A stretch of 64,000 nt of DNA from Demequina sp. (lineage in GTDB: Bacteria; Actinomycetota; Actinomycetes; Actinomycetales; Demequinaceae), in contig NZ_JADQBF010000070.1 of NCBI RefSeq assembly GCF_016278775.1, positions 19,123 through 83,122 of the forward strand. Direction: 5' to 3'. The notes under the pieces were generated by a model. That model had not been told where the DNA came from and ran no database searches. It saw only the letters and a list, made by a program, of their open reading frames with translations. A program made the position numbers and the translations under genes. This document shows positions 1-64,000 of the stretch, one piece after another; position 1 is the stretch's first letter, and every line of letters begins with the position of its first letter.

Positions 1-66
1 GAGCCCAAGGACCCAGGAAGCCCGCGGAGGGAACTGGTGCGGGGCGCGTCGCTCGGAGCGGCGCGG

Positions 67-708
67 TTAGCCGACCACGGAGACGTGCTCCCGGTGGTGC
101 TCACCGTTATCGATCAGGTCGAGAATCGCCGTCGCAAAGTCGGGCGCGGAGATGAACGATTTGCCGTCCTCATCGAACATCGCGACCTCGCCACCCAGCC
201 GATATCGGCCGGTCGCCTCGCCCGGCGCGAAGGCGCCGAACGTGGCCGCGGGGCTCACGAAGGTCCAATCGAGGGCGGCATCGGCAGCAAGCAACGACTC
301 GTACACCGCGTGGCCAGCCTGGGCCTCTGCGCGATACTCCTCGGGGATGTCGCCCTCAATGAAGCGGGGCGCGCCAGGTGCGGGGCGAAGGGAAGAGAAC
401 CCTCCCACCACAATCAACCGTGCCCCTGCCTCTATCGCCGACTCGGCCAGCACTGAAGCCAACTCGACGTGCTTGTCCGCCATGTCCCCCCGCGGCGACG
501 TGGCACTGATCACGGCGTCGGCGCCCTCGAAGGCCCGTGCGCGCACGTCACCCGACAGGGCGGATCCCTGCAGGTACATGACGCCATCGACGGGCACCAT
601 TGGCACCGACCGTGCCACGGCGGTGACCCGGTGCACGCGCGCGGCGGCCTCGGCAACAATCGCGGCGCCCGCATATCCGGTGCCGCCGATCACGGTGATG
701 CTTGCCAT
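67..708 (-). CDS. NAD(P)-binding oxidoreductase, NmrA/YwnB-like
   Basis: A 213-residue Rossmann-fold protein with the dinucleotide-binding motif GGTGYAG at residues 8-14, in the style of the NAD(P)H-binding (NmrA-like, atypical SDR) family. These proteins act as cytosolic NAD(P)-dependent reductases or redox sensors; the substrate cannot be read from the sequence. Length fits the short members of the family. The ATG at 708 has a GGAGG ribosome-binding site 6-7 bases upstream. It is divergent from the aldo/keto reductase at 836, with 127 bases between them, so the two may share a promoter region. The family call is solid; a specific function is not. Confidence 0.85.
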   Translation of the reverse strand: MASITVIGGTGYAGAAIVAEAAARVHRVTAVARSVPMVPVDGVMYLQGSALSGDVRARAFEGADAVISATSPRGDMADKHVELASVLAESAIEAGARLIVVGGFSSLRPAPGAPRFIEGDIPEEYRAEAQAGHAVYESLLAADAALDWTFVSPAATFGAFAPGEATGRYRLGGEVAMFDEDGKSFISAPDFATAILDLIDNGEHHREHVSVVG

Positions 709-835
709 GTGAACCTCCAGGTTGGCGGGCCGCAGGTGTGCAACCCCACGTGGACGCCAACGTCACGCCGAGCCGCACGATTCCGGGGCCGCCACCCGGC
801 ACGTGTCATCGCCCGGATCGTCGTAGCCTGAAGGC

Positions 836-1684
836 ATGAGCATCCCCACGCACCTCCTCAACGACGGCACCACCATCCCCTCCATCGGCTTCGGCACCTA
901 CCCCCTGCTGGGCAAGGAGGGCTACGAGGCCGTCAGGTCCGCGCTCGACAACGGCTACCGACTCATCGACACCGCCGTCAACTACGAGAACGAGGGCCTC
1001 GTAGGACGCGCCATCCGCGACTTCTTGCGCGAGTCGGGAACTCCGCGCGAGGACATCACGGTGCAGACCAAACTCCCCGGCCGACACCACGACACAGAGC
1101 GCGCAGTCTCTTCCGGCTACGAGTCACTCCAACGCCTTGGCCTCGACCAGATCGACGTGCTGCTCATCCACTGGCCTAACCCCATCACCGGCAAGTATGT
1201 GGACGCGTGGCGAGGTCTCGTCACGCTCCGCGAGCAGGGCATCGCGCGCAGCATCGGCGTGAGCAACTTCACCGACGAGCACCTCGAGAACATCATCGCG
1301 GACACGGACGTCACGCCCGTGGTCAACCAAATCGAGCTGCACCCCCTCTTCACACAGGAGTCGATGCGTGCCGCGCACACGGAGCGTGGCATCGCGACCG
1401 AGTCGTGGAGCCCGCTGGGCAAGAGGTCCGCCCCGTTTGAGGAGGGCGCAGTCGCCGACGCTGCCGAGGCTCACGACGTCACGCCCGCCCAAGTGGTGTT
1501 GCGGTGGCAGGTCCAACTGGGCAACATCCCGTTGCCCAAGTCGGCGAACACGGCACGTCAGGTGGCCAACCTCGACGTCTTCGGCTTCGAACTCAGCGAC
1601 GACGAGGTGGCGGCCATCAGCGCGCTCCACCGGGACGACGGTCGGCTCTTCGGGGGCGACCCGAACACACACGAGGAAATGTAG
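836..1684 (+). CDS. Aldo/keto reductase (2,5-diketo-D-gluconate reductase-like)
   Basis: A complete 282-residue aldo/keto reductase that reduces carbonyl compounds with NADPH in the cytosol. The catalytic tetrad is visible: Asp45 and Tyr50 in LIDTAVNYE, Lys79 in QTKLPG and His112 in LIHWPNP. The GVSNF motif and the C-terminal cofactor-binding IPLPKSAN segment are also present. Length and motifs match the AKR5-type 2,5-diketo-D-gluconic acid reductase group common in actinobacteria. The ATG at 836 follows an AAGG about 3 bases upstream. It stands alone between a divergent NAD(P)-binding gene and the MFS gene. The physiological substrate is unknown. Confidence 0.92.
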   Translation: MSIPTHLLNDGTTIPSIGFGTYPLLGKEGYEAVRSALDNGYRLIDTAVNYENEGLVGRAIRDFLRESGTPREDITVQTKLPGRHHDTERAVSSGYESLQRLGLDQIDVLLIHWPNPITGKYVDAWRGLVTLREQGIARSIGVSNFTDEHLENIIADTDVTPVVNQIELHPLFTQESMRAAHTERGIATESWSPLGKRSAPFEEGAVADAAEAHDVTPAQVVLRWQVQLGNIPLPKSANTARQVANLDVFGFELSDDEVAAISALHRDDGRLFGGDPNTHEEM

Positions 1685-1815
1685 GTCCACCCTGACCCGG
1701 GCCCGGCTGGGTCGCTAGTCCGGCCGCCCCGCCGAGCGGTGCCCTACCCTGTGGGCACGGCTCCGACGCCTCCCGCGTAGCGGCGCGAGCCGCCGCCGAC
1801 CACCAAGGAGCCGCC

Positions 1816-3114
1816 ATGGCCGCACGCGTCTCGCGCCGCGCGTGGTGGGTGTTTGCCGCAGCCGGTGCGGCGTACTTCATGGCGATCATGCACCGCACCG
1901 CCCTGGGCGTGGCCGGCGTGGACGCTCTGGACCGTTTCGCGATCGGCGCCACGGCCTTGTCCGCGCTGTCCATCGCGCAGATCGCGACGTATGCGATTCT
2001 GCAGGTGCCCTCCGGGCGGCTGCTCGACAAGTTCGGACCGCGCGCCGTCATGGTGGCCGGCTCGCTGCTCATGGCAGTGGGTCAGGTGCTGATGGCCACC
2101 ACCGAGAGTTTCACGTGGGCGATCGTTGCCCGAGTGCTTATCGGGGCGGGAGACGCCCCCATCTTCATTTCCGCCTCGCGGTTGGTGGCGCACTGGTTCC
2201 CGCCGCGCCGGGCCCCTCAGATGGTGCAACTGACCGCCCAGATCGGCCAGGCAGGCCAGCTCGCGACCGCCATCCCGGTGGCGTGGCTCCTGCACTCCCA
2301 AGGCTGGTCGCCGACCTTCCTGGTGCTGGCGGGCATGGGCGTGGTCGCGGCTGTCGTCGTGTGTGCGGTGCGCATCCCGGGCGCGGCCGACGCCGACGCG
2401 CCTCCCGTACTCGCCCTCGCCGGTTCGCGGACCACGGTGTCTCGGGCCGGGGTTCGGCTGGGGTTCTGGACTCACTTCACCGCACTGTTTTCCGCCAACA
2501 CGGTCGCGCTGTTGTGGGGAGTCCCCTTCTTCATCACCGCGCAGGGACGGTCGGTGGCGGAAGCGAGCGTCCTGCTGACGGTGCTGACGCTGTCCAAGTT
2601 TGTGGTGAGCCCCTTGGTGGGCACGGCGACGGCCCGCCACCCCTTGAGGCGGTCGTGGATGGTGCTCATGTTCGCTTGCGTCACGGCGGTGGCGTGGACC
2701 CTGCTGCTCCTGCCCAGCACGCCTAGGCCCATGTGGCAGCTCGTGCTCTTTGTGATGGCGATCGCCGCTGGCGGGCCGGTCTCGTTGGTCGGCCTCGACT
2801 TCGCACGCACGTTCGCCGATCACAACCGACTGGGTGCCGCCAACGGACTGGTCAATACCGGAGGCTTCGTGTCCACCATCGTCGCGCTCGGCTTGGTCGG
2901 AGCGGTGCTGCAACTGGCCGCACCCGGCGGCGACTACGACCTCGACGCGTATCGCCTCGCCTTCGCTGCGCTCGCGCTTCCGTGGGCGGTGGGCGTGATC
3001 GGCATCATCCGCAGTCGCGCGAGGGCGCGCGCCGACTGGGCCGCAGACGGTGTGCGGGTGCCGCCTCTACGGGAGGTACTCGAGCGTCGGCGATTGCGGC
3101 GCCAGGGGGACTAG
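1816..3114 (+). CDS. MFS transporter
   Basis: A 432-residue major facilitator superfamily permease with about 12 hydrophobic segments. The first helix begins near residue 10, and the loop after helix 2 carries the family signature-like GRLLDKFGPR at about residues 67-76. The protein is a proton- or gradient-driven membrane carrier; the substrate is not identifiable. A strong AAGGAG site lies 7 bases before the ATG at 1816. The C-terminus is a short Arg-rich cytosolic tail (RRRLRRQGD). It converges on the TetR gene at 3152 with 37 bases between stops, so there is no evidence they are functionally linked. Confidence 0.88.
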   Translation: MAARVSRRAWWVFAAAGAAYFMAIMHRTALGVAGVDALDRFAIGATALSALSIAQIATYAILQVPSGRLLDKFGPRAVMVAGSLLMAVGQVLMATTESFTWAIVARVLIGAGDAPIFISASRLVAHWFPPRRAPQMVQLTAQIGQAGQLATAIPVAWLLHSQGWSPTFLVLAGMGVVAAVVVCAVRIPGAADADAPPVLALAGSRTTVSRAGVRLGFWTHFTALFSANTVALLWGVPFFITAQGRSVAEASVLLTVLTLSKFVVSPLVGTATARHPLRRSWMVLMFACVTAVAWTLLLLPSTPRPMWQLVLFVMAIAAGGPVSLVGLDFARTFADHNRLGAANGLVNTGGFVSTIVALGLVGAVLQLAAPGGDYDLDAYRLAFAALALPWAVGVIGIIRSRARARADWAADGVRVPPLREVLERRRLRRQGD

Positions 3115-3151
3115 CGCGGCGCGGTTGCCCAACCAGCGAGGCCCCAGCTCG

Positions 3152-3760
3152 CTACGCGCGCGCCCGCTCGGCGGCCAACGCCTCGCAGCTAGCCACGTGC
3201 TCGGTGATGACCCAGTTCACGATGTCCTGCAGCGACATCTTGAGGTCGATGTAGTCAGGGTGGCGAAGCCAAGCGCTCTGTACCCCTTCGAGCGCGGCGA
3301 TCAGCGTCCTGGCGAGCCTGTCGGCATCGTCGTACTGGTCGCCCAAGTGACTCACCAGGAAGGCGACGACGGCCTCGTCCCTTTCCTTGCAGGCGTCGTG
3401 CGCTGGGTGGCTGGGATCCATGGCCTCAATCGACATGACGGTGCGAAGCCTGGCCGCGTGAGGGTCCTCCATCATGGATTGGTAGACGCCCGCCGCGATG
3501 TCTTCCGCAGTGAGGGTGTCGTCCGGCCCCGTGGGGATGAACCTGTCGCCATCGAGGGCATCCCTTCGCCGCAACACCGCGATCAAGAGCGTCGGCATGT
3601 CCCTGTAGTAGTACGTGACCGCCGGCGCCGTGAGTCCACAACGCTCCGCGACGGCCTTCATCGTCAGCCCGCGGTATCCCTTTTCCGCCAGTAACTCCAT
3701 GGCGGTGTCCACAATGCGCTCGCGACGCACCTCAGGTGGGAGTCGTTGTGCCAAGAACAC
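3152..3760 (-). CDS. TetR/AcrR family transcriptional regulator
   Basis: A TetR-type repressor of about 200 residues. The N-terminal helix-turn-helix (RERIVDTAMELLAEKGYRG ... YYYRD) binds DNA; the remaining helical domain would bind an unknown ligand. The ORF-track start is GTG at 3760, but the GGGAGG ribosome site overlaps it. A TTG at 3754 (MAQRLPPEVRR...) sits 6 bases after that site and is the likelier start. It is divergent from the GH3 beta-glucosidase at 3868, with a 107-base spacer that is AT-richer than its surroundings, so it may control that gene. I found no clear palindrome there. Confidence 0.88.
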   Translation of the reverse strand: MFLAQRLPPEVRRERIVDTAMELLAEKGYRGLTMKAVAERCGLTAPAVTYYYRDMPTLLIAVLRRRDALDGDRFIPTGPDDTLTAEDIAAGVYQSMMEDPHAARLRTVMSIEAMDPSHPAHDACKERDEAVVAFLVSHLGDQYDDADRLARTLIAALEGVQSAWLRHPDYIDLKMSLQDIVNWVITEHVASCEALAAERARA

Positions 3761-3867
3761 CTCCCGGGCTTGTCTGGTTCCTACAATAGTCGCTCTCCTC
3801 TATCTTTCCGCAGTAAAGTAACGGCCAGGGGGCAACCAATCTCGCCGTTGTCGTTGGGAGGGCGCGA

Positions 3868-6249
3868 GTGTCGTTTCACGGATACTTGGCGCTCGCCTCG
3901 ACCGTCGTCTCCTCTCTCGACGGCGACACCAAGATCGCTTTGCTCACCGGCAAAGACTTCTGGACGACGATGCCCCTGCCGGACCACGACGTACCCTCGT
4001 TCGTCATGGCCGATGGGCCGCATGGACTCCGCCACCAAGGCCGCGGCTCGGACCATGTCGGCCTCGGCGAGTCGCTTCCCGCGACGTGCTTCCCCACCGC
4101 GTCGGCGCTGGGCGCCACGTGGGATCGGGAGCTCGTGGAGCGGGTGGGAGCCGCGATCGGGGCAGAGGCCGCGTGCCAAGGGGTGGACGTGGTGCTCGGG
4201 CCAGGACTCAACATCAAGCGCCACCCCGCCTGCGGCCGCAACTTCGAGTACTTCTCGGAGGACCCTCTCGTCTCAGGGGTACTCGCGGCGGCCATGGTCC
4301 GTGGCATCCAGTCCGAAGGCGTGGGGGCGTGCCTCAAGCATTACGTGGCGAACAACCAGGAATCCGACCGGTTCCGGCTCGACACGATCGTGGACGAGCG
4401 CACACTGCGGGAGATCTACCTCAGCAGCTTCGAGACCGCGCTGAGGCTGTCCGACCCGTGGATGGTCATGTCTTCGTACAACAAGCTCAACGGCACTCAC
4501 GTGGGCGAGTCCGAGGAGATGATCCACGACATCTTGCGCAGCGAGTTCGGGTTCTTAGGAGTCGTGGTCTCCGACTGGCTGGCAGTGTCCGACAGGGTCG
4601 AGGGCGTTCGTGCGGGCCTCGACCTCGAGATGCCGTCAAGCGGGAGCACCTGGCATCGCGAGATCTCCAAGGCCCTCACGAGCGGCGTGTTGCCGCACCG
4701 CACGCTCGACCTCGCGTGCACCCGCGTGGTGGCGCTCGCGCTCCGAGCCGCCGATGCGCGGGCCGGGCGGGCGACCGCGGTGGACCTAGACGCGCACCAC
4801 AGCCTGGCTCGCGAGGCCGCGTGCGCTGGCGCCGTGCTACTCACGAACGACGGGGTCCTGCCGCTCGACGCAACGGCGCCAGGCAAGGTGGCCGTCATCG
4901 GCGCCTTCGCCAAGCACCCGCGCTTTCAGGGTGCTGGCTCTTCGCAGGTCAACCCCACCCGCGTGACCACCCTGCTCGAAGCGCTTCACCGCAAGGGGCT
5001 CGATGTCGACTACGCGGCCGGATACGACCCGCACACTGGCGACACCACGGAGCAACTCCTGGCGGAGGCGACGCGCGCGGCCGCCGAAGCCGACGTCGTC
5101 GTCCTTCACGTGGGCCTGCCCCCGACCGCGGAGAGCGAAGGCGTTGACAGGGCCCACTTGCGGCTCCCTGACGGGCACTCGAAGCTCATCGCCCAGGTGA
5201 TCGCGGCGAATCCCCGTACCGTCGTGGCGCTCACAGCAGGCGCTCCCGTCGAGACCCCCTGGGCGGACGATGCGGCCGCAGTGCTACTGACATACCTCGG
5301 CGGCCAGGCCTCCGGCGAAGCGCTCGCGGACATGCTGTTCGGCGACGCGGAACCCGCTGGACGCCTTGCGGAATCCTTCCCTGAGGTTGTCTTCGACCTT
5401 CCCGCCGATGCCCATTTTGCGGACCACGCCACTCAAGTCGAGTATCGCGAGGGTCTGTACGTTGGCTACCGATTCCATGACACGTTCGCCCTGCCAGCCC
5501 GCTTCCCTTTTGGGCACGGGCTCGGTTATGCCTCGTTCGACTTTGGCGCGCCGCACGTGTCCCCTGCGGGCCGCGGCCACTCCGTCTCGGTCGAGGTCAC
5601 CAACACGTCGGGGCGTGCAGGCAGCACCGTGGTGCAGGTGTATGTGCGCGACGTGAAGTCCACGCTGTACCGCCCGGACCAAGAACTCAAGGGCTTTGCC
5701 AGGGTTCACCTCGAGGCGCGTCAGACGCGCACCGTCACGATCGACCTCGATGAGCGGGCCCTTGCGGCGTACGACGCCCGCGCAGGTGCGTGGGTGGTCG
5801 AGGAGGGAGAGTTCGAGATCCGGGTGGGCGCCTCGTCTGCAGACATCCGCGAGTGCGCCACCCTCACCGTGCAGAGCACGGCGACGGTCTCCCCAGGTGC
5901 GGCGTTTTCCGGGTCCATCGCGAGCCGTGCCGAGTTCGAAGACATGCTCGGACACCTCATCCCGACTCCGGCAGCGACGCTGCCCTATACCCGCGAGACG
6001 CTCATCAGCGACTTGCACCAGACCGCGCTCGGCAGGCTGCTGCGCAGGATCCTCCTGAGGCTCATCTCGGCCAAGATGGGCACGAGCGCGGACGGCGCCA
6101 ACGCCGTCACCGAGACTGCGTTTGCCGAGAGCACTCCGCTCCGGGCCGTGGCGATGGCGTCTGGCGGGCGCGTCTCGCTGCGGGTGGTGGATGCCGTGGT
6201 GCGTCTGCTCAATTTCGGGTCGCGCCGAACCCGAGCGCTGGGCCGCTAG
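3868..6249 (+). CDS. Glycoside hydrolase family 3 beta-glucosidase-type enzyme
   Basis: A 793-residue GH3 enzyme that hydrolyses terminal beta-glycosides by a retaining mechanism. Order of domains: GH3 N-terminal barrel (about 20-300), with substrate-binding KHYVANN near residue 152 and the catalytic nucleophile Asp236 in VVVSDW; GH3 C-terminal alpha/beta domain (about 320-560); Fn3-like domain (about 575-670). A further helical tail of about 120 residues (about 670-793) resembles the extension known in one GH3 subgroup. No signal peptide is visible, so it is probably cytosolic and acts on imported oligosaccharides such as cellobiose. GTG start at 3868 with GGGAGGG upstream. Divergent from a TetR gene. 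The exact substrate is inferred only. Confidence 0.9.
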   Translation: MSFHGYLALASTVVSSLDGDTKIALLTGKDFWTTMPLPDHDVPSFVMADGPHGLRHQGRGSDHVGLGESLPATCFPTASALGATWDRELVERVGAAIGAEAACQGVDVVLGPGLNIKRHPACGRNFEYFSEDPLVSGVLAAAMVRGIQSEGVGACLKHYVANNQESDRFRLDTIVDERTLREIYLSSFETALRLSDPWMVMSSYNKLNGTHVGESEEMIHDILRSEFGFLGVVVSDWLAVSDRVEGVRAGLDLEMPSSGSTWHREISKALTSGVLPHRTLDLACTRVVALALRAADARAGRATAVDLDAHHSLAREAACAGAVLLTNDGVLPLDATAPGKVAVIGAFAKHPRFQGAGSSQVNPTRVTTLLEALHRKGLDVDYAAGYDPHTGDTTEQLLAEATRAAAEADVVVLHVGLPPTAESEGVDRAHLRLPDGHSKLIAQVIAANPRTVVALTAGAPVETPWADDAAAVLLTYLGGQASGEALADMLFGDAEPAGRLAESFPEVVFDLPADAHFADHATQVEYREGLYVGYRFHDTFALPARFPFGHGLGYASFDFGAPHVSPAGRGHSVSVEVTNTSGRAGSTVVQVYVRDVKSTLYRPDQELKGFARVHLEARQTRTVTIDLDERALAAYDARAGAWVVEEGEFEIRVGASSADIRECATLTVQSTATVSPGAAFSGSIASRAEFEDMLGHLIPTPAATLPYTRETLISDLHQTALGRLLRRILLRLISAKMGTSADGANAVTETAFAESTPLRAVAMASGGRVSLRVVDAVVRLLNFGSRRTRALGR

Positions 6250-6264
6250 CCGTTTGCCTCAGCG

Positions 6265-6873
6265 CTAGCGCGGCTGTGCTTCGAGCACGTCGGAGACAAA
6301 GCCTGCAATCGCATCCACGTCTGCATCGGCGAATCGCGTGCACTGCGGGTAGGCGACGTGCCAGTTGTTGATGGCCTCGTAGCCCGCACCGACCGCCGCA
6401 ATGGCGCGCATCAGGTGCTCCGGGCGAATCGCGTCACGGTCGCTCGTGCCGGTGAGGCCCATGGCAAGCCGTATTGCCAACTCGTGGGTGATGCCGCTCG
6501 TCGCCTTCGAATCGTGCACCAGCGGAGCGAGGGTGGGATCCTTCATGACGGCCACCACGTCGTTGTCGCAAGACGACATGGCCGAGATCACGTCACGAAC
6601 GAAGCGCTGACGCTCCCCCGGTGTGGTGAGGTCGCGCTGTTCCGCCATCACCTCTTCGATGGCGGTGAATGCCTGCGCGACAATGTGCCGAAGCAGTACT
6701 TCCTTTGACTCGAAGTGGTAGTACAACGCTGCCTTGGTGACGCCCAGTTCTTCGGCGATGTCGCGAACCGATGTCCCTGCAAAACCGCGCGTGGCGAAGA
6801 GGTGTGCGGCCACATCGATGATGCGCTGGCGCGTGTCAGTGCGCGGTGTCTTGCGGTCAGCTTCGACGCTCAT
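6265..6873 (-). CDS. TetR family regulator, probable repressor of the MMPL exporter
   Basis: A 202-residue TetR repressor. The helix-turn-helix is clear (RQRIIDVAAHLFATRGFAGTS, then VRDIAEELGVTKAALYYHF) at residues 13-55. The C-terminal ligand domain is not assignable. The ATG at 6873 is divergent from the MMPL transporter at 7015. The 141-base spacer carries a TTGACG -35-like element and two direct copies of a CGTTYAGTCA-type sequence, a typical arrangement for a local repressor of a transporter. The 3' end converges on the GH3 gene with only 15 bases between stops. Confidence 0.9.
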   Translation of the reverse strand: MSVEADRKTPRTDTRQRIIDVAAHLFATRGFAGTSVRDIAEELGVTKAALYYHFESKEVLLRHIVAQAFTAIEEVMAEQRDLTTPGERQRFVRDVISAMSSCDNDVVAVMKDPTLAPLVHDSKATSGITHELAIRLAMGLTGTSDRDAIRPEHLMRAIAAVGAGYEAINNWHVAYPQCTRFADADVDAIAGFVSDVLEAQPR

Positions 6874-6933
6874 CGTCCCATTCTCTCACTGCCCGTCAGG
6901 GACCGGGCCAGGCTCACCCCCGAGGCTTCTCAC

Positions 6934-6999
6934 TTGACGACCGTTTAGTCAGTGTGCCACGATCGCCTTGCAACCATCTTACCGGTCGTTCAGTCATTC
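6934..6999 (+). promoter_or_regulatory. Probable promoter/operator of the TetR-MMPL divergent pair
   Basis: Two imperfect direct copies, GACCGTTTAGTCAG (6939-6952) and GGTCGTTCAGTCAT (6984-6997), match at 10 of 14 positions and start 45 bases apart. The first is also an inverted repeat, TGAC-N9-GTCA (6935-6951), and overlaps a TTGACG hexamer (6934-6939) that could be the -35 of the exporter gene. The -10 is weak (CACGAT, 6958-6963). Placement between a tetR gene and a transporter supports an operator; the assignment is inferred. Confidence 0.5.
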
Positions 7000-7014
7000 C
7001 GAAAGGGTCTGACC

Positions 7015-9249
7015 ATGAAATCCCTCGCCCACCTCGCCACCGCCAGGCCCCTGATCGTGCTCCTCGGTTGGATCGCGGCCGTTGTCGGCCTCACCGCCGC
7101 ATCGGCCGCCGCTGGCCCCGACTTCCGGGACACCTTCTCCCTGCCAGGCACCGACTCCCAGGCCACCTACGACTTGCTCGACGAGCGCTTCCCGCAACAG
7201 TCAGGGGACGCCGACACCGTCGTCTTCAGCGCCGATTCCGGCGCGCTCACCAGTTGGCAGTCCACGATCGAGGACGCGCTACGCGAGTTCGCCGCGGTGC
7301 CTTCGGTGGCGCTCGTGACCAGCCCCTTCTCGCCGGAGGGCGCATCACAGCTCAGCGCAGACCGCTCCGTCGGCTACGCGACCATCGCCTACGACGAGGC
7401 GGCCTACAACCTGCCGCTCGAGGACATCGAGGCGGTGGGCGAGATCGCGAACAGCCTCAATGGCGTCGACGGGCTCACGGTCGGCCACGGCGGCGACCCG
7501 GCGTCACGGCTCCAGGAGCCAGAGGTCGGGGTCGGCGAACTCATCGGACTGCTGATTGCCGCCGTCATTCTGGTGATCGCCTTCGGCTCTGGGCGCGCCG
7601 CCACCGTTCCGCTCATTTCCGCGATCGCGGCGGTTGGCGCGACCGTCGGCACACTCGGGCTGCTCAGCAACCTCGGCCCGCTCACGCCTAGCGCGTCCAT
7701 CCTGGCCGTCCTGCTGGGCCTCGGCATCGGCATCGACTACGCGCTCTTCATCGTCAATCGCCACCGGATCGCCTTGAAGTCTGGTCGCGGAACTCGGGAC
7801 AGCGTCGTCGGCGCGATGACTACGTCGGGCCGCGCCGTGGTGTTCGCAGGGATCACGGTCTTCATCGCGCTTGCGGGGATGCTCGTTCCAAGGATCGAGT
7901 TCCTGACGGGCCTCGCCATCACTGCCGCGATCACGGTGGGCTTCTCTGTCGCTGCGTCGGCCACTCTCGTACCCGCGCTCCTCACCCTGTACGGCACCCG
8001 CATCCTTGGCCGGGCCGACCGCGCCGCCCTGGCAGAGCACGGACGTGTGCCGGAGCCCGCTGCCACGCAAGGTCGGTTCGCGACGCTCGTTGAGCGTCGG
8101 CCGCTTGCCGCCTCTCTCGCCGCTGTGGCCGTCCTGGCGACGCTGGCGATCCCCGCCCTCGACATCCGGCTGGGCAACTCCGACGCGGGCAACGCCCCCT
8201 CCGGTACACCGTCGCGTGTCGCCTACGACCTCATGACAGACGGCTTTGGCGCGGGCACCAACGGCGCCGTGGTGGTGGCGGTCGACCTGGGTGAGTCGGG
8301 CACCTTCACGGCCGACGCCCTTGCCGACCCCGCGCAGCTGCCGTTCGAGCTGGCGGAGCTTGCGCGGAGCCTCACGGACGACGCAGGGGTGGCCACCGTC
8401 ATCGGTCCCGTCCCGAACGGCGCGGGAGACGCCGCGCTGTTCCAGGTGGTACCCGACTCTCGCCCCCAGTCTCAAGACACCAACGACCTTGTGGAGCGCA
8501 TCCGCTCGGACTACGCACCTGCCGCCTCCGGCTACGACGTTCACGTGGGCGGGGCGACGGCCTCCAACATCGATTTCACCGACAAGATCGCCGACTCGAT
8601 CCCGCTGTTCTTCGCGCTCGTTGTCGGCCTGTCCATGCTGGTGCTGCTGGTCGCGTTCCGGTCCCTGGTGCTCCCCCTGGTGGGCGCAGGGCTCAACCTG
8701 TTGAGCGCTGGCGCCGCGTTCGGCCTCTCCGTCGCCGTGTTCCAGTGGGGCTGGGGCCACCAACTGTTTGGTGTGGGCGACGGCGGGCCAGTCGAGCCGT
8801 TCATCCCGCTGATTCTGTTCGCGCTGCTGTTCGGCCTGTCGATGGACTACCAGGTGTTCCTGGTGAGCCGCGTGGCGGAGCTGTGGCACTCCAGCCGAGA
8901 CAACGCCTACGCGGTGCGCCGGGGACTCGCCGAGGTGTCGCGCGTCATCGTGGCGGCCGCCTCGATCATGGTGGTGGTGTTCGGCTCCTTTGTGACGTCC
9001 GATGCCCGCTTCATGAAATTGCTCGGACTCGGACTCGCCGTCGCGATCTTCCTGGACGCGTTCGTGATCAGGGTGGTGCTCATGCCCGCGATCATGCGCG
9101 TGCTTGGCGCACGCTCGTGGTGGATCCCGCAATGGCTCGACCGCGTGCTGCCGCACATCGACATCGACGGCAACGACGTTGACCCAACCCATCGCGCCGA
9201 GAGCGCCGACGAGGTGCCGAGAGAGCCCGAACTCGCTCCGGTGCGTTAG
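7015..9249 (+). CDS. MMPL/RND family membrane transporter
   Basis: A 744-residue MMPL-type permease of the RND superfamily, which exports lipids or hydrophobic compounds in actinobacteria, driven by the proton gradient. Topology is the usual duplicated one: TM1, an extracellular domain, five TMs (about residues 165-350), then TM7, a second extracellular domain, and five more TMs (about 525-715). Each half carries the family motif region (GLGIGIDYALFIVNRHR and GLSMDYQVFLVSR), where the Asp-Tyr pair lies in the proton relay. The ORF track starts at 6952, but ATG 7015 is preceded by GAAAGGG and starts a normal N-terminus. Divergent from its likely TetR repressor. Confidence 0.93.
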   Translation: MKSLAHLATARPLIVLLGWIAAVVGLTAASAAAGPDFRDTFSLPGTDSQATYDLLDERFPQQSGDADTVVFSADSGALTSWQSTIEDALREFAAVPSVALVTSPFSPEGASQLSADRSVGYATIAYDEAAYNLPLEDIEAVGEIANSLNGVDGLTVGHGGDPASRLQEPEVGVGELIGLLIAAVILVIAFGSGRAATVPLISAIAAVGATVGTLGLLSNLGPLTPSASILAVLLGLGIGIDYALFIVNRHRIALKSGRGTRDSVVGAMTTSGRAVVFAGITVFIALAGMLVPRIEFLTGLAITAAITVGFSVAASATLVPALLTLYGTRILGRADRAALAEHGRVPEPAATQGRFATLVERRPLAASLAAVAVLATLAIPALDIRLGNSDAGNAPSGTPSRVAYDLMTDGFGAGTNGAVVVAVDLGESGTFTADALADPAQLPFELAELARSLTDDAGVATVIGPVPNGAGDAALFQVVPDSRPQSQDTNDLVERIRSDYAPAASGYDVHVGGATASNIDFTDKIADSIPLFFALVVGLSMLVLLVAFRSLVLPLVGAGLNLLSAGAAFGLSVAVFQWGWGHQLFGVGDGGPVEPFIPLILFALLFGLSMDYQVFLVSRVAELWHSSRDNAYAVRRGLAEVSRVIVAAASIMVVVFGSFVTSDARFMKLLGLGLAVAIFLDAFVIRVVLMPAIMRVLGARSWWIPQWLDRVLPHIDIDGNDVDPTHRAESADEVPREPELAPVR

Positions 9250-9293
9250 CGCGGGACGCGCCTACGCGGGAGCGCGGCGCACCCTACGGGGAG

Positions 9294-9340
9294 ACGAGAG
9301 GCGCGGCTTGCGGGAATCCCCGGGGCCGCGCCTCTCGTTT
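9294..9340 (+). terminator. Rho-independent-like terminator after the MMPL gene
   Basis: A perfect 14-bp stem, ACGAGAGGCGCGGC (9294-9307) with its complement (9325-9338), lies 45 bases after the MMPL stop. The 17-base loop contains a second small stem (CGGG/CCCG). It is followed by only TTT before ACC, so the U-tract is short, as is usual in high-GC actinobacteria. Confidence 0.7.
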
Positions 9341-9384
9341 ACCCCTTGGCGGACTCCTCAGCCGCCGCGCCGGAAGGAGCCGCT

Positions 9385-10572
9385 GTGCGCGCATTGCGCA
9401 AGATGGTCAGCACCCACGCCACCCCTGCGGACCACAAGGTCACCACGGCCGAGCTGTTCTTTGACCTGGTCTACGTCTTTGCGTTCACCCAGGTCACCGC
9501 CTGGATCGCGCACGAGGCATCCCCACTCGGCGCGGCACAAGGGCTGACGCTGCTGACGGTGTTGTGGTGGACCTGGGTGCCCTTTGTCCGCCTGGGCAAT
9601 AGCGTGCGGGCCGATCGCGGCCTCCCGCTCTTGGGTTTCGTCGTGACCATGGGCGCAGTATTTGTCGCCGGGTTTGCAATCAACGGACTGTGGGACGCCG
9701 ACGGCGGCTCCCTACGACCGCTGACCTTCGCGGCGATGTACCTGGTCATTCGCGCGGTCCACGCGAGTATCTCCGCCTATGTGTCACGAGACGATGAGCG
9801 GGCATTGCGACGGATCGCGTGGCTCGCGGCCGCGTGGCTGCCCTCCTCGGCAATGTTGTTTGTGGGCGCGTTCATGCCGCCGGAGACGCGACTGTGGTGG
9901 TGGATCGGCACCATCGCCGCCGACCTCGCCGCGTCCTACGTGCTCGACGCAGTGGGGCGTAGCCCCGCATTGCGCTCAGGAGGCCACGTGGCCGAGCGCT
10001 ACAACCTGATGCTGATCGTTGCGCTCGGCGAGTCTGTGGTCGCCGTCGGTGCGGCCGCCAACCAGGTCGAGTTGGGCGGAACGCTCCTCGCCTTCGCGTT
10101 GGCGGGTATCGCCCTTGCCGTCGGCCTGTGGGGCCCGTACTTCAGGGCAGTGGGGCCAGCGCTCGAGCAGGCCCTCGCCTCCGCGAAGGAGCGCCTCAAG
10201 CCTGCCGTCGTCCGCGACCTGTTCACCTACCTTCACCTGCCGCTGGTCGCGGGAATCATCGTGGCGTCTGCTGGCGTAGAGGACGCCATCAAGGCGCTGG
10301 AGTCCGACGAGCCCAGCGGCGTGGCAGGAACCCTCATCGCCGTCGGCACCGCTGCCTACCTCGCCACCCTCGCCTTGGTGATGCGCCTGGCCGGCGGGCG
10401 GTGGTGGGTACTCGCGGCGGCCGCCCTGTTCGTCGGCACCGCCGTGTGGTGGGCGTCGTCCCTTGCCGTGCTTGCGTTGCTCGCTGTGGTCGCCGTCGTG
10501 CTTGGCGCCGCGACCGTGTTCACACCTGGCCGCTCGGACGACGGCGTGTCCGTTGTGGAGGTTGAAGAGTAG
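9385..10572 (+). CDS. Low temperature requirement protein A (LtrA) family membrane protein
   Basis: A 395-residue polytopic membrane protein of the LtrA family (named from a Listeria cold-growth gene; biochemical role unknown). The family N-terminal motif ELFFDLVYVFAF is at about residues 22-33, followed by roughly 10-12 hydrophobic helices, and the mid-protein RYNLMLIVALGESVVAVG segment is also characteristic. The ORF track begins at TTG 9346, but GTG 9385 is 5-6 bases after a strong GGAAGGAG site and gives the usual short basic N-terminus (VRALRKM). The stop is about 65 bases upstream of the Pr6Pr start on the same strand; they may be co-transcribed. Confidence 0.9.
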   Translation: MRALRKMVSTHATPADHKVTTAELFFDLVYVFAFTQVTAWIAHEASPLGAAQGLTLLTVLWWTWVPFVRLGNSVRADRGLPLLGFVVTMGAVFVAGFAINGLWDADGGSLRPLTFAAMYLVIRAVHASISAYVSRDDERALRRIAWLAAAWLPSSAMLFVGAFMPPETRLWWWIGTIAADLAASYVLDAVGRSPALRSGGHVAERYNLMLIVALGESVVAVGAAANQVELGGTLLAFALAGIALAVGLWGPYFRAVGPALEQALASAKERLKPAVVRDLFTYLHLPLVAGIIVASAGVEDAIKALESDEPSGVAGTLIAVGTAAYLATLALVMRLAGGRWWVLAAAALFVGTAVWWASSLAVLALLAVVAVVLGAATVFTPGRSDDGVSVVEVEE

Positions 10573-10637
10573 GGCCCTTGGCAGACGGAGTAGAGGGTGC
10601 GGAAATCCTGCCCGGTTCCCCTAGAGTTGATCTCGCC

Positions 10638-11396
10638 ATGAGCAGCCAACCTGCCTCCCTCTCCCGCGCCGCGGCCGCGCTGCGTGTCGCGATGTCCCTC
10701 CTCATCGTCGGCGCGTTGATCGCCACGCTCACGGACCGCTCCGGCCTGGTGCCGTCCAACTACGTGGACCTGCTCAGCTACTACACCCTGCAGACCAATG
10801 TGGCTGCGCTCGTGGTGTGGACGGCCGTGACGCTGGCCGCGCGCGGGCTCACGCATCCACCACGGTGGCTGGAGATCGGGCGCGCGTTTGTTGCCGCCAA
10901 CCTGGTGCTGATCGCGGGCGTCTACTGGATCCAGGTGGCTCCGCTGGGGCTTGAGCACGGCCCGCAACTTGTGGCCGTTATGATCGTCTCGCACATCATC
11001 ACTCCTGTGTACGTGGTCCTCGAGCACCTGCTCGTGGGCACCCGCTCGCCGGTTCCCGCAAGACTGCTGCCCTGGTTAGTGGCCTACCCCGCGCTGTGGT
11101 CTTGCGTCGCGGTGGCGCGCGTATGGTCGGGGGGCTGGGTGCCGTACGAGTACCTGGAACCGGCTCGCGGCTTCAGCGCCGTCGCCTTGACCGTAGCGGT
11201 GCAGGGTGTGGCGCTCACCGGGCTCACGTGGGCCGCCATGCGGGCACGCCGGTGGCGACGAATTGCGGACCCTGCCTACTCGGAGGACACCTCGCCCACG
11301 TCGATCGACTCCTTGCGCAACGACGCCTCCCAGCGGCCCTTCTCCCTAGCGGCCAGCACGGACATCACACCCCAGAGCCCCAGGTCGTCGATGTAG
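10638..11396 (+). CDS. Pr6Pr family membrane protein
   Basis: A 252-residue membrane protein with about six hydrophobic helices, resembling the Pr6Pr (FAR-17a/AIG1-related) family of actinobacterial membrane proteins of unknown activity. The motif SYYTLQTNVAALVVW after helix 1 and SHIITPVYVVLEH in the middle are typical. ATG 10638 is chosen over 10578 because it gives a normal start before the first helix. The last 40 or so residues after the final helix (IADPAYSEDTS...) are encoded antisense to the DUF1232 gene, which overlaps this gene tail-to-tail by 121 bases, so the tail is probably a disordered cytosolic extension. Confidence 0.8.
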   Translation: MSSQPASLSRAAAALRVAMSLLIVGALIATLTDRSGLVPSNYVDLLSYYTLQTNVAALVVWTAVTLAARGLTHPPRWLEIGRAFVAANLVLIAGVYWIQVAPLGLEHGPQLVAVMIVSHIITPVYVVLEHLLVGTRSPVPARLLPWLVAYPALWSCVAVARVWSGGWVPYEYLEPARGFSAVALTVAVQGVALTGLTWAAMRARRWRRIADPAYSEDTSPTSIDSLRNDASQRPFSLAASTDITPQSPRSSM

Positions 11397-11542
11397 CCGA
11401 TGAACGGCAGAAACAGTTCGGGAACCACGTCTATGGGTGAGATCACGTAGACAAGGGTTCCGATCGCGGCAAACCACGAGAGCGGCGACAGCTTCCAGTT
11501 GCCCTTCAGGATCGCCTTGAAGAACTTCATCCACATGCGCAT
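11276..11542 (-). CDS. DUF1232/YkvA family small membrane protein
   Basis: An 88-residue protein with the DUF1232 signature (YVISPIDVVPELFLPFIGYIDDLGL) and one or two hydrophobic helices. Proteins of this family are small membrane proteins of unknown role. Codon usage and the conserved SPIDxxPE motif show it is real even though its last 121 bases lie antisense to the end of the Pr6Pr gene. The ATG at 11542 follows a GAGGAT site (rc of atcctctc). No partner is evident. Confidence 0.87.
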   Translation of the reverse strand: MRMWMKFFKAILKGNWKLSPLSWFAAIGTLVYVISPIDVVPELFLPFIGYIDDLGLWGVMSVLAAREKGRWEASLRKESIDVGEVSSE

Positions 11543-11597
11543 CGGGAGATCCTCTCATTCAATTCAGAATAGGAGAAGCGTATGTCCGCAGTGCGGG

Positions 11598-13001
11598 CTA
11601 CGCCGAGTCCGCAACATCCTCCGCAGGAAGTTCCGCCTCGGCCATGGCGACTGGATCAAGCCAGAGGCCATCAACGACGTCCTGCAGCCTCTGCTCTCCC
11701 GTTCCGGCTTCCACGTAGTACTCGCCTTGGTGTCTCCACCCAAGCACGTCGAAGATGTCGACCACAATGAGGTCGAAGCGTCCGTCCGGCTCTGCGGGTC
11801 GCAGTTCGACCGTGGCGTATCGCGCGCCTCGCATTGAGAGACGGCCTCCTTTGGCACCGTCGGCCCAGAAGTACTCGTCTGGGAGTTCCGCATCGAGGAT
11901 GGCCTGTTCGACGCCGCTCACGTAGGGGTCGTCCTCAGCAGGATCGACGCGGGTCACCAGGTAGGAAGCGTCATCTGGGGTTTCGCCCGAGCCCCGGTAG
12001 TACGCCGGCACTGCATGGGGCAAGTCCGCATCATCGATGCGGATGCCGCGTTCCGCCGCCTCCTCCATATCGGATTCGGTGGACCATCCTTCGAACACGG
12101 GGAACCGCACGCCGTGGCCATCCCTGATCACCGCGCCCTCCCATGGAGAGGTCCGCTCCACGACCGGCAAGCCCTTCCACCCGCCCTCGACGTATATGCC
12201 CACGCGCGCATGGCCGTTGAAATTGAGGCCCGAGATGCCCGGACGACCGTCCATGCGGTAGCCGATGCTGATGGTGTAGCGCGTGGAGACTCTCTCCCAT
12301 GCTTGCTCGCCTGTGGACCTCGCAACCGGGCGAGCGTAGGTGGCACGGAAGGTGTAACTCGGACCAGGGAACGCCCCCGTCTCGTAGTCGACCCGAGTAA
12401 GGGACAACTCGCGGATGCGTGCGCGAGGCTCGTCCTCGCTATAGGGGGCGGGCTGATATCCCGCCGTCTGACGCCATTCGAGTCGATCATCGTCGACCAA
12501 CACAAAGTCGCCCCGGTCGGCTCCCGCCGCGAAGTAGTCACGGAACGGTTCCACCTGGAGAAGATGGCCGTCCGCAAGATCCCAGAATGCCTCCTGTGCC
12601 GCAGGGGAATCGTCAAAGACCAGCGGCGAGTCGATGACCACCGAGACGAGGAAGTCGAGGGCGGCGCGTGCATGGACCTTGAGCGCATCCTCTCGGAGCG
12701 ACTCACGGGCCGACGTGGAAACGATCGCATCTTCTAGATCGATGACCAACCAGGGGTCGCTCGCCGACATGTGTGCGTAGGTCCCGTATTGATCGCTCCC
12801 CGTGCCAGAGACGCCGACGCCGTAGTAGGCGCCGAGGTCCAGCGGCTCCGTGGGTTGAAGCAGCGGTGTGTGCTCCCGTGGAGGGGCATTGCGGGCCTGA
12901 GAAGGAGCGGGCTCGTCGACGTCCGCGCCCGAACATGCCGCAGCACACGCCACCACCGTGATCAAGGCCGTCACTCGCATCAAAGATGTCATGACCAGCA
13001 C
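11598..13001 (-). CDS. Lipoprotein of unrecognised family
   Basis: A predicted cell-surface lipoprotein of about 460 residues. The N-terminus has a short hydrophobic signal ending in a lipobox (VVACAAAC-S) with the lipidated Cys near residue 23. I do not recognise the mature domain, which is rich in Asp, Glu, Tyr and Trp, with no membrane segment after the signal. It may bear on envelope function, but nothing more can be said. The track start is a GTG; internal ATGs four and eight codons later (MTSLMRV...) are equally possible, since no strong ribosome site is seen. It ends 55 bases before the DUF1232 start on the same strand and starts 63 bases after the carbonic anhydrase stop. Confidence 0.72.
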   Translation of the reverse strand: MLVMTSLMRVTALITVVACAAACSGADVDEPAPSQARNAPPREHTPLLQPTEPLDLGAYYGVGVSGTGSDQYGTYAHMSASDPWLVIDLEDAIVSTSARESLREDALKVHARAALDFLVSVVIDSPLVFDDSPAAQEAFWDLADGHLLQVEPFRDYFAAGADRGDFVLVDDDRLEWRQTAGYQPAPYSEDEPRARIRELSLTRVDYETGAFPGPSYTFRATYARPVARSTGEQAWERVSTRYTISIGYRMDGRPGISGLNFNGHARVGIYVEGGWKGLPVVERTSPWEGAVIRDGHGVRFPVFEGWSTESDMEEAAERGIRIDDADLPHAVPAYYRGSGETPDDASYLVTRVDPAEDDPYVSGVEQAILDAELPDEYFWADGAKGGRLSMRGARYATVELRPAEPDGRFDLIVVDIFDVLGWRHQGEYYVEAGTGEQRLQDVVDGLWLDPVAMAEAELPAEDVADSA

Positions 13002-13064
13002 TCAAGCAGGAAAGGACCGGCCCTCGTCGAGTGCGAGCCGATTTCTGTGGATAACCTCGAGGAG

Positions 13065-13553
13065 CTACACGACCTCGCGCAAGTGGCCGGAGTGCACGTC
13101 GAACACAAAGCCTCGTACCTGGCTCGTGTCCACCAGGAAGGGGCACCGCTGCAGGCGGGCCATCGACTGACGCAGGTCCGCGTCAAGGTCCTTGAAAGAC
13201 TCGGGGCTCCAGGTGGGCTTGAGCCCCGTCTCGTCGAGCAACTCGTTGCGCAGCTCGTCGTCCGTGAAGGTGAGCGCGCCGCAGTCGGTGTGGTGAATGA
13301 GGATGATCTCGCGCGTGCCCAGCTTGCGCTGCGAGATGGTGAGCGACCGGATCACATCGTCTGTGACCACGCCGCCAGCGTTCCTGATCACGTGGGCGTC
13401 GCCGATGTCCAGGCCCAGCATCGCGAACGTGTCGAGCCTGGAGTCCATGCACGCCACCACGGCAAGCTGTCGCTGCGGAGCGAGAGGACGGTCGGGGATG
13501 TACTCGGCGGCGTACGCCGTGTTGTGCTCAAGGAGCTCGTCGGTGATACCCAT
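13065..13553 (-). CDS. Beta-class carbonic anhydrase
   Basis: A 162-residue beta-carbonic anhydrase that interconverts CO2 and bicarbonate in the cytosol. Zinc ligands are visible as Cys35 in CMDSR, His88 and Cys91 in HHTDCG, and the catalytic Asp37-Arg39 dyad is intact. The length matches the short mycobacterial (Rv1284-like) type. The track ORF begins at 13613, but the internal ATG at 13553 (MGITDELLEHN) is the family start; I see no clear ribosome site, so initiation may be leaderless. It is divergent from the SDR at 13628. Confidence 0.9.
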   Translation of the reverse strand: MGITDELLEHNTAYAAEYIPDRPLAPQRQLAVVACMDSRLDTFAMLGLDIGDAHVIRNAGGVVTDDVIRSLTISQRKLGTREIILIHHTDCGALTFTDDELRNELLDETGLKPTWSPESFKDLDADLRQSMARLQRCPFLVDTSQVRGFVFDVHSGHLREVV

Positions 13554-13627
13554 GGGCCATACGGTAACCCGTGGGTGTCGGAATATGGTGGTGCCGGGCA
13601 CACGTTGCCACACTCAAGGAGGCCACC

Positions 13628-14410
13628 ATGGCACGCATCTTCATCACCGGCTCCACCCGCGGCATCGGAGCGGAGACCGCCAGGCAACTGATCGACCTTG
13701 GTCACGAGGTGGTGGTCCACGCCCGCAACACCGACCGCGAGCAGGAAGCTCTGTCTCGATTCCCTGACGCCCACGGCATCGTGGTCGGCGAGCTGGATAG
13801 CCTTGCCTCCACCACCGCCCTGGCGACCCAGGCGAGCGCGCTCGGCCCGTACGACGTGATCATCCACAACGCGGGCGTCGGCGGGGGCGTCCCCGCGAGG
13901 GCCCTAACGGACGACAGATTCGAACGCATCTTCCACACCAACGTGATCGCTCCCTACATGCTGACGGCGCTCATGGAGCTGCCGCACCGCATCGTCTACC
14001 TCACCTCGGGACTCGAAGCCAACGGCACGTGGATCCCTACGGACCTGCAGTGGAACGACCGCACGTGGGACGGCATGCAGGCATACGCGGACTCCAAACT
14101 GCACGACCTGATGCTGGCCCTAGAGGTCGCGACGCGCTACCCCGACGTGATTTCGAACGCCGTCGACCCTGGCTGGATCAAGACGGACATGGGTGGTCCC
14201 CAAGCCCCGGACCCCGTGGGACTGGGCGCGGAGACCCAGGTGTGGCTCGCGACGTCGGGCGCCGCGGAGGCCACCGCGTCCGGCCGCTACGTCAAGCGCC
14301 GTGAAGAACTTGCGCCCAACCCCATCGCGCTCGACTCGCCATCCCGCACCGCGCTGATCGACGAACTCGAGCGGCTGTCCGGTGTGACCCTTCCCTCGCG
14401 CGAGCAGTAG
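13628..14410 (+). CDS. Short-chain dehydrogenase/reductase (SDR)
   Basis: A 260-residue NAD(P)-dependent short-chain dehydrogenase. The cofactor motif TGSTRGIG is at residues 7-14, the NAG motif at about residue 80, and the catalytic YADSK (Tyr-x3-Lys) near residue 156. The substrate is not identifiable. ATG 13628 has AAGGAGG upstream, so the track start at 13571 is too early. A stem-loop follows the stop and separates it from the convergent sugar-permease gene. Confidence 0.9.
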   Translation: MARIFITGSTRGIGAETARQLIDLGHEVVVHARNTDREQEALSRFPDAHGIVVGELDSLASTTALATQASALGPYDVIIHNAGVGGGVPARALTDDRFERIFHTNVIAPYMLTALMELPHRIVYLTSGLEANGTWIPTDLQWNDRTWDGMQAYADSKLHDLMLALEVATRYPDVISNAVDPGWIKTDMGGPQAPDPVGLGAETQVWLATSGAAEATASGRYVKRREELAPNPIALDSPSRTALIDELERLSGVTLPSREQ

Positions 14411-14421
14411 CCCAGACGTGA

Positions 14422-14468
14422 CGATGCCCCACCGAACCGCACGCTAGAAACGGTCCTGCGGGGCATCG
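14422..14468. terminator. Shared stem-loop between convergent SDR and mmsB-like genes
   Basis: A 9-bp perfect stem, CGATGCCCC (14422-14430) with GGGGCATCG (14460-14468), has an additional ACCG/CGGT pairing inside. It sits between two converging genes and could end transcription from both sides. No long U-tract is present. Confidence 0.5.
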
Positions 14469-14515
14469 CCCCCTGGCTCACCACGGGAGAGGTGTGCCAG
14501 GTCGGAGGGGTCCTG

Positions 14516-15694
14516 CTATTTGGTACCTGCGCGACGCTTGTTGTACACGTCGAATGCCACGGCGAGCAGCAGCACCAGGCCCTTGACCATCTGCTGCTCG
14601 GGAAGTCCGAGGCCCATCAGCGACATGCCGTTGGACAGCACGGCCATGATGAGACCACCAACCATGGCTCCCGTCACTCGCCCCACACCACCGGTCACGG
14701 CGGCGCCACCAATGAACGATGCCGCAATCGCGTCGAGCTCGAAGAGGTTACCTGCGCCGGGTTGCGCCGAGTTGGTGCGGGCCGAGTACAGCACGCCCGC
14801 GACACCGGCCAGGAAGCCCATGTTGAGCAGGATGCCGAAGTTGACCCACTTGACCTTGACGCCTGACAGCGTCGCCGCGGTGAGGTTGCCGCCGATCGCG
14901 TAGACGTGGCGGCCAAATACGGTGCGCGTCGTGATGATGGTGTACGCCATGATCAGCACGCCCAGGATGATGAGCACGTAGGGCAGGCCACGGTCTTGCG
15001 CGAGTTGCCAGGCGAACGCCATCACCACGACGCCTACGACCACGATCTTGAGAATGAACAGGATGATCGACTCGACGCTCTGGTTGTACGCGATACGCGC
15101 CTGACGACTGCGCCAGGTGCCCACGGCGTAACCCACGACTGCGAAGGCAAAGATCAGCACCGTGAAGAGGTCGTACCCGTCGCCGCCAAGCCATCCGTTC
15201 GCGAAGCCGTTGCCGATTTCTTGATACTGCTTGGGGAACGGCGAAAGTGAGATGGATCCGAGCACGTACCAGGTGGCACCGCGGAACAGCAGCATGCCTG
15301 CCAGCGTCGTGATGAACGCGGGGATTCCGACGAAGGCCACCCAGAACCCTTGCCACGCTCCTGCCGCGATGCCCACGCCGATGGCGGCGAGCACTCCCAC
15401 CCACCACGGCATGCCTTCCTTGATCACCAGGATGCCGGAGACGGCGCCAGCGAATGCGGCGACGGAGCCTACCGACAGGTCGATGTGCCCGCCGATGATG
15501 ACGATCACCATGCCGATGGCGAGCACCAGGATGTACGAGTACTGGAGCACGATGTTCGTCAGGTTGCCAGGGCTCAGCAGCGTGCCGTCTGTCAACTGCG
15601 TGAACAGCAGCACGATCGCGACGAAGGCGATGAAGATGCCGCTCTGGCGCAGGTTGCGCAGGATGAGGTCTCTGTAGTGGTGCGTGCCGGTCAT
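14516..15694 (-). CDS. mmsB: Sugar ABC transporter permease, MmsB/GguB type
   Basis: A 392-residue inner-membrane permease of the multiple-monosaccharide (ChvE-GguA-GguB) importer, a BPD_transp_2-type protein with about 10-11 hydrophobic helices. It carries [15 protein letters not shown], the conserved segment of ribose/arabinose-type permeases, at about residues 68-82. It forms the channel for sugars handed over by the binding protein at 17370. ATG 15694 overlaps the stop of the ATPase gene by 4 bases (ATGA), showing translational coupling. The operon sits beside araBDA and shares its operator type, so L-arabinose is the probable main substrate; related systems also move xylose, galactose and glucose. 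Confidence 0.93.
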
Positions 15695-17262
15695 GACTGC
15701 GCCTGTTCCATTTCCTCGGCGCCTCCATTGGCGGCCGAACGTTCTTGGGTCATCAATTTCATCAAGCCCTCTTGAGTTGCGTCGGCGACATCGACGACGC
15801 CGGTGATCCTGCCGAAGGCGAGCGCGTAGATCCGGTCGCACGTGCCCAGCAGTTCTGGCAGTTCCGAAGAGATCACGAGGACGGCCTTGCCCTCCGCCGC
15901 GAGCCGATTGACGATCGTGAAAATCTCGTACTTGGCGCCCACGTCGATGCCCCGAGTGGGCTCGTCGAGGATGACCACGTCAGCGTCGGTGTAGATCCAC
16001 TTGGACAACACGACCTTCTGCTGGTTTCCTCCGGACAGGTTGTTGACCGTCTGCATGACCGTAGGGGTCTTGATGTTCATCGACTGGCGATATTCCTCGG
16101 CGACCTTGAGCTCTTCATTCCCGTTGACCCAGCCGTTGCGGGTCAGCTTGAAGAGTGCGGCAGCCGAGATGTTGCGGCGCACGTTGTCGATGAGGTTGAG
16201 GCCATACTTCTTGCGGTCCTCCGTGACGTAGGCGATGCCCGCGCTGATCGCGTCGGACACGGTGCGCAGGTGCAACTCCTTGCCGTCTTTGAGGATGGTG
16301 CCGGAGTGAGCCCGCCCATAGGAACGGCCAAAGAGGCTCATCGCAAGTTCGGTGCGACCGGCGCCCATGAGGCCAGCCAGTCCGACCACTTCTCCTGCGC
16401 GTATGAAGAACGAGGCATCCTCGATGATGACGCGGTCCTGCTGAGTCGGGTGGTACACGGTCCAGTCCTTGACGCGGAACACCTCTTCTCCGATGTGAGG
16501 CTCGTGCGCCGGGTAGCGGTGTTCAAGGTCCCGACCCACCATGCCGCGAATCATGCGGTCTTGGTCAACGTCGGCCTCAGACATATCCAACTGTTCGATG
16601 GTCTTGCCGTCGCGAATAACCGTGGTGGTGTCGGCGACGGACTCGATCTCGTTGAGCTTGTGCGAAATCATGATCGACGTGATGCCGCGCTTCTTGAGGG
16701 AGCGCAGCAGGTCGAGAAGGTGAGCGGAGTCGACGTCGTTGAGCGCTGCGGTGGGCTCGTCAAGGATGAGGAGCTTCACCTCCTTCGAGAGCGCCTTGGC
16801 GATCTCGATGAGCTGCTGCTTGCCGACGCCGAGCTGACTGACGGGAGTCAAGGGGTTCTCGTGCAAGCCCACCTGGTTCATGAGGTCGGTGGCCTCATGA
16901 TTCGCACGGTTCCAGTTGATGAGCCCTGTGCGTCCGCGGCGTTCGTTGCCGAGGAAGATGTTCTCGGCCACCGTGAGGTGGGGAACAAGGGCAAGCTCTT
17001 GGTGAATGATGACGATGCCGGCGCGCTCTGACTCGTTGATCGAGTGGAAGCGCGCCACTTCGCCTTCGAAGACGATGTCTCCGTCGTACGTGCCGTAGGG
17101 GTAGACGCCCGACAGCACCTTCATGAGCGTGGACTTCCCTGCACCGTTCTCCCCGCAGATGGCGTGAATCTCGCCTTCCTCGACGGTCAGGGTCACGTCT
17201 TCCAGCGCCTTGACGCCGGGAAACTCCTTGGTGATGCCTTGCATCTGAAGGATGGTGGACAC
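15691..17262 (-). CDS. mmsA: Sugar ABC transporter ATPase, MmsA/GguA type (two ATPase domains)
   Basis: A 523-residue double ATPase that powers monosaccharide uptake at the inner face of the membrane. The first domain has Walker [10 protein letters not shown] (residues 37-45), a LGVGKQQ signature and Walker [12 protein letters not shown]. The second has a degenerate P-loop (GLMGAGRTE), the signature LSGGNQQKV and [12 protein letters not shown]. This pattern (one canonical, one degenerate site) is standard for the RbsA/AraG/GguA class. GTG 17262 is chosen over the ORF-track start because GGAGGTAG lies 5 bases upstream. It follows the binding-protein gene after a hairpin-containing gap and overlaps the permease by 4 bases. 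Confidence 0.94.
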
Positions 17263-17313
17263 GCGCCTACCTCCGTTGGTGGCTTCGTGGGGGGGGTGGG
17301 GGCCGACTCCCAC

Positions 17314-17344
17314 GTGGTGCCGGGCGGGTTGCGCCCGGCACCAC
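17314..17344 (-). other. Intercistronic hairpin after the binding-protein gene
   Basis: A perfect 13-bp GC-rich stem, GTGGTGCCGGGCG (17314-17326) with its complement (17332-17344), has a 5-base loop. It lies 26 bases after the stop of the chvE-like gene and about 50 bases before the ATPase start, on the minus-strand transcript. No U-tract follows, so it is more likely an mRNA-stabilising or partial-termination element that keeps the binding protein more abundant than the membrane parts. Confidence 0.6.
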
Positions 17345-17369
17345 GATGGGTTCGGCAGGGAGTGACTAC

Positions 17370-18530
17370 TTACTCGGCGACGCCGGAAGCGACCTCTTCG
17401 GCCGACCAGTATCCGGAGTCAACCAGCAGCGACTGGATGTTGTCTGCGTAGACAATGTCCGACTCGAGCAGGTACGAGGGAACGATCTTGACGCCGTTCT
17501 CGTAGGTCTCGGTGTCGTTCGCCGTGGGCTCTCCACCGGTGAGGAACTCCTCGGTGGCGGTGACTGCCTGAGCAGCCAGCTTGCGCGTGTCCTTGAAGAT
17601 GGTCGCGAACTGCACGTCATCTGCAATGAGCTTCACGGAGGCGATCTCAGCGTCCTGGCCGGTGACAACGGGGAAGCCGTCGGCAACGGTGGCAGGGTAG
17701 CCAGCGTTCTGCAGCGCGGTGATGATGCCGCGCGACAGGCCGTCGTAGGGCGACAGCACGCCGTCGACCTGGAGGTCGCCGGAGTAGTTGGCCGTCAACA
17801 GGTCCTCCATGCGACGCTGGGCAGTTTCCTGCTGCCAGCGAAGAATGGCCGCCTGCTCGATGTCGAGCTGACCGGACGGGACCACGAGGGTTCCGTCGTC
17901 GAGGTAGGGCTGAAGGACATCCATCGCGCCGTTGAAGAAGAAGAACGCGTTGTTGTCATCGAGCGAACCCGCGAACAACTCGACGTTGAACGGGCCGGTG
18001 GCGTCGCCCTCGGAACCGTCCTGGTTGAGGATGCCCAGGCCGACGAGCAGCGAAGTAGCCTGCTGGACGCCCACCTGGAAGTTGTCGAACGTCACGTAGA
18101 AGTCAACGTTGGCGCTCTCGCGGATCAGGCGGTCATACGCGATGACCTTGATTCCCTTGTCAGCGGCGTTCTGCAACTGAGCGGACAGCGCGGTGCCATC
18201 GATGGCGGCGATGATCAGCACGTCTGCGCCGTTCGTGATCATCTGGTCGATCTGCTGGGTCTGGGTCGGGATGTCGTCGTTGGCGAACTGCAGGTCAACC
18301 TCGTAGCCGAGTTCCTGAAGTCCGCTCTCAACGGCAGCGCCGTCCGCGATCCAGCGCTCGGACGTCTGCGTGGGCATTGCCACGCCAATCCGGACGTCTT
18401 CTGCAACGGGGGCCGACGTGTCGTCGGTGGCGTCACTTGTTGTGGTACCGGCACCTTCACCGGAGCAAGCTGCAAGTCCTAGAGCTAGGACTGTTGCAGC
18501 CGCGGCACCCATAAGCCGCTTGGCGTTCAT
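17370..18530 (-). CDS. chvE: Sugar-binding lipoprotein, ChvE/MmsE type
   Basis: A 386-residue substrate-binding lipoprotein of the ribose/ChvE class (periplasmic-binding-protein type 1 fold), tethered outside the membrane. The signal peptide ends in the lipobox LGLAAC with Cys22, then a Thr/Ser/Asp-rich linker, then the binding domain starting at [15 protein letters not shown], which is diagnostic for the multiple-monosaccharide ChvE family. A very strong AGGAGGAG ribosome site precedes the ATG at 18530. It is the first gene of the importer operon, with a promoter and an AraR-type operator directly upstream. L-arabinose is the inferred main ligand. Confidence 0.93.
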
Positions 18531-18578
18531 ATCTCCTCCTCGAGATAGCCCGCCCCTGTCAGGAGCGGTCGTACAGTC

Positions 18579-18608
18579 AGTATGTTCACGTTAACATTTC
18601 GATGTCAA
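18579..18608 (-). promoter_or_regulatory. Promoter with AraR-type operator for the sugar importer
   Basis: On the minus strand a perfect TTGACA (-35, 18603-18608) is 18 bases from CATACT (-10, 18579-18584). Lying in the spacer and overlapping the -10 is the near-palindrome ATGTTCACGTTAACAT (18582-18597), matching two other copies near araB and araR. A bound LacI-type repressor here would block RNA polymerase. Further upstream is a 12-bp palindrome CGAACCGGTTCG (18639-18650) of unknown meaning. Confidence 0.75.
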
Positions 18609-18684
18609 ACCACAATTGGTCACGATCCGGTTACAACACGAACCGGTTCGAACTTCGACGCGGTTTCGACACCAAAACGTGATC

Positions 18685-20202
18685 TCAGCGGCGTCCGGGC
18701 GAGCCGAAGTACGCCGCGTTGAAGCGCATCGACCGCTCGATGCCCGAAACCGTGGCTGCGTCGTCGATCACCACGAGCTCGACCCCCATGATGCGGGCGA
18801 AGTCCTCGATGACCTGTAGCGAGAGCTGATTCGACATGGCGGTGTGGTGAGCGGCTCCCGCCATCATCCACGCCGTCGCGGCGGTCTTGAAGTCGGGCTT
18901 GCTGCGCCACACGGCGCGGCCCACCGGGAGGTTCGGCATGGGCTGAGGAAGGTCGACGTTCTCGACGTCCGCGACCACCAGCCGGAAGCGATCCCTCATG
19001 TCGGACAGCGCCACCACTACCGCTGGCCCCGCGTCGGCCGTGAACACCAAGCGGACGGGGTCCTCCTTGCCGCCAATTCCAAGGGGATGCACCTCAAGGC
19101 GCGCCTTCGCAGAACTCAGAGCAGGGCTCACCTCGAGCATGTGGGCGCCGAGCGTCAGTTCCTTGCCCTCGACCAAGTGATAGGTGTAGTCCTCCATGAG
19201 GCTCGCACCACCCGGACGGCCAGCGCCCATCACGTTCGCGATGCGCACCAGCATGGCCGTCTTCCAGTCGCCCTCTGCCCCAAAGCCGTAGCCGTCCGCC
19301 ATCAGGCGCTGAACGGCCAGGCCCGGCAGTTGCTTGAGCTCGCCCAGGTCCTCGAAGGTGTCGGTGAAGGCAGTGAATCCGCCCTCTTCAAGGAAGGCAC
19401 GCAGGCCGACCTCGATGGCGGCGCCGTCACGAAGCGACTGGTGGCGCGGCGCCCCAGGGAGCAACTCGTCCGCCACGTCGTATAGGTCGATGTACTCGGC
19501 AATCAACGCGTCTACCTGGGCATCGGTCGCGGCGTTCACGCGCTCCACCAGTTCGTTGACGCCCCACGTGTTGATCTGGGCCCCAAATACGGCCTCTGCC
19601 TCTGTCTTGTCGCCCTCAGTGACAGCCACAAACCGCATGTTGTCGCCAAAGCGGGCCACCTTCATCGACCGCGCGGCCTGAGCACCGGCCGCTGCACGCG
19701 TCCAGTCGCCGACCCTCTCTTGCACCGACGCGTGCGAGGCATGGCCCACCACGGTCGTGCGCGGCACGCCAAGGCGCGACTCGATGTAGGCGTACTCCCT
19801 ATCACCGTGCGCGGCCTGGTTGAGGTTCATGAAGTCCATGTCAATGGTGTCCCATGGCAACTCCACGTTCGCCTGCGTGTGCAGGTGCAGAAGCGGCTTG
19901 GTGAGCGCCTGCAGGCCAGAGATCCACATCTTGGCTGGGCTGAAGGTATGCATCCAGGTGATGACGCCGATGACGTTCGGCGCGGCGTTGGCCTCGAGCA
20001 TCGTCGCGTGAATCTGCTCCCGGGAGATCTGCACCGGCTTCCACGCCACCTTGACGGGAACGGCATCAGAGTTCTGCAGGTGTGCGGCGACACCCTGAGA
20101 CTGCTCGGCCACCTGCGCCAAGACCTCGTCGCCGTACAGCGTCTGGCTGCCGGTCAGGAACCACACCTCGTATTCGGCGAGATTGGGAACGATGCTGGTC
20201 AT
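18685..20202 (-). CDS. araA: L-arabinose isomerase
   Basis: A 505-residue cytosolic enzyme that converts L-arabinose to L-ribulose, the first step of bacterial arabinose catabolism; it needs a divalent metal (usually Mn2+). It matches the family along its full length from [15 protein letters not shown] at the N-terminus through [14 protein letters not shown] and the [13 protein letters not shown] segment to the C-terminal region. Length is as expected (about 500). The ATG at 20202 has GGGAGG upstream and overlaps the araD stop by 4 bases, so araB-araD-araA is one translationally coupled unit. The substrate binding protein's promoter region lies about 80 bases downstream of the stop. Confidence 0.97.
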
Positions 20203-20912
20203 GAGAGGCCTCCCTGCGGCTTCTGTCCGTAGACGTTTTGGTAGCGATCAAAGAGCGCGTCGATCTTGTCTTGAGGGATCGGCACCAGGTCGCCCCCCTG
20301 TTTTGCAATGTGGATGGTGCGCGCCACGTCCTCACACATGACGGCCGCCTTCACGGCGTCCTTGGCGTCCTTGCCAATGGTGAAAGGCCCGTGGTTGGCC
20401 ATGAGGACGGCCCGCGAGCGGTGTCCTGACAGGGTCTCCACGATGCCCCGGCCGATCGAGTCGTCGCCGATGATGGCGAAGGGTCCGACGGGGATCTCCC
20501 CGCCGAATTCATCCGCCATGCCGGTGATCACGCACGGGATCGGCTCGTGGCGAGCGGCCCACGCCGTGGCGTAGGTGGAGTGCGTATGCACCACCCCGCC
20601 CACGTGGGCCATGTGACGGTAGACGTAGGCGTGAGCGGCGGTGTCCGACGAGGGCGAGCGGTCGGAGCCAGCGGTGCCGGGAATGACGTTCCCCTCAAGG
20701 TCGCACACCACCATGTTGTCGGGCGCCAGATCCTCGTAGCCGACCCCAGAGGGCTTGATCACGAACAGGTCGTGCCCAGGAACGCGTCCAGAGACGTTTC
20801 CGCCAGTCCAGATCACCAGGTCGTAGCGCGGCAGCTCGGCGTGCAGATCGCTCACCTGCTGGCGAAGTCCGGCGACGGCCTCTTCAATGGCGCCGACGTC
20901 GTAGTCCGTCAC
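20199..20912 (-). CDS. araD: L-ribulose-5-phosphate 4-epimerase
   Basis: A 237-residue class II aldolase-fold enzyme that epimerises L-ribulose 5-phosphate to D-xylulose 5-phosphate, feeding the pentose phosphate pathway. Visible marks include the phosphate/metal segment [10 protein letters not shown], the metal-binding HTHSTYA-type segment ([13 protein letters not shown], about residues 105-117) and the later NHGPFTIG. Length matches the family. It starts at GTG 20912, overlapping the araB stop by 4 bases, and ends overlapping araA by 4 bases. Confidence 0.96.
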
Positions 20913-22567
20913 GAGTGCGCCTCCTTTCGCATGGCCTTGAGCCGCTTCATGACGTCGTTCGCGCCGCGGCCAAAGTAGTCGTGAATGAGCTGGTATTCGG
21001 CGAAGAGGCGGTCATAAGCGTCGGCCGCTTCTTGGTTCGGCTGGTACTTGCCCCGCTCCACGCGACCCATGGCTTCCCCAGCGTCGGCGACTGACGCGTA
21101 GGCGCCTGCCGCTGCCGCCGCGTGAATGGCGCTGCCCAAGGCCGGGCCTTGGTCGGAGACGATCGTGGACAGCGGCAAGCGGAGCACGTCCGCATACAGC
21201 TGCATGAGGTGAGGGTTCTTGAGCAGCCCTCCGGCCACCACAAACTCGGTGACGGAAACGCCAGCCGCGTTGAAGGTCTCCACGATCACGCGCGTGCCAA
21301 AGGCCGTGGCCTCGAGGAGCGCCCGATAGCCCTGCTCGGCCTTGGTCGCGAGCGTCTGGCCCACGATCACGCCAGACAGATTGGTGTCCACCAGCACGGA
21401 GCGGTTGCCGTTGTGCCAGTCAAGCGCGACCAGACCGTGAGCGCCCACAGGCTCCTCGAAGGCGAGGTCGGTCAGGTGCTGGTGCACGGACTTGCCAGCG
21501 GCTTCTGCCTCGTCGAAGTAGCGGCCAGGCACCTGGTTCTTGACATACCAGGCAAAGATGTCACCGACGCCCGACTGTCCGGCTTCGTAGCCGTACTTTC
21601 CAGCGGCAATGCCGCCGTCGACGACGCCGCACATTCCCGGGACGTCGACAAGGCTGTCGCCGTTCATGACGTGGCACGTCGACGTGCCCATGATGGCGAG
21701 CATTTGCCCAGGCTCCATCGCCTTGGCGGCGGGGGCCGTCACGTGGGCGTCGACGTTACCTACTGCGACGGCGATCCCTTCAGGCAGACCGGTCCACTTC
21801 GCCGCTTCAGCGGTCAGGCCGCCGGCGCGCTCGCCCAACTGGCCGATGCGGTGTGCCAGCTTGGAGGCCGCGAAGCCCTTGAACGCTGGGTTGAGGGCGG
21901 CCTCGAAGTCCTCGGAGGGGTAATCGCCGTCTTGAAGGATGCCCTTGTAACCGGCCGTGCAGGCATTGCGAACGTACTCGCCGCACAACTGCCATACGAT
22001 CCAGTCTGCGGCCTCGAGCCAGTGGTCCATCCGCTCGTACATCTCGGGGTCTTCTTCGAGGATCTGGAGCGCCTTGGCGTACTCCCACTCGGAAGAGATG
22101 AAGCCTCCATAGCGAGGCAACCAGTCCTCACCACGTTCGCGCGCGAGGGCATTGATGCGGTCGGCCTGAGCCTGGCCTGCATGGTGCTTCCAGAGCTTCA
22201 CGTAGGCGTGCGGGCGCGACTCGAGACCCGGAACCTCGCACATGGGCGTGCCATCGGCAAGCGCCGGCATCGGCGTCGACGCAGTGAAGTCGGTCGCGAT
22301 ACCGATGACGTCGGCCGGGTCAATGCCCGCTGCCTTGATCGCCGCAGGAACGGCCTTCTGCAGTACCTCGCGATAGTCATGAGGCACTTGCAGCGCCCAC
22401 TCGGGAGGGAGCTTTTCTCCCGTGGCCGTGAGCTCGGCGTCCATCACGGCGTGAGGGTACTCGTGCACCGCGGTGCCGACCTCCTCGCCATCGCTCACGC
22501 GAACCACCAGAGCGCGCCCAGAGAGGGTGCCATAGTCCACGCCCACTACGTACTTGTCGTCTTCCAC
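20909..22567 (-). CDS. araB: L-ribulokinase
   Basis: A 552-residue FGGY-family kinase that phosphorylates L-ribulose with ATP. The N-terminal phosphate motif DYGTLSGRALVV (residues 11-22), the central FISSEWEYAKALQI stretch and the C-terminal ATPase element VVAGGLLKNPHLMQLYADVL are characteristic of AraB. The GTG start at 22567 has AAGGAGG 4-5 bases upstream. It is the first gene of araBDA; its promoter region carries an AraR-type operator at 22632-22647, and the araR-like gene is immediately upstream on the same strand. Confidence 0.96.
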   Translation of the reverse strand: MEDDKYVVGVDYGTLSGRALVVRVSDGEEVGTAVHEYPHAVMDAELTATGEKLPPEWALQVPHDYREVLQKAVPAAIKAAGIDPADVIGIATDFTASTPMPALADGTPMCEVPGLESRPHAYVKLWKHHAGQAQADRINALARERGEDWLPRYGGFISSEWEYAKALQILEEDPEMYERMDHWLEAADWIVWQLCGEYVRNACTAGYKGILQDGDYPSEDFEAALNPAFKGFAASKLAHRIGQLGERAGGLTAEAAKWTGLPEGIAVAVGNVDAHVTAPAAKAMEPGQMLAIMGTSTCHVMNGDSLVDVPGMCGVVDGGIAAGKYGYEAGQSGVGDIFAWYVKNQVPGRYFDEAEAAGKSVHQHLTDLAFEEPVGAHGLVALDWHNGNRSVLVDTNLSGVIVGQTLATKAEQGYRALLEATAFGTRVIVETFNAAGVSVTEFVVAGGLLKNPHLMQLYADVLRLPLSTIVSDQGPALGSAIHAAAAAGAYASVADAGEAMGRVERGKYQPNQEAADAYDRLFAEYQLIHDYFGRGANDVMKRLKAMRKEAHS

Positions 22568-22631
22568 TGAGGCCTCCTTGCCCTGAAAACGGTGGTGCTC
22601 GTGGCGGGCAATCGGAACCGCCCACCCCCAA

Positions 22632-22659
22632 ATGGTAGCGCTAACATTTCCCGACGCAA
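22632..22659 (-). promoter_or_regulatory. araB promoter with AraR-type operator
   Basis: The near-palindrome ATGGTAGCGCTAACAT (22632-22647) lies 65 bases before the araB start. On the minus strand it overlaps a TACCAT -10-like hexamer (22632-22637), with TTGCGT (22654-22659) 16 bases upstream as a possible -35. The half-sites match the copies at 18582 and 23803, so the same LacI-type regulator probably controls all three. Confidence 0.68.
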
Positions 22660-22712
22660 CCGGGACATTGGGTCTGACTCACGATGTTGTGTACGGGTGG
22701 GGACCGTGGCGA

Positions 22713-23714
22713 CTACATGCTCGGAGGCGCGACCGACTCACGCACGATCAGCTCGGCGGGCAGTGGGGACGTGTCCGGCAAGTCCTCGCCAGACAGCGCC
22801 GCGACCAGCACGGCCACTGCGAGCGACCCCACCGCGCGAAAGTCCTGGCGCACCGTGGTCAGCGGCGGCATCGTGTGCGCCGCCTCGGGAATGTCGTCAA
22901 AACCGATGACGGAGATGTGTCGCGGCACGTCGATGCCGTGAAGGCCGAGCGCGTGGATGAGACCCAGCGCCATTTGGTCGTTGGCGCACAACACGGCCGT
23001 AGCGGAGTGGTCGACGTGCTCGCCAGCTTCGAAGCCCGACTGCGCCGACCAGTCGCCCTCGATCATCGGCAACCGCGGCAGGCCCCTGCGCATCATCTCC
23101 GAGACGAAGGCACTCTCCCGCAACCGCCCCTCGGTGGAATCGCCCGGGCCCGTGATGTGCTGGATGCGCGTATGACCCATGGACACGAGGTGGTCGATGG
23201 CAAGCCGAACCCCCTCACCCTGATCGACGGATACGGACCACGGCGCCCGCTCGTCGCCGGTAAGCAAGTATGCGACGGGAACATTGTTGGCCCGCGCGTC
23301 TGCCACGTTGAGTACGTTCCGCGTGGGGGCCATCAGCACGAGCGCCTCGATGGACCGTCCGAACAAGAAATCGAGCGCCTCATCGACCGAGGCGGCATCG
23401 TTGGCCGTTGCGGTGCTCAGCGCCTGAAAGCCTGCGTCCCTGAGGGCGCGCTCCACTGCGTAGAAGCTCGACGTCGGTCCAAAATTGGGGGTGTCAGGAA
23501 CCAGCACCCCGACGGCCTGCGACCTCCCGGTAGCCAGCGAGCGCGCAGCGACGTTGCGCCGATAGCCCAGGTCCGAGATCGCCGCCAGAACCCTCTCCCT
23601 GGTACCAGGCCGGATGCCCTCAAAGCCGTTGAGGACGCGCGACACGGTCTGGTGCGACACGCCAGCACGAGCCGCGACGTCGTGCATGCTCGGACCCCGC
23701 ACCACGTTCGCCAT
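22713..23714 (-). CDS. araR: LacI family regulator, probable arabinose repressor
   Basis: A 333-residue LacI/GalR regulator. The N-terminal helix-turn-helix and hinge (SMHDVAARAGVSHQTVSRVLNG, about residues 9-30) bind palindromic operators; the rest is a periplasmic-binding-like effector domain, expected to sense L-arabinose or a metabolite of it. The ORF-track start at 23969 is too early: ATG 23714 (MANVVRGPSM) begins the usual domain and has GTGAGGG upstream. Its position directly ahead of araBDA and three matching operators at 18582, 22632 and 23803 make the arabinose assignment strong, but it is by context, and the symbol is used by function rather than orthology to the GntR-type Bacillus AraR. 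Confidence 0.88.
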   Translation of the reverse strand: MANVVRGPSMHDVAARAGVSHQTVSRVLNGFEGIRPGTRERVLAAISDLGYRRNVAARSLATGRSQAVGVLVPDTPNFGPTSSFYAVERALRDAGFQALSTATANDAASVDEALDFLFGRSIEALVLMAPTRNVLNVADARANNVPVAYLLTGDERAPWSVSVDQGEGVRLAIDHLVSMGHTRIQHITGPGDSTEGRLRESAFVSEMMRRGLPRLPMIEGDWSAQSGFEAGEHVDHSATAVLCANDQMALGLIHALGLHGIDVPRHISVIGFDDIPEAAHTMPPLTTVRQDFRAVGSLAVAVLVAALSGEDLPDTSPLPAELIVRESVAPPSM

Positions 23715-23802
23715 TGCGCCCTCACCGTCCTTGTGCCGACATGCAGAGGCTACCTGCCATTTCACCCCTGCACCGCAGCGACGCGCGCTCCATGGTCCGG
23801 AA

Positions 23803-23818
23803 ATGTTGGCGTTAACAT
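23803..23818. promoter_or_regulatory. AraR-type operator upstream of the regulator gene
   Basis: The near-palindrome ATGTTGGCGTTAACAT lies 89 bases before the LacI regulator start and 160 bases before the divergent NCS2 permease. It shares the pattern ATGTT..CG.TAACAT with the sites at 18582 and 22632. Autoregulation is the simplest reading; an effect on the permease is possible but less likely. Confidence 0.65.
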
Positions 23819-23978
23819 CATTCCACACCTCAGACAACCGGCGCGGGGCCCCTCCCGACAGATTCTCAGGCGCGCGGGACCTGTTGCTCAGGAACCCGGG
23901 ACCTTCTACCCCTAGAGTGCGAGCAAGCCGGACGCGATGGCAGGACCGGCGATGGAGAAAACGAGGCAAAGGAGCCCC

Positions 23979-25403
23979 ATGTCTACCGTTCTGTCACGAC
24001 TCAAGACCTTCATGACCTGGACCGTCCACGGCGACGGCAAGAACCTGACCGGCAATCAGGCTGTAGCGCCAGACGAGCGCCTGACCTACCCGCGCACTAT
24101 CGGCATCGGCGCTCAGCACGTGCTCGCCATGATGGGGTCGACGCTGCTCGTTCCCGCGATCACGGGCATGCCAGCATCGACCACTCTCTTCTTCAGCGCA
24201 ATCGGCACGGCGATCTTCCTCATGATCACCGGCAACAAGGTGCCGTCCTACTTGGGCTCAAGCTTCGCCTTCATTGCCCCGCTTGCGGCGGCCGGCGTGA
24301 CCTCTGCCAACGGGCCTCTCGACGGAGCGACGATCGCGATCGGGCTTGGCGGAATCCTCCTTGCGGGCCTCTTGCTCGCCGCCGTCGGTGCGCTGGTCCA
24401 CCTCCTCGGCGGCGGCTGGATCCAGAAACTGATGCCTCCCGCCGTCACCGGAACGATCGTGGCGCTCATTGGGCTCAACCTGGCGGGTGCCGCAAAGGAC
24501 ATGTGGAACGGCAGCCCCTGGACCGCGATCGTGACCCTTGCCGCTGTGCTGTTGCTCATGGTGCTGTCCAAGGGATTCCTCGGGCGCATCGCGATCCTCG
24601 CGGGCGCCATCATCGGCGGACTGTTCGCTGCCCTTCGCGGCGAGTGGGACGGTGCGGGCGCAGTCATTGGCGACGCGGCCTGGTTTGGACTCCCCGAATA
24701 CCACACGCCCACCTTCGAGGGATCGGTGCTCATCGCGTTCATCCCCGTGGTGCTCGTGCTCATCGCCGAGAACATCGGCCACGTGAAGTCCGTCGCCGCC
24801 ATGACCAACAGGGACCTAGACCCCGTGACCGGTCGGGCGCTCTTCGCCGACGGCGTGGCCACCACCCTTGCCGGCCTCGGCGGCGGTTCTGGTACCACGA
24901 CGTACGCAGAGAACATCGGCGTCATGGCGGCCACCCGCGTGTACTCAACCCTCGCGTACTGGGTGGCGGCTGCAGTGGCGTTGCTGCTGAGCCTGGTGCC
25001 CAAGTTCGGCGCGATCGTTGCCGTCGTCCCCCTAGGAGTGCTGGGCGGGCTCGCGACCCTGCTGTTCGGCCTGATTGCCGTGCTGGGCGCGCGCATCTGG
25101 GTGCAGAACGGCGTCAACTTCTCTCACCCCGTCAACCTGGTCACCGCCGCAGTGGCGCTCATCATCGGCACGGCCGACTACGAGGCAGTGTGGGGCACCA
25201 TGGTGTTCAACGGCATCGCACTCGGCACCCTCGCGGCACTCGTGATCTACCACGGGCTGTCCTGGGTGGCGCAGAAGCGAGGTACTCAGGAAACTCCGCC
25301 CACGAGCCCTGCCATGGTCGAGGCCGATGTAGTGGTGGCCAACACGGCGCACATGGCCTCCAGCCCTCCCGCTGCCAAGAAGCCGCGGGGCACCAAGAAG
25401 TAA
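23979..25403 (+). CDS. NCS2 family nucleobase:cation symporter (uracil/xanthine permease)
   Basis: A 474-residue NCS2 (UraA-like) permease with about 14 hydrophobic segments, which imports a nucleobase with a cation. Typical signs are YPRTIGIGAQHVLAMMGSTLLVP at residues 38-60, the TM3 region GSSFAFIAP and the TM10 region GGSGTTTYAENIGVMAATRV. The last conserved motif resembles the uracil-transporting rather than the xanthine subgroup, but that is not certain. ATG 23979 follows AAAGGAG, so the track start at 23937 is too early. A GC-rich hairpin follows the stop. It is divergent from araR and is probably unrelated to arabinose use. Confidence 0.9.
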   Translation: MSTVLSRLKTFMTWTVHGDGKNLTGNQAVAPDERLTYPRTIGIGAQHVLAMMGSTLLVPAITGMPASTTLFFSAIGTAIFLMITGNKVPSYLGSSFAFIAPLAAAGVTSANGPLDGATIAIGLGGILLAGLLLAAVGALVHLLGGGWIQKLMPPAVTGTIVALIGLNLAGAAKDMWNGSPWTAIVTLAAVLLLMVLSKGFLGRIAILAGAIIGGLFAALRGEWDGAGAVIGDAAWFGLPEYHTPTFEGSVLIAFIPVVLVLIAENIGHVKSVAAMTNRDLDPVTGRALFADGVATTLAGLGGGSGTTTYAENIGVMAATRVYSTLAYWVAAAVALLLSLVPKFGAIVAVVPLGVLGGLATLLFGLIAVLGARIWVQNGVNFSHPVNLVTAAVALIIGTADYEAVWGTMVFNGIALGTLAALVIYHGLSWVAQKRGTQETPPTSPAMVEADVVVANTAHMASSPPAAKKPRGTKK

Positions 25404-25417
25404 TCGCACGACCGAAC

Positions 25418-25448
25418 GCCGCGTCCCGCACCCAGGGGCGCGGCTTTC
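25418..25448 (+). terminator. Terminator after the NCS2 permease gene
   Basis: A stem GCCGCG (25418-25423) with CGCGGC (25439-25444), extendable by CC/GG pairs, is followed by TTTCGT. It lies 15 bases after the permease stop and just before the stop of the convergent protease gene, so it could serve both. Confidence 0.6.
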
Positions 25449-25458
25449 GTGTGCTCCG

Positions 25459-25812
25459 CTAGCCCCACCCCAGGGCGTGGAGGCGATCGTCGTCGATCCC
25501 AAAGTGGTGGGCGATCTCGTGCACCACCGTGACGGCCACCTCGTCGCGCACCTCATCCGCGCTGCCGCAGAGCTTCAGCGTGGGGTTGCGATAGATGAAG
25601 ATGCGGTCCGGCAACTCGCCAAAGCCCCAGTCCGCCCCCCGGTCGGTGAGCGAGACGCCGTCGTACAGGCCCAGCAACTCGGGCTCACCATCCGGCGAGT
25701 CGTCCTCGATGAGGATCACCACGTTGTCCATGAGGTCCAACAACTCGCCAGGCACCAACTCGAGCGCGTCGTCGACTGCCTGTTCAAACTCCTCAGGGGA
25801 CATCGTGACCAT
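25459..25812 (-). CDS. Minimal zinc metallopeptidase (zincin-like, PF06262 type)
   Basis: A 117-residue protein with the zinc-binding motif HEIAHHFGIDDDRL (HExxHxxGxxD) near the C-terminus, typical of the small metallopeptidase family found throughout actinobacteria; the substrate is unknown. The mature start may be ATG 25812 or ATG 25803 (MSPEEFEQAV), both without a clear ribosome site; the ORF-track start at 25872 adds an unlikely 20 residues. It lies between the permease terminator and the tRNA cluster, divergent from the tRNAs. Confidence 0.87.
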   Translation of the reverse strand: MVTMSPEEFEQAVDDALELVPGELLDLMDNVVILIEDDSPDGEPELLGLYDGVSLTDRGADWGFGELPDRIFIYRNPTLKLCGSADEVRDEVAVTVVHEIAHHFGIDDDRLHALGWG

Positions 25813-25880
25813 GGGGCCATTGTGTCTCAACCGCGAGTGGACCCACCCTCCGACTACCCCTATCATTGACACTTGGCTCA

Positions 25881-25953
25881 GCCCCTATCGTCTAGTGGCC
25901 TAGGACGCCGCCCTTTCACGGCGGTAGCACGGGTTCGAATCCCGTTGGGGGTA
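25881..25953 (+). tRNA. tRNA-Glu (anticodon TTC)
   Basis: A cloverleaf with acceptor GCCCCTA/TGGGGGT, anticodon loop CTTTCAC (anticodon TTC) and T-arm CGGGTTCGAATCCCG. Two GU pairs are in the acceptor stem. The 3' CCA is not encoded. First of a three-tRNA cluster. Confidence 0.95.
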
Positions 25954-26016
25954 CTGGGTGTCGACCGTCATGGTCTACACTTTCTCTGGTCTTGTCCCGC
26001 CTCGGCGAGACGTCAA

Positions 26017-26090
26017 GGCCCTGTAGCGCAGTTGGTTAGCGCGCCGCCCTGTCACGGCGGAGGTCGCGGGTTCAAGTCCCGTCAGGGTCG
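26017..26090 (+). tRNA. tRNA-Asp (anticodon GTC)
   Basis: A cloverleaf with acceptor GGCCCTG/CAGGGTC, discriminator G, anticodon loop CTGTCAC (anticodon GTC) and T-arm CGGGTTCAAGTCCCG. CCA is not encoded. A strong stem-loop terminator follows at 26101. Confidence 0.95.
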
Positions 26091-26100
26091 CGGGTATGAG

Positions 26101-26128
26101 TGCCCCTCTTATCTAAGAGGGGCATTTG
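26101..26128 (+). terminator. Terminator after tRNA-Asp
   Basis: A perfect 11-bp stem TGCCCCTCTTA (26101-26111) with TAAGAGGGGCA (26114-26124), a 2-base nominal loop (end pairs open to a larger one), followed by TTTGT. It ends the tRNA-Glu/tRNA-Asp transcript, leaving tRNA-Phe with its own promoter or readthrough. Confidence 0.8.
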
Positions 26129-26169
26129 TCTCAAGGGGGCGCGGTCTCTCGCCGATGCCGCTCCCCTGA

Positions 26170-26245
26170 GGCTCTGTAGCTCAGTTGGTAGAGCGCACGA
26201 CTGAAAATCGTGAGGTCACGGGATCGACGCCCGTCGGAGCCACCA
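26170..26245 (+). tRNA. tRNA-Phe (anticodon GAA)
   Basis: A cloverleaf with acceptor GGCTCTG/CGGAGCC, D-arm GCTC/GAGC, anticodon loop CTGAAAA (GAA) and T-stem ACGGG/CCCGT. Unlike its two neighbours the 3' CCA is encoded. The T-loop reads ATCGACG, with A in place of the nearly universal T at position 54. Confidence 0.94.
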
Positions 26246-26251
26246 CAGAGG

Positions 26252-26276
26252 GCCCCGCCGAAGCTGCGGGGCTTTG
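26252..26276 (+). terminator. Terminator after tRNA-Phe
   Basis: A 7-bp stem GCCCCGC (26252-26258) with GCGGGGC (26266-26272), followed by TTTGTGCTTT, directly after tRNA-Phe. Confidence 0.8.
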
Positions 26277-26334
26277 TGCTTTCACGGACAACGGACGACG
26301 CTGGGGCTGGCACGGACGGCTAGGTGGGGGCGGC

Positions 26335-27462
26335 TCACTCCTTCGCGCCTGCCGGGCCACGCAGGTCAGCGGCGGAGGCCTCGCCCAGTTCCGTCGCGGC
26401 AGTGGCGCCCGCAACCCCCAGCCAGCGCTCCGGTCGGCCCAGCGCGTCGGCCTCAGAGCCGGCCAGCTCCACGAGCGAGGCCGCCCACACGGGCGCCGGG
26501 TCCGACAGTCGGCCGGCGATGACGGCGGCGCGCGTGCCCGCCTGACTGGCGAGCCTCAGCACCTCGCCCACCGTCTTGCCGCCAAGCGACTGCGCGTCGT
26601 ACTGTCCTTCCCCCGTGATCACCACGTCGGCATCGGCCACGGCGGCGGCCAAGCCGGTGAGACGCTGGATGTAGGCGGCGCCGGGCTCGACGCGAGCACC
26701 CCACACCGTGGCAAACCCGAACGCCGTGCCGCCTGCCGCTCCCGCGCCAGGGGCGTCGGCGTCGCCCCCCAGCAACTGCGCGTAGCGGGCAAGGGCGTCC
26801 TCGAGCACGCGAACGTCGGCCGCGCTCGCGCCCTTCTGCGGCCCGAATACCGCCGCGGCCCCGGCGGGACCCAGCAGCGGCGCGGTGACGTCCGTCAGCA
26901 CCGTCACGCCGCCTGAAGGGGGCGGCCGGAGGCCCGATCGGTCGCACTCGTGCAACCCGGCGAGCGCGGCGCCGCCAGGGGGCAGCGGACTGCCTGCGGC
27001 GTCGTTCGCACGCAGGCCGAGAGCCGTGAGTGCGCCCGCTCCGCCGTCGGTCGAGGCGGAGCCGCCGATCGCGATCACCAGCCGGGATGCGCCATCATCC
27101 AAAGCGGCGCCGATGGTCTGGCCCAGCCCGCGCGTGGAGGCACCCAGCGGATCCGGCAATGCCATGAGCGGCAGGCCGCACATCTGCGCGAGTTCCACCA
27201 CGGCAGTGCCGTCTGGCAGCATGAGCCACTCTCCGCGGGCGGGGCGGCCATCCGGCCCGTCCACCGGGAACGTCCCGTGTCTGCGCGCTCCCGCCACGCA
27301 CGCCTCGATCATGTCGAGCGTGCCCTCCCCGCCATCCGCTTGCGGCAAGAGGATCAGCTCGTCACCAGGGCGAATCTCCAGCCACCCCGCGGCGATGGCC
27401 CGAGCTGCTACGTCGGCCGGCACCGAGCCCTTGAACGAGTCGGGCGCTATCACGACTCTCAT
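26335..27462 (-). CDS. Glycerate kinase (type I)
   Basis: A 375-residue glycerate kinase that phosphorylates D-glycerate using ATP, a step in glyoxylate and serine catabolism. The family opening IAPDSFKGS (residues 5-13), QADGGEGT (about 41-48), the IGGSASTDGGAG loop and ITGEGQYDAQSLGGKT in the C-terminal half are all present. Its length is typical. The ATG at 27462 has a weak upstream site. No other glyoxylate-pathway gene is nearby, so the metabolic link is not shown by context. Whether it makes the 2- or 3-phosphate cannot be told here. Confidence 0.93.
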   Translation of the reverse strand: MRVVIAPDSFKGSVPADVAARAIAAGWLEIRPGDELILLPQADGGEGTLDMIEACVAGARRHGTFPVDGPDGRPARGEWLMLPDGTAVVELAQMCGLPLMALPDPLGASTRGLGQTIGAALDDGASRLVIAIGGSASTDGGAGALTALGLRANDAAGSPLPPGGAALAGLHECDRSGLRPPPSGGVTVLTDVTAPLLGPAGAAAVFGPQKGASAADVRVLEDALARYAQLLGGDADAPGAGAAGGTAFGFATVWGARVEPGAAYIQRLTGLAAAVADADVVITGEGQYDAQSLGGKTVGEVLRLASQAGTRAAVIAGRLSDPAPVWAASLVELAGSEADALGRPERWLGVAGATAATELGEASAADLRGPAGAKE

Positions 27463-27572
27463 GGTCGGAGTCTAAGCCGGGGAGGGTCACCCCTCGAGTG
27501 AGTCGCCGGTCATGCGTTTGCACATAGCCCCCGATACACGCTGTACTGGGGTCATCACTCCTAGGAGGAACT

Positions 27573-27953
27573 ATGAAGACCGGTGGCTTTGGTAAGTACG
27601 TGGTGAACGCACTCGTGGCGGCCGTTGCAGGTCAAGCGATGGGAATCGTGCGCACCGAGCTCGAAGATGCGAAGACCGAGATGCAGGAGAAGGCCAAGGG
27701 CATCGGCATCGGCGCTGCTCTGGTGGCGGCCTCCGCGTCCTTCCTGTTCTTCGCCCTGGCCGTGTTCCTCGCGGCTGCCGTGATCGGCCTGGCTCAGGTG
27801 TGGCCCGCTTGGCTTGCCGCCCTGGCGGTGGGCGGTGGCCTGCTGCTCATTGGCGGCATCCTGATCGCCGTCGGCGCCTCCAAGATCAACAAGAACAAAG
27901 ATCTCAAGCCGGAACGCGCCATCACCAGCCTGCGCCGCTACTTCGGCAGCTAA
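27573..27953 (+). CDS. Phage-holin-family (superfamily III-like) membrane protein
   Basis: A 126-residue protein with an amphipathic N-terminus and two hydrophobic hairpin segments (about 48-72 and 78-103), like the PF07332 holin/YqjE-type family that actinobacteria encode as ordinary chromosomal genes. No phage genes are nearby, so lysis is not implied; an envelope-associated role is likelier. The site AGGAGGAAC before the ATG at 27573 is strong. Its TAA stop overlaps the TAG stop of the convergent EamA gene by 4 bases. Confidence 0.85.
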   Translation: MKTGGFGKYVVNALVAAVAGQAMGIVRTELEDAKTEMQEKAKGIGIGAALVAASASFLFFALAVFLAAAVIGLAQVWPAWLAALAVGGGLLLIGGILIAVGASKINKNKDLKPERAITSLRRYFGS

Positions 27954-28915
27954 GCCACATCCACCGACGGCGCTCCCGGCGGAGTGGCCGCCGGTGGGGG
28001 CGGCGGCTTGGGCCTGGATCGGCCAGCAAGCCACACCCCGACAAACACGACGAGCGCGCCGACCGGCTCGTACCACTGGAGTCCCTCGCCCAAGACGGTC
28101 ACGCCCAGCACCGTCGCGACAACGGGCACCAAGAACGTCACCGAGGTAGCGGTAGTGGCTCCGGCGAGTTTCACGACCCTCCAGAACATGATGTAGGCGA
28201 ACGACGTGCCGAGCACGCCGAGCGCCAGTACTCCCCACAGCGCTGACCCCGTGACGGAGAAGGCGCCCTGCTCCGGTGGCCCGGACAAGACCGCCACGGG
28301 CGCCAGCATGACGGCCGAGATCCCCACCTGCGTCATGGACAGCCCAGCGGGTCCGGCGCTCACCCGCGTCAGCAACATGCGCGACAGCGTCCCGCCAATG
28401 CCATAGAACGCGGTGGCCGTCAGCATCAGCACGGTGCCGCTCAAGGAGAACTCACTCACGTCCCATGCGCCCACCAGCACGGCTAGCCCGGCGGCGCCCA
28501 CCAGCAGGCCAACCAACTGCGAACGGGTGGTGCGCTCCGCCGGTATGAGCAGGGCCACGAACAGGGCGGTCCACAGCGGCGTGGACGCGTTCAGCAGGCT
28601 CGCGAGAATCGAGGTGATGTGCTGCTCAGCCATGGGGATCAAGACCATCGGCACGCCGGACATGCACACCCCCACCACGGCGATAGCCCCCACCTGCTTC
28701 CACGTGAAACTTGGCCACCTCCGCGCCACCGCCACCATTGCGACCAGCACGATCGCGCCGACCAGCAGCCGACCGAAGCCCACCTGGGCGGGGGTGAATG
28801 CCTCAAGGCCCATCTTGATGAACAAGAACGATGACCCCCACCCCAGAGCGGCCACCATGAGCGACGGCATCCACGCCCGCATGGGCGCGTGCTGCGCCGG
28901 GTGCGAGCCGCTCAT
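27950..28915 (-). CDS. EamA/DMT family transporter
   Basis: A 321-residue drug/metabolite-transporter-superfamily membrane protein with ten hydrophobic helices in two EamA repeats (first about 15-145, second about 155-295). Likely a metabolite exporter of unknown substrate. The C-terminal tail is Pro-rich (KPPPPPAATPPG). The ORF-track start at 29149 is an in-frame shadow; ATG 28915 overlaps the stop of the ogt gene by 4 bases (ATGA), indicating coupled translation with it. Confidence 0.9.
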   Translation of the reverse strand: MSGSHPAQHAPMRAWMPSLMVAALGWGSSFLFIKMGLEAFTPAQVGFGRLLVGAIVLVAMVAVARRWPSFTWKQVGAIAVVGVCMSGVPMVLIPMAEQHITSILASLLNASTPLWTALFVALLIPAERTTRSQLVGLLVGAAGLAVLVGAWDVSEFSLSGTVLMLTATAFYGIGGTLSRMLLTRVSAGPAGLSMTQVGISAVMLAPVAVLSGPPEQGAFSVTGSALWGVLALGVLGTSFAYIMFWRVVKLAGATTATSVTFLVPVVATVLGVTVLGEGLQWYEPVGALVVFVGVWLAGRSRPKPPPPPAATPPGAPSVDVA

Positions 28916-29520
28916 CGGTCCCCTCCCGGTGCGGGTCCTCCAGGGTGCACCACGCCCACCGCTGGCGCGAGAACGTCCGGGTGCGCCTCGCGTCCGGCTC
29001 TCAGGACGGCAGCGTCCGCCCAGCCAGCCTCGAACGCGAGCAGAGCGGCCTTGATCCCAGGGCCCCCAGGGCCGTAGCGGCCCAGACGCCCACCCGAAGC
29101 GATCACTCGGTGGCAGGGAACAAACAGTGCGATGGCGTTGCGTCCGCACGCCGTCCCTGCGGCCCGCATGGCCCGCGGCCTCCCGGCGGCCGCGGCCACC
29201 TCTTGATAGGACAACGGCTCACCGGCAACGATGCGTCGCGTCGCCTCCCACACGTCCTGGAAGAAGGGCCCACCCTCTTGCTGGACCGGGACCGACGCCG
29301 CGGCGCTGCCGTCTCCGTCCAACCACGCCTCGACGGCGTCCCTGACGTGAGGTGGTGCGCCTTGCGACCAGCCGTCGGCCACCAGGCCCCCCGGCAGTTG
29401 CGCTGCCACGTGGACTGCGGGCCGGAATCCCGCAGCACGGACCACGCCATCCGCGGTGGCGAAGACGCTGAGGTCGCCTACCGGGGTGGCGAAGCGCTCA
29501 TGCGTGAGGGCAGCATTCAT
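28912..29520 (-). CDS. ogt: Methylated-DNA-[protein]-cysteine S-methyltransferase
   Basis: A 202-residue suicide DNA-repair protein that moves the methyl group from O6-methylguanine (or O4-methylthymine) to its own cysteine. The active-site motif FVPCHRVI with Cys at about residue 135 is intact, and the following GGRLGRYGPGG loop is as expected. A C-terminal extension of about 35 residues is Ala/Gly/Pro-rich. It is translationally coupled to the downstream EamA gene. Confidence 0.93.
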   Translation of the reverse strand: MNAALTHERFATPVGDLSVFATADGVVRAAGFRPAVHVAAQLPGGLVADGWSQGAPPHVRDAVEAWLDGDGSAAASVPVQQEGGPFFQDVWEATRRIVAGEPLSYQEVAAAAGRPRAMRAAGTACGRNAIALFVPCHRVIASGGRLGRYGPGGPGIKAALLAFEAGWADAAVLRAGREAHPDVLAPAVGVVHPGGPAPGGDR

Positions 29521-29619
29521 GCGCCAAGATTACGGCCCGGAGCGGACGTCGAGACGAGGCCGCTTGGGCTCAGGGTGGCACCTTCTGCGCTTGCCGCGCG
29601 TCGGTGGCGCACACCGGGC

Positions 29620-29658
29620 AGAAAGAACGGCCCCCGTCCTTGCGGGACGAGGGCCGTT
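29620..29658 (-). terminator. Terminator after bldC
   Basis: A stem AACGGCCCCCGTCC (29626-29639) with GGACGAGGGCCGTT (29645-29658), one mismatch, has a 5-base loop. On the minus strand it is followed by CTTTCTGC. It lies 15 bases after the bldC stop. Confidence 0.72.
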
Positions 29659-29672
29659 ATGACTTGCGAATG

Positions 29673-29882
29673 TTAAGCGGAGTGAGCCTGTTCCTGCGCG
29701 TCTGCGAGCAGGGCCATCACCTCAAGCTCACGGAAACGCCGGTGACCACCCAGCGTGCGAATCGAGGAGAGTTTGCCAACCTTGGCCCAACGGGTCACGG
29801 TCTTTGGGTCTACGCGAAAAATCGCGGCGACCTCACTGGGCGTGAGCAACTTCTCCGGTTCATGGAGAGTATCTGCCATCAT
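29673..29882 (-). CDS. bldC: BldC-family MerR-like DNA-binding protein
   Basis: A 69-residue protein that is essentially a single winged helix-turn-helix, almost identical in pattern to Streptomyces BldC: LLTPSEVAAIFRVDPKTVTRWAKVGKLSS then IRTLGGHRRFRE. BldC binds AT-rich direct repeats cooperatively and controls developmental genes in streptomycetes; outside them its role is little known. Either of the first two ATGs may be used. It is followed by its own terminator and is divergent from the DUF3073 gene, so it is monocistronic. Confidence 0.93.
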   Translation of the reverse strand: MMADTLHEPEKLLTPSEVAAIFRVDPKTVTRWAKVGKLSSIRTLGGHRRFRELEVMALLADAQEQAHSA

Positions 29883-29944
29883 GTCTTTCCCTCAGTTGTG
29901 CCGGGAGCCCTGCGGGCATCGTCGCACCATGAGACTCTCGACTC

Positions 29945-30032
29945 ATACGATTATGACGCGGTTCTTGGGAGTTTTCCTGTTTTTGTCGGTATGTCCAGAG
30001 ATTCGCGACTGGTCGAACGAAGGTTGTAGAGT
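29945..30032. promoter_or_regulatory. T-rich divergent promoter region between bldC and DUF3073 gene
   Basis: The 218-base gap contains a T-rich run (about 29961-29990) that stands out from the GC-rich surroundings. Candidate -10 boxes are CATAAT on the minus strand (29950-29955, for bldC) and TAGAGT on the plus strand (30027-30032, for the DUF3073 gene). Neither has a convincing -35, so the assignment is tentative. Confidence 0.35.
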
Positions 30033-30100
30033 AACGACAGGACTCGAGGCCGAGGACCGCAGTTGTGCGTGTCCTCTGTAGTCAGAAGGGACGGGCGATC

Positions 30101-30274
30101 ATGGGGCGCGGCCGTCAGAAGGCAAAAGACGCGAAGATTGCGCGTCAGCTCAAGTACACCGACCACAGCAGCGATCTGCGCGAGTTGGAACGAGAGCTCA
30201 TCGGTCGATCCAGCGTGCCCGCGCAGCCGTCAGAGGACGAGCGTCGCGACCGTTGGGCAGAAGAAGACGACTAG
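30101..30274 (+). CDS. DUF3073 family small basic/acidic protein
   Basis: A 57-residue protein matching the DUF3073 family, conserved in actinobacteria. It begins MGRGRQKAKDAKIARQLKY, a strongly basic N-terminus, and ends in an acidic tail (RWAEEDD). The function is unknown. The ORF-track start at 30065 adds 12 unlikely residues; ATG 30101 starts the conserved sequence. It lies between bldC and purM, the usual place for this gene in many actinobacteria (from memory of family synteny). Confidence 0.88.
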   Translation: MGRGRQKAKDAKIARQLKYTDHSSDLRELERELIGRSSVPAQPSEDERRDRWAEEDD

Positions 30275-30391
30275 AGACTGTGCCGCGCCGGGGGTGAACG
30301 TCGTCTCCTGCCGCGATTCTTGGTGACCGCCCGGGGTGTGGCGGCCGTCGGCGTTGCGCCCGGGGGTCGCCGGTTCAGACGGGAGCCACCG

Positions 30392-31498
30392 TCAGGCGCG
30401 GTACGCGCCACTCAGGTAGACGGCGCCCCCCTGGACGCCCTTGGCGCCACGCACCACATCAGCGGACGACGCACGCGCATCGTCCGCGATGACCGCGCCC
30501 AGTTCCCACGACGGAACGCCAGCGGCTGTCGAGGCGCTGATCACGGAGTCGGCGTCGGAGGCCGACACTACGGCGACCATGCCGACGCCCATGTTGAGCG
30601 TCGACTCCAGGTCATGCCACGGGACCTGGCCCGCGCCCGCAAGCGCATCAAAGATGACGGGCAGCTGCCACGCGTCGCGAGCAACCGTCGCGGCGAGTCC
30701 CGCGGGGATGACGCGCGCCAGGTTCGCGGCGAGTCCCCCGCCCGTCACGTGCGAGAAGGCATGGAGGCCGGGTACAGAACCCGCAAGCTCCACACAAAGC
30801 TTTGCGTAGATGCGGGTGGGCTCCAACAGTTCCTCGCCCACGGTGCGGCCGAGGTCGGCCACATGACGGTCGAGCGTCCAGCCCGCATGCGCCATGACCG
30901 AACGCACCAGCGAGTAGCCGTTGGAGTGCAGCCCCGACGATGCCATGGCCACCACCACGTCACCCTCGCGGACGCGATCGGGCCCCAGCAACGCGTCGGC
31001 TTCGACCACTCCGATGGCCGCGCCAGCCACGTCATAGTCGTCTGGCTCCATGACGCCAGGGTGCTCGGCTGTCTCGCCCCCCACGAGCGCGGTATCCGCC
31101 ATGAGGCAGCCCTCGGCAATGCCGCGCACGATGTCGGCTATGCGCTCCGGCACCACGCGACCACACGCAATGTAGTCCGTCATGACAAGCGGCTTCGCGC
31201 CGCACACCACGATGTCGTCGACAACCATGGCGACCAAGTCTTGGCCGATCGTGTCGTGGATGCCCATCGCGCGAGCGATGACGATCTTGGTGCCCACACC
31301 ATCGGTTGAAGACGCAAGCAGTGGGCGGCGGTAGTCCTTGAGAGCAGAGGCGTCGAAGAGGCCAGCGAACGCGCCGACTCCCCCCAAGACCTCGGGCCCG
31401 TGGGTCTTGCCCACAGCCTCCTTCATCAGTTCCACCGCGCGGTCGCCCGCCGCAGTGTCCACGCCGGACGACGCGTAGGTGATGCCTTCGCTGCTCAT
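30392..31498 (-). CDS. purM: Phosphoribosylformylglycinamidine cyclo-ligase (AIR synthetase)
   Basis: A 368-residue ATP-dependent enzyme that closes the imidazole ring of AIR in purine synthesis. Diagnostic segments are SSTDGVGTKIVIA (about residues 60-72), GGETAEHPG and the C-terminal GMGVGMVAV-like (LNMGVGMVAVV). ATG 31498 overlaps the purF stop by 4 bases, so the two are coupled. The ORF-track start at 31588 lies inside purF and is rejected. No clean terminator is visible in the 117 bases between its stop and the DUF3073 gene. Confidence 0.97.
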   Translation of the reverse strand: MSSEGITYASSGVDTAAGDRAVELMKEAVGKTHGPEVLGGVGAFAGLFDASALKDYRRPLLASSTDGVGTKIVIARAMGIHDTIGQDLVAMVVDDIVVCGAKPLVMTDYIACGRVVPERIADIVRGIAEGCLMADTALVGGETAEHPGVMEPDDYDVAGAAIGVVEADALLGPDRVREGDVVVAMASSGLHSNGYSLVRSVMAHAGWTLDRHVADLGRTVGEELLEPTRIYAKLCVELAGSVPGLHAFSHVTGGGLAANLARVIPAGLAATVARDAWQLPVIFDALAGAGQVPWHDLESTLNMGVGMVAVVSASDADSVISASTAAGVPSWELGAVIADDARASSADVVRGAKGVQGGAVYLSGAYRA

Positions 31499-32970
31499 CC
31501 TGCGACCTCCGCTCGCTGGGTCAGCAGCAGGTGGCGCGCATTGACTGGGGTATCCATCGGGTACTGGCCCGTGAAGCACGCGGTGCACAGGCGCTCCTCG
31601 GCCTGCTGCGTCGCGGCGACCATGCCCTCAAGGGAGATGTGCCCGAGCGTGTCGGCGCCGATGTACTGACGTAGTTCTTCGATCGTCTTGCCCACCGATG
31701 CGAGTTCTTCGCGCGTAGGAAAGTCGATCCCGTAGAAGCACGGCCACTGCACGGGCGGCGCTGAGATGCGCACGTGTACCTCCGCGGCGCCCGCCTCGCG
31801 AAGCATCGCGATAATCGCGTGCTGGGTGTTGCCGCGCACGATGGTGTCATCCACGACGATGAGCCGCTTGCCAGCGATCACCTCGCGGAGCGGGTTCAAT
31901 TTGAGCCTGATGCCCAGCTGTCGCAGCGTCTGCGACGGCTGGATGAAGGTGCGCCCCACGTATCCGTTCTTGGTGAGACCCTGAGCGAACGGGATTCCCG
32001 ATTCCTGCGCATAGCCCACCGCCGCCGGCGTCCCTGACTCCGGCACGGGGATCACCAGATCCGCCTCGACCGGGTGCTCGCGGGCAAGAGTGCGGCCCAT
32101 CTCGAGTCGAGCGGCCTGGATCGACCGGCCTGCAATCGAGGTGTCCGGTCGCGCGAGGTAGACGTATTCGAAGACGCAGCCGTGCGGCTCTGCCTTGGCA
32201 AAGCGCTCGGAGTGAACGCCCTCGTCGTTGATGGTGAGGAGTTCCCCCGGCTCGACCTCGCGCAGGAAGGCTGCGCCCACAATGTCGAGCGCAGGGATCT
32301 CGGAGGCAACGACCCAGCCTCCACCCGGGAGCTCGCCCAGCACGAGTGGCCGCACCCCATGAGGGTCGCGCGCCGCATACAGCGCGTGCTCGTCCATGAA
32401 GACGAAGGAGAACGCGCCGCGCACGTGCGGCAGGAGTTCGAGTGCCGTCTCGGCAAGGGTGTCGTACTCATCGGATCCCAGCAGCGCCGTGACGATGGCC
32501 GTGTCGGTGCACTTGCCACCCTTGAGGTCCAGCCGCTTGGCCATCCCCTCCCTGGCGACCAGCAGGTCGATGAGTTCCTGGGGGTTAGTGAGATTGCCGT
32601 TGTGGCCGAGCGCGACCGTCCCGTGAGCCGTGGGCCCCAACGTTGGCTGCGCGTTGGCCCACGTCGATGCGCCCGTCGTGGAGTAGCGCGCGTGACCCAC
32701 CGCGATGTGGCCCTGGAGAGCCTCGAGGGCGCCCTCGTCGAACACTTGGGAGACCAGGCCCATGTCCTTGAACACGAGGATCTTGTGGCCGTCAGACGCG
32801 GCGATGCCCGCCGATTCCTGACCTCGGTGTTGCAGTGCGTAGAGCCCGAAGTAGGTGAGCTTCGCGACCTCTTCGCCCGGTGCGTACACTCCGAACACCC
32901 CGCACGCGTCTTGCGGGCCCTTCTCCCCCGGCATCAGGTCGTGGTTGAGGCGTCCGTCACCGCGGGCCAT
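31495..32970 (-). CDS. purF: Amidophosphoribosyltransferase
   Basis: A 491-residue enzyme that performs the first committed step of purine synthesis (PRPP plus glutamine to phosphoribosylamine). A 22-residue propeptide (to QDA) precedes the catalytic Cys23 of the N-terminal Ntn glutaminase (CGVFG). The C-terminal phosphoribosyltransferase domain has the PRPP loop LIVVDDTIVRGNT. Four cysteines at the expected places (EPHGC, WPCF, CTAC) would bind the 4Fe-4S cluster of the Bacillus type. The start overlaps the end of the upstream membrane-protein gene by 14 bases. Confidence 0.97.
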   Translation of the reverse strand: MARGDGRLNHDLMPGEKGPQDACGVFGVYAPGEEVAKLTYFGLYALQHRGQESAGIAASDGHKILVFKDMGLVSQVFDEGALEALQGHIAVGHARYSTTGASTWANAQPTLGPTAHGTVALGHNGNLTNPQELIDLLVAREGMAKRLDLKGGKCTDTAIVTALLGSDEYDTLAETALELLPHVRGAFSFVFMDEHALYAARDPHGVRPLVLGELPGGGWVVASEIPALDIVGAAFLREVEPGELLTINDEGVHSERFAKAEPHGCVFEYVYLARPDTSIAGRSIQAARLEMGRTLAREHPVEADLVIPVPESGTPAAVGYAQESGIPFAQGLTKNGYVGRTFIQPSQTLRQLGIRLKLNPLREVIAGKRLIVVDDTIVRGNTQHAIIAMLREAGAAEVHVRISAPPVQWPCFYGIDFPTREELASVGKTIEELRQYIGADTLGHISLEGMVAATQQAEERLCTACFTGQYPMDTPVNARHLLLTQRAEVAG

Positions 32971-33316
32971 CGGCCGTCCCTTCGTTGTCGTCGGCTTCGA
33001 AGCCAGCTGCGGCCTCGGCCTCGATCACGTCTCTTTGGCGGTCGGCAGAGCGGCCAGACACATACTCGATGACGGCGGCCTGCGCACCCGTGACGAGGCC
33101 CCCAGCGAGCGCGCCGCCCAAGCCAAGCAGCAGCATGGCGACACCCCGGCCGACGGCGGTGCCAGCTGGCAGGGTGGCGCCCAGTATGAGTCCCACGAAC
33201 AGGCCGATGCCGACGCCCGTCAGGATGAAGCGCTCCGTGCGGGGCGCTCGCCGATAGGTCGCCGGAATGGCGCTGTCGCGCAAATGGTCTGGGGTGGGCT
33301 CAGTACCGTCGCTCAC
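32957..33316 (-). CDS. Small membrane protein coupled to purF (unknown function)
   Basis: A 119-residue protein with two hydrophobic helices (about 31-51 and 57-80) between a polar N-terminus (TPDHLRDSAIPATYRRAPR) and an acidic C-terminus. I do not recognise a named family. The gene overlaps the purF start by 14 bases, so it is transcribed and probably translated with purF and purM. Its start lies 60 bases after the permease stop at 33376. A role in purine metabolism is not implied by sequence. Confidence 0.75.
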   Translation of the reverse strand: MSDGTEPTPDHLRDSAIPATYRRAPRTERFILTGVGIGLFVGLILGATLPAGTAVGRGVAMLLLGLGGALAGGLVTGAQAAVIEYVSGRSADRQRDVIEAEAAAGFEADDNEGTADGPR

Positions 33317-33375
33317 GGGATGAGTCTAGGCGGTGGCGCGCCCGCGCCGGTGCGTGACCGGCGCGGGCACCGCCA

Positions 33376-34317
33376 TTAGCCCTTGGTCGAGCCGGCCAGC
33401 AGGCCGCGCACGAAGTACCGCTGGAGCGAGAAGAACACGATCAGCGGAATGATCATCGAGATGAACGCGGCGGGCGGGACCAAGTACGCGTACTGGCCGT
33501 AGTCACCCGCGAGGTTCGAGATCGGGTACGTCAGCGGGTAGGTCTTGTTGCCACCGAACACCGCCGAGACCAGCAGGTCGTTCCACACCCACAGGAACTG
33601 GAAGATCGCCAGTGACGCCACCGCAGGTAGCGACAACGGGATGATGATCTTGAAGAAGGTCTGGGTGTGGCTGGCTCCATCCACGCGCGCCGCCTCCAAG
33701 ATGTCGCTGGGTATCTGCGACACAAAGTTGTGTAACAGGAACACCGCGAGCGGCATCGCGAAGATCGTGTGAGCTATCCACACGCCGGGGAACTGCCCGG
33801 CGACACCCAGGTTTTCTGGGCCGAGGAGCTTGAGCAGCGGGATCAGCGCCAACTGCAACGGCACCACCTGCAACGCGAAGATCATGACGAACAGGAAGTT
33901 GGAGCCCTTGAACGGAATCCACGCGAACGCGTATGCCGCCATCAAACCCAGTACCAGCGGGAACACGACCGATGGCACTGTCACCACAATGGAGTTCATC
34001 ACGTTGCCCAGCAGCGGGGGAGCCGTGGAGTTGTCACCAAACGCCTCGAACAGCACGTGGTTGAAGTTGGAGAACGTGAGATCGCCGTCGGCCATCACCG
34101 TCCACCACGCGTCGGTGCGGTACCTGTCACCCGGAATGAGTGCGGTCATGAACAGGGCGACCGTCGGAATGGTCCACAGCATCGCAATAATGATTGCTGC
34201 GGCTGTCGCCCATGGCGACGTGAGGTTCTCCTTCGCCTGGCCAGCCCGGTTCTTCTTGCGAGTCGGTGCTGCGTCTGGCGTGGCCTCGGGGCCAGCGGGA
34301 GGCATCGTGACACTCAT
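33376..34317 (-). CDS. Carbohydrate ABC transporter permease, AglG/MalG type
   Basis: A 313-residue permease with six hydrophobic helices and the cytosolic EAA loop EAARVDGASHTQTFFKIIIPL (about residues 205-225), which contacts the ATPase. It is the MalG-like partner of the permease at 34317-35390: the ATG at 34317 shares a base with that gene's TGA. The ORF-track start at 34599 is rejected because ATG 34317 gives the normal N-terminus (MSVTMPPAG). No ATPase gene is nearby, so a shared MsiK-type ATPase is expected. Confidence 0.9.
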   Translation of the reverse strand: MSVTMPPAGPEATPDAAPTRKKNRAGQAKENLTSPWATAAAIIIAMLWTIPTVALFMTALIPGDRYRTDAWWTVMADGDLTFSNFNHVLFEAFGDNSTAPPLLGNVMNSIVVTVPSVVFPLVLGLMAAYAFAWIPFKGSNFLFVMIFALQVVPLQLALIPLLKLLGPENLGVAGQFPGVWIAHTIFAMPLAVFLLHNFVSQIPSDILEAARVDGASHTQTFFKIIIPLSLPAVASLAIFQFLWVWNDLLVSAVFGGNKTYPLTYPISNLAGDYGQYAYLVPPAAFISMIIPLIVFFSLQRYFVRGLLAGSTKG

Positions 34318-35390
34318 CAGCGCGTCTCCTTCACCTTGTTGAGCGATCGCACGTTGTAGATGACGATCGGGATGACGAAGACGAACAGGATCACGGCGAG
34401 TGCCGCACCCAGTGACTCGCGACCTTCCACGAAACTCAGTACGTACATCTTGTTGGCGACGATGTCGGTCTGATTGCGGCCCTGCGTCACCGTGCGAACG
34501 ATGTCGTAGACCTTGAGCGAGGCAATCGTGATGGTAGTGAGCACCACCACCAGAGTGGCGCGGATCGACGGCACCGTGATGGACCAGAAGCGTTGCCACG
34601 CGTTTGCCCCGTCAAGCGAGGCCGCCTCGTTCATCTCGACGGGAACGCCCTTGATGGCCGCCGAGATGATCACCATGGCGAATCCCGTTTGGATCCATAC
34701 CAAGATGAGAATCAGGAACAGCGTGTTCCAGGGGGCCTCGTTCAAGAAGTTGAAGGCAGGGAACCCCATTTTGGTGATCAGCGCGTTGAGCATGCCTGTC
34801 TGAGAGCCGACCTGGTTGTAGTCATACATGATGGAGCCCCAGATCACGGAAGCTCCTACAAAGGAGATAGCCATCGGCATGAACACCAGGGACTTCAGGA
34901 CCTTCTCGCCCTTGGCACGGTCGATAAATACGGCGTATGCCAGGCCGATCGAAGTCGAAAGCCCAGGCACGAGCACCATCCACACCATCGTGTTGATCAC
35001 GGAGCGCAGGGTCGTGGAGTCCGTAAACGCAAATCTGTAGTTCTCGAGTCCAACGAACTGAGTCACGGACGTGTAGATACCGGTGGCGGGGTCGGGCTCT
35101 TGCACCACTTGGTTGAACGACAGCCAAACCGTCGACAGCGCCGGCCAAATCAGACCGATTCCAAGCAGGAGCAGGACGGGTGCAATCAGCACCATGAGTT
35201 GTACCTTGTCGCGGATCACACCGCGCACTAGGTCTGCGCCGAACATGACGGCCGCAACTACGACAAGAAACGCCACGATCGCAATCGCGGCGAGTGAAAC
35301 ATTGCTGCCCTGTGTTGACCAGAACTCACCGTCGAGCCCTGCCATGGGCAGCCCTCGGGACAAGGACAAGGGCACCTCAGTCGACGTCAT
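34317..35390 (-). CDS. Carbohydrate ABC transporter permease, AglF/MalF type
   Basis: A 357-residue permease. It has an extra N-terminal hydrophobic helix (about 30-55) ahead of the six-helix core, as in alpha-glucoside AglF-like permeases, and the EAA loop EAASLDGANAWQRFWSITVPS. It pairs with the AglG-like permease whose start overlaps its stop by one base. Upstream, an 89-base gap with a strong hairpin separates it from the binding-protein gene. Confidence 0.9.
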   Translation of the reverse strand: MTSTEVPLSLSRGLPMAGLDGEFWSTQGSNVSLAAIAIVAFLVVVAAVMFGADLVRGVIRDKVQLMVLIAPVLLLLGIGLIWPALSTVWLSFNQVVQEPDPATGIYTSVTQFVGLENYRFAFTDSTTLRSVINTMVWMVLVPGLSTSIGLAYAVFIDRAKGEKVLKSLVFMPMAISFVGASVIWGSIMYDYNQVGSQTGMLNALITKMGFPAFNFLNEAPWNTLFLILILVWIQTGFAMVIISAAIKGVPVEMNEAASLDGANAWQRFWSITVPSIRATLVVVLTTITIASLKVYDIVRTVTQGRNQTDIVANKMYVLSFVEGRESLGAALAVILFVFVIPIVIYNVRSLNKVKETR

Positions 35391-35423
35391 CGTCGATTCC
35401 TTTCACCTCGTGTGGCAGACGCC

Positions 35424-35457
35424 GGCTGGGCCCCGCGACGATGCGCGAGGCCCAGCC
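35424..35457 (-). other. Intercistronic hairpin between binding-protein and permease genes
   Basis: A perfect 9-bp stem GGCTGGGCC (35424-35432) with GGCCCAGCC (35449-35457), a 16-base loop that can itself pair (CGCG/CGCG). It lies about 25 bases after the binding-protein stop on the minus-strand mRNA. No U-tract follows. Confidence 0.58.
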
Positions 35458-35479
35458 AACTTGAGGGCTTACCTAGACC

Positions 35480-36850
35480 TTACGGCCAAGCGTTCTCGAT
35501 GTCCGACAGAACGGTGTCAAGGGGGGTTCCCGTGACGTAGTCGTTCATGCTGGTCCAGAATGCCGAGGCACCCACCTCAGCAGGCATGAGGTCCGAAGCG
35601 TCAAAGCGGAACACGGTGTCTTCGCCCTGCAGGATCTCAATGGATGCCTGACCAACTGGGCTGGAGGCGTTGGCGGGGTCGAGGCCCTTGTTGGCCGAGA
35701 TCACGCCACCGAGCGAGACACGCTCGTTTGCCCAGGTGTCCGAGGCCAGGAACGTCTGCAGTGCAACGGTCTCCGGCTTGTCGTTGAAGGCGGCCACGAA
35801 CTCGCCACCACCGGTGACGGCATCGCCGTCAGACTCGTTGATCTTGGGCGTCAGGAATGCCCAGACGTCACCTTCGGGGTCCACGTTGGTGCCCTCCGGC
35901 CACTGTGCCTCGTAGAACGAAGCCTGGTGGTGGAGCGAGCAGCTGTTCTCGAGGATCTGCAGGCCCGCCTCTTGGAAGGACGTGTCAACGATCGACGCCG
36001 AGTCACCCAGGCCACCGTTGACGTAGTCGGGGTTCAGTGCGATCGCACCGAAAGCCTCGAACGCTTCCGTGATCTCGGGCGAGGTGAAGTCGAGGTCGCC
36101 GGCAACCCACTGGTCGTAGGCCTCCGGGCCCTGCTGACGCAGGACGATGTCCTCAATCCAGTCGGTGCCGGCCCAGCCAGTTGCAGTGCCGGACTCGAAG
36201 CCGATGCACCATGGCGCGTAGTTTGCGCCTTCGCCACCGTTGGCAGCCATGTCGGCCGTCAGATCCATCATGCCGTCCCACGTGGTGGGAACTTCGTAGC
36301 CCTTGTCGGCGAACTCGGAAGGTGAGTACCAGACCCAGCCCTTGACGGATGCCATGAGTGGAGCCGCGTAGAACGTGGTACCGACGGTGCCGTAGTTCTT
36401 CCAGTCAGCGGACCAGAACTCGTCGACGTTTGCCTCGACCGACTCGGGGGCGGCAACGACGGCGCCGGTGCCTACCACGCGCTGGAGAAGACCAGGCTGC
36501 GGGATGATCGCGAGGTCGGGCGGGTTACCACCGTCGACACGAATGTTGATCTCGGTCTCGAACTCGTCCGAGCCGTTGTATGTGACGTCGATGCCGGTGC
36601 ACTCTGCGAACTTCGCGACCGACTCGGACAGCTGCTCTGCCTCGACACCTGAGATGGTGCCGTAGAGCTCCACTGCCTCTCCATCGAACGTTCCGTAGGT
36701 CGCGTAGTCCTCGCAACCTGCGGCCACATTGCTGTCGTCGCTCGTTGTCGTCGTGTCCGTGGGGTCAGGGTCGTCCGAGGACGTACACCCTGCCAGCAGA
36801 AGACCCGAGACAGCGACGGTAGCGAGCTGAACCTTCATGATTCGCTTCAT
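35480..36850 (-). CDS. Sugar-binding lipoprotein of an AglE-like ABC importer
   Basis: A 456-residue extracellular solute-binding lipoprotein (family 1 type). The signal ends in LLLAGC, followed by a Thr/Asp linker. The mature domain has FETEINIRVDGGNPPDLAIIPQPGLLQ (about residues 96-122), a segment I associate with the alpha-glucoside-binding AglE group. The ligand is therefore probably an alpha- or mixed oligosaccharide; the neighbouring GH6 cellulase instead hints at cellodextrins, so I leave the substrate open. ATG 36850 is preferred over the track start at 36922; a GAGAGGAAAG lies upstream. First gene of the three-gene importer operon with a long leader. Confidence 0.88.
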   Translation of the reverse strand: MKRIMKVQLATVAVSGLLLAGCTSSDDPDPTDTTTTSDDSNVAAGCEDYATYGTFDGEAVELYGTISGVEAEQLSESVAKFAECTGIDVTYNGSDEFETEINIRVDGGNPPDLAIIPQPGLLQRVVGTGAVVAAPESVEANVDEFWSADWKNYGTVGTTFYAAPLMASVKGWVWYSPSEFADKGYEVPTTWDGMMDLTADMAANGGEGANYAPWCIGFESGTATGWAGTDWIEDIVLRQQGPEAYDQWVAGDLDFTSPEITEAFEAFGAIALNPDYVNGGLGDSASIVDTSFQEAGLQILENSCSLHHQASFYEAQWPEGTNVDPEGDVWAFLTPKINESDGDAVTGGGEFVAAFNDKPETVALQTFLASDTWANERVSLGGVISANKGLDPANASSPVGQASIEILQGEDTVFRFDASDLMPAEVGASAFWTSMNDYVTGTPLDTVLSDIENAWP

Positions 36851-36920
36851 TAGCGTTGCTTTCCTCTCCGTTGAGTCGTGTTGATGCTCCCCCAGGCAGG
36901 AATGAGGAGTTCTTTCCTCC

Positions 36921-36935
36921 ACCTACCTGGTAGGT
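36921..36935. repeat. Short palindrome in the leader of the AglE-like gene
   Basis: ACCTACC-T-GGTAGGT, 7-bp arms around one base, 71 bases before the start codon. It could be a small operator or an RNA hairpin nucleus in the leader. Confidence 0.45.
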
Positions 36936-37044
36936 AGCCGCGACGGCCATGGAAATCTGACCACCGCTCGCGACCTTTTCCACCATAGGCAGGCCATTGG
37001 GCCCAAGCAATCGCAGAGGACGTCCGTGGGGTCTCAAGTGTGCA

Positions 37045-37084
37045 TCGATAACGTTTTCGTTATCACTTTGCAACCGTTATCACT
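37045..37084 (-). promoter_or_regulatory. Promoter and LacI-like operator array of the AglEFG-type operon
   Basis: On the minus strand TTGCAA (-35, 37068-37073) is 17 bases from TATCGA (-10, 37045-37050). The perfect inverted repeat GATAACG-tttt-CGTTATC (37047-37064) fills the spacer. The half-site AGTGATAACG occurs twice in direct orientation (37058-37067 and 37075-37084), 17 bases apart. A repressor bound here would cover the promoter. No regulator gene is adjacent. The predicted start gives a leader of roughly 185 bases. Confidence 0.62.
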
Positions 37085-37108
37085 GGCCGACCACAGCCCC
37101 CGAAAGAA

Positions 37109-38146
37109 CTAGCTTGATCCTCCGGCGAGTTCAAGCGCGATCTCTTCCCACCACGCTCCTGCCGCTGGTCCGCCATTGCACGTGCCGTCCGATTCGCCCG
37201 GCACCTTTGTCCAGATTGTCGCCACGAAGGCGCCCTCACGGTCGATGATCTGAGGGGGCTGGCCAATGGCCATTCCACGCGGATTGCACCATGCTCCGTC
37301 GGCCGGAGCGCCGTTGCCGTTGCGTGATGTGTCCGTGATGAACTGCAGGCCAGTGAGGCCGAACAACTGCTCGCCCCACGCGCGCTCGTTCGCGGTCGCG
37401 TTGTAGTTCGACGTGTTGGTCGCGACGCCCGCCAGGTTCTCGGTGCCCACCGCTGCGAGCCGTTCGGCGATCGTCTCCGGCGTGTGCCAGTTCGAGTGCC
37501 CCACATCGGCGAAAACGCTTCCGCCGGCGTCGTCCAGGATGCGTGCGGCCTCCGCGAGCAAGCCCACGCGATCCCCTTGCCCTTCGCAATCGCCCAGCTG
37601 CGCCAAGGCGTCCGGCTCCAACACAAACCACGCGACGGACCCCGGCGCGACCCCGTCCGCTACTTGCTGCACCCACGCCAGGTAGGCGTCAACGGGTGCC
37701 CCGCCAGCACTGTGCAGGCCGCAGTCTCGGCCGGGCACGTTGTAGACCACGAACAGCGCGATCTGGCTCGCCGCTGAAGCCTGCTCGGTGATCGAGCGCA
37801 CTGTCGTTGTCACATCGGGTGACCACTCTCCCAGCCAGATGCCAACGGGCTGGTCGGCGATCCTCTGAATGAGGTCGGCGTCCGCGGCGCGACCGGCGTC
37901 GCGGAGCCTGAGCACCGCCTCATCGGCGCTCGATCCCGCGTCAAAGAACTCGTCCAGCCCGCCGGTGAGCGACGCTGCGGCATCGGCGGGGTGCGTTGGC
38001 TCGGTCGGCGTGGCGGAGGCGGGCACCTCTGTGGAGGCCTCGAGCATGGTGGGCGCTGTGGGCGCGGAGTCCTCGCCAGCGTCGGCCGTGCATCCGGCTG
38101 CGAGGAGCAGCGCGGTGAGAATCGCGGCGGTCACGGTGCGGCTCAT
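37109..38146 (-). CDS. Glycoside hydrolase family 6 lipoprotein (endoglucanase/cellobiohydrolase)
   Basis: A 345-residue inverting beta-1,4-glucanase. The signal ends in the lipobox LLAAGC (Cys19), so the enzyme is anchored outside the membrane; a Thr/Pro/Ala-rich linker to about residue 60 follows. Both GH6 signatures are present: VVYNVPGRDC (catalytic acid region, Asp141) and VLEPDAL (177-181). No carbohydrate-binding module is present. It would cut cellulose or soluble beta-glucan chains at the cell surface and feed the importer encoded just downstream. Its ATG lies 9 bases after the sterol-carrier stop, so it may be read from the purL side. Confidence 0.93.
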   Translation of the reverse strand: MSRTVTAAILTALLLAAGCTADAGEDSAPTAPTMLEASTEVPASATPTEPTHPADAAASLTGGLDEFFDAGSSADEAVLRLRDAGRAADADLIQRIADQPVGIWLGEWSPDVTTTVRSITEQASAASQIALFVVYNVPGRDCGLHSAGGAPVDAYLAWVQQVADGVAPGSVAWFVLEPDALAQLGDCEGQGDRVGLLAEAARILDDAGGSVFADVGHSNWHTPETIAERLAAVGTENLAGVATNTSNYNATANERAWGEQLFGLTGLQFITDTSRNGNGAPADGAWCNPRGMAIGQPPQIIDREGAFVATIWTKVPGESDGTCNGGPAAGAWWEEIALELAGGSS

Positions 38147-38155
38147 GCGGCGCGA

Positions 38156-38590
38156 CTACTCCGGGCCGATCAACGGCAGCAGCGCTGACAGGTCGGCTCG
38201 CTCACCCGATGCCTGCACCCGGCCTGACGTGAGCGCATCCGACCAGCCCAACTCCCCAGCGCTGAGTGCGATCCACGTCTCGGCATCCGTCTCGATCACG
38301 GCGGGTGGCGTCCCGCGCCGATGCGACGTCCCCTCGATGCACTGCACCGCGCCGAAGGGCGGCACCCGCACCTCGACGCTGCGGCCGGGCGCACGCTCGC
38401 CGAGCTCCTGCAGCAGGAACCGCACCGCGGTAGCCACAGTCGACCGTTCCAGACCATAAGGCCACTGCGAGCCTTGCGGCGAGTCCCCACGCGCGGCATC
38501 CGTCGCCCCCGCCAGTGCCGTGCGAAGAGCCGCCACCGCCTGATTCACGGCGCTCCAGCCCACAGAAGGGACGATGCGTCGTTGAGCCAT
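38156..38590 (-). CDS. Sterol-carrier-family (SCP2-like) protein
   Basis: A 144-residue cytosolic protein of the actinobacterial sterol carrier family (PF17844-like, SCP2-related), seen beside purine genes in many actinobacteria. Visible marks are RSVEVRVPPFGAVQCIEG and a C-terminal TWIALSAGELGWSDAL segment, which pairs with the family's lipid-binding tunnel fold. Its ligand and its link to purine metabolism are unknown. It follows purL by 84 bases. Confidence 0.82.
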   Translation of the reverse strand: MAQRRIVPSVGWSAVNQAVAALRTALAGATDAARGDSPQGSQWPYGLERSTVATAVRFLLQELGERAPGRSVEVRVPPFGAVQCIEGTSHRRGTPPAVIETDAETWIALSAGELGWSDALTSGRVQASGERADLSALLPLIGPE

Positions 38591-38674
38591 GCCCTCCAGT
38601 GTGCCGCAGGCTTCCTCACGGCGCGTGGCGACCCTGCCTCGCCCACCCCTGGCGGCGCCGACGCAGTGGCACGG

Positions 38675-40996
38675 TTATGCGAAGTGCGCCGGAATGGTCG
38701 ACTCCGACTCGGCACGCAACACGTCAAGGCTCCACTCAAAATGGTCCTGGACCTCCAGCGTCGGCTCCTCGATGGTGACGCCGATGCGCGCGAAGGGCAC
38801 TCCTCTCGCATCAAGCATCGCGGTCCAACGAGGCTCCTCGGTGCGCGGCACCGCGACCAATGCACGGCCCTGGGTTTCGCTCAGCCACGCCACCCCGGGG
38901 TCAATGCCGTCACGCGTGCAGATCTCGTCGAGCACCACGCGGGCCCCCACTCCGTAGCGCAGGCACCCCAGGACCACAGCAGCGGCGAGGCCGCCTTCGT
39001 TCACCTCTCGGGCTGCGTCCACGAGGCCGTCGCGCGAGGCGGCGATCATGACCTCGGCCAACACCTTCTCGACATCCATGTCCACCGCGGGCGGCAGTCC
39101 GTTGAGTGGCCACATGCGGCTCGCGTAGACGGATCCCGCAAAGTCGTAGCCGGTGGTGCCCAGTAGATACAGGGACTGGCCCACTTCACGCCAGCCCGAT
39201 GGCGTGGCGCGGCGCACGTCGTCAAGGATCCCCAGCATGCCGATGATTGCGGTGGGGTTGATGGACGAGTCGACGCGGCCCGGTTGGCCGGTGCCGTTGT
39301 ACAGCGACACGTTTCCGCCGGTGACGGGCACTCCTAACTCGAGGCAGGCATCGGCGACGCCGCGCACGGCCTCCGCGAACTGCCACATCGCGTCGGGATC
39401 CTCCGGTGAGCCGAAGTTGAGGCCGTCGGTCACGGCGACCGGCTCGGCTCCAGCGATGGCCACGGCGCGGTACGCCGCCGCGACGGACTGGCGCGCACCC
39501 TGGTATGGGTCCAGCTTGGTGTACCGATCGTTGGAGCGGGTCGCAATGGCGATGCCGCGGCCGGTGCCTTCGTCCACACGCACCACGCCCACGGTGTCGG
39601 GGCGCGCCTGCGCGGTGTTGCCCTGGACGTAGCGGTCGTACTGGTCGGTGACCCAAGACTTGCTGGCCAGCGCGGGAGACACCATGAGGTTCAGGGTCTC
39701 TTCGCCGATCGGGTTGCCGTCGTTGGGGTAGGGGTAATCGACACGCCTCTGCAGCTCGTCCATCCATGCGGGCCGCGCATACGGGCGCTCGTAGACGGGG
39801 CCGTCGTGAGCGACAGTGCGCGGGTCGACATCGACGATGCGTTGACCGTGGTGGTCGATCGTGAGGCGGCCGGAGTCGTTGACCTCGCCCACCACGGAGG
39901 ACTCGATCTCCCACTTGCCGGTGATCGCCATGAACGCGTCGAGCTTCTCGGGGGTGACCACGGCCATCATGCGCTCTTGGGATTCCGACATGAGGATCTC
40001 GCCGGCGTTGAGCGATGGGTCGCGCAGCAGGACGTCGTCTAGCCACACGTGCATGCCGCCGGAGCCGTTCGACGCGAGCTCGGAGGTCGCGCAAGAAATG
40101 CCAGCGGCGCCCAGGTCCTGAATGCCCTGCACCACGTCGGCCGCGAACAACTCGAGGCAGCACTCGATGAGCACCTTCTCCATGAACGGGTCGCCCACCT
40201 GGACTGACGGCCGCTTCGCGGGGACGCCTCCTTCGAAGGTCTCGGAGGCGAGGATCGAGGCCCCGCCGATGCCATCGCCGCCCGTGCGCGCGCCAAACAG
40301 GACGACCTTGTTGCCCACGCCCTCCGCGCTGGCGAGGTGGATGTCCTCGTGCTTCATGACGCCCACGCACAGCGCATTGACCAGCGGGTTGCCCTGGAAC
40401 GACGCATCGAACGAGCAGCCGCCGCCGATGTTGGGCAGGCCGAGCGAGTTGCCGTAGCCACCCACGCCAGCGACCACGCCGTGGACGACGCGTTCGGTGT
40501 CGGGGTGGTCGATGTCGCCAAAGCGCAGCTCGTCCATGACGGCCACTGGCCGCGCGCCCATCGCGAGGATGTCGCGGACGATGCCGCCCACTCCGGTCGC
40601 TGCACCCTGGTACGGCTCCACGTAGGACGGGTGGTTGTGCGACTCGACCTTGAACGTCACGGCCCAGTTGTCGCCGATGTCCACCACGCCGGCGTTCTCG
40701 CCGATGCCCACCATGAGGTGTTTCTTCATCTCGTCCGTGGTCTTCGACCCGAACTGACGCAGGTGCACCTTGGAGGACTTGTACGAGCAGTGCTCCGACC
40801 ACATGACGGAGTACATCGCCAGCTCCGCGGCGGTGGGGCGGCGGCCCAGGAGGTCCACGATGCGCTGGTACTCGTCTGGCTTGAGGCCCAGGGCGGCGTA
40901 CGGCATGGCCTGGTCCGCGGTGGCCTGTGCGTGCTCGACGGTGTCGAGGTGTGTGTCGGGTGCGGCTGCGGGGCTGGCGGCTGGCGCGTCGGTCAT
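38675..40996 (-). CDS. purL: Phosphoribosylformylglycinamidine synthase subunit PurL
   Basis: A 773-residue ATP-dependent synthase of the short bacterial type that needs PurQ and PurS as partners, neither found in this window. Characteristic segments are [15 protein letters not shown] (about residues 63-77), [15 protein letters not shown] and GGNVSLYN in the second half. It converts FGAR to FGAM; PurM, encoded further downstream, takes the next step. The N-terminus has an Ala-rich tail of about 30 residues before the core. Downstream is the sterol-carrier gene, then the inserted GH6 and importer genes. Confidence 0.97.
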
Positions 40997-41083
40997 GCGG
41001 GTCCCTACTGGTTTCGGGGGTCGGCGGCTGGGGTTCAGCCTACCGGCGCACGCGTCGCACCGCGGTCTCGTGACGAAGCCGAG

Positions 41084-41515
41084 CTACGCCGCCGCGAGAT
41101 AGTCGGCCAAGGCGTCTTGCGCCTCGCTCAACAGGTCTTCCCAGCGAAGGCCTGGTGCCCTCACGTGAAGGAGCTCGTTGCCCTCCCACTTGTACGCTTC
41201 GACCCCGAAGACGCGTCCCACCACCAGGCCCAGGTGACTCACCCGGTGCGAGCCGAGCAGCAACTCGGCGGAAGGCGAGACGAGTAGCACGTGCGTGTAG
41301 CCCTCCGCGCGGGATGTCCCGCAGTCCACAATGACGGCGCGCGGCCCGACCGGCTCGCGCGGGGCGCGCGCGAGCGCCTCGCCAGGGGAACGGTCGGGGA
41401 GTTCTTCTGCGTCGTCGGCGGCCTCTGGCGCGTAGTGAGAGGCGCCGTCACGCAAGCGGTGCGTGATCGTCTGCAAGGCTGCAGTGTCGATGGTGCCTTC
41501 CCGCCGTGTGCTCAT
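41084..41515 (-). CDS. Hypothetical protein
   Basis: A 143-residue soluble protein that I do not recognise. The first 50 residues are acidic and Arg-rich, perhaps disordered. The rest looks like a compact alpha/beta domain: RAVIVDCGTSRAEGYTHVLLVSPSAELLLGSHR and a C-terminal helix LRWEDLLSEAQDALADYLAAA. No signal or membrane segment. The codon pattern is that of a real gene (GC-rich third positions). It starts 222 bases from the divergent serpin and ends 87 bases before purL. Confidence 0.62.
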   Translation of the reverse strand: MSTRREGTIDTAALQTITHRLRDGASHYAPEAADDAEELPDRSPGEALARAPREPVGPRAVIVDCGTSRAEGYTHVLLVSPSAELLLGSHRVSHLGLVVGRVFGVEAYKWEGNELLHVRAPGLRWEDLLSEAQDALADYLAAA

Positions 41516-41737
41516 GCCCGTACCCCTTATCGCCCGAATCGTCCTCTTCCTATTGAGACCCAGGGGCGTAGCGCTTGTCCAGTCGATGTCGCCAAGTCCA
41601 CACCGTCTCTACCTTGTATGAGAGCGGCGATGGGCTCGATGGTTTCGGACTCTGCAGCGCTCACAGAACCGGCGCCGACCGCCGGAGACCCAACGAGACG
41701 GGGCATCCCAAGCGTCGTAGTGTCGGAAGGGATCCCT

Positions 41738-43021
41738 ATGACCACTCGCATTCGCACGGCCATGGCCCTCGTGGCCGCGTCCGCACTCACGCTCGCCGCG
41801 TGCGCCTCGCCCGGCACATCGGAAACCAGCTCGCCCGATCCCGACGTGGAACGCCCCGCACCGGACTCCCCTCACGCCCAGGACCTGGCCCGCGCACTGA
41901 ACGACGCCGGCTTCGCAGTCTTCAGGGCGGCAGCCGAGGAGGGCGAGAACACCGCCGTGTCTCCGCTCAGCATCGGCACCGCGTTTGGGATGCTCAATGC
42001 GGGCGCGACCGAGCCGGTCGTAGGCGCACTAGAAGAGGCCTTCTCGTGGCCCGTAGAGGGCCAGGATCTCCTCAGCGCGTTCAACGCGCTCGACCAGCGC
42101 GCGTCGTCGGAGCCCGACGACTACCCCGCGCCCGGTGAGGACGAACCCGACCACGCCGCCGTCCGTATTGCGAACCGCATGTTCCTGGACGGCGGCTTCG
42201 AGCCCAAGCAGGAGTATCGGGACCAGCTGGCGACGTACTTTGGCGCGGGCGCCCAGGTCACGCCCATGAGCACCAAGCCCGACGAGGCGGCCGACGCGAT
42301 CAACGGCTGGGTGGACAAGCGCACCGAGGGCCTCATCCCGAAGCTCGTGACACCGGAGATCTTCGACGATCAGTCGCGGCTCGCGCTCGTCAACGCCCTG
42401 TATATGAAGGCGGAGTGGGCCGACCAGTTCGAGGAGTCTGCGACCTCCGACGAACCGTTCACGTTGGCCGACGGCTCCACTGTCGACGTGCCGATGATGC
42501 ACAGCGGTGTGCGCTACGGCACGGTCTACGAGGGCGAGGACTTCGTGTCGGTGGTGCTGCCCTATGCCTATGACGAGCTGGAGATGGTGGTGGTGGTCCC
42601 CGAGGACGGTGCGTTCGAGGACGTGCGCGCGGGGCTGGGCCAGGACACGCTGGACCAGATCGACTCCGCGCCCACCGGCACGGGCTACACGCTCGCGATG
42701 CCTCGCTTCACCGCCGAGTCCAGCACGGACCTACGCGCTGTCATGGAGGGCGAGCTGGGCATCGCGGACCTGTTTGGCGTGGTCGGCCTGGACGGCATCG
42801 CGCCCGACATGTACGTGAGCGCCGCGGTGCACGCCACCAAGGTGATCGTGGACGAGGCGGGCACCGAGGCCGCCGCGGCGACCGCCATTGTGGCGGGCAC
42901 CACCAGCATGCCCGCGCCGCCCGAGGTGGAGATCCGTGCCGATCAGCCGTTCCTATACGTGATTCGCGACACCGACACGGGCGCGGTGCTGTTCGTGGGC
43001 CAGGTGCTCGACCCCCGCTAG
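41738..43021 (+). CDS. Serpin (serine/cysteine protease inhibitor), lipoprotein
   Basis: A 427-residue serpin with an N-terminal lipoprotein signal (LTLAAC, Cys22), so it is displayed outside the membrane. The core has NTAVSPLSIGTAFGMLNAGA, NALYMKAEWADQF and the C-terminal QPFLYVIRDTDTGAVLFVGQV. The hinge DEAGTEAAAATA (about residues 372-383) has the small residues needed for loop insertion, so it should be inhibitory. Counting from P17, P1-P1' would be Thr389-Ser390, which hints at an elastase-like or subtilisin-like target. ATG 41738 follows GGAAGGG; the track start at 41291 is in another gene. Divergent from the hypothetical at 41084. Confidence 0.93.
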   Translation: MTTRIRTAMALVAASALTLAACASPGTSETSSPDPDVERPAPDSPHAQDLARALNDAGFAVFRAAAEEGENTAVSPLSIGTAFGMLNAGATEPVVGALEEAFSWPVEGQDLLSAFNALDQRASSEPDDYPAPGEDEPDHAAVRIANRMFLDGGFEPKQEYRDQLATYFGAGAQVTPMSTKPDEAADAINGWVDKRTEGLIPKLVTPEIFDDQSRLALVNALYMKAEWADQFEESATSDEPFTLADGSTVDVPMMHSGVRYGTVYEGEDFVSVVLPYAYDELEMVVVVPEDGAFEDVRAGLGQDTLDQIDSAPTGTGYTLAMPRFTAESSTDLRAVMEGELGIADLFGVVGLDGIAPDMYVSAAVHATKVIVDEAGTEAAAATAIVAGTTSMPAPPEVEIRADQPFLYVIRDTDTGAVLFVGQVLDPR

Positions 43022-43127
43022 CCGCTCGCCGCACGGCCCGCCCCCACGTCGTTGCTCCGGCGCCTTCCTAGCCGCGACGGGCCCTCCTCCCTAGACTGTG
43101 TTCGACACTCAATGCGGAGGAGGGCTC

Positions 43128-43550
43128 ATGGCCGAGTACGAGGGCGACATCTCACCCGAGCAGGCCTGGGAGATGCTGCTGGACAATCCAGCGGCGGTGC
43201 TCGTGGATGTGCGTACCGAGGCCGAGTGGCGGTTCGTGGGCGTTCCCGATACCTCTGAGACGGGCCGCGAGCCCGTCTTTGTTGAGTGGATCAACTACCC
43301 AGACGGCGCGCGTAATGAGCGCTTCCTTGACCAACTCGCCGACGCGGGGATCGGGCCAGGGACGGGCGCGCCTGTGCTCTTTCTGTGTCGTTCCGGCCAT
43401 CGCAGCATTGGCGCGGCAACCGTCGCCACGGCCGCCGGGTTGGGGCCCGCGTACAACATCTTGGACGGCTTCGAGGGCGGCGCCGACGTAGAAGGTCACC
43501 GGGGAGTCCAGGGCTGGAAGGCCTCCGGGCTTCCGTGGCGTCAGGGCTAG
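43128..43550 (+). CDS. Rhodanese-like domain protein
   Basis: A 140-residue single-domain rhodanese. The active-site loop CRSGHRS has its cysteine near residue 87, and the CH2A motif-like VLVDVRTEAEWRFVG lies at about 24-38. It would transfer sulfur or bind persulfides in the cytosol. The ATG at 43128 has GGAGGAGG upstream; the track start at 43098 is a shadow. It lies alone between the serpin and the alpha-xylosidase locus. Confidence 0.9.
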   Translation: MAEYEGDISPEQAWEMLLDNPAAVLVDVRTEAEWRFVGVPDTSETGREPVFVEWINYPDGARNERFLDQLADAGIGPGTGAPVLFLCRSGHRSIGAATVATAAGLGPAYNILDGFEGGADVEGHRGVQGWKASGLPWRQG

Positions 43551-43674
43551 TTGGCGCGCTGGCACACCAGGCGTGAGGCGGCGGATAGCCACGTAGCAGG
43601 GCGTTTCACCAAGCGCCCCCAGAGCACGCGCCGCGGCCGTGAAAAGCCAGTTTGATAACGATTCGGCAACCGTG

Positions 43675-43732
43675 TTGCTTTCACGCGGCGCGACGTTCTA
43701 GTCTCGACCCAAGCCGAATCGAAGCGCTTCGA
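43675..43732 (+). promoter_or_regulatory. Promoter and operator of the LacI regulator gene
   Basis: TTGCTT (43675-43680) is 18 bases from TAGTCT (43699-43704). Downstream lies the perfect palindrome TCGAAGCGCTTCGA (43719-43732), also found ahead of the binding-protein gene. The regulator therefore probably represses itself. Confidence 0.68.
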
Positions 43733-43790
43733 CGGGCACCGCCTCACCGGGTGCCTGACATGCGCCACACAATGACGATGGGGTCAGGTT

Positions 43791-44819
43791 ATGGCAACGA
43801 TCGACGACGTCGCCCGCCAAGCGGGCGTGGCGATCTCGACGGTGTCCTATGCCCTGTCGGGCAAGCGCAAGGTCAGCGCGGACACCCGCGCCAGGATCGA
43901 GGCGGCGTGCGTGGCACTCGACTATGCGCCCCGTGCCTCCGCCCGCGCCCTCGCCGCAAATCGCTCCGAAGTCATCGCCGTCACGGCTCCCTTGCACCCC
44001 GACACCGACCCCTCCGCTCACATGGCCTTCGCCATGGAGGTCACCATCGCGGCGCGCGACCACGACTACGACACCCTGCTGCTCGTCCACGACGATGCCC
44101 AACAGGGAATGCGTCGCTCGGCCGCCACTGCACTCGCCGACGGCATCATCGTGCTGGACGTGGCAGCGCACGACGAGCGCGCGGCCTTGGCTCGCAAGCT
44201 CAGTTGCCCCGTCGTCTTCATCGGCGTGCCGGAGGACACGGAAGGGCTGGTGTGTGTCGACCTCGACTTCGAGGCCGCCATCCGGCAATCCATCGACGCA
44301 CTCGTCGAGGCCGGTCACCGCAGCGTCGGCCTCATCAGCCAACACCCAGAGACGCTCGAGCGCGAGTCCAACTACCCCCTGCGAGTGGTCCACGAGTTTG
44401 AACGTTATGCCCAGTCTTGCGGGATCGACTTCGCGGTCACGTACCCAGAGACGGACGACGCCGCGCCTGCGCTCGACGATTTGCTCGCTCGGTTGCCCGG
44501 CATGACGGGCGTGGTGCTGAACACGGCCAACCCGGTGGCTCAGTCGCTGGCGGCGGCCCTTGGCGCCCGCGGGCTGACGGTCCCCCGAGACGTCTCCGTC
44601 ATCGCCGCCGGCATGACGCCCATCATGGCGCGCACGCCGCTGCCCTTTGACACTCTGCCCCTGGATCCACGGCTCACGTGCCCCGTTGCTGTCGACATTC
44701 TGGTCGACCTCCTCGAGGGGAAGGCTCCCGCTCGGGGCGTCACCCTTGTCACCCCGATCTATCAATCCCAAGGCTCGGTCGCACCTGCGCCCGTTGCTTC
44801 ACCCCTGCAGGCCAGATGA
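43791..44819 (+). CDS. LacI family regulator of the alpha-xylosidase operon
   Basis: A 342-residue LacI/GalR regulator. The helix-turn-helix and hinge (ATIDDVARQAGVAISTVSYALSGKRKVS) take residues 2-29, and the effector domain follows to about 325. It lies directly ahead of a sugar importer and a GH31 alpha-xylosidase; identical TCGAAGCGCTTCGA palindromes lie ahead of its own gene and of the importer, and AAGCGCTT is the core seen in many LacI operators. The inducer is probably a xyloside such as isoprimeverose or a xyloglucan fragment, by inference from context. ATG 43791 is the start. Confidence 0.9.
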   Translation: MATIDDVARQAGVAISTVSYALSGKRKVSADTRARIEAACVALDYAPRASARALAANRSEVIAVTAPLHPDTDPSAHMAFAMEVTIAARDHDYDTLLLVHDDAQQGMRRSAATALADGIIVLDVAAHDERAALARKLSCPVVFIGVPEDTEGLVCVDLDFEAAIRQSIDALVEAGHRSVGLISQHPETLERESNYPLRVVHEFERYAQSCGIDFAVTYPETDDAAPALDDLLARLPGMTGVVLNTANPVAQSLAAALGARGLTVPRDVSVIAAGMTPIMARTPLPFDTLPLDPRLTCPVAVDILVDLLEGKAPARGVTLVTPIYQSQGSVAPAPVASPLQAR

Positions 44820-44857
44820 TGTCTCTCCCACAGCATCGTCGTGGAATCGTCGGCGTT

Positions 44858-44873
44858 ATCGAAGCGCTTCGAT
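44858..44873 (+). promoter_or_regulatory. LacI-type operator ahead of the importer operon
   Basis: A perfect 16-bp palindrome ATCGAAGCGCTTCGAT, 58 bases before the binding-protein start and 39 bases after the regulator's stop. Its 14-bp core is identical to 43719-43732. I see no convincing -35/-10 pair around it. Confidence 0.72.
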
Positions 44874-44930
44874 TGCTTAGGTCTGCACCCCCCACCGGCC
44901 CCAGGGCCACTACAAGGAGGTAGGAATCCC

Positions 44931-46256
44931 ATGAAGTACAGGAATCGCACTTTGGCGGCGCTCGTCGCCGTCGGTGCACTCTCACTCGCGGCGTGCTCGT
45001 CTGGCGACGCTGACGAGACCACGGCACCCACCGGAGGCGACGGCGAAGCCGACTTCTCCGGCGAGACCCTCAAGGTCTTGCACTACGAGGGCGACGACTC
45101 CGCGATGGGCATCGCCTGGAACCGGGCCATCGAGATCTTCGAAGAGCAGACCGGCGCCACCGTCGACCTGCAGGTCACCGCATTCGAGGACCTCAACGCC
45201 TCGGCGGAGCAGCTCTTCGACTCCTCAGACGCGCCCGACGTGTCCGAGTACAACAAGGGCAACGGCACCGCCGGTCAGCTCGCCGCCATTGGCGTCATCC
45301 AGAACCTGGACGATGCCTACGAGAAGTACGGCTGGGCCGACAAGCTCGGCGCGGGCATCGACACCATCGCCAAGTACAACGAAGACGGAGTCATGGGTTC
45401 GGGTAGCTTCTACGGCGTCCCCAACTACGGCGAGTTCGTCTTCATGTACTACAACGTGGAGATGTTCGAGGAGTACGGCGTCGAGGTTCCGACCTCGGAG
45501 GCCGAGCTCGAGGCAGCCATGCAGACCTTCGTCGACGCCGGCATCACGCCGCTGACGACGTCGGCTCAGGAGTACCCCATGGGACAGCTGTGGTACCAGC
45601 TCGCGCTGAGCCAGGCCGACCGTAGCTTCGTCGACGCCTACCAGCTCTACACGGAGGAAGTGAACTGGCAGGGTGAGGAGATCTCCTACGCGACCGAAAC
45701 GCTCGACGAGTGGGTCAGCAAGGGATACATCAGCTCGGACGTCTCCGGCATGACGGCGGAAGACGCCGGCCTGCAGTACATCAACGGAGAGGTCCCGATG
45801 TTCTATTCGGGTTCCTGGTGGTACGGACGCATGCTGTCGGACGTCACCGACTTCACGGTGGGCATCACCAACTGGCCAGGCACCACCCTCACCCCCGGTT
45901 CAGGCGGCAACATCTGGGTTGTCCCCGTCGAGTCCGAGCAGCCAGAGCTGGCGGAGATCTTCATCGACATCACGATGAGCCCCGAGGTGCAGGCGCTGAT
46001 GGGCGAGTCCGGCGGCCTGCCGGTTGCGGCCAACACGGCCGACGTTCAGGACGCCGATGCTCAGGCTCTGATCGAGCTGTTCAATGAGGTCAACGACCGC
46101 GATGGTCTGTCGTTCTACCCCGACTGGCCGACGCCTAGCTTCTACGGCGACCTCAACGGCGTGATGCAGGGTCTCGTGAACGGCACCTTCTCCCCGGAGC
46201 AGGCGCAGTCTGAGCTCGAGAACTACTACGAGAGCTACGTCTCGACGGTTCGATAG
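44931..46256 (+). CDS. Sugar-binding lipoprotein of the xyloside importer
   Basis: A 441-residue extracellular solute-binding protein (family 1). The signal ends in LSLAAC (Cys22), then a Gly/Thr/Asp linker, then the binding lobes. It would capture an oligosaccharide outside the cell and pass it to the two permeases downstream. ATG 44931 has AAGGAGGTAG upstream and so is preferred over the track start at 44841. Context (GH31 alpha-xylosidase in the same operon) suggests a xylose-capped oligosaccharide; the sequence alone does not say. Confidence 0.91.
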   Translation: MKYRNRTLAALVAVGALSLAACSSGDADETTAPTGGDGEADFSGETLKVLHYEGDDSAMGIAWNRAIEIFEEQTGATVDLQVTAFEDLNASAEQLFDSSDAPDVSEYNKGNGTAGQLAAIGVIQNLDDAYEKYGWADKLGAGIDTIAKYNEDGVMGSGSFYGVPNYGEFVFMYYNVEMFEEYGVEVPTSEAELEAAMQTFVDAGITPLTTSAQEYPMGQLWYQLALSQADRSFVDAYQLYTEEVNWQGEEISYATETLDEWVSKGYISSDVSGMTAEDAGLQYINGEVPMFYSGSWWYGRMLSDVTDFTVGITNWPGTTLTPGSGGNIWVVPVESEQPELAEIFIDITMSPEVQALMGESGGLPVAANTADVQDADAQALIELFNEVNDRDGLSFYPDWPTPSFYGDLNGVMQGLVNGTFSPEQAQSELENYYESYVSTVR

Positions 46257-46276
46257 TCACACCATCCCTTCAGGTG

Positions 46277-46309
46277 CGGGGGTCCGGGTCTCACCGACCC
46301 GGGCCCCCG
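46277..46309 (+). other. Intercistronic hairpin after the binding-protein gene
   Basis: A 14-bp stem CGGGGGTCCGGGTC (46277-46290) with GACCCGGGCCCCCG (46296-46309), one GU pair and a 5-base loop, between the binding-protein stop and the first permease start. No U-tract. It occupies the same place as the hairpins at 17314 and 35424. Confidence 0.62.
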
Positions 46310-46326
46310 CCGGAGACGGACCCCTC

Positions 46327-47295
46327 ATGCCATCTTTGACTCGCACCCCTCGCAAGCAGGTGCACGCCCATGACGCCCCCCGCATTCCCCAGCGCGGCGG
46401 AGGCAGGCTCGGCTACTGGCTGTACTTCATCCCTGGCGCCATCCTCGTGGGCGTGGTGATCTTCTATCCGATCATCCGTAACCTGCGCCTCAGCTTCTTC
46501 CACTGGCGCGGAGGCCGCGCAGAAGAGGAGTTTGCTGGCTTCGACAACTGGATCGCACTCTTCCAGGACTCGGAGTACCTGCAGTCGTTCCAGAACATCT
46601 TCTTGGTGATTGTGGCCATGGTGATCGTGCCGACGCTGCTGGGGCTGGTGGTCGCGGCCGCGCTCTTCGACGTGGTCGGCAGGCGCTTCGGAGGCAAGCT
46701 CTCCAGCTTCCTTCGCGCCACCTTCTATTTGCCGCAGATCCTCCCGATCGCGGTCGCCGGCGTGATGTTCAGCTGGATCTTGAAGCCCAACAGTGACGGC
46801 GTTCTCAACCAATTCCTCAGCTTCCTCACCGGGAACGAGGTCGCGGTCAACTGGCTGGGAGGCCAGTACAGCACCGCGATCACGTCCACGATGGTGCTGA
46901 TGATCTGGATTCAGATCGGCTACCCCGTGGTGATCTTCATGGCGGCGCTGCAGCGCGTAGAGCCCGAACTGTATGAGGCCTCCGAGCTCGACGGCGCCAA
47001 CTGGTTCCAACGCTTCCGCGCGATCACCCTGCCGATGATTCGGCCAGAGGTGTTTGTGGTTGCCCTCACCACCACCATCGCGGCGCTCAAGGTCTTCGCC
47101 CCCGTATTCATCCTGACCATGGGCGGCCCGTCGAAATCCACCTACGTGCCGTCGTTCTACGCCTACCAAGAGTTCATCAGGGGCACCGACAAGGGTTACG
47201 CGGCTGCCATCGCGTCGTCCATCACGATCGTGGTGCTCATCGTGTCCGTGATCTTCATCAAGGCGCAGCACCGCGCCGAACGAAAGGATGCGTGA
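46327..47295 (+). CDS. Carbohydrate ABC transporter permease (MalF-like)
   Basis: A 322-residue permease with six hydrophobic helices, preceded by a basic N-terminus (KQVHAHDAPRIPQRGG). The EAA loop is EASELDGANWFQRFRAITLP (about residues 217-236). It forms the membrane channel with the next gene's product. Its TGA stop overlaps the GTG start of that gene by 4 bases. Confidence 0.91.
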   Translation: MPSLTRTPRKQVHAHDAPRIPQRGGGRLGYWLYFIPGAILVGVVIFYPIIRNLRLSFFHWRGGRAEEEFAGFDNWIALFQDSEYLQSFQNIFLVIVAMVIVPTLLGLVVAAALFDVVGRRFGGKLSSFLRATFYLPQILPIAVAGVMFSWILKPNSDGVLNQFLSFLTGNEVAVNWLGGQYSTAITSTMVLMIWIQIGYPVVIFMAALQRVEPELYEASELDGANWFQRFRAITLPMIRPEVFVVALTTTIAALKVFAPVFILTMGGPSKSTYVPSFYAYQEFIRGTDKGYAAAIASSITIVVLIVSVIFIKAQHRAERKDA

Positions 47296-48200
47296 GTGTC
47301 ATGACGACCGCACCCGCCACCCGCCTGAGTCCGCCAGGCAGCAAGCACCGCCCAGCGGGAACCAAGCACAAGAAGCGCGGCCGCACCCCCAGTGAGTGGA
47401 TCGTTCTGGTGCTCATCGCCCTCGGCGCGCTCATCGTCGTGTTCCCGATGCTGCTGCTGCTCATCAACGCTTTCAAGTCGCCAGTCGACTACGCGAACTC
47501 CAACCCGCTCGAACTGCCTGAGGCGCTCAGCTTCGACGGCATCAAGGCGTTCTGGAGCGGCAACAACTTCCCACGCGCGCTGTGGAACTCCGTGTTCATC
47601 TCCGGCATGGTGGCCATCCTCGCCGTCGTCTTGTCCGTGCTGAACGCCTTTGCCATCGGCATCGGCCGCGTGAAGGGTCGCACCTGGCTCATCCTGGTGT
47701 TCCTCATGGCCAACCTGGTTCCGCAGGAAATGCTGTTCGACCCGCTCTTCAAGCTGTACGACGACCTGGGGCTGCTGTCGAACCCATGGTCGGTGATCAT
47801 CACGTTCACCGTCATCCAGTCGGCCTTCGGGACGTACCTGCTCTCGAGCCTGCTGGGCACGTTCCCCAAGGAGATCCTCGAGGCAGCCGCTGTAGACGGC
47901 GCCTCGCGCTTCCGGTCGTTGCGCTCGATCATCGTGCCCATCCTGAAGCCAACACTGTCTGTACTCATGGTGTTCTTCTTCATCTGGACCTGGAACGAAT
48001 TCCTGCTGCCGTTGGCGTTCCTCAACACTGACGACTCCCTCACGGTGCCGCTCGTGCTCGAGCAACTCAACGGCGAGCGTCAGACGGATACCACCACGCT
48101 GGTCGCAGGAACTCTCATCAGCATCATTCCCACCATCATCTTCTTCCTCATCTTCCAGCGAACGCTGACCAGGGGAATTACCGCAGGAGCAGTGAAGTAA
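47292..48200 (+). CDS. Carbohydrate ABC transporter permease (MalG-like)
   Basis: A 302-residue permease with six hydrophobic helices and the EAA loop EAAAVDGASRFRSLRSIIVPI (about residues 196-216). The GTG at 47292 overlaps the previous stop (GTGA); an ATG three codons later is an alternative. GAAAGGA lies upstream. The alpha-xylosidase gene starts 3 bases after its stop, so this is clearly one operon. No ATPase gene is present in the operon. Confidence 0.91.
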   Translation: MSVMTTAPATRLSPPGSKHRPAGTKHKKRGRTPSEWIVLVLIALGALIVVFPMLLLLINAFKSPVDYANSNPLELPEALSFDGIKAFWSGNNFPRALWNSVFISGMVAILAVVLSVLNAFAIGIGRVKGRTWLILVFLMANLVPQEMLFDPLFKLYDDLGLLSNPWSVIITFTVIQSAFGTYLLSSLLGTFPKEILEAAAVDGASRFRSLRSIIVPILKPTLSVLMVFFFIWTWNEFLLPLAFLNTDDSLTVPLVLEQLNGERQTDTTTLVAGTLISIIPTIIFFLIFQRTLTRGITAGAVK

Positions 48201-48203
48201 GCC

Positions 48204-50474
48204 ATGAAGTTCACCGACGGATTTTGGCAGTTGCGACCTGGAGTCACGGCCGCCTACGCGCAAGAGGCGTACGACGTCACGGCCGATGGCGACAGCATCG
48301 TCGTCACGGCGCCAGCCAAGCGCATCCAGACGCGCGGCAACGTGCTCAACTTGCCCGTGCTCACCACCACGCTCACTCCCGTCGCCGACGGCGTGATCAA
48401 GGTGCGCATCGAACACCACACGGGCGTGAAGGCGCCGCGGCGCTTCGAGGTCAACGAGCAGCGCGCGGCCGGCTCCCTCGCCATCACCGATGAGGAGGGC
48501 GTGGTCACCGCCGGAGGTCTGCGCGCCGTCATCAAGCGCGGCGCCCCGTGGGACCTGTCTTTCTGGCACGGCGACACCCGCCTCACGGGTTCCGGCCACA
48601 AGGCCCAGGGCTACGTGACGCTGGCGGATGGCGCGCCCGTCGCCACCGACCCCGCCGGCGTGGCCGGGGTGACCACCACCGGTCTGGCCCCGGCCCGCAC
48701 GTACGTGCACGAGCAACTCGACCTCGGCGTCGGCGAGCTCATTTACGGCCTGGGCGAACGCTTTGGCCCGCTCGTGAAGAATGGCCAGACGGTCGAGTCG
48801 TGGAACGCCGACGGCGGCACCAGTTCGGAGCAGGCGTACAAGTCGATCCCGTTCTACCTCTCAAGCGACGGCTATGGCGTGTTCGTGAACCAGCCCGAGC
48901 ACGTGTCTTTCGAGGTCGGCTCCGAATCAGTGGAGCGCGTCCAGTTCTCCACGGCCGGCGAGGCACTCGAGTACTTCGTGATCGACGGCCCGACCCCCAA
49001 GGACGTGATTGACCGCTACACGGCCCTCACCGGCAGGCCTGCAGAGGTGCCCGCATGGAGCTACGGCCTGTGGCTGTCCACCTCATTCACCACCGACTAC
49101 GACGAGGGCACCGTCAACTCCTTCGTCGACGAGATGCGGGACCGGGGCATCCCCTTGAGCGTCTTCCACTTTGACTGCTTCTGGATGCGCGAGTTCAACT
49201 GGACCGACCTCGAATGGGACGCCCGGGTGTTCCCCGACCCCAAGGGCATGCTGCACCGCCTCCACACGGAACGGGACCTGCACATCTCCGCATGGATCAA
49301 CCCGTACATCGCCCAGCGTTCGGCCCTGTTCGCCGAGGGCAAGCAGAAGGGCTACCTGGTCAAGCGCGCAGACGGCTCCGTGTTCCAGTGGGACTGGTGG
49401 GTGGCCGGCATGGGGCTCGTGGACTTCACCAACCCCGACGCTGTGCGCTGGTTCCAAGACAAGCTCAGGGCACTTCTCAGCCAAGGCGTCGACGCGCTCA
49501 AGACTGACTTTGGCGAGCGCATCCCCACGGACGTGGTGTGGCACGACGGCACCGACCCGATGGTGATGCACAACCTCTACGCACAGCTCTACAACAAGGC
49601 GGTCTTCGAGTTGCTCGTCGAAGAACGCGGCGAGCGCGACGCGGTCGTCTTCGCCCGCTCCTCCACTGCGGGTGGCCAACAGTTCCCCGTCCACTGGGGC
49701 GGCGACAACACGTCGTCGTTCCCCTCGATGGCGGAAACATTGCGCGGCGGCCTGTCCCTCGCGTCGTCCGGCTTCGGCTACTGGAGCCACGACATCGGCG
49801 GCTTCGAAGGAACGCCTGACCCCGCCGTCTTCAAGCGTTGGGCGGCGTTCGGGCTCCTGTCGTCTCACTCTCGCCTCCACGGCTCCGACAGTTACAGGGT
49901 GCCGTGGGCCTTCGACGAGGAGGCTGTGGCGATCACCGCGAAGTTCACGCAGTTCAAGAACACCCTGATGCCGTACTTGTACGCGGCAAGCGCCGACGCT
50001 GCGGCCAAGGGCGTCTCCGTTGCCAGGCCGATGTTCTTCGAGTTCCCAGATGACCCGTCCGTCGCGTACCTCGACCGCCAGTACATGCTGGGGGGCGAGC
50101 TGCTGGTCGCTCCAGTCATGTCCGCGTCGGGCGAGGTGCAGTTCTACCTCCCTCACGGCACGTGGACCAACATCTGGACAGGGGAGACTGTGCCAGGCGG
50201 CAACTGGCTCACCGAGACTCACGGCTTCGAGACGCTCCCCGTGTACGTACGCGAGGGAGCCGCCATCGGCATCGGTGCCCACGCCGACCGCCCCGACTAC
50301 GACTACCTCGACGGCCTGACCGTGCGCCTCTACGGCGCGGACAAAGAGCTGGACCTGACTATGCCGGTGGTCCAGCCCGACGGCACGGCGCATGTGATCC
50401 GGATTTCCGGAACTCCCGATGCGCCAGTGACCAGCGAAGCGGGAGTCACCGTTCAGGTGGTGTCCCGCCGCTAG
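48204..50474 (+). CDS. yicI: Alpha-xylosidase, glycoside hydrolase family 31 (YicI-like)
   Basis: A 756-residue GH31 enzyme that removes alpha-linked xylose from the non-reducing end of xyloglucan oligosaccharides or isoprimeverose in the cytosol. The start MKFTDGFWQLRPGV is typical of YicI-type alpha-xylosidases. The catalytic nucleophile Asp lies in LKTDFGE (about residue 434), the acid/base Asp in HWGGDNTS, and substrate-binding HDIGGFEG follows. No signal peptide. It is the last gene of the operon, with 3 bases after the permease. GC-rich hairpin downstream. Confidence 0.95.
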   Translation: MKFTDGFWQLRPGVTAAYAQEAYDVTADGDSIVVTAPAKRIQTRGNVLNLPVLTTTLTPVADGVIKVRIEHHTGVKAPRRFEVNEQRAAGSLAITDEEGVVTAGGLRAVIKRGAPWDLSFWHGDTRLTGSGHKAQGYVTLADGAPVATDPAGVAGVTTTGLAPARTYVHEQLDLGVGELIYGLGERFGPLVKNGQTVESWNADGGTSSEQAYKSIPFYLSSDGYGVFVNQPEHVSFEVGSESVERVQFSTAGEALEYFVIDGPTPKDVIDRYTALTGRPAEVPAWSYGLWLSTSFTTDYDEGTVNSFVDEMRDRGIPLSVFHFDCFWMREFNWTDLEWDARVFPDPKGMLHRLHTERDLHISAWINPYIAQRSALFAEGKQKGYLVKRADGSVFQWDWWVAGMGLVDFTNPDAVRWFQDKLRALLSQGVDALKTDFGERIPTDVVWHDGTDPMVMHNLYAQLYNKAVFELLVEERGERDAVVFARSSTAGGQQFPVHWGGDNTSSFPSMAETLRGGLSLASSGFGYWSHDIGGFEGTPDPAVFKRWAAFGLLSSHSRLHGSDSYRVPWAFDEEAVAITAKFTQFKNTLMPYLYAASADAAAKGVSVARPMFFEFPDDPSVAYLDRQYMLGGELLVAPVMSASGEVQFYLPHGTWTNIWTGETVPGGNWLTETHGFETLPVYVREGAAIGIGAHADRPDYDYLDGLTVRLYGADKELDLTMPVVQPDGTAHVIRISGTPDAPVTSEAGVTVQVVSRR

Positions 50475-50480
50475 CCGACG

Positions 50481-50520
50481 CCGGGCCCTGGTGGATTCCC
50501 CCCTTCCCCCTGGGGCCCGG
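50481..50520 (+). terminator. Possible hairpin terminator after the alpha-xylosidase gene
   Basis: An 8-bp perfect stem CCGGGCCC (50481-50488) with GGGCCCGG (50513-50520), starting 7 bases after the stop. The 24-base loop is C/T-rich. No U-tract, so termination efficiency is uncertain. Confidence 0.45.
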
Positions 50521-50594
50521 TGGGCGGTCGCGCGAAGCCGCACGCTCGGCCGCACCGCAACCCGAACCCGAGGCGTCGCCGCTACCCTGTGGGC

Positions 50595-51839
50595 ATGACA
50601 GACGACGCGTCCTCCGCCGTGCCCCCGACCCCCTCCGCCGGTTTGCGCCCCGACACTCTCGCCGTCCGCGGCGGCGTGCACCGCACGCCGTTCGACGAGA
50701 TGTCCGAGCCGATCTTCATGACCCAGGGCTACGTCTACCCCACCGCCGCGAACGCCGAGGCCGCTTTCGCGGGCGAGATCGATCGCTACCAGTACAGCCG
50801 CTACGGCAACCCGACGGTGACGACGTTCCAGGAGCGGCTGGCGCTCATCGAGGGCGCCGACGCGTGCTTTGCCACGTCTACGGGCATGGCCGCGGTGTTC
50901 GTCTCCCTTGCGTCGATCCTTCGCCAAGGCTCGCGCCTCGTGGCGGCGCGCGCGCTGTTCGGCTCCTCGATCACGGTGTTCAACGACTACTTCACCGAGT
51001 GGGGAATCCAGGTCGACTACGTGGACGGCCACGTGAACGCCGATTGGGAGCGGGCGCTCGCCACCCCGGCAGACGCGATCTACGTCGAGTCCCCCACCAA
51101 CCCGATGCAGGACGTCATCGACATCCCCTTTGTGGCCGCGCTCGCCAAGAAGGCTGGCGCGCTGTTCGTGGTGGACAACGTGTTTGCCACGCCGATCGGC
51201 CAGAAGCCGCTCGAGTTGGGCGCCGACGCGGTGGTGTATTCGGCGACCAAGCACATCGACGGGCAGGGCCGGGTTCTTGGCGGCGCTGTCTTGGGCACCG
51301 ACGAGTACATCAACGGACCCGTGCGGACCATGGTGCGGACGATGGGCGCCACCATGAGCCCCTTCACGGCCTGGGTGCTCGCCAAGTCCCTCGAAACCCT
51401 GTCAATCCGCGTCAAGGCACAGGCCGCGTCGGCGATGGACCTGGCGGCCTGGTTGGACTCCCATCCCAAGGTTGCGACGGCCCGCTATCCGCTGCTGCCG
51501 TCCCACCCGCAGTACGAGCGGGCAGCATCGCAAATGACGCTGGGCGGCACTCTCGTCACGATCGACATCGCGTTGCCTGACGGCGTCGACCCGCACGGAC
51601 CTGAGGCGAAGGCCGCTGCGTTCCGGTTCATGGATGCGCTGCAGGTGATCGACATCTCCAACAACCTGGGCGACGCCAAGTCGATCGCCACGCATCCGGC
51701 CACCACGACGCACCGCAAGCTGGGCGCCGATGGCCGTGCCGCCGTCGGCATGTGTGACGCGACCGTGCGACTCAGCATCGGCCTCGAAGACGTCGAGGAC
51801 TTGCGAGAGGACCTCGAGCGCGCGCTCGCCGCCGTCTGA
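50595..51839 (+). CDS. metZ: O-succinylhomoserine sulfhydrylase
   Basis: A 414-residue PLP enzyme of the Cys/Met-metabolism family that makes homocysteine from an acylated homoserine and sulfide in methionine synthesis. The PLP lysine lies in YSATKHIDGQGR (about residue 219), and the YSRYGNPT motif sits near residue 73. The pattern IDGQGRVLGG and overall length fit the MetZ subgroup better than cystathionine gamma-synthase. ATG 50595 is preferred to the track start at 50520, which lies in the upstream hairpin. No SAM riboswitch was seen in the 120 bases ahead. It converges on copA with 11 bases between stops. Confidence 0.93.
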   Translation: MTDDASSAVPPTPSAGLRPDTLAVRGGVHRTPFDEMSEPIFMTQGYVYPTAANAEAAFAGEIDRYQYSRYGNPTVTTFQERLALIEGADACFATSTGMAAVFVSLASILRQGSRLVAARALFGSSITVFNDYFTEWGIQVDYVDGHVNADWERALATPADAIYVESPTNPMQDVIDIPFVAALAKKAGALFVVDNVFATPIGQKPLELGADAVVYSATKHIDGQGRVLGGAVLGTDEYINGPVRTMVRTMGATMSPFTAWVLAKSLETLSIRVKAQAASAMDLAAWLDSHPKVATARYPLLPSHPQYERAASQMTLGGTLVTIDIALPDGVDPHGPEAKAAAFRFMDALQVIDISNNLGDAKSIATHPATTTHRKLGADGRAAVGMCDATVRLSIGLEDVEDLREDLERALAAV

Positions 51840-51850
51840 AGGAGTGCCGT

Positions 51851-54160
51851 CTAGACGCGTGCGTCGAAGCGGCGCAGGCGCAGCGAGTTACCCACCACGA
51901 ACAGGCTCGACGTGCCCATGGCGCCCGCGGCGATCATGGGGTTGAGAATCCCCGCAGCCGCAAGTGGAATGGCCAACACGTTGTAGGCGAACGCCCAGAA
52001 CAGGTTGCCGCGAATCGTGCCGAGCGTCTTGCGGGCCAGACGGATAGCGCTGGCCACGCCGCGCAGGTCGCCGTTGACGAGCGTGAGGTCCGAAGCCTCG
52101 CGCGCCACGTCGGCGCCCGTGCCGATCGCGATGCCCACGTCCGCCTGGGCGAGTGCCGGAGAATCATTGACGCCGTCGCCCACCATGACCACGCGTCGTC
52201 CGCCCTTCTGCAGGCCCACCACCACGTCGGACTTGTCAGCAGGGAGCACCTCCGCGATGACGCGGTCGATGCCGACCTCCTCGCCCACGGCGCGGGCGGA
52301 GCGCTCGTTGTCGCCCGTGAGCAGTACCACTTCTAGGCCGAGAGCCTTGAGACCGTCGATCGCTTCGCGGGACGACGCCTTGACCGTGTCGCGCACCGCA
52401 ATGGCGCCTTCCGCAGTAATCGGCTCCCGTGTGGGAAGAGCGTCGTCCGCCCCGCCAAGAAGGCCCCCAGCGAGAGGCGCGGCCCGGCCGACGAACACGA
52501 CGGTGGCGCCGGACTCCTCCTGCGCATCGGCCCACGCGGCCACGGTCGCTGGCAACACATCGAAGAGGCGACGGGAGCCGACGGTGACATCCGTCATCGC
52601 GCCCTCGTCGGCGTCGTCGGCTGGAAGTTCGAGGCCACGCACCGTGGCCGTGACGCCGCGCCCTGGCGAGGACCTGAAGCCCTTGATGAGCAGCGTGCGC
52701 TCGTGAGCGTCGGCGATGGCCTTGGCGATCGGGTGCTCCGAACGCGCCTCAACGGAGGCGGCGGCGTCGAACAGTCGGGCGGCCTGATCGGCATCGAGGC
52801 CGGGCGCGTGCTCCGCCAACAGGGCCATGCGGCCCTCGGTCACGGTGCCCGTCTTGTCGAGCACCACCGTGTGCAGCTCGCGGGTGTCCTCGAGCACTTG
52901 CGGTCCGCGGATCAGGATGCCCAGCTGGGCGCCGCGGCCCACTCCCACCATGATGGCGAGTGGCGTGGCGAGGCCGAGCGCGCACGGGCAGGAGATGATC
53001 AGCACGGCCACGGCGGCGGTGAAGGCCCTGTCAACGTCACCCGTCGCGAGCAGCCAGCCCACCAGCGTCGCCATGGACAGGCCCATCACGATGGGCACGA
53101 ATACGGCGGCAATCCGGTCGACAAGTCTCTGGATGTGGGCCTTTCCGGACTGCGCCTCGTCCACCATGCGCGCGATCTGTGCCAGCATCGTCTCCGCGCC
53201 CACGCGAGTGGCCTCGACGGTGAGAGAGCCGTCGGCCGCGACGGTGCCGCCCACCACCTCTGTGCCCGGCCGCGCGGCCACGGGGGCCGATTCTCCCGTC
53301 ACGAGCGACGCGTCCACGGCGGCCTCACCCTCGACCACCACGCCGTCGGTCGCGATGGTCTCGCCAGGACGCACCACAAAGCGCATGCCGATGCCAAGGT
53401 CGTCTCGCGCGATGACGGTGCCGTCTTCCAGCGTGGCCGTGGCGCTTTGGCGCGCGCTCAGGGCGCGAATCGCGTCGCCAGCGTGGGCGGTGGAACGCAC
53501 CTCGAGCCACTTGCCCAACACGATGAGGGAGACGATCACCGCGGCCGTCTCGAAGTACACGTGGCCTGTGCCGCGCAACAGCACCACCATGGACCACGTC
53601 CACGCGGCGATGGAGCCGACGGTGACGAGCGTGTCCATGGTGGTGGCGCGGTGGCGTGCGGACATGAGCGTGGAGCGGTGGAACTGCCAGCCGCTGTAGA
53701 AGACCACGGGGGTGGCGAGCACCGCCACCAGCCATTCCCAGCCTGCAAATTGCCACGCGGGAATCATCGAGATCAGCACGGTGGGCACCGAAAGAACCGC
53801 ACCCACGATGAAGCGTCGTCGATAGTCGGCGATGCGCGCCGCATCGGCGCTGCGGTGGGCGGCGTGCTCGTCGGCAAGCGACATGGACTCCGCGTCCGCG
53901 CCCGCGGCGTCGCCCTTGGCCGGGGTGAGCACCTGGTAGCCGAGCCCCGTGATGGCGGCCCTCATCATGTCCTCGAGCTCTTCAGGATCGATCCCGCCTG
54001 CCGCGTTGACCGTGGCGCGGCGCGTGGCGACATTGACGTCGGCGACCTCGACGCCGGGGAGCAGGGCGAGGCTGTGCTGAATGGTGGAGGCGCATCCCGC
54101 GCACGTCATGCCCCCCACAGCCAGATTGATGGTCTGCGGTTGCGAGTCGGTTGCGGTCAT
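51851..54160 (-). CDS. copA: Copper-exporting P-type ATPase (P1B-1)
   Basis: A 769-residue Cu(I) efflux pump. Domains in order: HMA metal-binding domain with GMTCAGC (Cys20, Cys23); a His-rich-flanked linker (DEHAAHRS); helices 1-4; the actuator domain with VTGESAPV; the ion-path CPC motif SCPCALGLATP; the phosphorylation site DKTGT; the nucleotide-binding domain with SEHPIAKAI; hinge GDGVND; and helices with the P1B-1 marks FAYN and MGTSS, which specify Cu(I). It follows copZ by 46 bases, and the two share a MerR-type promoter. Confidence 0.96.
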   Translation of the reverse strand: MTATDSQPQTINLAVGGMTCAGCASTIQHSLALLPGVEVADVNVATRRATVNAAGGIDPEELEDMMRAAITGLGYQVLTPAKGDAAGADAESMSLADEHAAHRSADAARIADYRRRFIVGAVLSVPTVLISMIPAWQFAGWEWLVAVLATPVVFYSGWQFHRSTLMSARHRATTMDTLVTVGSIAAWTWSMVVLLRGTGHVYFETAAVIVSLIVLGKWLEVRSTAHAGDAIRALSARQSATATLEDGTVIARDDLGIGMRFVVRPGETIATDGVVVEGEAAVDASLVTGESAPVAARPGTEVVGGTVAADGSLTVEATRVGAETMLAQIARMVDEAQSGKAHIQRLVDRIAAVFVPIVMGLSMATLVGWLLATGDVDRAFTAAVAVLIISCPCALGLATPLAIMVGVGRGAQLGILIRGPQVLEDTRELHTVVLDKTGTVTEGRMALLAEHAPGLDADQAARLFDAAASVEARSEHPIAKAIADAHERTLLIKGFRSSPGRGVTATVRGLELPADDADEGAMTDVTVGSRRLFDVLPATVAAWADAQEESGATVVFVGRAAPLAGGLLGGADDALPTREPITAEGAIAVRDTVKASSREAIDGLKALGLEVVLLTGDNERSARAVGEEVGIDRVIAEVLPADKSDVVVGLQKGGRRVVMVGDGVNDSPALAQADVGIAIGTGADVAREASDLTLVNGDLRGVASAIRLARKTLGTIRGNLFWAFAYNVLAIPLAAAGILNPMIAAGAMGTSSLFVVGNSLRLRRFDARV

Positions 54161-54206
54161 GGTTGCTCCAGGGGAAAGGCGTCAGGGGTTGACGGAAGGG
54201 GTGGAG

Positions 54207-54443
54207 TCAGGCCACGACGCGGTAGCCGGCGTCGTGCACGGCCCCGTCGATCGCAAATTCGAGTGAGCCCCGGTCCACGGATCCGTCGGGATGGACGGTG
54301 ACCCGTCCGCTTGCCACGTCGATGTCGGCGTCTACGACGCCATCGGTGGCGGACAGTGCCGAACGAACCTTGCTGGCGCAGCCTTCGCATGTCATTCCCT
54401 CGACGGTGACGTCGATGCTGGGGATCTCGTGGGCAGTGGTCAT
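54207..54443 (-). CDS. copZ: Copper chaperone, heavy-metal-associated domain (CopZ)
   Basis: A 78-residue single HMA domain with the metal-binding GMTCEGC motif (Cys19, Cys22). It would carry Cu(I) in the cytosol and hand it to CopA. The ORF track buries it in a long frame; ATG 54443 (MTTAHEIPS) is the true start, with GAGAGGAA upstream. The gene sits between the MerR-type promoter and copA and is the first gene of that operon. Confidence 0.92.
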   Translation of the reverse strand: MTTAHEIPSIDVTVEGMTCEGCASKVRSALSATDGVVDADIDVASGRVTVHPDGSVDRGSLEFAIDGAVHDAGYRVVA

Positions 54444-54497
54444 GACGAAGCGTTCCTCTCTGCGTGCCGGCGATGTGAACCGGGGCGTGAGACCCAC

Positions 54498-54527
54498 GCT
54501 AAACCTTCCCCTGGACTGGAAGGTCAA
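54498..54527 (-). promoter_or_regulatory. MerR/CueR-type promoter of copZ-copA
   Basis: On the minus strand TTGACC (54522-54527) and a weak -10 (TAGCGT or TTAGCG, about 54496-54502) are 19-20 bases apart. That long spacing is the mark of MerR-controlled promoters. The dyad ACCTTCC-N8-GGAAGGT (54503-54524) fills the spacer. The metal-loaded activator would twist the DNA to realign the elements. Confidence 0.8.
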
Positions 54528-54565
54528 GTCCGTCGTCTGACGGGCCCCCGTGGGTACCCCGAGAC

Positions 54566-55024
54566 TCAGGCGAGCGGGAGAAGTCGCTGGTGCGGGGCGG
54601 GCCTGGGCCGCGAGCCCGCCTGGGCCGCAGAGGCGCCGATGACCTGGCAGCGGCCAGGGTCGTTGCAGTGAGCGGGATCCATGGCGGCGGCTCGTTCGGC
54701 CATCGCGCGAAGCTCGTTGCGGGTGGCCAGCAAGCGGTCGATTTGTGCATCGACGTCCGCCAGGTGGCGCGCCAAGAGCTCGCGGGTGTGGCCGCACGTG
54801 GACTCTCCTGCGGCCTTCATGCCGATGATTTCGCCCGCCTCTGCGAGCGTGAGTCCGGCGGCCTGGGCGTCGCGAATGAACCGCAGGCGCTCCACGGCGT
54901 CGTCTTGGTAGTCGCGGTACCCGTTGGTGTGCCGCTCGGGCTCGCTCATGAGCCCGATCTGCTCGTAGTGCCGGATGGTCTTGGTGGTGAGGCCCGTCTG
55001 CTGGGCCAATTCGCCGATGCGCAT
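54566..55024 (-). CDS. MerR family metal-responsive regulator (CueR-like)
   Basis: A 152-residue MerR activator. The winged helix (MRIGELAQQTGLTTKTIRHYEQIGL) takes residues 1-25, the dimerisation helix runs from about 80 to 118, and the effector loop has Cys77, Cys120 and Cys126. Cys120-x5-Cys126 matches the C-terminal metal-binding loop, and the neighbouring copZA genes and the stretched-spacer promoter point to copper. The third cysteine (ESTCGH) resembles the Zn/Cd/Pb subtype, so the metal is not certain. It lies just upstream of its target operon on the same strand. Confidence 0.9.
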   Translation of the reverse strand: MRIGELAQQTGLTTKTIRHYEQIGLMSEPERHTNGYRDYQDDAVERLRFIRDAQAAGLTLAEAGEIIGMKAAGESTCGHTRELLARHLADVDAQIDRLLATRNELRAMAERAAAMDPAHCNDPGRCQVIGASAAQAGSRPRPAPHQRLLPLA

Positions 55025-55137
55025 CGTCCCAGTCTACGTCAACGTTCCAGCGCGCTGGAACCCTTGCCGAGCGGTTTCGGCGGACACGGTGCCACCCTCG
55101 CCCCGCAGGCACCTGCACCCCGGCCTAGCCTGGTGCC

Positions 55138-55839
55138 ATGCGCACCTCACCCCGCAAGATCGGCCTGCTCGGCGGCATCACATGGCATTCCACCCTTGAG
55201 TACGAGCGTCTCATTCACGAGGGCGTCGCCGATGCCCTCCCTGGTCAGACGGCCGATCTCACGATCCGCCACTACAACTTCGGCGAGATCGCGGATCTCC
55301 AGGCGGCGGGCGACTGGGACGGGTTGGGCCGCCGATTCGCCGCGGACGCGCAATGGCTCGTCTCAGGTGGGGCGGAGGCCGTGCTCATTTGCGCCAACAC
55401 CATGCACGTTGTCGCACCCGCGGTCGAGGACGCGGTAAGTGTGCCCGTGATTCACATGGTCGACGAGACGGCGAAGGCCATCCGCGCGTCTGGCCTCGAC
55501 ACCGTCGCCCTGCTGGGGACAGGCTTCACCATGCGCATGCCGTTCTACCGAGATCGCATGGCGCAACACGGCATCACCACGATGGTGCCGGACGAGCCCG
55601 ACTTGCAGGCGATCCACGACCTCGTCTACACCGAGCTTGCGCGCGGCATCGTCAGCCAGGAGGGCCGCAATCTGGCACGCCGCGTCACCACCGACATCCT
55701 CGCGCGCGGAGCCCAAGGCGTCATTGCAGGCTGCACCGAGATCCCGATGGTCATGACGGCAGACGACGTCGACGTGCCCTACTTCGACGCCCTCGCGGTG
55801 CACGCCCAAGCAGCCGTCGAGTTCGCGCTGGCGGAGTAA
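55138..55839 (+). CDS. Aspartate/glutamate racemase family protein
   Basis: A 233-residue protein of the Asp/Glu racemase superfamily, in which two cysteines act as acid and base. Both are present in their contexts: CANTMH (about residue 85) and GCTEI (about residue 200). The typical opening GGMSWEST is GGITWHST here, so the substrate pocket may differ. It could racemise aspartate or glutamate or an unusual amino acid. It starts at ATG 55138, only 113 bases from the divergent MerR gene. Confidence 0.85.
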   Translation: MRTSPRKIGLLGGITWHSTLEYERLIHEGVADALPGQTADLTIRHYNFGEIADLQAAGDWDGLGRRFAADAQWLVSGGAEAVLICANTMHVVAPAVEDAVSVPVIHMVDETAKAIRASGLDTVALLGTGFTMRMPFYRDRMAQHGITTMVPDEPDLQAIHDLVYTELARGIVSQEGRNLARRVTTDILARGAQGVIAGCTEIPMVMTADDVDVPYFDALAVHAQAAVEFALAE

Positions 55840-55963
55840 GACACGGCGAAACGGCGCGTCACCGCACAATCCGGATTCTTTCCCCGGGGCTCGCTCCCTC
55901 TGTACGGCAACGAAATCCCGGTCTATCGTGATTCTCACACGTACGAGGTGAGGGGGTCTCGGA

Positions 55964-58102
55964 GTGACACTGCCGCCGCGCGTTGTCCCCCCGTCCCAGG
56001 CCGCGATTCCAGGCTGGTGCCAACGCGACCAGATGGCCGCGAGCCACTTGGTCGCTCATGACGCCTTGCGCCGCGGCCCCGACGAACGCGCCCGGATGCT
56101 GCGGCGCATCGGCATCCGCAGAATCGTGTGGGACTGGCGCGAAGAACACCTTGGTGCCTTCGATGCCGAACTCGACGCGCTACGCCGTCACCAGGTGGCG
56201 CTGTCGGGCATGTGGACTCCGCTGCCCATGCCCGCGTTCGAAGAGCCCGACTACGCCAGCCGATTCGGCGTCGTCCCTATGGCGATCAAGACCCTCATCA
56301 CTGAAGCCGCGCGCCGGGGCTACGCCCCTGATCTGTGGACCCAGATTGGGTTCGGCCAGGCGGGCGCCCAGGTGCCCCTGTCCAACCAAGCTCATCAGGC
56401 GGAGGTGAACCGCGCCGCCGACCACCTCGCGGGGCTCGCTCGCCTGGCCAGGGGTCACGGCATGTGTGTGGTGCTGACCAACCACGGTGGATGGGCAGGG
56501 GAGCCGCGCACGCTCGTGGGTGTGGTGCAGGAGCTCGCACGCCGCGGGCTAGGCAACGTGGGGATTGGCTTCAGGCTTCAGCACGCGCACCACCTGATCG
56601 CTGACCTCGACCACCACATCAAGACGATGGAAGAGCACTTGGTGGCATTCATGCTGAGCGGCGCCGACGCCGGGGCCGAGTTGAGCGGCCGCGTCATCCT
56701 TCCCTTTGGGGCAGGCAGCAGGGACCGCTGGGTGACGCATGCGCTGCTGGAGTCTGGCTGGCGTGGCCAGTTGGTGATTCACGCGGTGGGCCAGGACGAC
56801 TCAGAGGCGCGACTCTTGGACAGCCTCGACGGGTGGGAGTGGTCGGTCGATCGCTTCCTCAGGCACCCGCGGCCACGCCCAGTGCCGAGGATCCTGGAGC
56901 CCACGTGGCCTCCCAACGCCGCGTGGACGGGCAGGGCCGTCGCCCCCACCCGAGCCGAACGCACGGTCCGCGCGGACGCCGTTCTTGCGGCTCAGGCAAC
57001 TGCCGCAGTCTCGGCTGCTACGGTCGCCACTGCCGCGGACCCGGCCGTTCCCAGGGCCGCGGCGGCGCAACCGGCCCCGGCGAGTCCCGACACCCACGTG
57101 CCGGGACCCCATGTGCCGACGCCCTACGGTCAACGTGCGCCAGAACGGCAGCCCGCACGCACCGAGTCCACGGCAGCGTACTTTCGCGCTCCGAATGCCG
57201 CGCCTCCACGACCTCCCGCCACGCCCCCGCTACCGCCCGCTGCGCCCTCGCCACCTCCCGCCGTGGACCTCGGCCCCACGCGCAGGCAGCGGCGTGCCGA
57301 GCGCGAGGAGGGTGAACGCACGGCTCGCGAGGCCACGAAGGCGGCGCGCAACGCCCAGCGCGAGGCCGCGCGGGGGCCAGAGCGCATCGGCCACCGTGAC
57401 GTGCGCATCATCGCCCCGGATCCGTACACGGGGGCCATCCACGCGCTGTTGCTCCACCTCGAGGACGCGGGCTTCACCGGTGCACCCAGGTCCTTCGGTT
57501 GGGACGACAAGGGACGCCACCTCGTCGAGTTCGTGCCAGGCACCAGAGCCGACCACCCCAAGGCGCCGGAGGCAGTGCTGGACCCGGCGCGCATCGGCCG
57601 CTTCATGAGCGACATGCACGACGCCCTCGAGAGCTTCGAGCCGCCTGACTACGCGCTGTGGTTCGACGGGCTGCCTCCGCCAGGCGGAGACCTCATCGTG
57701 CACCACGACATCGCTCCGTCGAACATCGTGGTGCGCGCCGACGGCACCCTGGTCGCAATCGATTGGGACGCCGCTGGCCCCGGCACGCGGCTGTGGGATT
57801 TGGCGTACGCCGCGCACGCCTTCACCCCCCTGTACCAGGCCGACGCCGACCTGGCACACGCGTCGCGGCGGCTGCGGGGCTTGGTGGACGGCTACGGCCT
57901 GGACGACGCGCATCGCAAGCAGTTGGTGCCGCTACTCGCGATGCGGTCTCAACGCATGTACGAGTACCTGGACAAGATGCGCGCCACCGGCGTTTCGCCG
58001 TGGACCGACCTGTGGGACAGGGGCATCGGGACGGTGTGGAAGGCCGACGCGCAATGGATTCGCGATCACTCTGACGTGTGGGAACGGGCGCTACTGAGCT
58101 AG
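55964..58102 (+). CDS. Fusion: TIM-barrel isomerase-like domain plus APH-type phosphotransferase
   Basis: A 712-residue two-domain protein. Residues about 35-300 look like the xylose-isomerase-like TIM barrel (AP endonuclease 2 fold): RRIVWDWREEHL, VVLTNHGGWAGEP, VGIGFRLQHAHH and LPFGAGSRDRW. Where metal-binding homologues have Asp in the strand before the His, it has Gln, so catalysis may be lost or altered. A Pro/Ala-rich linker (about 315-455) and a charged helix (TRRQRRAEREEGERTAREAT) follow. Residues about 480-712 are an aminoglycoside-phosphotransferase-like kinase with VHHDIAPSN (catalytic Asp582) and IDWDAAGPGTRLWDLAYAAH. GTG 55964 is the start. I know no named protein with this architecture. 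Confidence 0.8.
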   Translation: MTLPPRVVPPSQAAIPGWCQRDQMAASHLVAHDALRRGPDERARMLRRIGIRRIVWDWREEHLGAFDAELDALRRHQVALSGMWTPLPMPAFEEPDYASRFGVVPMAIKTLITEAARRGYAPDLWTQIGFGQAGAQVPLSNQAHQAEVNRAADHLAGLARLARGHGMCVVLTNHGGWAGEPRTLVGVVQELARRGLGNVGIGFRLQHAHHLIADLDHHIKTMEEHLVAFMLSGADAGAELSGRVILPFGAGSRDRWVTHALLESGWRGQLVIHAVGQDDSEARLLDSLDGWEWSVDRFLRHPRPRPVPRILEPTWPPNAAWTGRAVAPTRAERTVRADAVLAAQATAAVSAATVATAADPAVPRAAAAQPAPASPDTHVPGPHVPTPYGQRAPERQPARTESTAAYFRAPNAAPPRPPATPPLPPAAPSPPPAVDLGPTRRQRRAEREEGERTAREATKAARNAQREAARGPERIGHRDVRIIAPDPYTGAIHALLLHLEDAGFTGAPRSFGWDDKGRHLVEFVPGTRADHPKAPEAVLDPARIGRFMSDMHDALESFEPPDYALWFDGLPPPGGDLIVHHDIAPSNIVVRADGTLVAIDWDAAGPGTRLWDLAYAAHAFTPLYQADADLAHASRRLRGLVDGYGLDDAHRKQLVPLLAMRSQRMYEYLDKMRATGVSPWTDLWDRGIGTVWKADAQWIRDHSDVWERALLS

Positions 58103-59107
58103 CGTCTCGGAGCCAGGGATCCACCAGCCTGCCTCATCAAGCACCTGCCGCGCCACGTCTTCTCGCGCCACCGAGTCGGTGGCGACCACGCCGTCGTCGA
58201 GGTCGAGGCTCTCCAGAATCTCGTCCAGTTCCCTGGAGCGCTCGAGCCCGAACTCTCGCCAGCGACCGGCCGGCTCTCGCGCGGTGATGCGTTCCGTCCG
58301 AGTCTCCTCTGTGGCCGTCACCCGCACCACGGAGACCTGCGCCGGCCCCGCCCGGCTCGCGAAGGCGCGCGCATAGCGGTCGCGGTCGTCCGGATCCTCG
58401 ACCACTCTGGCCACCACGATGCACCCGTAGCCGCGTGCGCGATAGATCGGCGCGAGGGCAGCGAGTCCCAGCAACAGCAAGTGTTGTTGGTAGGGGTCGT
58501 TCGACGGCTCTGGCCTGGCCTGGCACAGGGCGTCGGCGTCGATGAAGGCGACCCGCACGCCCGCGTCGCCCAGCACGTCAGTGATGGCACACGCCGTGGC
58601 CGTCTTGCCAGCGCCCACGGCGCCATTGACCACGAGCAGCCGCGTGGGCAGCGCCTTGGCCATACAGATCGATCGCGGATCGTCGGCGTAGGTGCCGTAC
58701 GGGGGAATGCGTGCATAGCCGATGCCTGCATACAGGGCGACCGCCTCTGGCTGGGCCTCGCCGGTCTCCAACACAAGCCGGGTGGCACCCACGCGGAAGG
58801 CCGCGCGTTCGATCGCGCCCATCATCACCCTGGCGTGGCCGTGGCCGCGGTGCTCCGGACGCACGTACAGTCTCTTGATCTCGACGGTTCCCGGGCTGTC
58901 AGGGTGGTGGCCGGACCACCGCAGCAAGGTGGTGCCGACGGGCTCCCCCGCCTCCGTGAGCGCCAAGAGCACCAGGATCACCCCGTCTGGCCTGACGGGC
59001 GACTGGATCTCGGGCTCGCCGTAGCGATGCTCCAGTTCGGCGTCGAGTTCTTGCCACAGCGCGACAGCCCGCGAGTCGTCCATGCGCACTGACTGCACCG
59101 AGATCAT
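58091..59107 (-). CDS. Fusion: GNAT acetyltransferase plus P-loop kinase domain
   Basis: A 338-residue two-domain protein. Residues 1-150 form a GNAT N-acetyltransferase with the acetyl-CoA loop RPEHRGHGHA (83-92). Residues 155-338 are a P-loop kinase-like ATPase with GAVGAGKT (162-169), an Asp-rich Walker B-type VAFIDAD, and a late ERITAREPAGRW region like small-molecule or toxin kinases. The two activities in one chain suggest modification of a common small molecule, perhaps detoxification, but the substrate is unknown. It overlaps the end of the upstream fusion gene by 12 bases, tail to tail. Confidence 0.83.
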   Translation of the reverse strand: MISVQSVRMDDSRAVALWQELDAELEHRYGEPEIQSPVRPDGVILVLLALTEAGEPVGTTLLRWSGHHPDSPGTVEIKRLYVRPEHRGHGHARVMMGAIERAAFRVGATRLVLETGEAQPEAVALYAGIGYARIPPYGTYADDPRSICMAKALPTRLLVVNGAVGAGKTATACAITDVLGDAGVRVAFIDADALCQARPEPSNDPYQQHLLLLGLAALAPIYRARGYGCIVVARVVEDPDDRDRYARAFASRAGPAQVSVVRVTATEETRTERITAREPAGRWREFGLERSRELDEILESLDLDDGVVATDSVAREDVARQVLDEAGWWIPGSETLAQ

Positions 59108-59208
59108 GAGCCGAGCGTATCGCCGCCTCCAGGGGAATAGTGGGTCTTGCGGTCCGGTTCTTCATCCGGATGATGACGTGTCAACGAGTGGTGTGGAAGG
59201 ATGCGGCC

Positions 59209-60249
59209 GTGAAGAACATCGGCTTCCTGTCGTTTGGGTGGTACTCCAAGGCACCAGGCTCGAAGGTGCGGACACCGGCGGACCTGATGCACGACACGAT
59301 CGCGCTGGCAGAGGCCGCGGAGGACGCGGGGATGGACGGCGCGTGGATCCGCATCCACCACTACGACCAGAACATGTCCTCCCCCTTCCCGATGCTCGCG
59401 GCGATGGGTGCGCGCACGTCGCGCGTGGAGCTTGGCACCGGCGTGATCAACATGCGCTACGAGAACCCGTTGTACATGGCGGAGGCCGCCGCGACAGCCG
59501 ACCTCATCGCTGGTGGGCGGCTCCAGCTTGGCGTCTCGCGCGGCTCGCCGGAGGCACCTCTCGATGGTCCCGCGAGCTTCGGCTATCCGCTGCCAGCGGG
59601 GACGACGCCAGCCCAGGACGCCACCGACCGCATCGCGCGCTTTCGGGAGGCCATCTCCGGCGTCGGCATCGCGGAACCGGGCCCGCAGGCGCACGCCATG
59701 CGAGGCCAGATGCTGCCCATCACGCCCCAGTCCCCTGGGCTGAGCGACCGCATCTGGTACGGCGCGGGCAATACGGAGTCCGCGCGGCGGGTGGGCGCAC
59801 TGGGGATGCACCTCATGTCCTCGACCCTGGTGCTCGAGGCCACCGGCGAGCCCCTTGGCGTGGTCCAGGGCAGGCAGCTCGAGGCCTTCAGGGAGTCGTG
59901 GCGCGAGGCCGGTCACGCTGGCGAGCCGCGCGTGAGCGTGTCGCGGTCGATCATGCCGATCATCGACGACGCCACCCGCACCTACTTTGGCCCGCTGCTC
60001 GAGCGCGACACGATGGGCGCGAACCGCGACCAGGTGGGAGAGATCGACAACTCGCTCAGCACCTTCGGCAAGTCCTACGTGGGCGACGTGGACAAGATCG
60101 TGCGCGAACTTCGCGACGACGACGCGGTGATGTCGGCGGACACGGTGCTGGTGACGATTCCGAACCAGTTGGGCGCCGACTTCAACCGCACCACGTTCGA
60201 CGCCCTCGTGGCCGTCCGACAGCAGTTGTCTGGCGCACACTCTGGCTAG
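59209..60249 (+). CDS. LLM-class flavin-dependent oxidoreductase
   Basis: A 346-residue luciferase-like monooxygenase family protein (TIM barrel) that would use reduced FMN and oxygen on an unknown substrate. Typical segments are ADLMHDTIALAEAAEDAGMDGAWIRIHHYD, LGTGVINMRYENPLYMAEAAATADLIAGGRLQLGVSRG and the IWYGAGNTES loop near 195. GTG 59209 (VKNIGFLSFG) is preferred to the track start at 59140, as it begins the fold and GGAAGG lies upstream. It is divergent from the GNAT-kinase gene, 101 bases away. Confidence 0.9.
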   Translation: MKNIGFLSFGWYSKAPGSKVRTPADLMHDTIALAEAAEDAGMDGAWIRIHHYDQNMSSPFPMLAAMGARTSRVELGTGVINMRYENPLYMAEAAATADLIAGGRLQLGVSRGSPEAPLDGPASFGYPLPAGTTPAQDATDRIARFREAISGVGIAEPGPQAHAMRGQMLPITPQSPGLSDRIWYGAGNTESARRVGALGMHLMSSTLVLEATGEPLGVVQGRQLEAFRESWREAGHAGEPRVSVSRSIMPIIDDATRTYFGPLLERDTMGANRDQVGEIDNSLSTFGKSYVGDVDKIVRELRDDDAVMSADTVLVTIPNQLGADFNRTTFDALVAVRQQLSGAHSG

Positions 60250-60258
60250 CAATCCGCG

Positions 60259-61290
60259 CTAGCCCGTGGTGATCGGCCCCGTCTGGACGGCCTCGAAGGC
60301 GGAGCCGGGGATGGCTTTCAGGTCGCCGAGAGCGTCGTCGTCCCAGCGCGCGTCATGCTCGCCTGAGATGTACCAATTCGAGCCGTTGTCGGCCACGATC
60401 ATTCCGAACTCTTTGAGCGCCGTGCAGACGACGCCCGCCTCCGTAGACATCGACGAACAGTCGTACGACGCCTTGAGCCTGAACCGCGCTCCCATCGGCG
60501 GCCTCGTCTGGTCGGTGGACGAGCTCGCAAAGTGGGTGGCCGGGGCAATGTAACCGCGCTGCGAGCGCGACACTGTGAAGCGGAGCGCATGGGGGATGAC
60601 GCCCGCCTGCACCTCGTCATACCGGACAAGACCCGCGAGAACGGGGAGGCCCGCGGCATCAGCCGAGGTCCACCCCGCTGGGCGCAAAGCGTTTGACGAG
60701 AGGTCGAAGACGGCGCCAGAACCCGCCTCCCAGGCCGCGCCGCCTCCCACGGGATAGGCCGACCACATCTCGTAGAGCGTGCAGTCCGACGTGTCGACCA
60801 CGATGACGTGACGGTCGCCTGACGACGAGGCACCACCTTCGATCGGGGCGTTCGTTGGAATCGGGTACGGGCCAGGGTCGGACTCGTCCGCATAGTCGAA
60901 GCTCACCGGCACCTTCGTTTGCCCAGCGCCCACCGTCGTAAACGGAATCCCTATCGGGTCGCCAAGCCAGAAGGTGCCGAAGTCGGGATGGACGTGTCCG
61001 CTCGCGCCGATGCTCGCGACCCAGTCTGCGGAACGCGCATGCACCGGCAACGAGTCCACACGCGTGTTCCACGGGTTGTCGGCAGGGAAGAGTTGGCAGC
61101 CACCCACTGCGGGTCCGCCCGCTTCATACCAAACGGACGAGGCCCTTGCCACCTGTGAAGGAAAGCTCGACGGTGCCAGGTGCACGGAGCCGGGCGCCTG
61201 CTCGTGTGGCGGCGGCGCCGCACAAGCCGTCCCCACCAGCGCCGCGAGCGTAGCCACGACTGGTGTGCGTCGCCTTCGACCACGTCCCAT
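60259..61290 (-). CDS. Secreted lipoprotein, unrecognised family
   Basis: A 343-residue exported protein. A basic N-terminus (MGRGRRRRTP) and a hydrophobic segment end in a lipobox-like VGTAC (Cys23). The mature protein has FPADNPWNTRVDSLPV near residue 70, then VRYDEVQAGVIPHALRFT and a C-terminal GARFRLKASYDCSS...ALKEFGMIVADNGSNWYISG. I have a loose memory of similar secreted actinobacterial and myxobacterial proteins without a named function. It is convergent with the LLM gene (10 bases between stops) and starts 121 bases after the surface protein's stop. Confidence 0.7.
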   Translation of the reverse strand: MGRGRRRRTPVVATLAALVGTACAAPPPHEQAPGSVHLAPSSFPSQVARASSVWYEAGGPAVGGCQLFPADNPWNTRVDSLPVHARSADWVASIGASGHVHPDFGTFWLGDPIGIPFTTVGAGQTKVPVSFDYADESDPGPYPIPTNAPIEGGASSSGDRHVIVVDTSDCTLYEMWSAYPVGGGAAWEAGSGAVFDLSSNALRPAGWTSADAAGLPVLAGLVRYDEVQAGVIPHALRFTVSRSQRGYIAPATHFASSSTDQTRPPMGARFRLKASYDCSSMSTEAGVVCTALKEFGMIVADNGSNWYISGEHDARWDDDALGDLKAIPGSAFEAVQTGPITTG

Positions 61291-61411
61291 GGCTTCACGC
61301 TACGCGTGAGCGAGCATCCGCGCGCGGGCACCGCGAGCGCGTAAGCGAGCGGTGACGCCAGCAGGTCCTTCGCACCCTCCTGGGCATCGGCCGAGCTAGC
61401 GTAGCCGCACC

Positions 61412-64000
61412 CTAGACCTCTCGGCGCCGCCTGCCCACGATCACCAACGCCATGCCAGCGAAGAGTAGTTGCGCGGCCAGCGCCCCACCGACTGTCCCGC
61501 CTGTGACCGCGAGACCACTCGGCTCGGCTCCGAGTCGCACACCAAGAGAGGTGGACGCGGTGTGCCCGCCAGCGGTGACGCCGTTGACCTGCACTGTGTG
61601 AGCGCCGACGCCCAACGATGCTGGAAGCTTCACCATGCCGCTGAAGGTTCCGTCGCTCGCCACCGTCAACGCACCAAGTTTCATGGGGGTCGAGAAGATC
61701 CACACCTCGACCGTTGAACCCGGCTTGAAGCCTTCGCCACTCACCAAGACGTAGCCGCCCACGTAGCCCTCGAAGTACGCCTCGCCACCCCCGCCAGTCA
61801 CGAGCCGCGCGCTCGAGTCATACGCCTCAAGCGTCAGCGAGACGGAGGGCGTGGAGACCTTCCAACCTGCTCCCGCCGCTCCACTCGTCACGGTCACCCT
61901 CTGGCCATCGAGAGAGCCGTCGCCGACGCCAGGGTCCAGTTCAGGAGGTGCGCTCTGCCCCGGCATCGCCACGGGCGCTGAGACGGGAGTTCCCCACGTC
62001 GCGGATGAGGCGACTCCGTCGCCCGCTGCAGAGACCGCGCGCAGCGCCACGGAGTAGGCCTGACCATTCTCGAGGCCGAAGACTGTCAGGGGAGAGGTGG
62101 TGGTCGCCACGATGGAACTGCTCCATGTCGACCCACCGTCCACGGAATACCGGTAGCCCACAATCGCGCTACCACCGTCGTCTGCTGGCGGTGTGAAGGC
62201 CACGACGATGCTGTGGTCGCCCGCAGTGACGGAGTCGACCGTCGGCGCCGAGGCGATGGTGCGCGGCGTGCCGTCGGCGGCGCCTGAAGCCGCGCCCGGA
62301 CCAGCTGAGGTCACCGCGCGGAGCACGACCGAGTAGGTCGTGCCGTTCACCAGGCCGGTGATGGTCAGCGGGCTCGACGCCACGCCGAACGGGCCGGCCA
62401 GCCATGAGGTGCCCACGTCGAGGGAGTACTGGTATCCCGTCACCACCGCGCCGCCCGTCGAGCCTGGTGCGGTGAACTCAAGCACGAGGGACGCATCATC
62501 CGGTGTCACTGCCGTGACGACGGGAGCGGTCGCGGGGATCGCGTCCACCGTTCCCGAGTAGGTCGCCACATCAGTGCCGTGCGCGTTGGTTGCCGTGATC
62601 TCAACTGCGTAGGCCCCGACCGTGGTGGGGGTGCCGTGCACCTGGCCGTCGACCTCGAGAGTCAGGCCAGCGGGGAGTGCCCCATCGGTCACGGACCAGG
62701 TGGCCGTGGGTACTGCGCTGGCGGCCAGGGTCGTGTCATAGGCGACGCTCCATTGCAGGGTCCCCAGCGAGGTTGTCGAAATCGTGGGCACCGACTCGAC
62801 GCTACCCATGACGGTCATTGATGCCGTCCCGTGCAGGTTTGTCGCGGTCACCTCGAACACGTAAACCCCTGTCGTCGTCGGCATCCCTGCGAGCACGCCC
62901 GTGGTGGAGTCCAGTGTGACGCCGGTTGGCAGCACCCCGGCCGTGACGGCAAAGGTGGGTGTCGGATATCCCGCTGCGGTCACGGTCGCGGAGGGCGAGG
63001 CCCCCAGGATCATGAGCGTCGGCACGCCCGTGGGCACGCCCGGTGATTGTCCCGGAGTGGCGGATGCCTCGCTGGACGCCGCCGACCATCCGGCCTCGTT
63101 GTGTGCCTGCACCGTGAACGTGTACGTCTGGCCCACGGTGAGTCCGGTGAGAGTGCATGGGGAACTGCATTCGGTCTGCACGCCACCGGGCGTAGAGGTC
63201 ACCCGATACTTGTCCACCACCCGACCGCCGTCGAACGGGGGCGCCAAGAAGGACACGGTCACTTGCCTCTCCCCTGGGACGGCGCTGAGCGCGGTCGGTG
63301 CGTCGGGGACTGTGCGGGGAGTTCCCGTAGCAGAATTCGAGGCCGAGCCCCCGCCCGCTGCGGTCACGGCCCGCAGGCTGACCGAGTACGGCGTTCCGTT
63401 GGCGAGCCCCGCGATGGTGATCGGGCTGGTCGTGACACCGACCGGCCCTGAAAGCCATGTACCCCCGCCGTTCACCGTGTACTCATAACCGGTGACGGGG
63501 CTACCGCCACTCGTCGCGGGTGGAGTGAACTGCAGTGTGAGCGCACCGTTGTCCGCCGTGACGGTTCCGATCGCGGGCGCCGTGGCCGGGATCGGCACTA
63601 CGTTGCCCGCGTACGTGACGGTGTCCGCACCGTGCGTGTTGGTCGCGGTGATGTCGACCGAGTATGCCGCCACCGTGGTGGGCGTCCCGTGCAGTCGACC
63701 GCTGGCCTCGAGCGTCAGCCCCGCAGGCAGCGATCCTCCGGTGACCGACCACGTCTCCGTAGGAACCGCGCTTGCGGACAGCATGGCGTCGTAGGGCGTG
63801 CTCCAGCGCAGGGTGCCCAGAGCACTCGTGGCGATCGTGGGAATCGACTCGATGTCGCCGGTAAACGTTGCCGAGGCTCCACCGTACGTGTTGGTAGCGG
63901 TGACCTCGAAGGAGAAGGATCCGGTCGAGGTCGCCGCGCCGCCGAGCGCTCCCGAGGACGAGTCGAGCGTGACCCCCGTGGGAAGCGCACCCGCCGTGAC
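61412..64000 (-). CDS. Large repeat-built surface protein, C-terminal part (5' end outside window)
   Basis: The visible 862 residues are the C-terminal part of a giant exported protein; the frame stays open to the window's last base. It alternates putative Ig-like (He_PIG-type: PAGLTLE..G..HGTPTT..Y....TATN.HG) domains with fibronectin type III modules (VTGY.YS.....W.......PLTI.GL.NGT.YSV.LRAV). The last 240 residues add a further FN3 copy, a beta-rich domain (SVSLTLEAYDSS...), and the signal LAVTG-G, a hydrophobic helix and RRRRE. LAVTG fits class E sortase anchoring, common in actinobacteria. The start is unknown; the true start lies past 64000. Likely an adhesin or binding scaffold. Confidence 0.85.
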   Translation of the reverse strand, partial: VTAGALPTGVTLDSSSGALGGAATSTGSFSFEVTATNTYGGASATFTGDIESIPTIATSALGTLRWSTPYDAMLSASAVPTETWSVTGGSLPAGLTLEASGRLHGTPTTVAAYSVDITATNTHGADTVTYAGNVVPIPATAPAIGTVTADNGALTLQFTPPATSGGSPVTGYEYTVNGGGTWLSGPVGVTTSPITIAGLANGTPYSVSLRAVTAAGGGSASNSATGTPRTVPDAPTALSAVPGERQVTVSFLAPPFDGGRVVDKYRVTSTPGGVQTECSSPCTLTGLTVGQTYTFTVQAHNEAGWSAASSEASATPGQSPGVPTGVPTLMILGASPSATVTAAGYPTPTFAVTAGVLPTGVTLDSTTGVLAGMPTTTGVYVFEVTATNLHGTASMTVMGSVESVPTISTTSLGTLQWSVAYDTTLAASAVPTATWSVTDGALPAGLTLEVDGQVHGTPTTVGAYAVEITATNAHGTDVATYSGTVDAIPATAPVVTAVTPDDASLVLEFTAPGSTGGAVVTGYQYSLDVGTSWLAGPFGVASSPLTITGLVNGTTYSVVLRAVTSAGPGAASGAADGTPRTIASAPTVDSVTAGDHSIVVAFTPPADDGGSAIVGYRYSVDGGSTWSSSIVATTTSPLTVFGLENGQAYSVALRAVSAAGDGVASSATWGTPVSAPVAMPGQSAPPELDPGVGDGSLDGQRVTVTSGAAGAGWKVSTPSVSLTLEAYDSSARLVTGGGGEAYFEGYVGGYVLVSGEGFKPGSTVEVWIFSTPMKLGALTVASDGTFSGMVKLPASLGVGAHTVQVNGVTAGGHTASTSLGVRLGAEPSGLAVTGGTVGGALAAQLLFAGMALVIVGRRRREV
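62250..64000 (-). repeat. 1053-bp tandem repeat units in the surface protein gene
   Basis: Two independent landmarks recur exactly 1053 bases (351 codons) apart: the end of the LPTGVTLD segment (64000 and 62947) and the GTPTT/TATN.HG segment (63630 and 62577). The similar stretches are about 63303-64000 and 62250-62947; the bases between carry a more divergent FN3 module. The unit is thus He_PIG, He_PIG, FN3, FN3. The window probably contains only the last two units. Confidence 0.78.

Follow-up and report, generated by a model that had tools for sequence, protein, structure and literature searches.

The window, by which we mean the whole 64,000-nucleotide stretch of Demequina sp. DNA analysed here, contains an uninterrupted reading frame of 712 protein codons on the forward strand (55964-58102). 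The frame starts with GTG, and a ribosome-site-like stretch, GGTGAGGGGG, was read by eye approximately 10 bases 5' of this codon. The gene, its conserved neighbours and the features of its product are as follows:

55138-55839, plus strand: amino-acid racemase (TIGR00035, PF01177), conserved upstream neighbour in the same direction (profile matches, locus comparison)
55964-58102, plus strand: barrel-kinase fusion gene, 712 aa, GTG start (ORF reading, 17 intact fused orthologues, dN/dS)
56024-56863, plus strand: TIM barrel of the 3-epimerase / xylose-isomerase-like fold, residues ~21-300 (AlphaFold, Foldseek, PF01261 in 20/20 members, Spirosoma homologue)
56477-56482, plus strand: T172-N173 at the end of strand 5, with Thr in the first metal-ligand Glu column (alignment to MJ1311 (3wqo) and 4ovx, column counts)
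56570-56593, plus strand: FRLQHAHH, residues 203-210, at the end of strand 6, with Arg204 in the metal-ligand Asp column and His207 invariant (alignments, column counts)
56654-56662, plus strand: L231-S232-G233 at the end of strand 7, without the metal-ligand His (model, alignment, column counts)
56780-56782, plus strand: H273 at the end of strand 8, with His/Gln in the second metal-ligand Glu column (alignment, column counts)
56891-57370, plus strand: Pro/Ala-rich linker, pLDDT below 50 over most of its length, with a charged helix (residues 440-468) at 57281-57367 (linker comparison, AlphaFold)
57371-58099, plus strand: APH-type kinase domain without strand beta-1 and glycine-rich loop, residues 470-712 (profile match, alignments)
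57371-57412, plus strand: residues 470-483, a remnant replacing the LxGG..VVRxG.TVR[KR]P segment from beta-1 to beta-3 (alignment, column counts)
57698-57724, plus strand: catalytic loop VHHDIAPSN (column counts)
57758-57778, plus strand: metal-binding motif IDWDAAG (column counts)
58091-59107, minus strand: GNAT + AAA_33 fusion, conserved convergent neighbour with a 12-base overlap with the 3' end of the barrel-kinase gene (profile matches, locus comparison)

The same unbroken fusion was found in 17 more Demequina genomes, encoding proteins of 572-865 aa. The first-pass annotation had read the frame as a single 712-residue chain, and these 18 intact orthologues identify it as a genuine one-gene fusion, excluding both an assembly artefact and a frameshift absent in relatives. 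Pairwise dN/dS ranged from 0.09 to 0.16 in the barrel and from 0.06 to 0.25 in the kinase domain, with 0.20-0.55 in the linker between them; both barrel and kinase domain are under purifying selection. In D. litorisediminis NBRC 112299 (L061/L048) the fusion is broken by frame changes, for which sequencing error is likely because this genome was scored 50% complete.

The barrel is present in 21 of the 44 Demequina genomes searched and is fused to the kinase in one open frame in 18 of the 44. The remaining barrel genomes carry the broken frames L048/L061, a copy cut by the contig end (L049), which groups within the fused clade, or a solo barrel only (L047). In two Demequina genomes a solo barrel gene lies directly upstream of the fusion (L037:5374-8658 and L045:5609-8990), and the corresponding locus of a sister-genus genome encodes a 298-residue solo barrel. 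A GTDB scan found no fused family outside Demequina, the 14th match being a short kinase-motif match (E=1e-4), and no barrel was found in 394 other Actinomycetes genomes by a class-wide search in which only a few candidates were scored per genome. The group is small and taxonomically coherent, which the first-pass annotation had named as support for a new family. A literature search for the barrel-kinase architecture returned nothing relevant.

The fused barrels form one clade in the tree (support 100/100), in which some outgroup branches are long. Solo barrels terminate in PRIPEPxWPH and the fused ones run on as PRILEPTWPP at that point. The most economical account is that a kinase domain was joined once to the end of a solo barrel gene, and we favour a single origin for this Demequina-specific protein.

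The gene order MerR - racemase - barrel(-kinase) - convergent GNAT-AAA recurs across the genus, with a copper-type ATPase close by in most Demequina loci. In six barrel-less Demequina genomes the racemase gene directly adjoins GNAT-AAA, with gaps of about 15-100 bases; two other genomes have the racemase but no GNAT-AAA within the 1.5 kb read. Because barrel-less genomes join racemase to GNAT-AAA, the fusion gene is regarded as an optional insert at a fixed place. An obligate partnership with the racemase is excluded, since racemase genes occur without the fusion. The gene neighbourhood makes up no recognisable pathway. No match pointing to a phage origin was obtained in the phage collection searched, and a defence system was discarded, as the PD-T4-6 matches were weak and fell on the generic kinase loop. 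The AAA_33 part of 58091-59107 (minus strand) weakly resembles the Gar/GrdA gentamicin-resistance ATP-binding family, with a score of 34 bits that lies below the cut-off of 170. At 61412-63784 (minus strand) lies a gene for a 790-aa repetitive protein with fibronectin/Ig-like repeats and, by eye, a hydrophobic stretch and then basic residues at the C-terminus; judged from these features, the protein is probably surface-anchored.

The AlphaFold model of the N-terminal half contains eight barrel strands (residues 25-27, 53-56, 79-84, 123-126, 169-172, 199-204, 226-231 and 269-273). The nearest solved structures in Foldseek were D-psicose, L-ribulose and L-xylulose-5-phosphate 3-epimerases and YcjR, with TM-scores up to 0.72 on the target for the D-psicose, L-xylulose-5P and YcjR-type barrels (PF01261, AP_endonuc_2). 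The window barrel itself matches PF01261 below threshold (16.5-18.9 bits vs a cut-off of 31.1), and all 20 aligned relatives match this profile at E <= 1, so that the annotation of this half as a xylose-isomerase-like barrel stands. The Demequina barrel differs from these epimerase and YcjR barrels in its fused kinase domain, in the replacement of all four metal-ligand columns and in having no close relatives elsewhere in Actinomycetes, among the 394 genomes with few candidates each. The best barrel relative found outside Demequinaceae was a Spirosoma oryzicola TIM barrel, WP_232563238, with 29.5% identity over 277 residues (E=2e-20) and a PF01261 score of 46. Like the Demequina barrel, it is without the first metal Glu and the Asp; unlike the fusion, it is stand-alone, with no kinase domain, in a sugar-uptake/oxidoreductase/GH140 gene cluster.

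In enzymes with the 3-epimerase fold the metal is held by Glu, Asp, His and Glu at the ends of strands 5-8. Over the 18 fused proteins these columns contain Thr/Val/Ala, Gln/Arg, Leu-Ser-Gly and variants, and His/Gln: the Glu-Asp-His-Glu ligands occur in none of the four columns of any fused protein (T172, R204, L231/S232/G233 and H273 in the window). The counts exclude an intact metal site, and the case that had been named as contrary to an altered site, an alignment to a metal-binding isomerase with all ligands present, was not observed. The first-pass annotation had placed the alteration at the Gln of FRLQHAHH, in the position of the usual Asp. The site is indeed altered, but not at that residue and not at one residue only: Gln206 aligns with Gly or Tyr, and alignment to MJ1311 (3wqo) and to an AP endonuclease (3ngf) puts the Asp column at residue 204, which is Arg in five of the fused proteins and Gln in the other 13, with the conserved His at 207. 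Solo barrels and the Spirosoma relative are already without the first Glu and the Asp, so the loss of metal ligands predates the fusion.

Five barrel residues, D57, N173, H207, D235 and R243, are invariant over the fused set (n=18), which argues for a retained ligand pocket. By alignment, His207 and Arg243 would fall in the columns that bind substrate in the epimerase family, making ligand binding by the barrel plausible. The preferred interpretation of the barrel is a domain that binds its ligand without metal.

The Pro/Ala-rich linker, mostly disordered in the AlphaFold model, varies among members from 16 to 311 residues. The charged helix which had been described together with it (residues 440-468) occurs only in the subclade of the window protein, other members having different Pro/Ala-rich linkers in its stead.

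The last 243 residues, scanned alone, matched PF01636 with 40.1 bits (cut-off 23.2), in agreement with their annotation as an APH-type kinase domain, and VHHDIAPSN and IDWDAAG are present as quoted there. Of the 229 kinase columns, 101 do not vary among the 18 fused proteins. The statement that the kinase keeps its motifs is accurate for the C-lobe (H580, D582, N587, D600 and D602 invariant, 18/18) and not for the N-lobe: the glycine-rich loop is absent from 18/18 fused kinase domains, and at column 482, where the beta-3 basic residue would lie, none of these 18 proteins has Lys or Arg. The stand-alone relatives start with LxGG..xVVRxG.TVR[KR]P, corresponding to beta-1, glycine-rich loop, beta-2 and beta-3, and the loop is kept in 27 of 28 of them, namely 18 of the 19 nearest in the order and all nine others, which come from Actinomycetota, Pseudomonadota and Bacillota. 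Stand-alone actinobacterial APH-family phosphotransferases (PF01636; P0003-P0005, L102) are 39-49% identical to the fusion over the kinase domain and have the HxD...N and IDWD motifs in common with it; unlike the fusion, they carry the GGN loop and the TVR[KR]P strand and have no barrel. When the fused kinase is matched against other phosphotransferases in the databases, most alignments start only at about residue 16-20 of the domain. A loop hidden in the linker is excluded: the glycine-rich-loop pattern matched none of the 18 linkers, one of which is only 16 residues long.

One stand-alone kinase relative (L105, G592:C1:3978046-3978744) is without the GGN loop and retains TVRKP and GAPRSFG, which suggests that loop loss may have occurred more than once, independently.

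The kinase model gave weak matches to the PDB (E > 0.001; the best, AmiN, E=0.0013). Its N-lobe is of low confidence in both models, with pLDDT <50 for the first 28 residues, and was poorly modelled because the structure runs used only 13-14 sequences.

Loss of the glycine-rich loop has been described for the With-No-Gly-loop (WNG) family of Toxoplasma, which has an active member and a pseudokinase: WNG1 is active without the loop, with a K_M for ATP of about 520 uM, and its loop-less relative BPK1 is a pseudokinase unable to bind nucleotide (PMC6442604). In both the WNG kinases and the Demequina domain the first strand and the loop are missing and the catalytic motifs are retained. The WNG kinases, however, belong to a eukaryotic (coccidian) Ser/Thr lineage and keep the beta-3 (VAIK) lysine (PMC6442604), whereas the Demequina domain is of bacterial APH lineage and goes further, the beta-3 basic residue being lost as well. 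Of known systems the WNG family is the closest working analogue, and the Demequina protein may share its mode of action without belonging to it.

The history that we consider best able to account for these results begins with a solo barrel gene of 3-epimerase fold, with most metal ligands already gone, which would have gained a C-terminal APH-type phosphotransferase; the latter would have forfeited its first strand and glycine-rich loop, probably where the two genes were joined. For the barrel, the most likely function is to bind, without metal chemistry, a ligand of sugar-like or hydroxy/keto-acid type through D57, N173, H207 and R243; the disordered linker would tether it to the kinase domain. 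With the catalytic Asp, Asn and Asp kept in what may be an open active site, as in With-No-Gly-loop kinases, the C-terminal domain most likely still handles Mg-nucleotide or phosphate, and would phosphorylate a small molecule or a protein with low affinity for ATP. As a whole, a metal-free ligand-binding barrel joined to an open-site APH-type domain with residual phosphate or nucleotide chemistry is favoured tentatively, at a little under an even chance. The invariance of the five catalytic-loop and metal-binding residues and the loop-less activity of WNG1 are in its favour; the absence of Lys or Arg from column 482, where WNG kinases keep their lysine, the inactivity of BPK1, the low-confidence N-lobe, the weak PDB matches and a gene neighbourhood that suggests no pathway stand against it. 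The data show the fusion, its restriction to the genus, the single clade, the loss of the metal site and of the loop, the retained catalytic residues and the selection on both domains; that the barrel binds a ligand, that phosphotransfer persists and that the domains are coupled is what we infer.

A narrower form, in which the protein would be a bacterial APH small-molecule phosphotransferase acting without loop or beta-3 basic residue, with the metal-free barrel selecting or presenting its substrate, as an independent counterpart of the With-No-Gly-loop kinases, is credible, but somewhat less likely than not. The proposal of the first-pass annotation, that the barrel guides phosphorylation of a small molecule, is supported as to the fusion and the lost metal site; it assumes a kinase activity made doubtful by the missing loop and beta-3 basic residue throughout the family.

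These losses make a role in regulation, or another without kinase activity, almost as probable. The C-terminal domain may be a pseudokinase without ATP binding, a module for regulation or binding that the ligand of the barrel would switch and that perhaps acts on the racemase, a reading that we hold to be credible but on the doubtful side. Loss of both the loop and the beta-3 basic residue from 18/18 proteins, the dismantling of the barrel active site as well, the precedent of BPK1 as a confirmed pseudokinase (PMC6442604) and, for the racemase, the position of the gene directly 3' of it in the same direction are all consistent with such a module. Against it, the catalytic-loop and metal-binding residues are all invariant, and pseudokinases usually lose these. 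The racemase, moreover, needs no such partner, as at least eight genomes have it and lack the fusion gene. Because the whole catalytic loop is invariant, we lean to residual phosphate or nucleotide chemistry over a pure pseudokinase.

A bifunctional enzyme, with a metal-independent epimerase, isomerase or lyase barrel whose product is phosphorylated by the kinase domain, would agree with the resemblance of the fold to sugar 3-epimerases and with the invariance of His207, Arg243 and the catalytic kinase residues; it is unlikely, as known epimerases of this fold need both Glu residues and the two ligand/catalytic Glu columns are Thr and His/Gln here. Decay of both halves, or an annotation or frameshift artefact, suggested by motifs gone from both domains and by the broken frames of D. 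litorisediminis, which lie in a genome scored half complete, is already refuted by conservation, since 18 frames are unbroken and dN/dS lies far below 1 in both domains.

The pairing of a metal-less barrel with a loop-less kinase, found only in this genus among the genomes searched and maintained by selection, probably represents a new binding or phosphorylating role. Activity can be assayed directly on a single protein that can be purified, for which near relatives with the loop offer controls. An inactive domain would amount to a bacterial pseudokinase of metabolite-kinase type that is kept, together with its pseudo-epimerase partner, for binding alone; an active one would demonstrate phosphate transfer by an APH-type kinase in the absence of the loop thought to grip ATP, for which the WNG kinases are the reported precedent.
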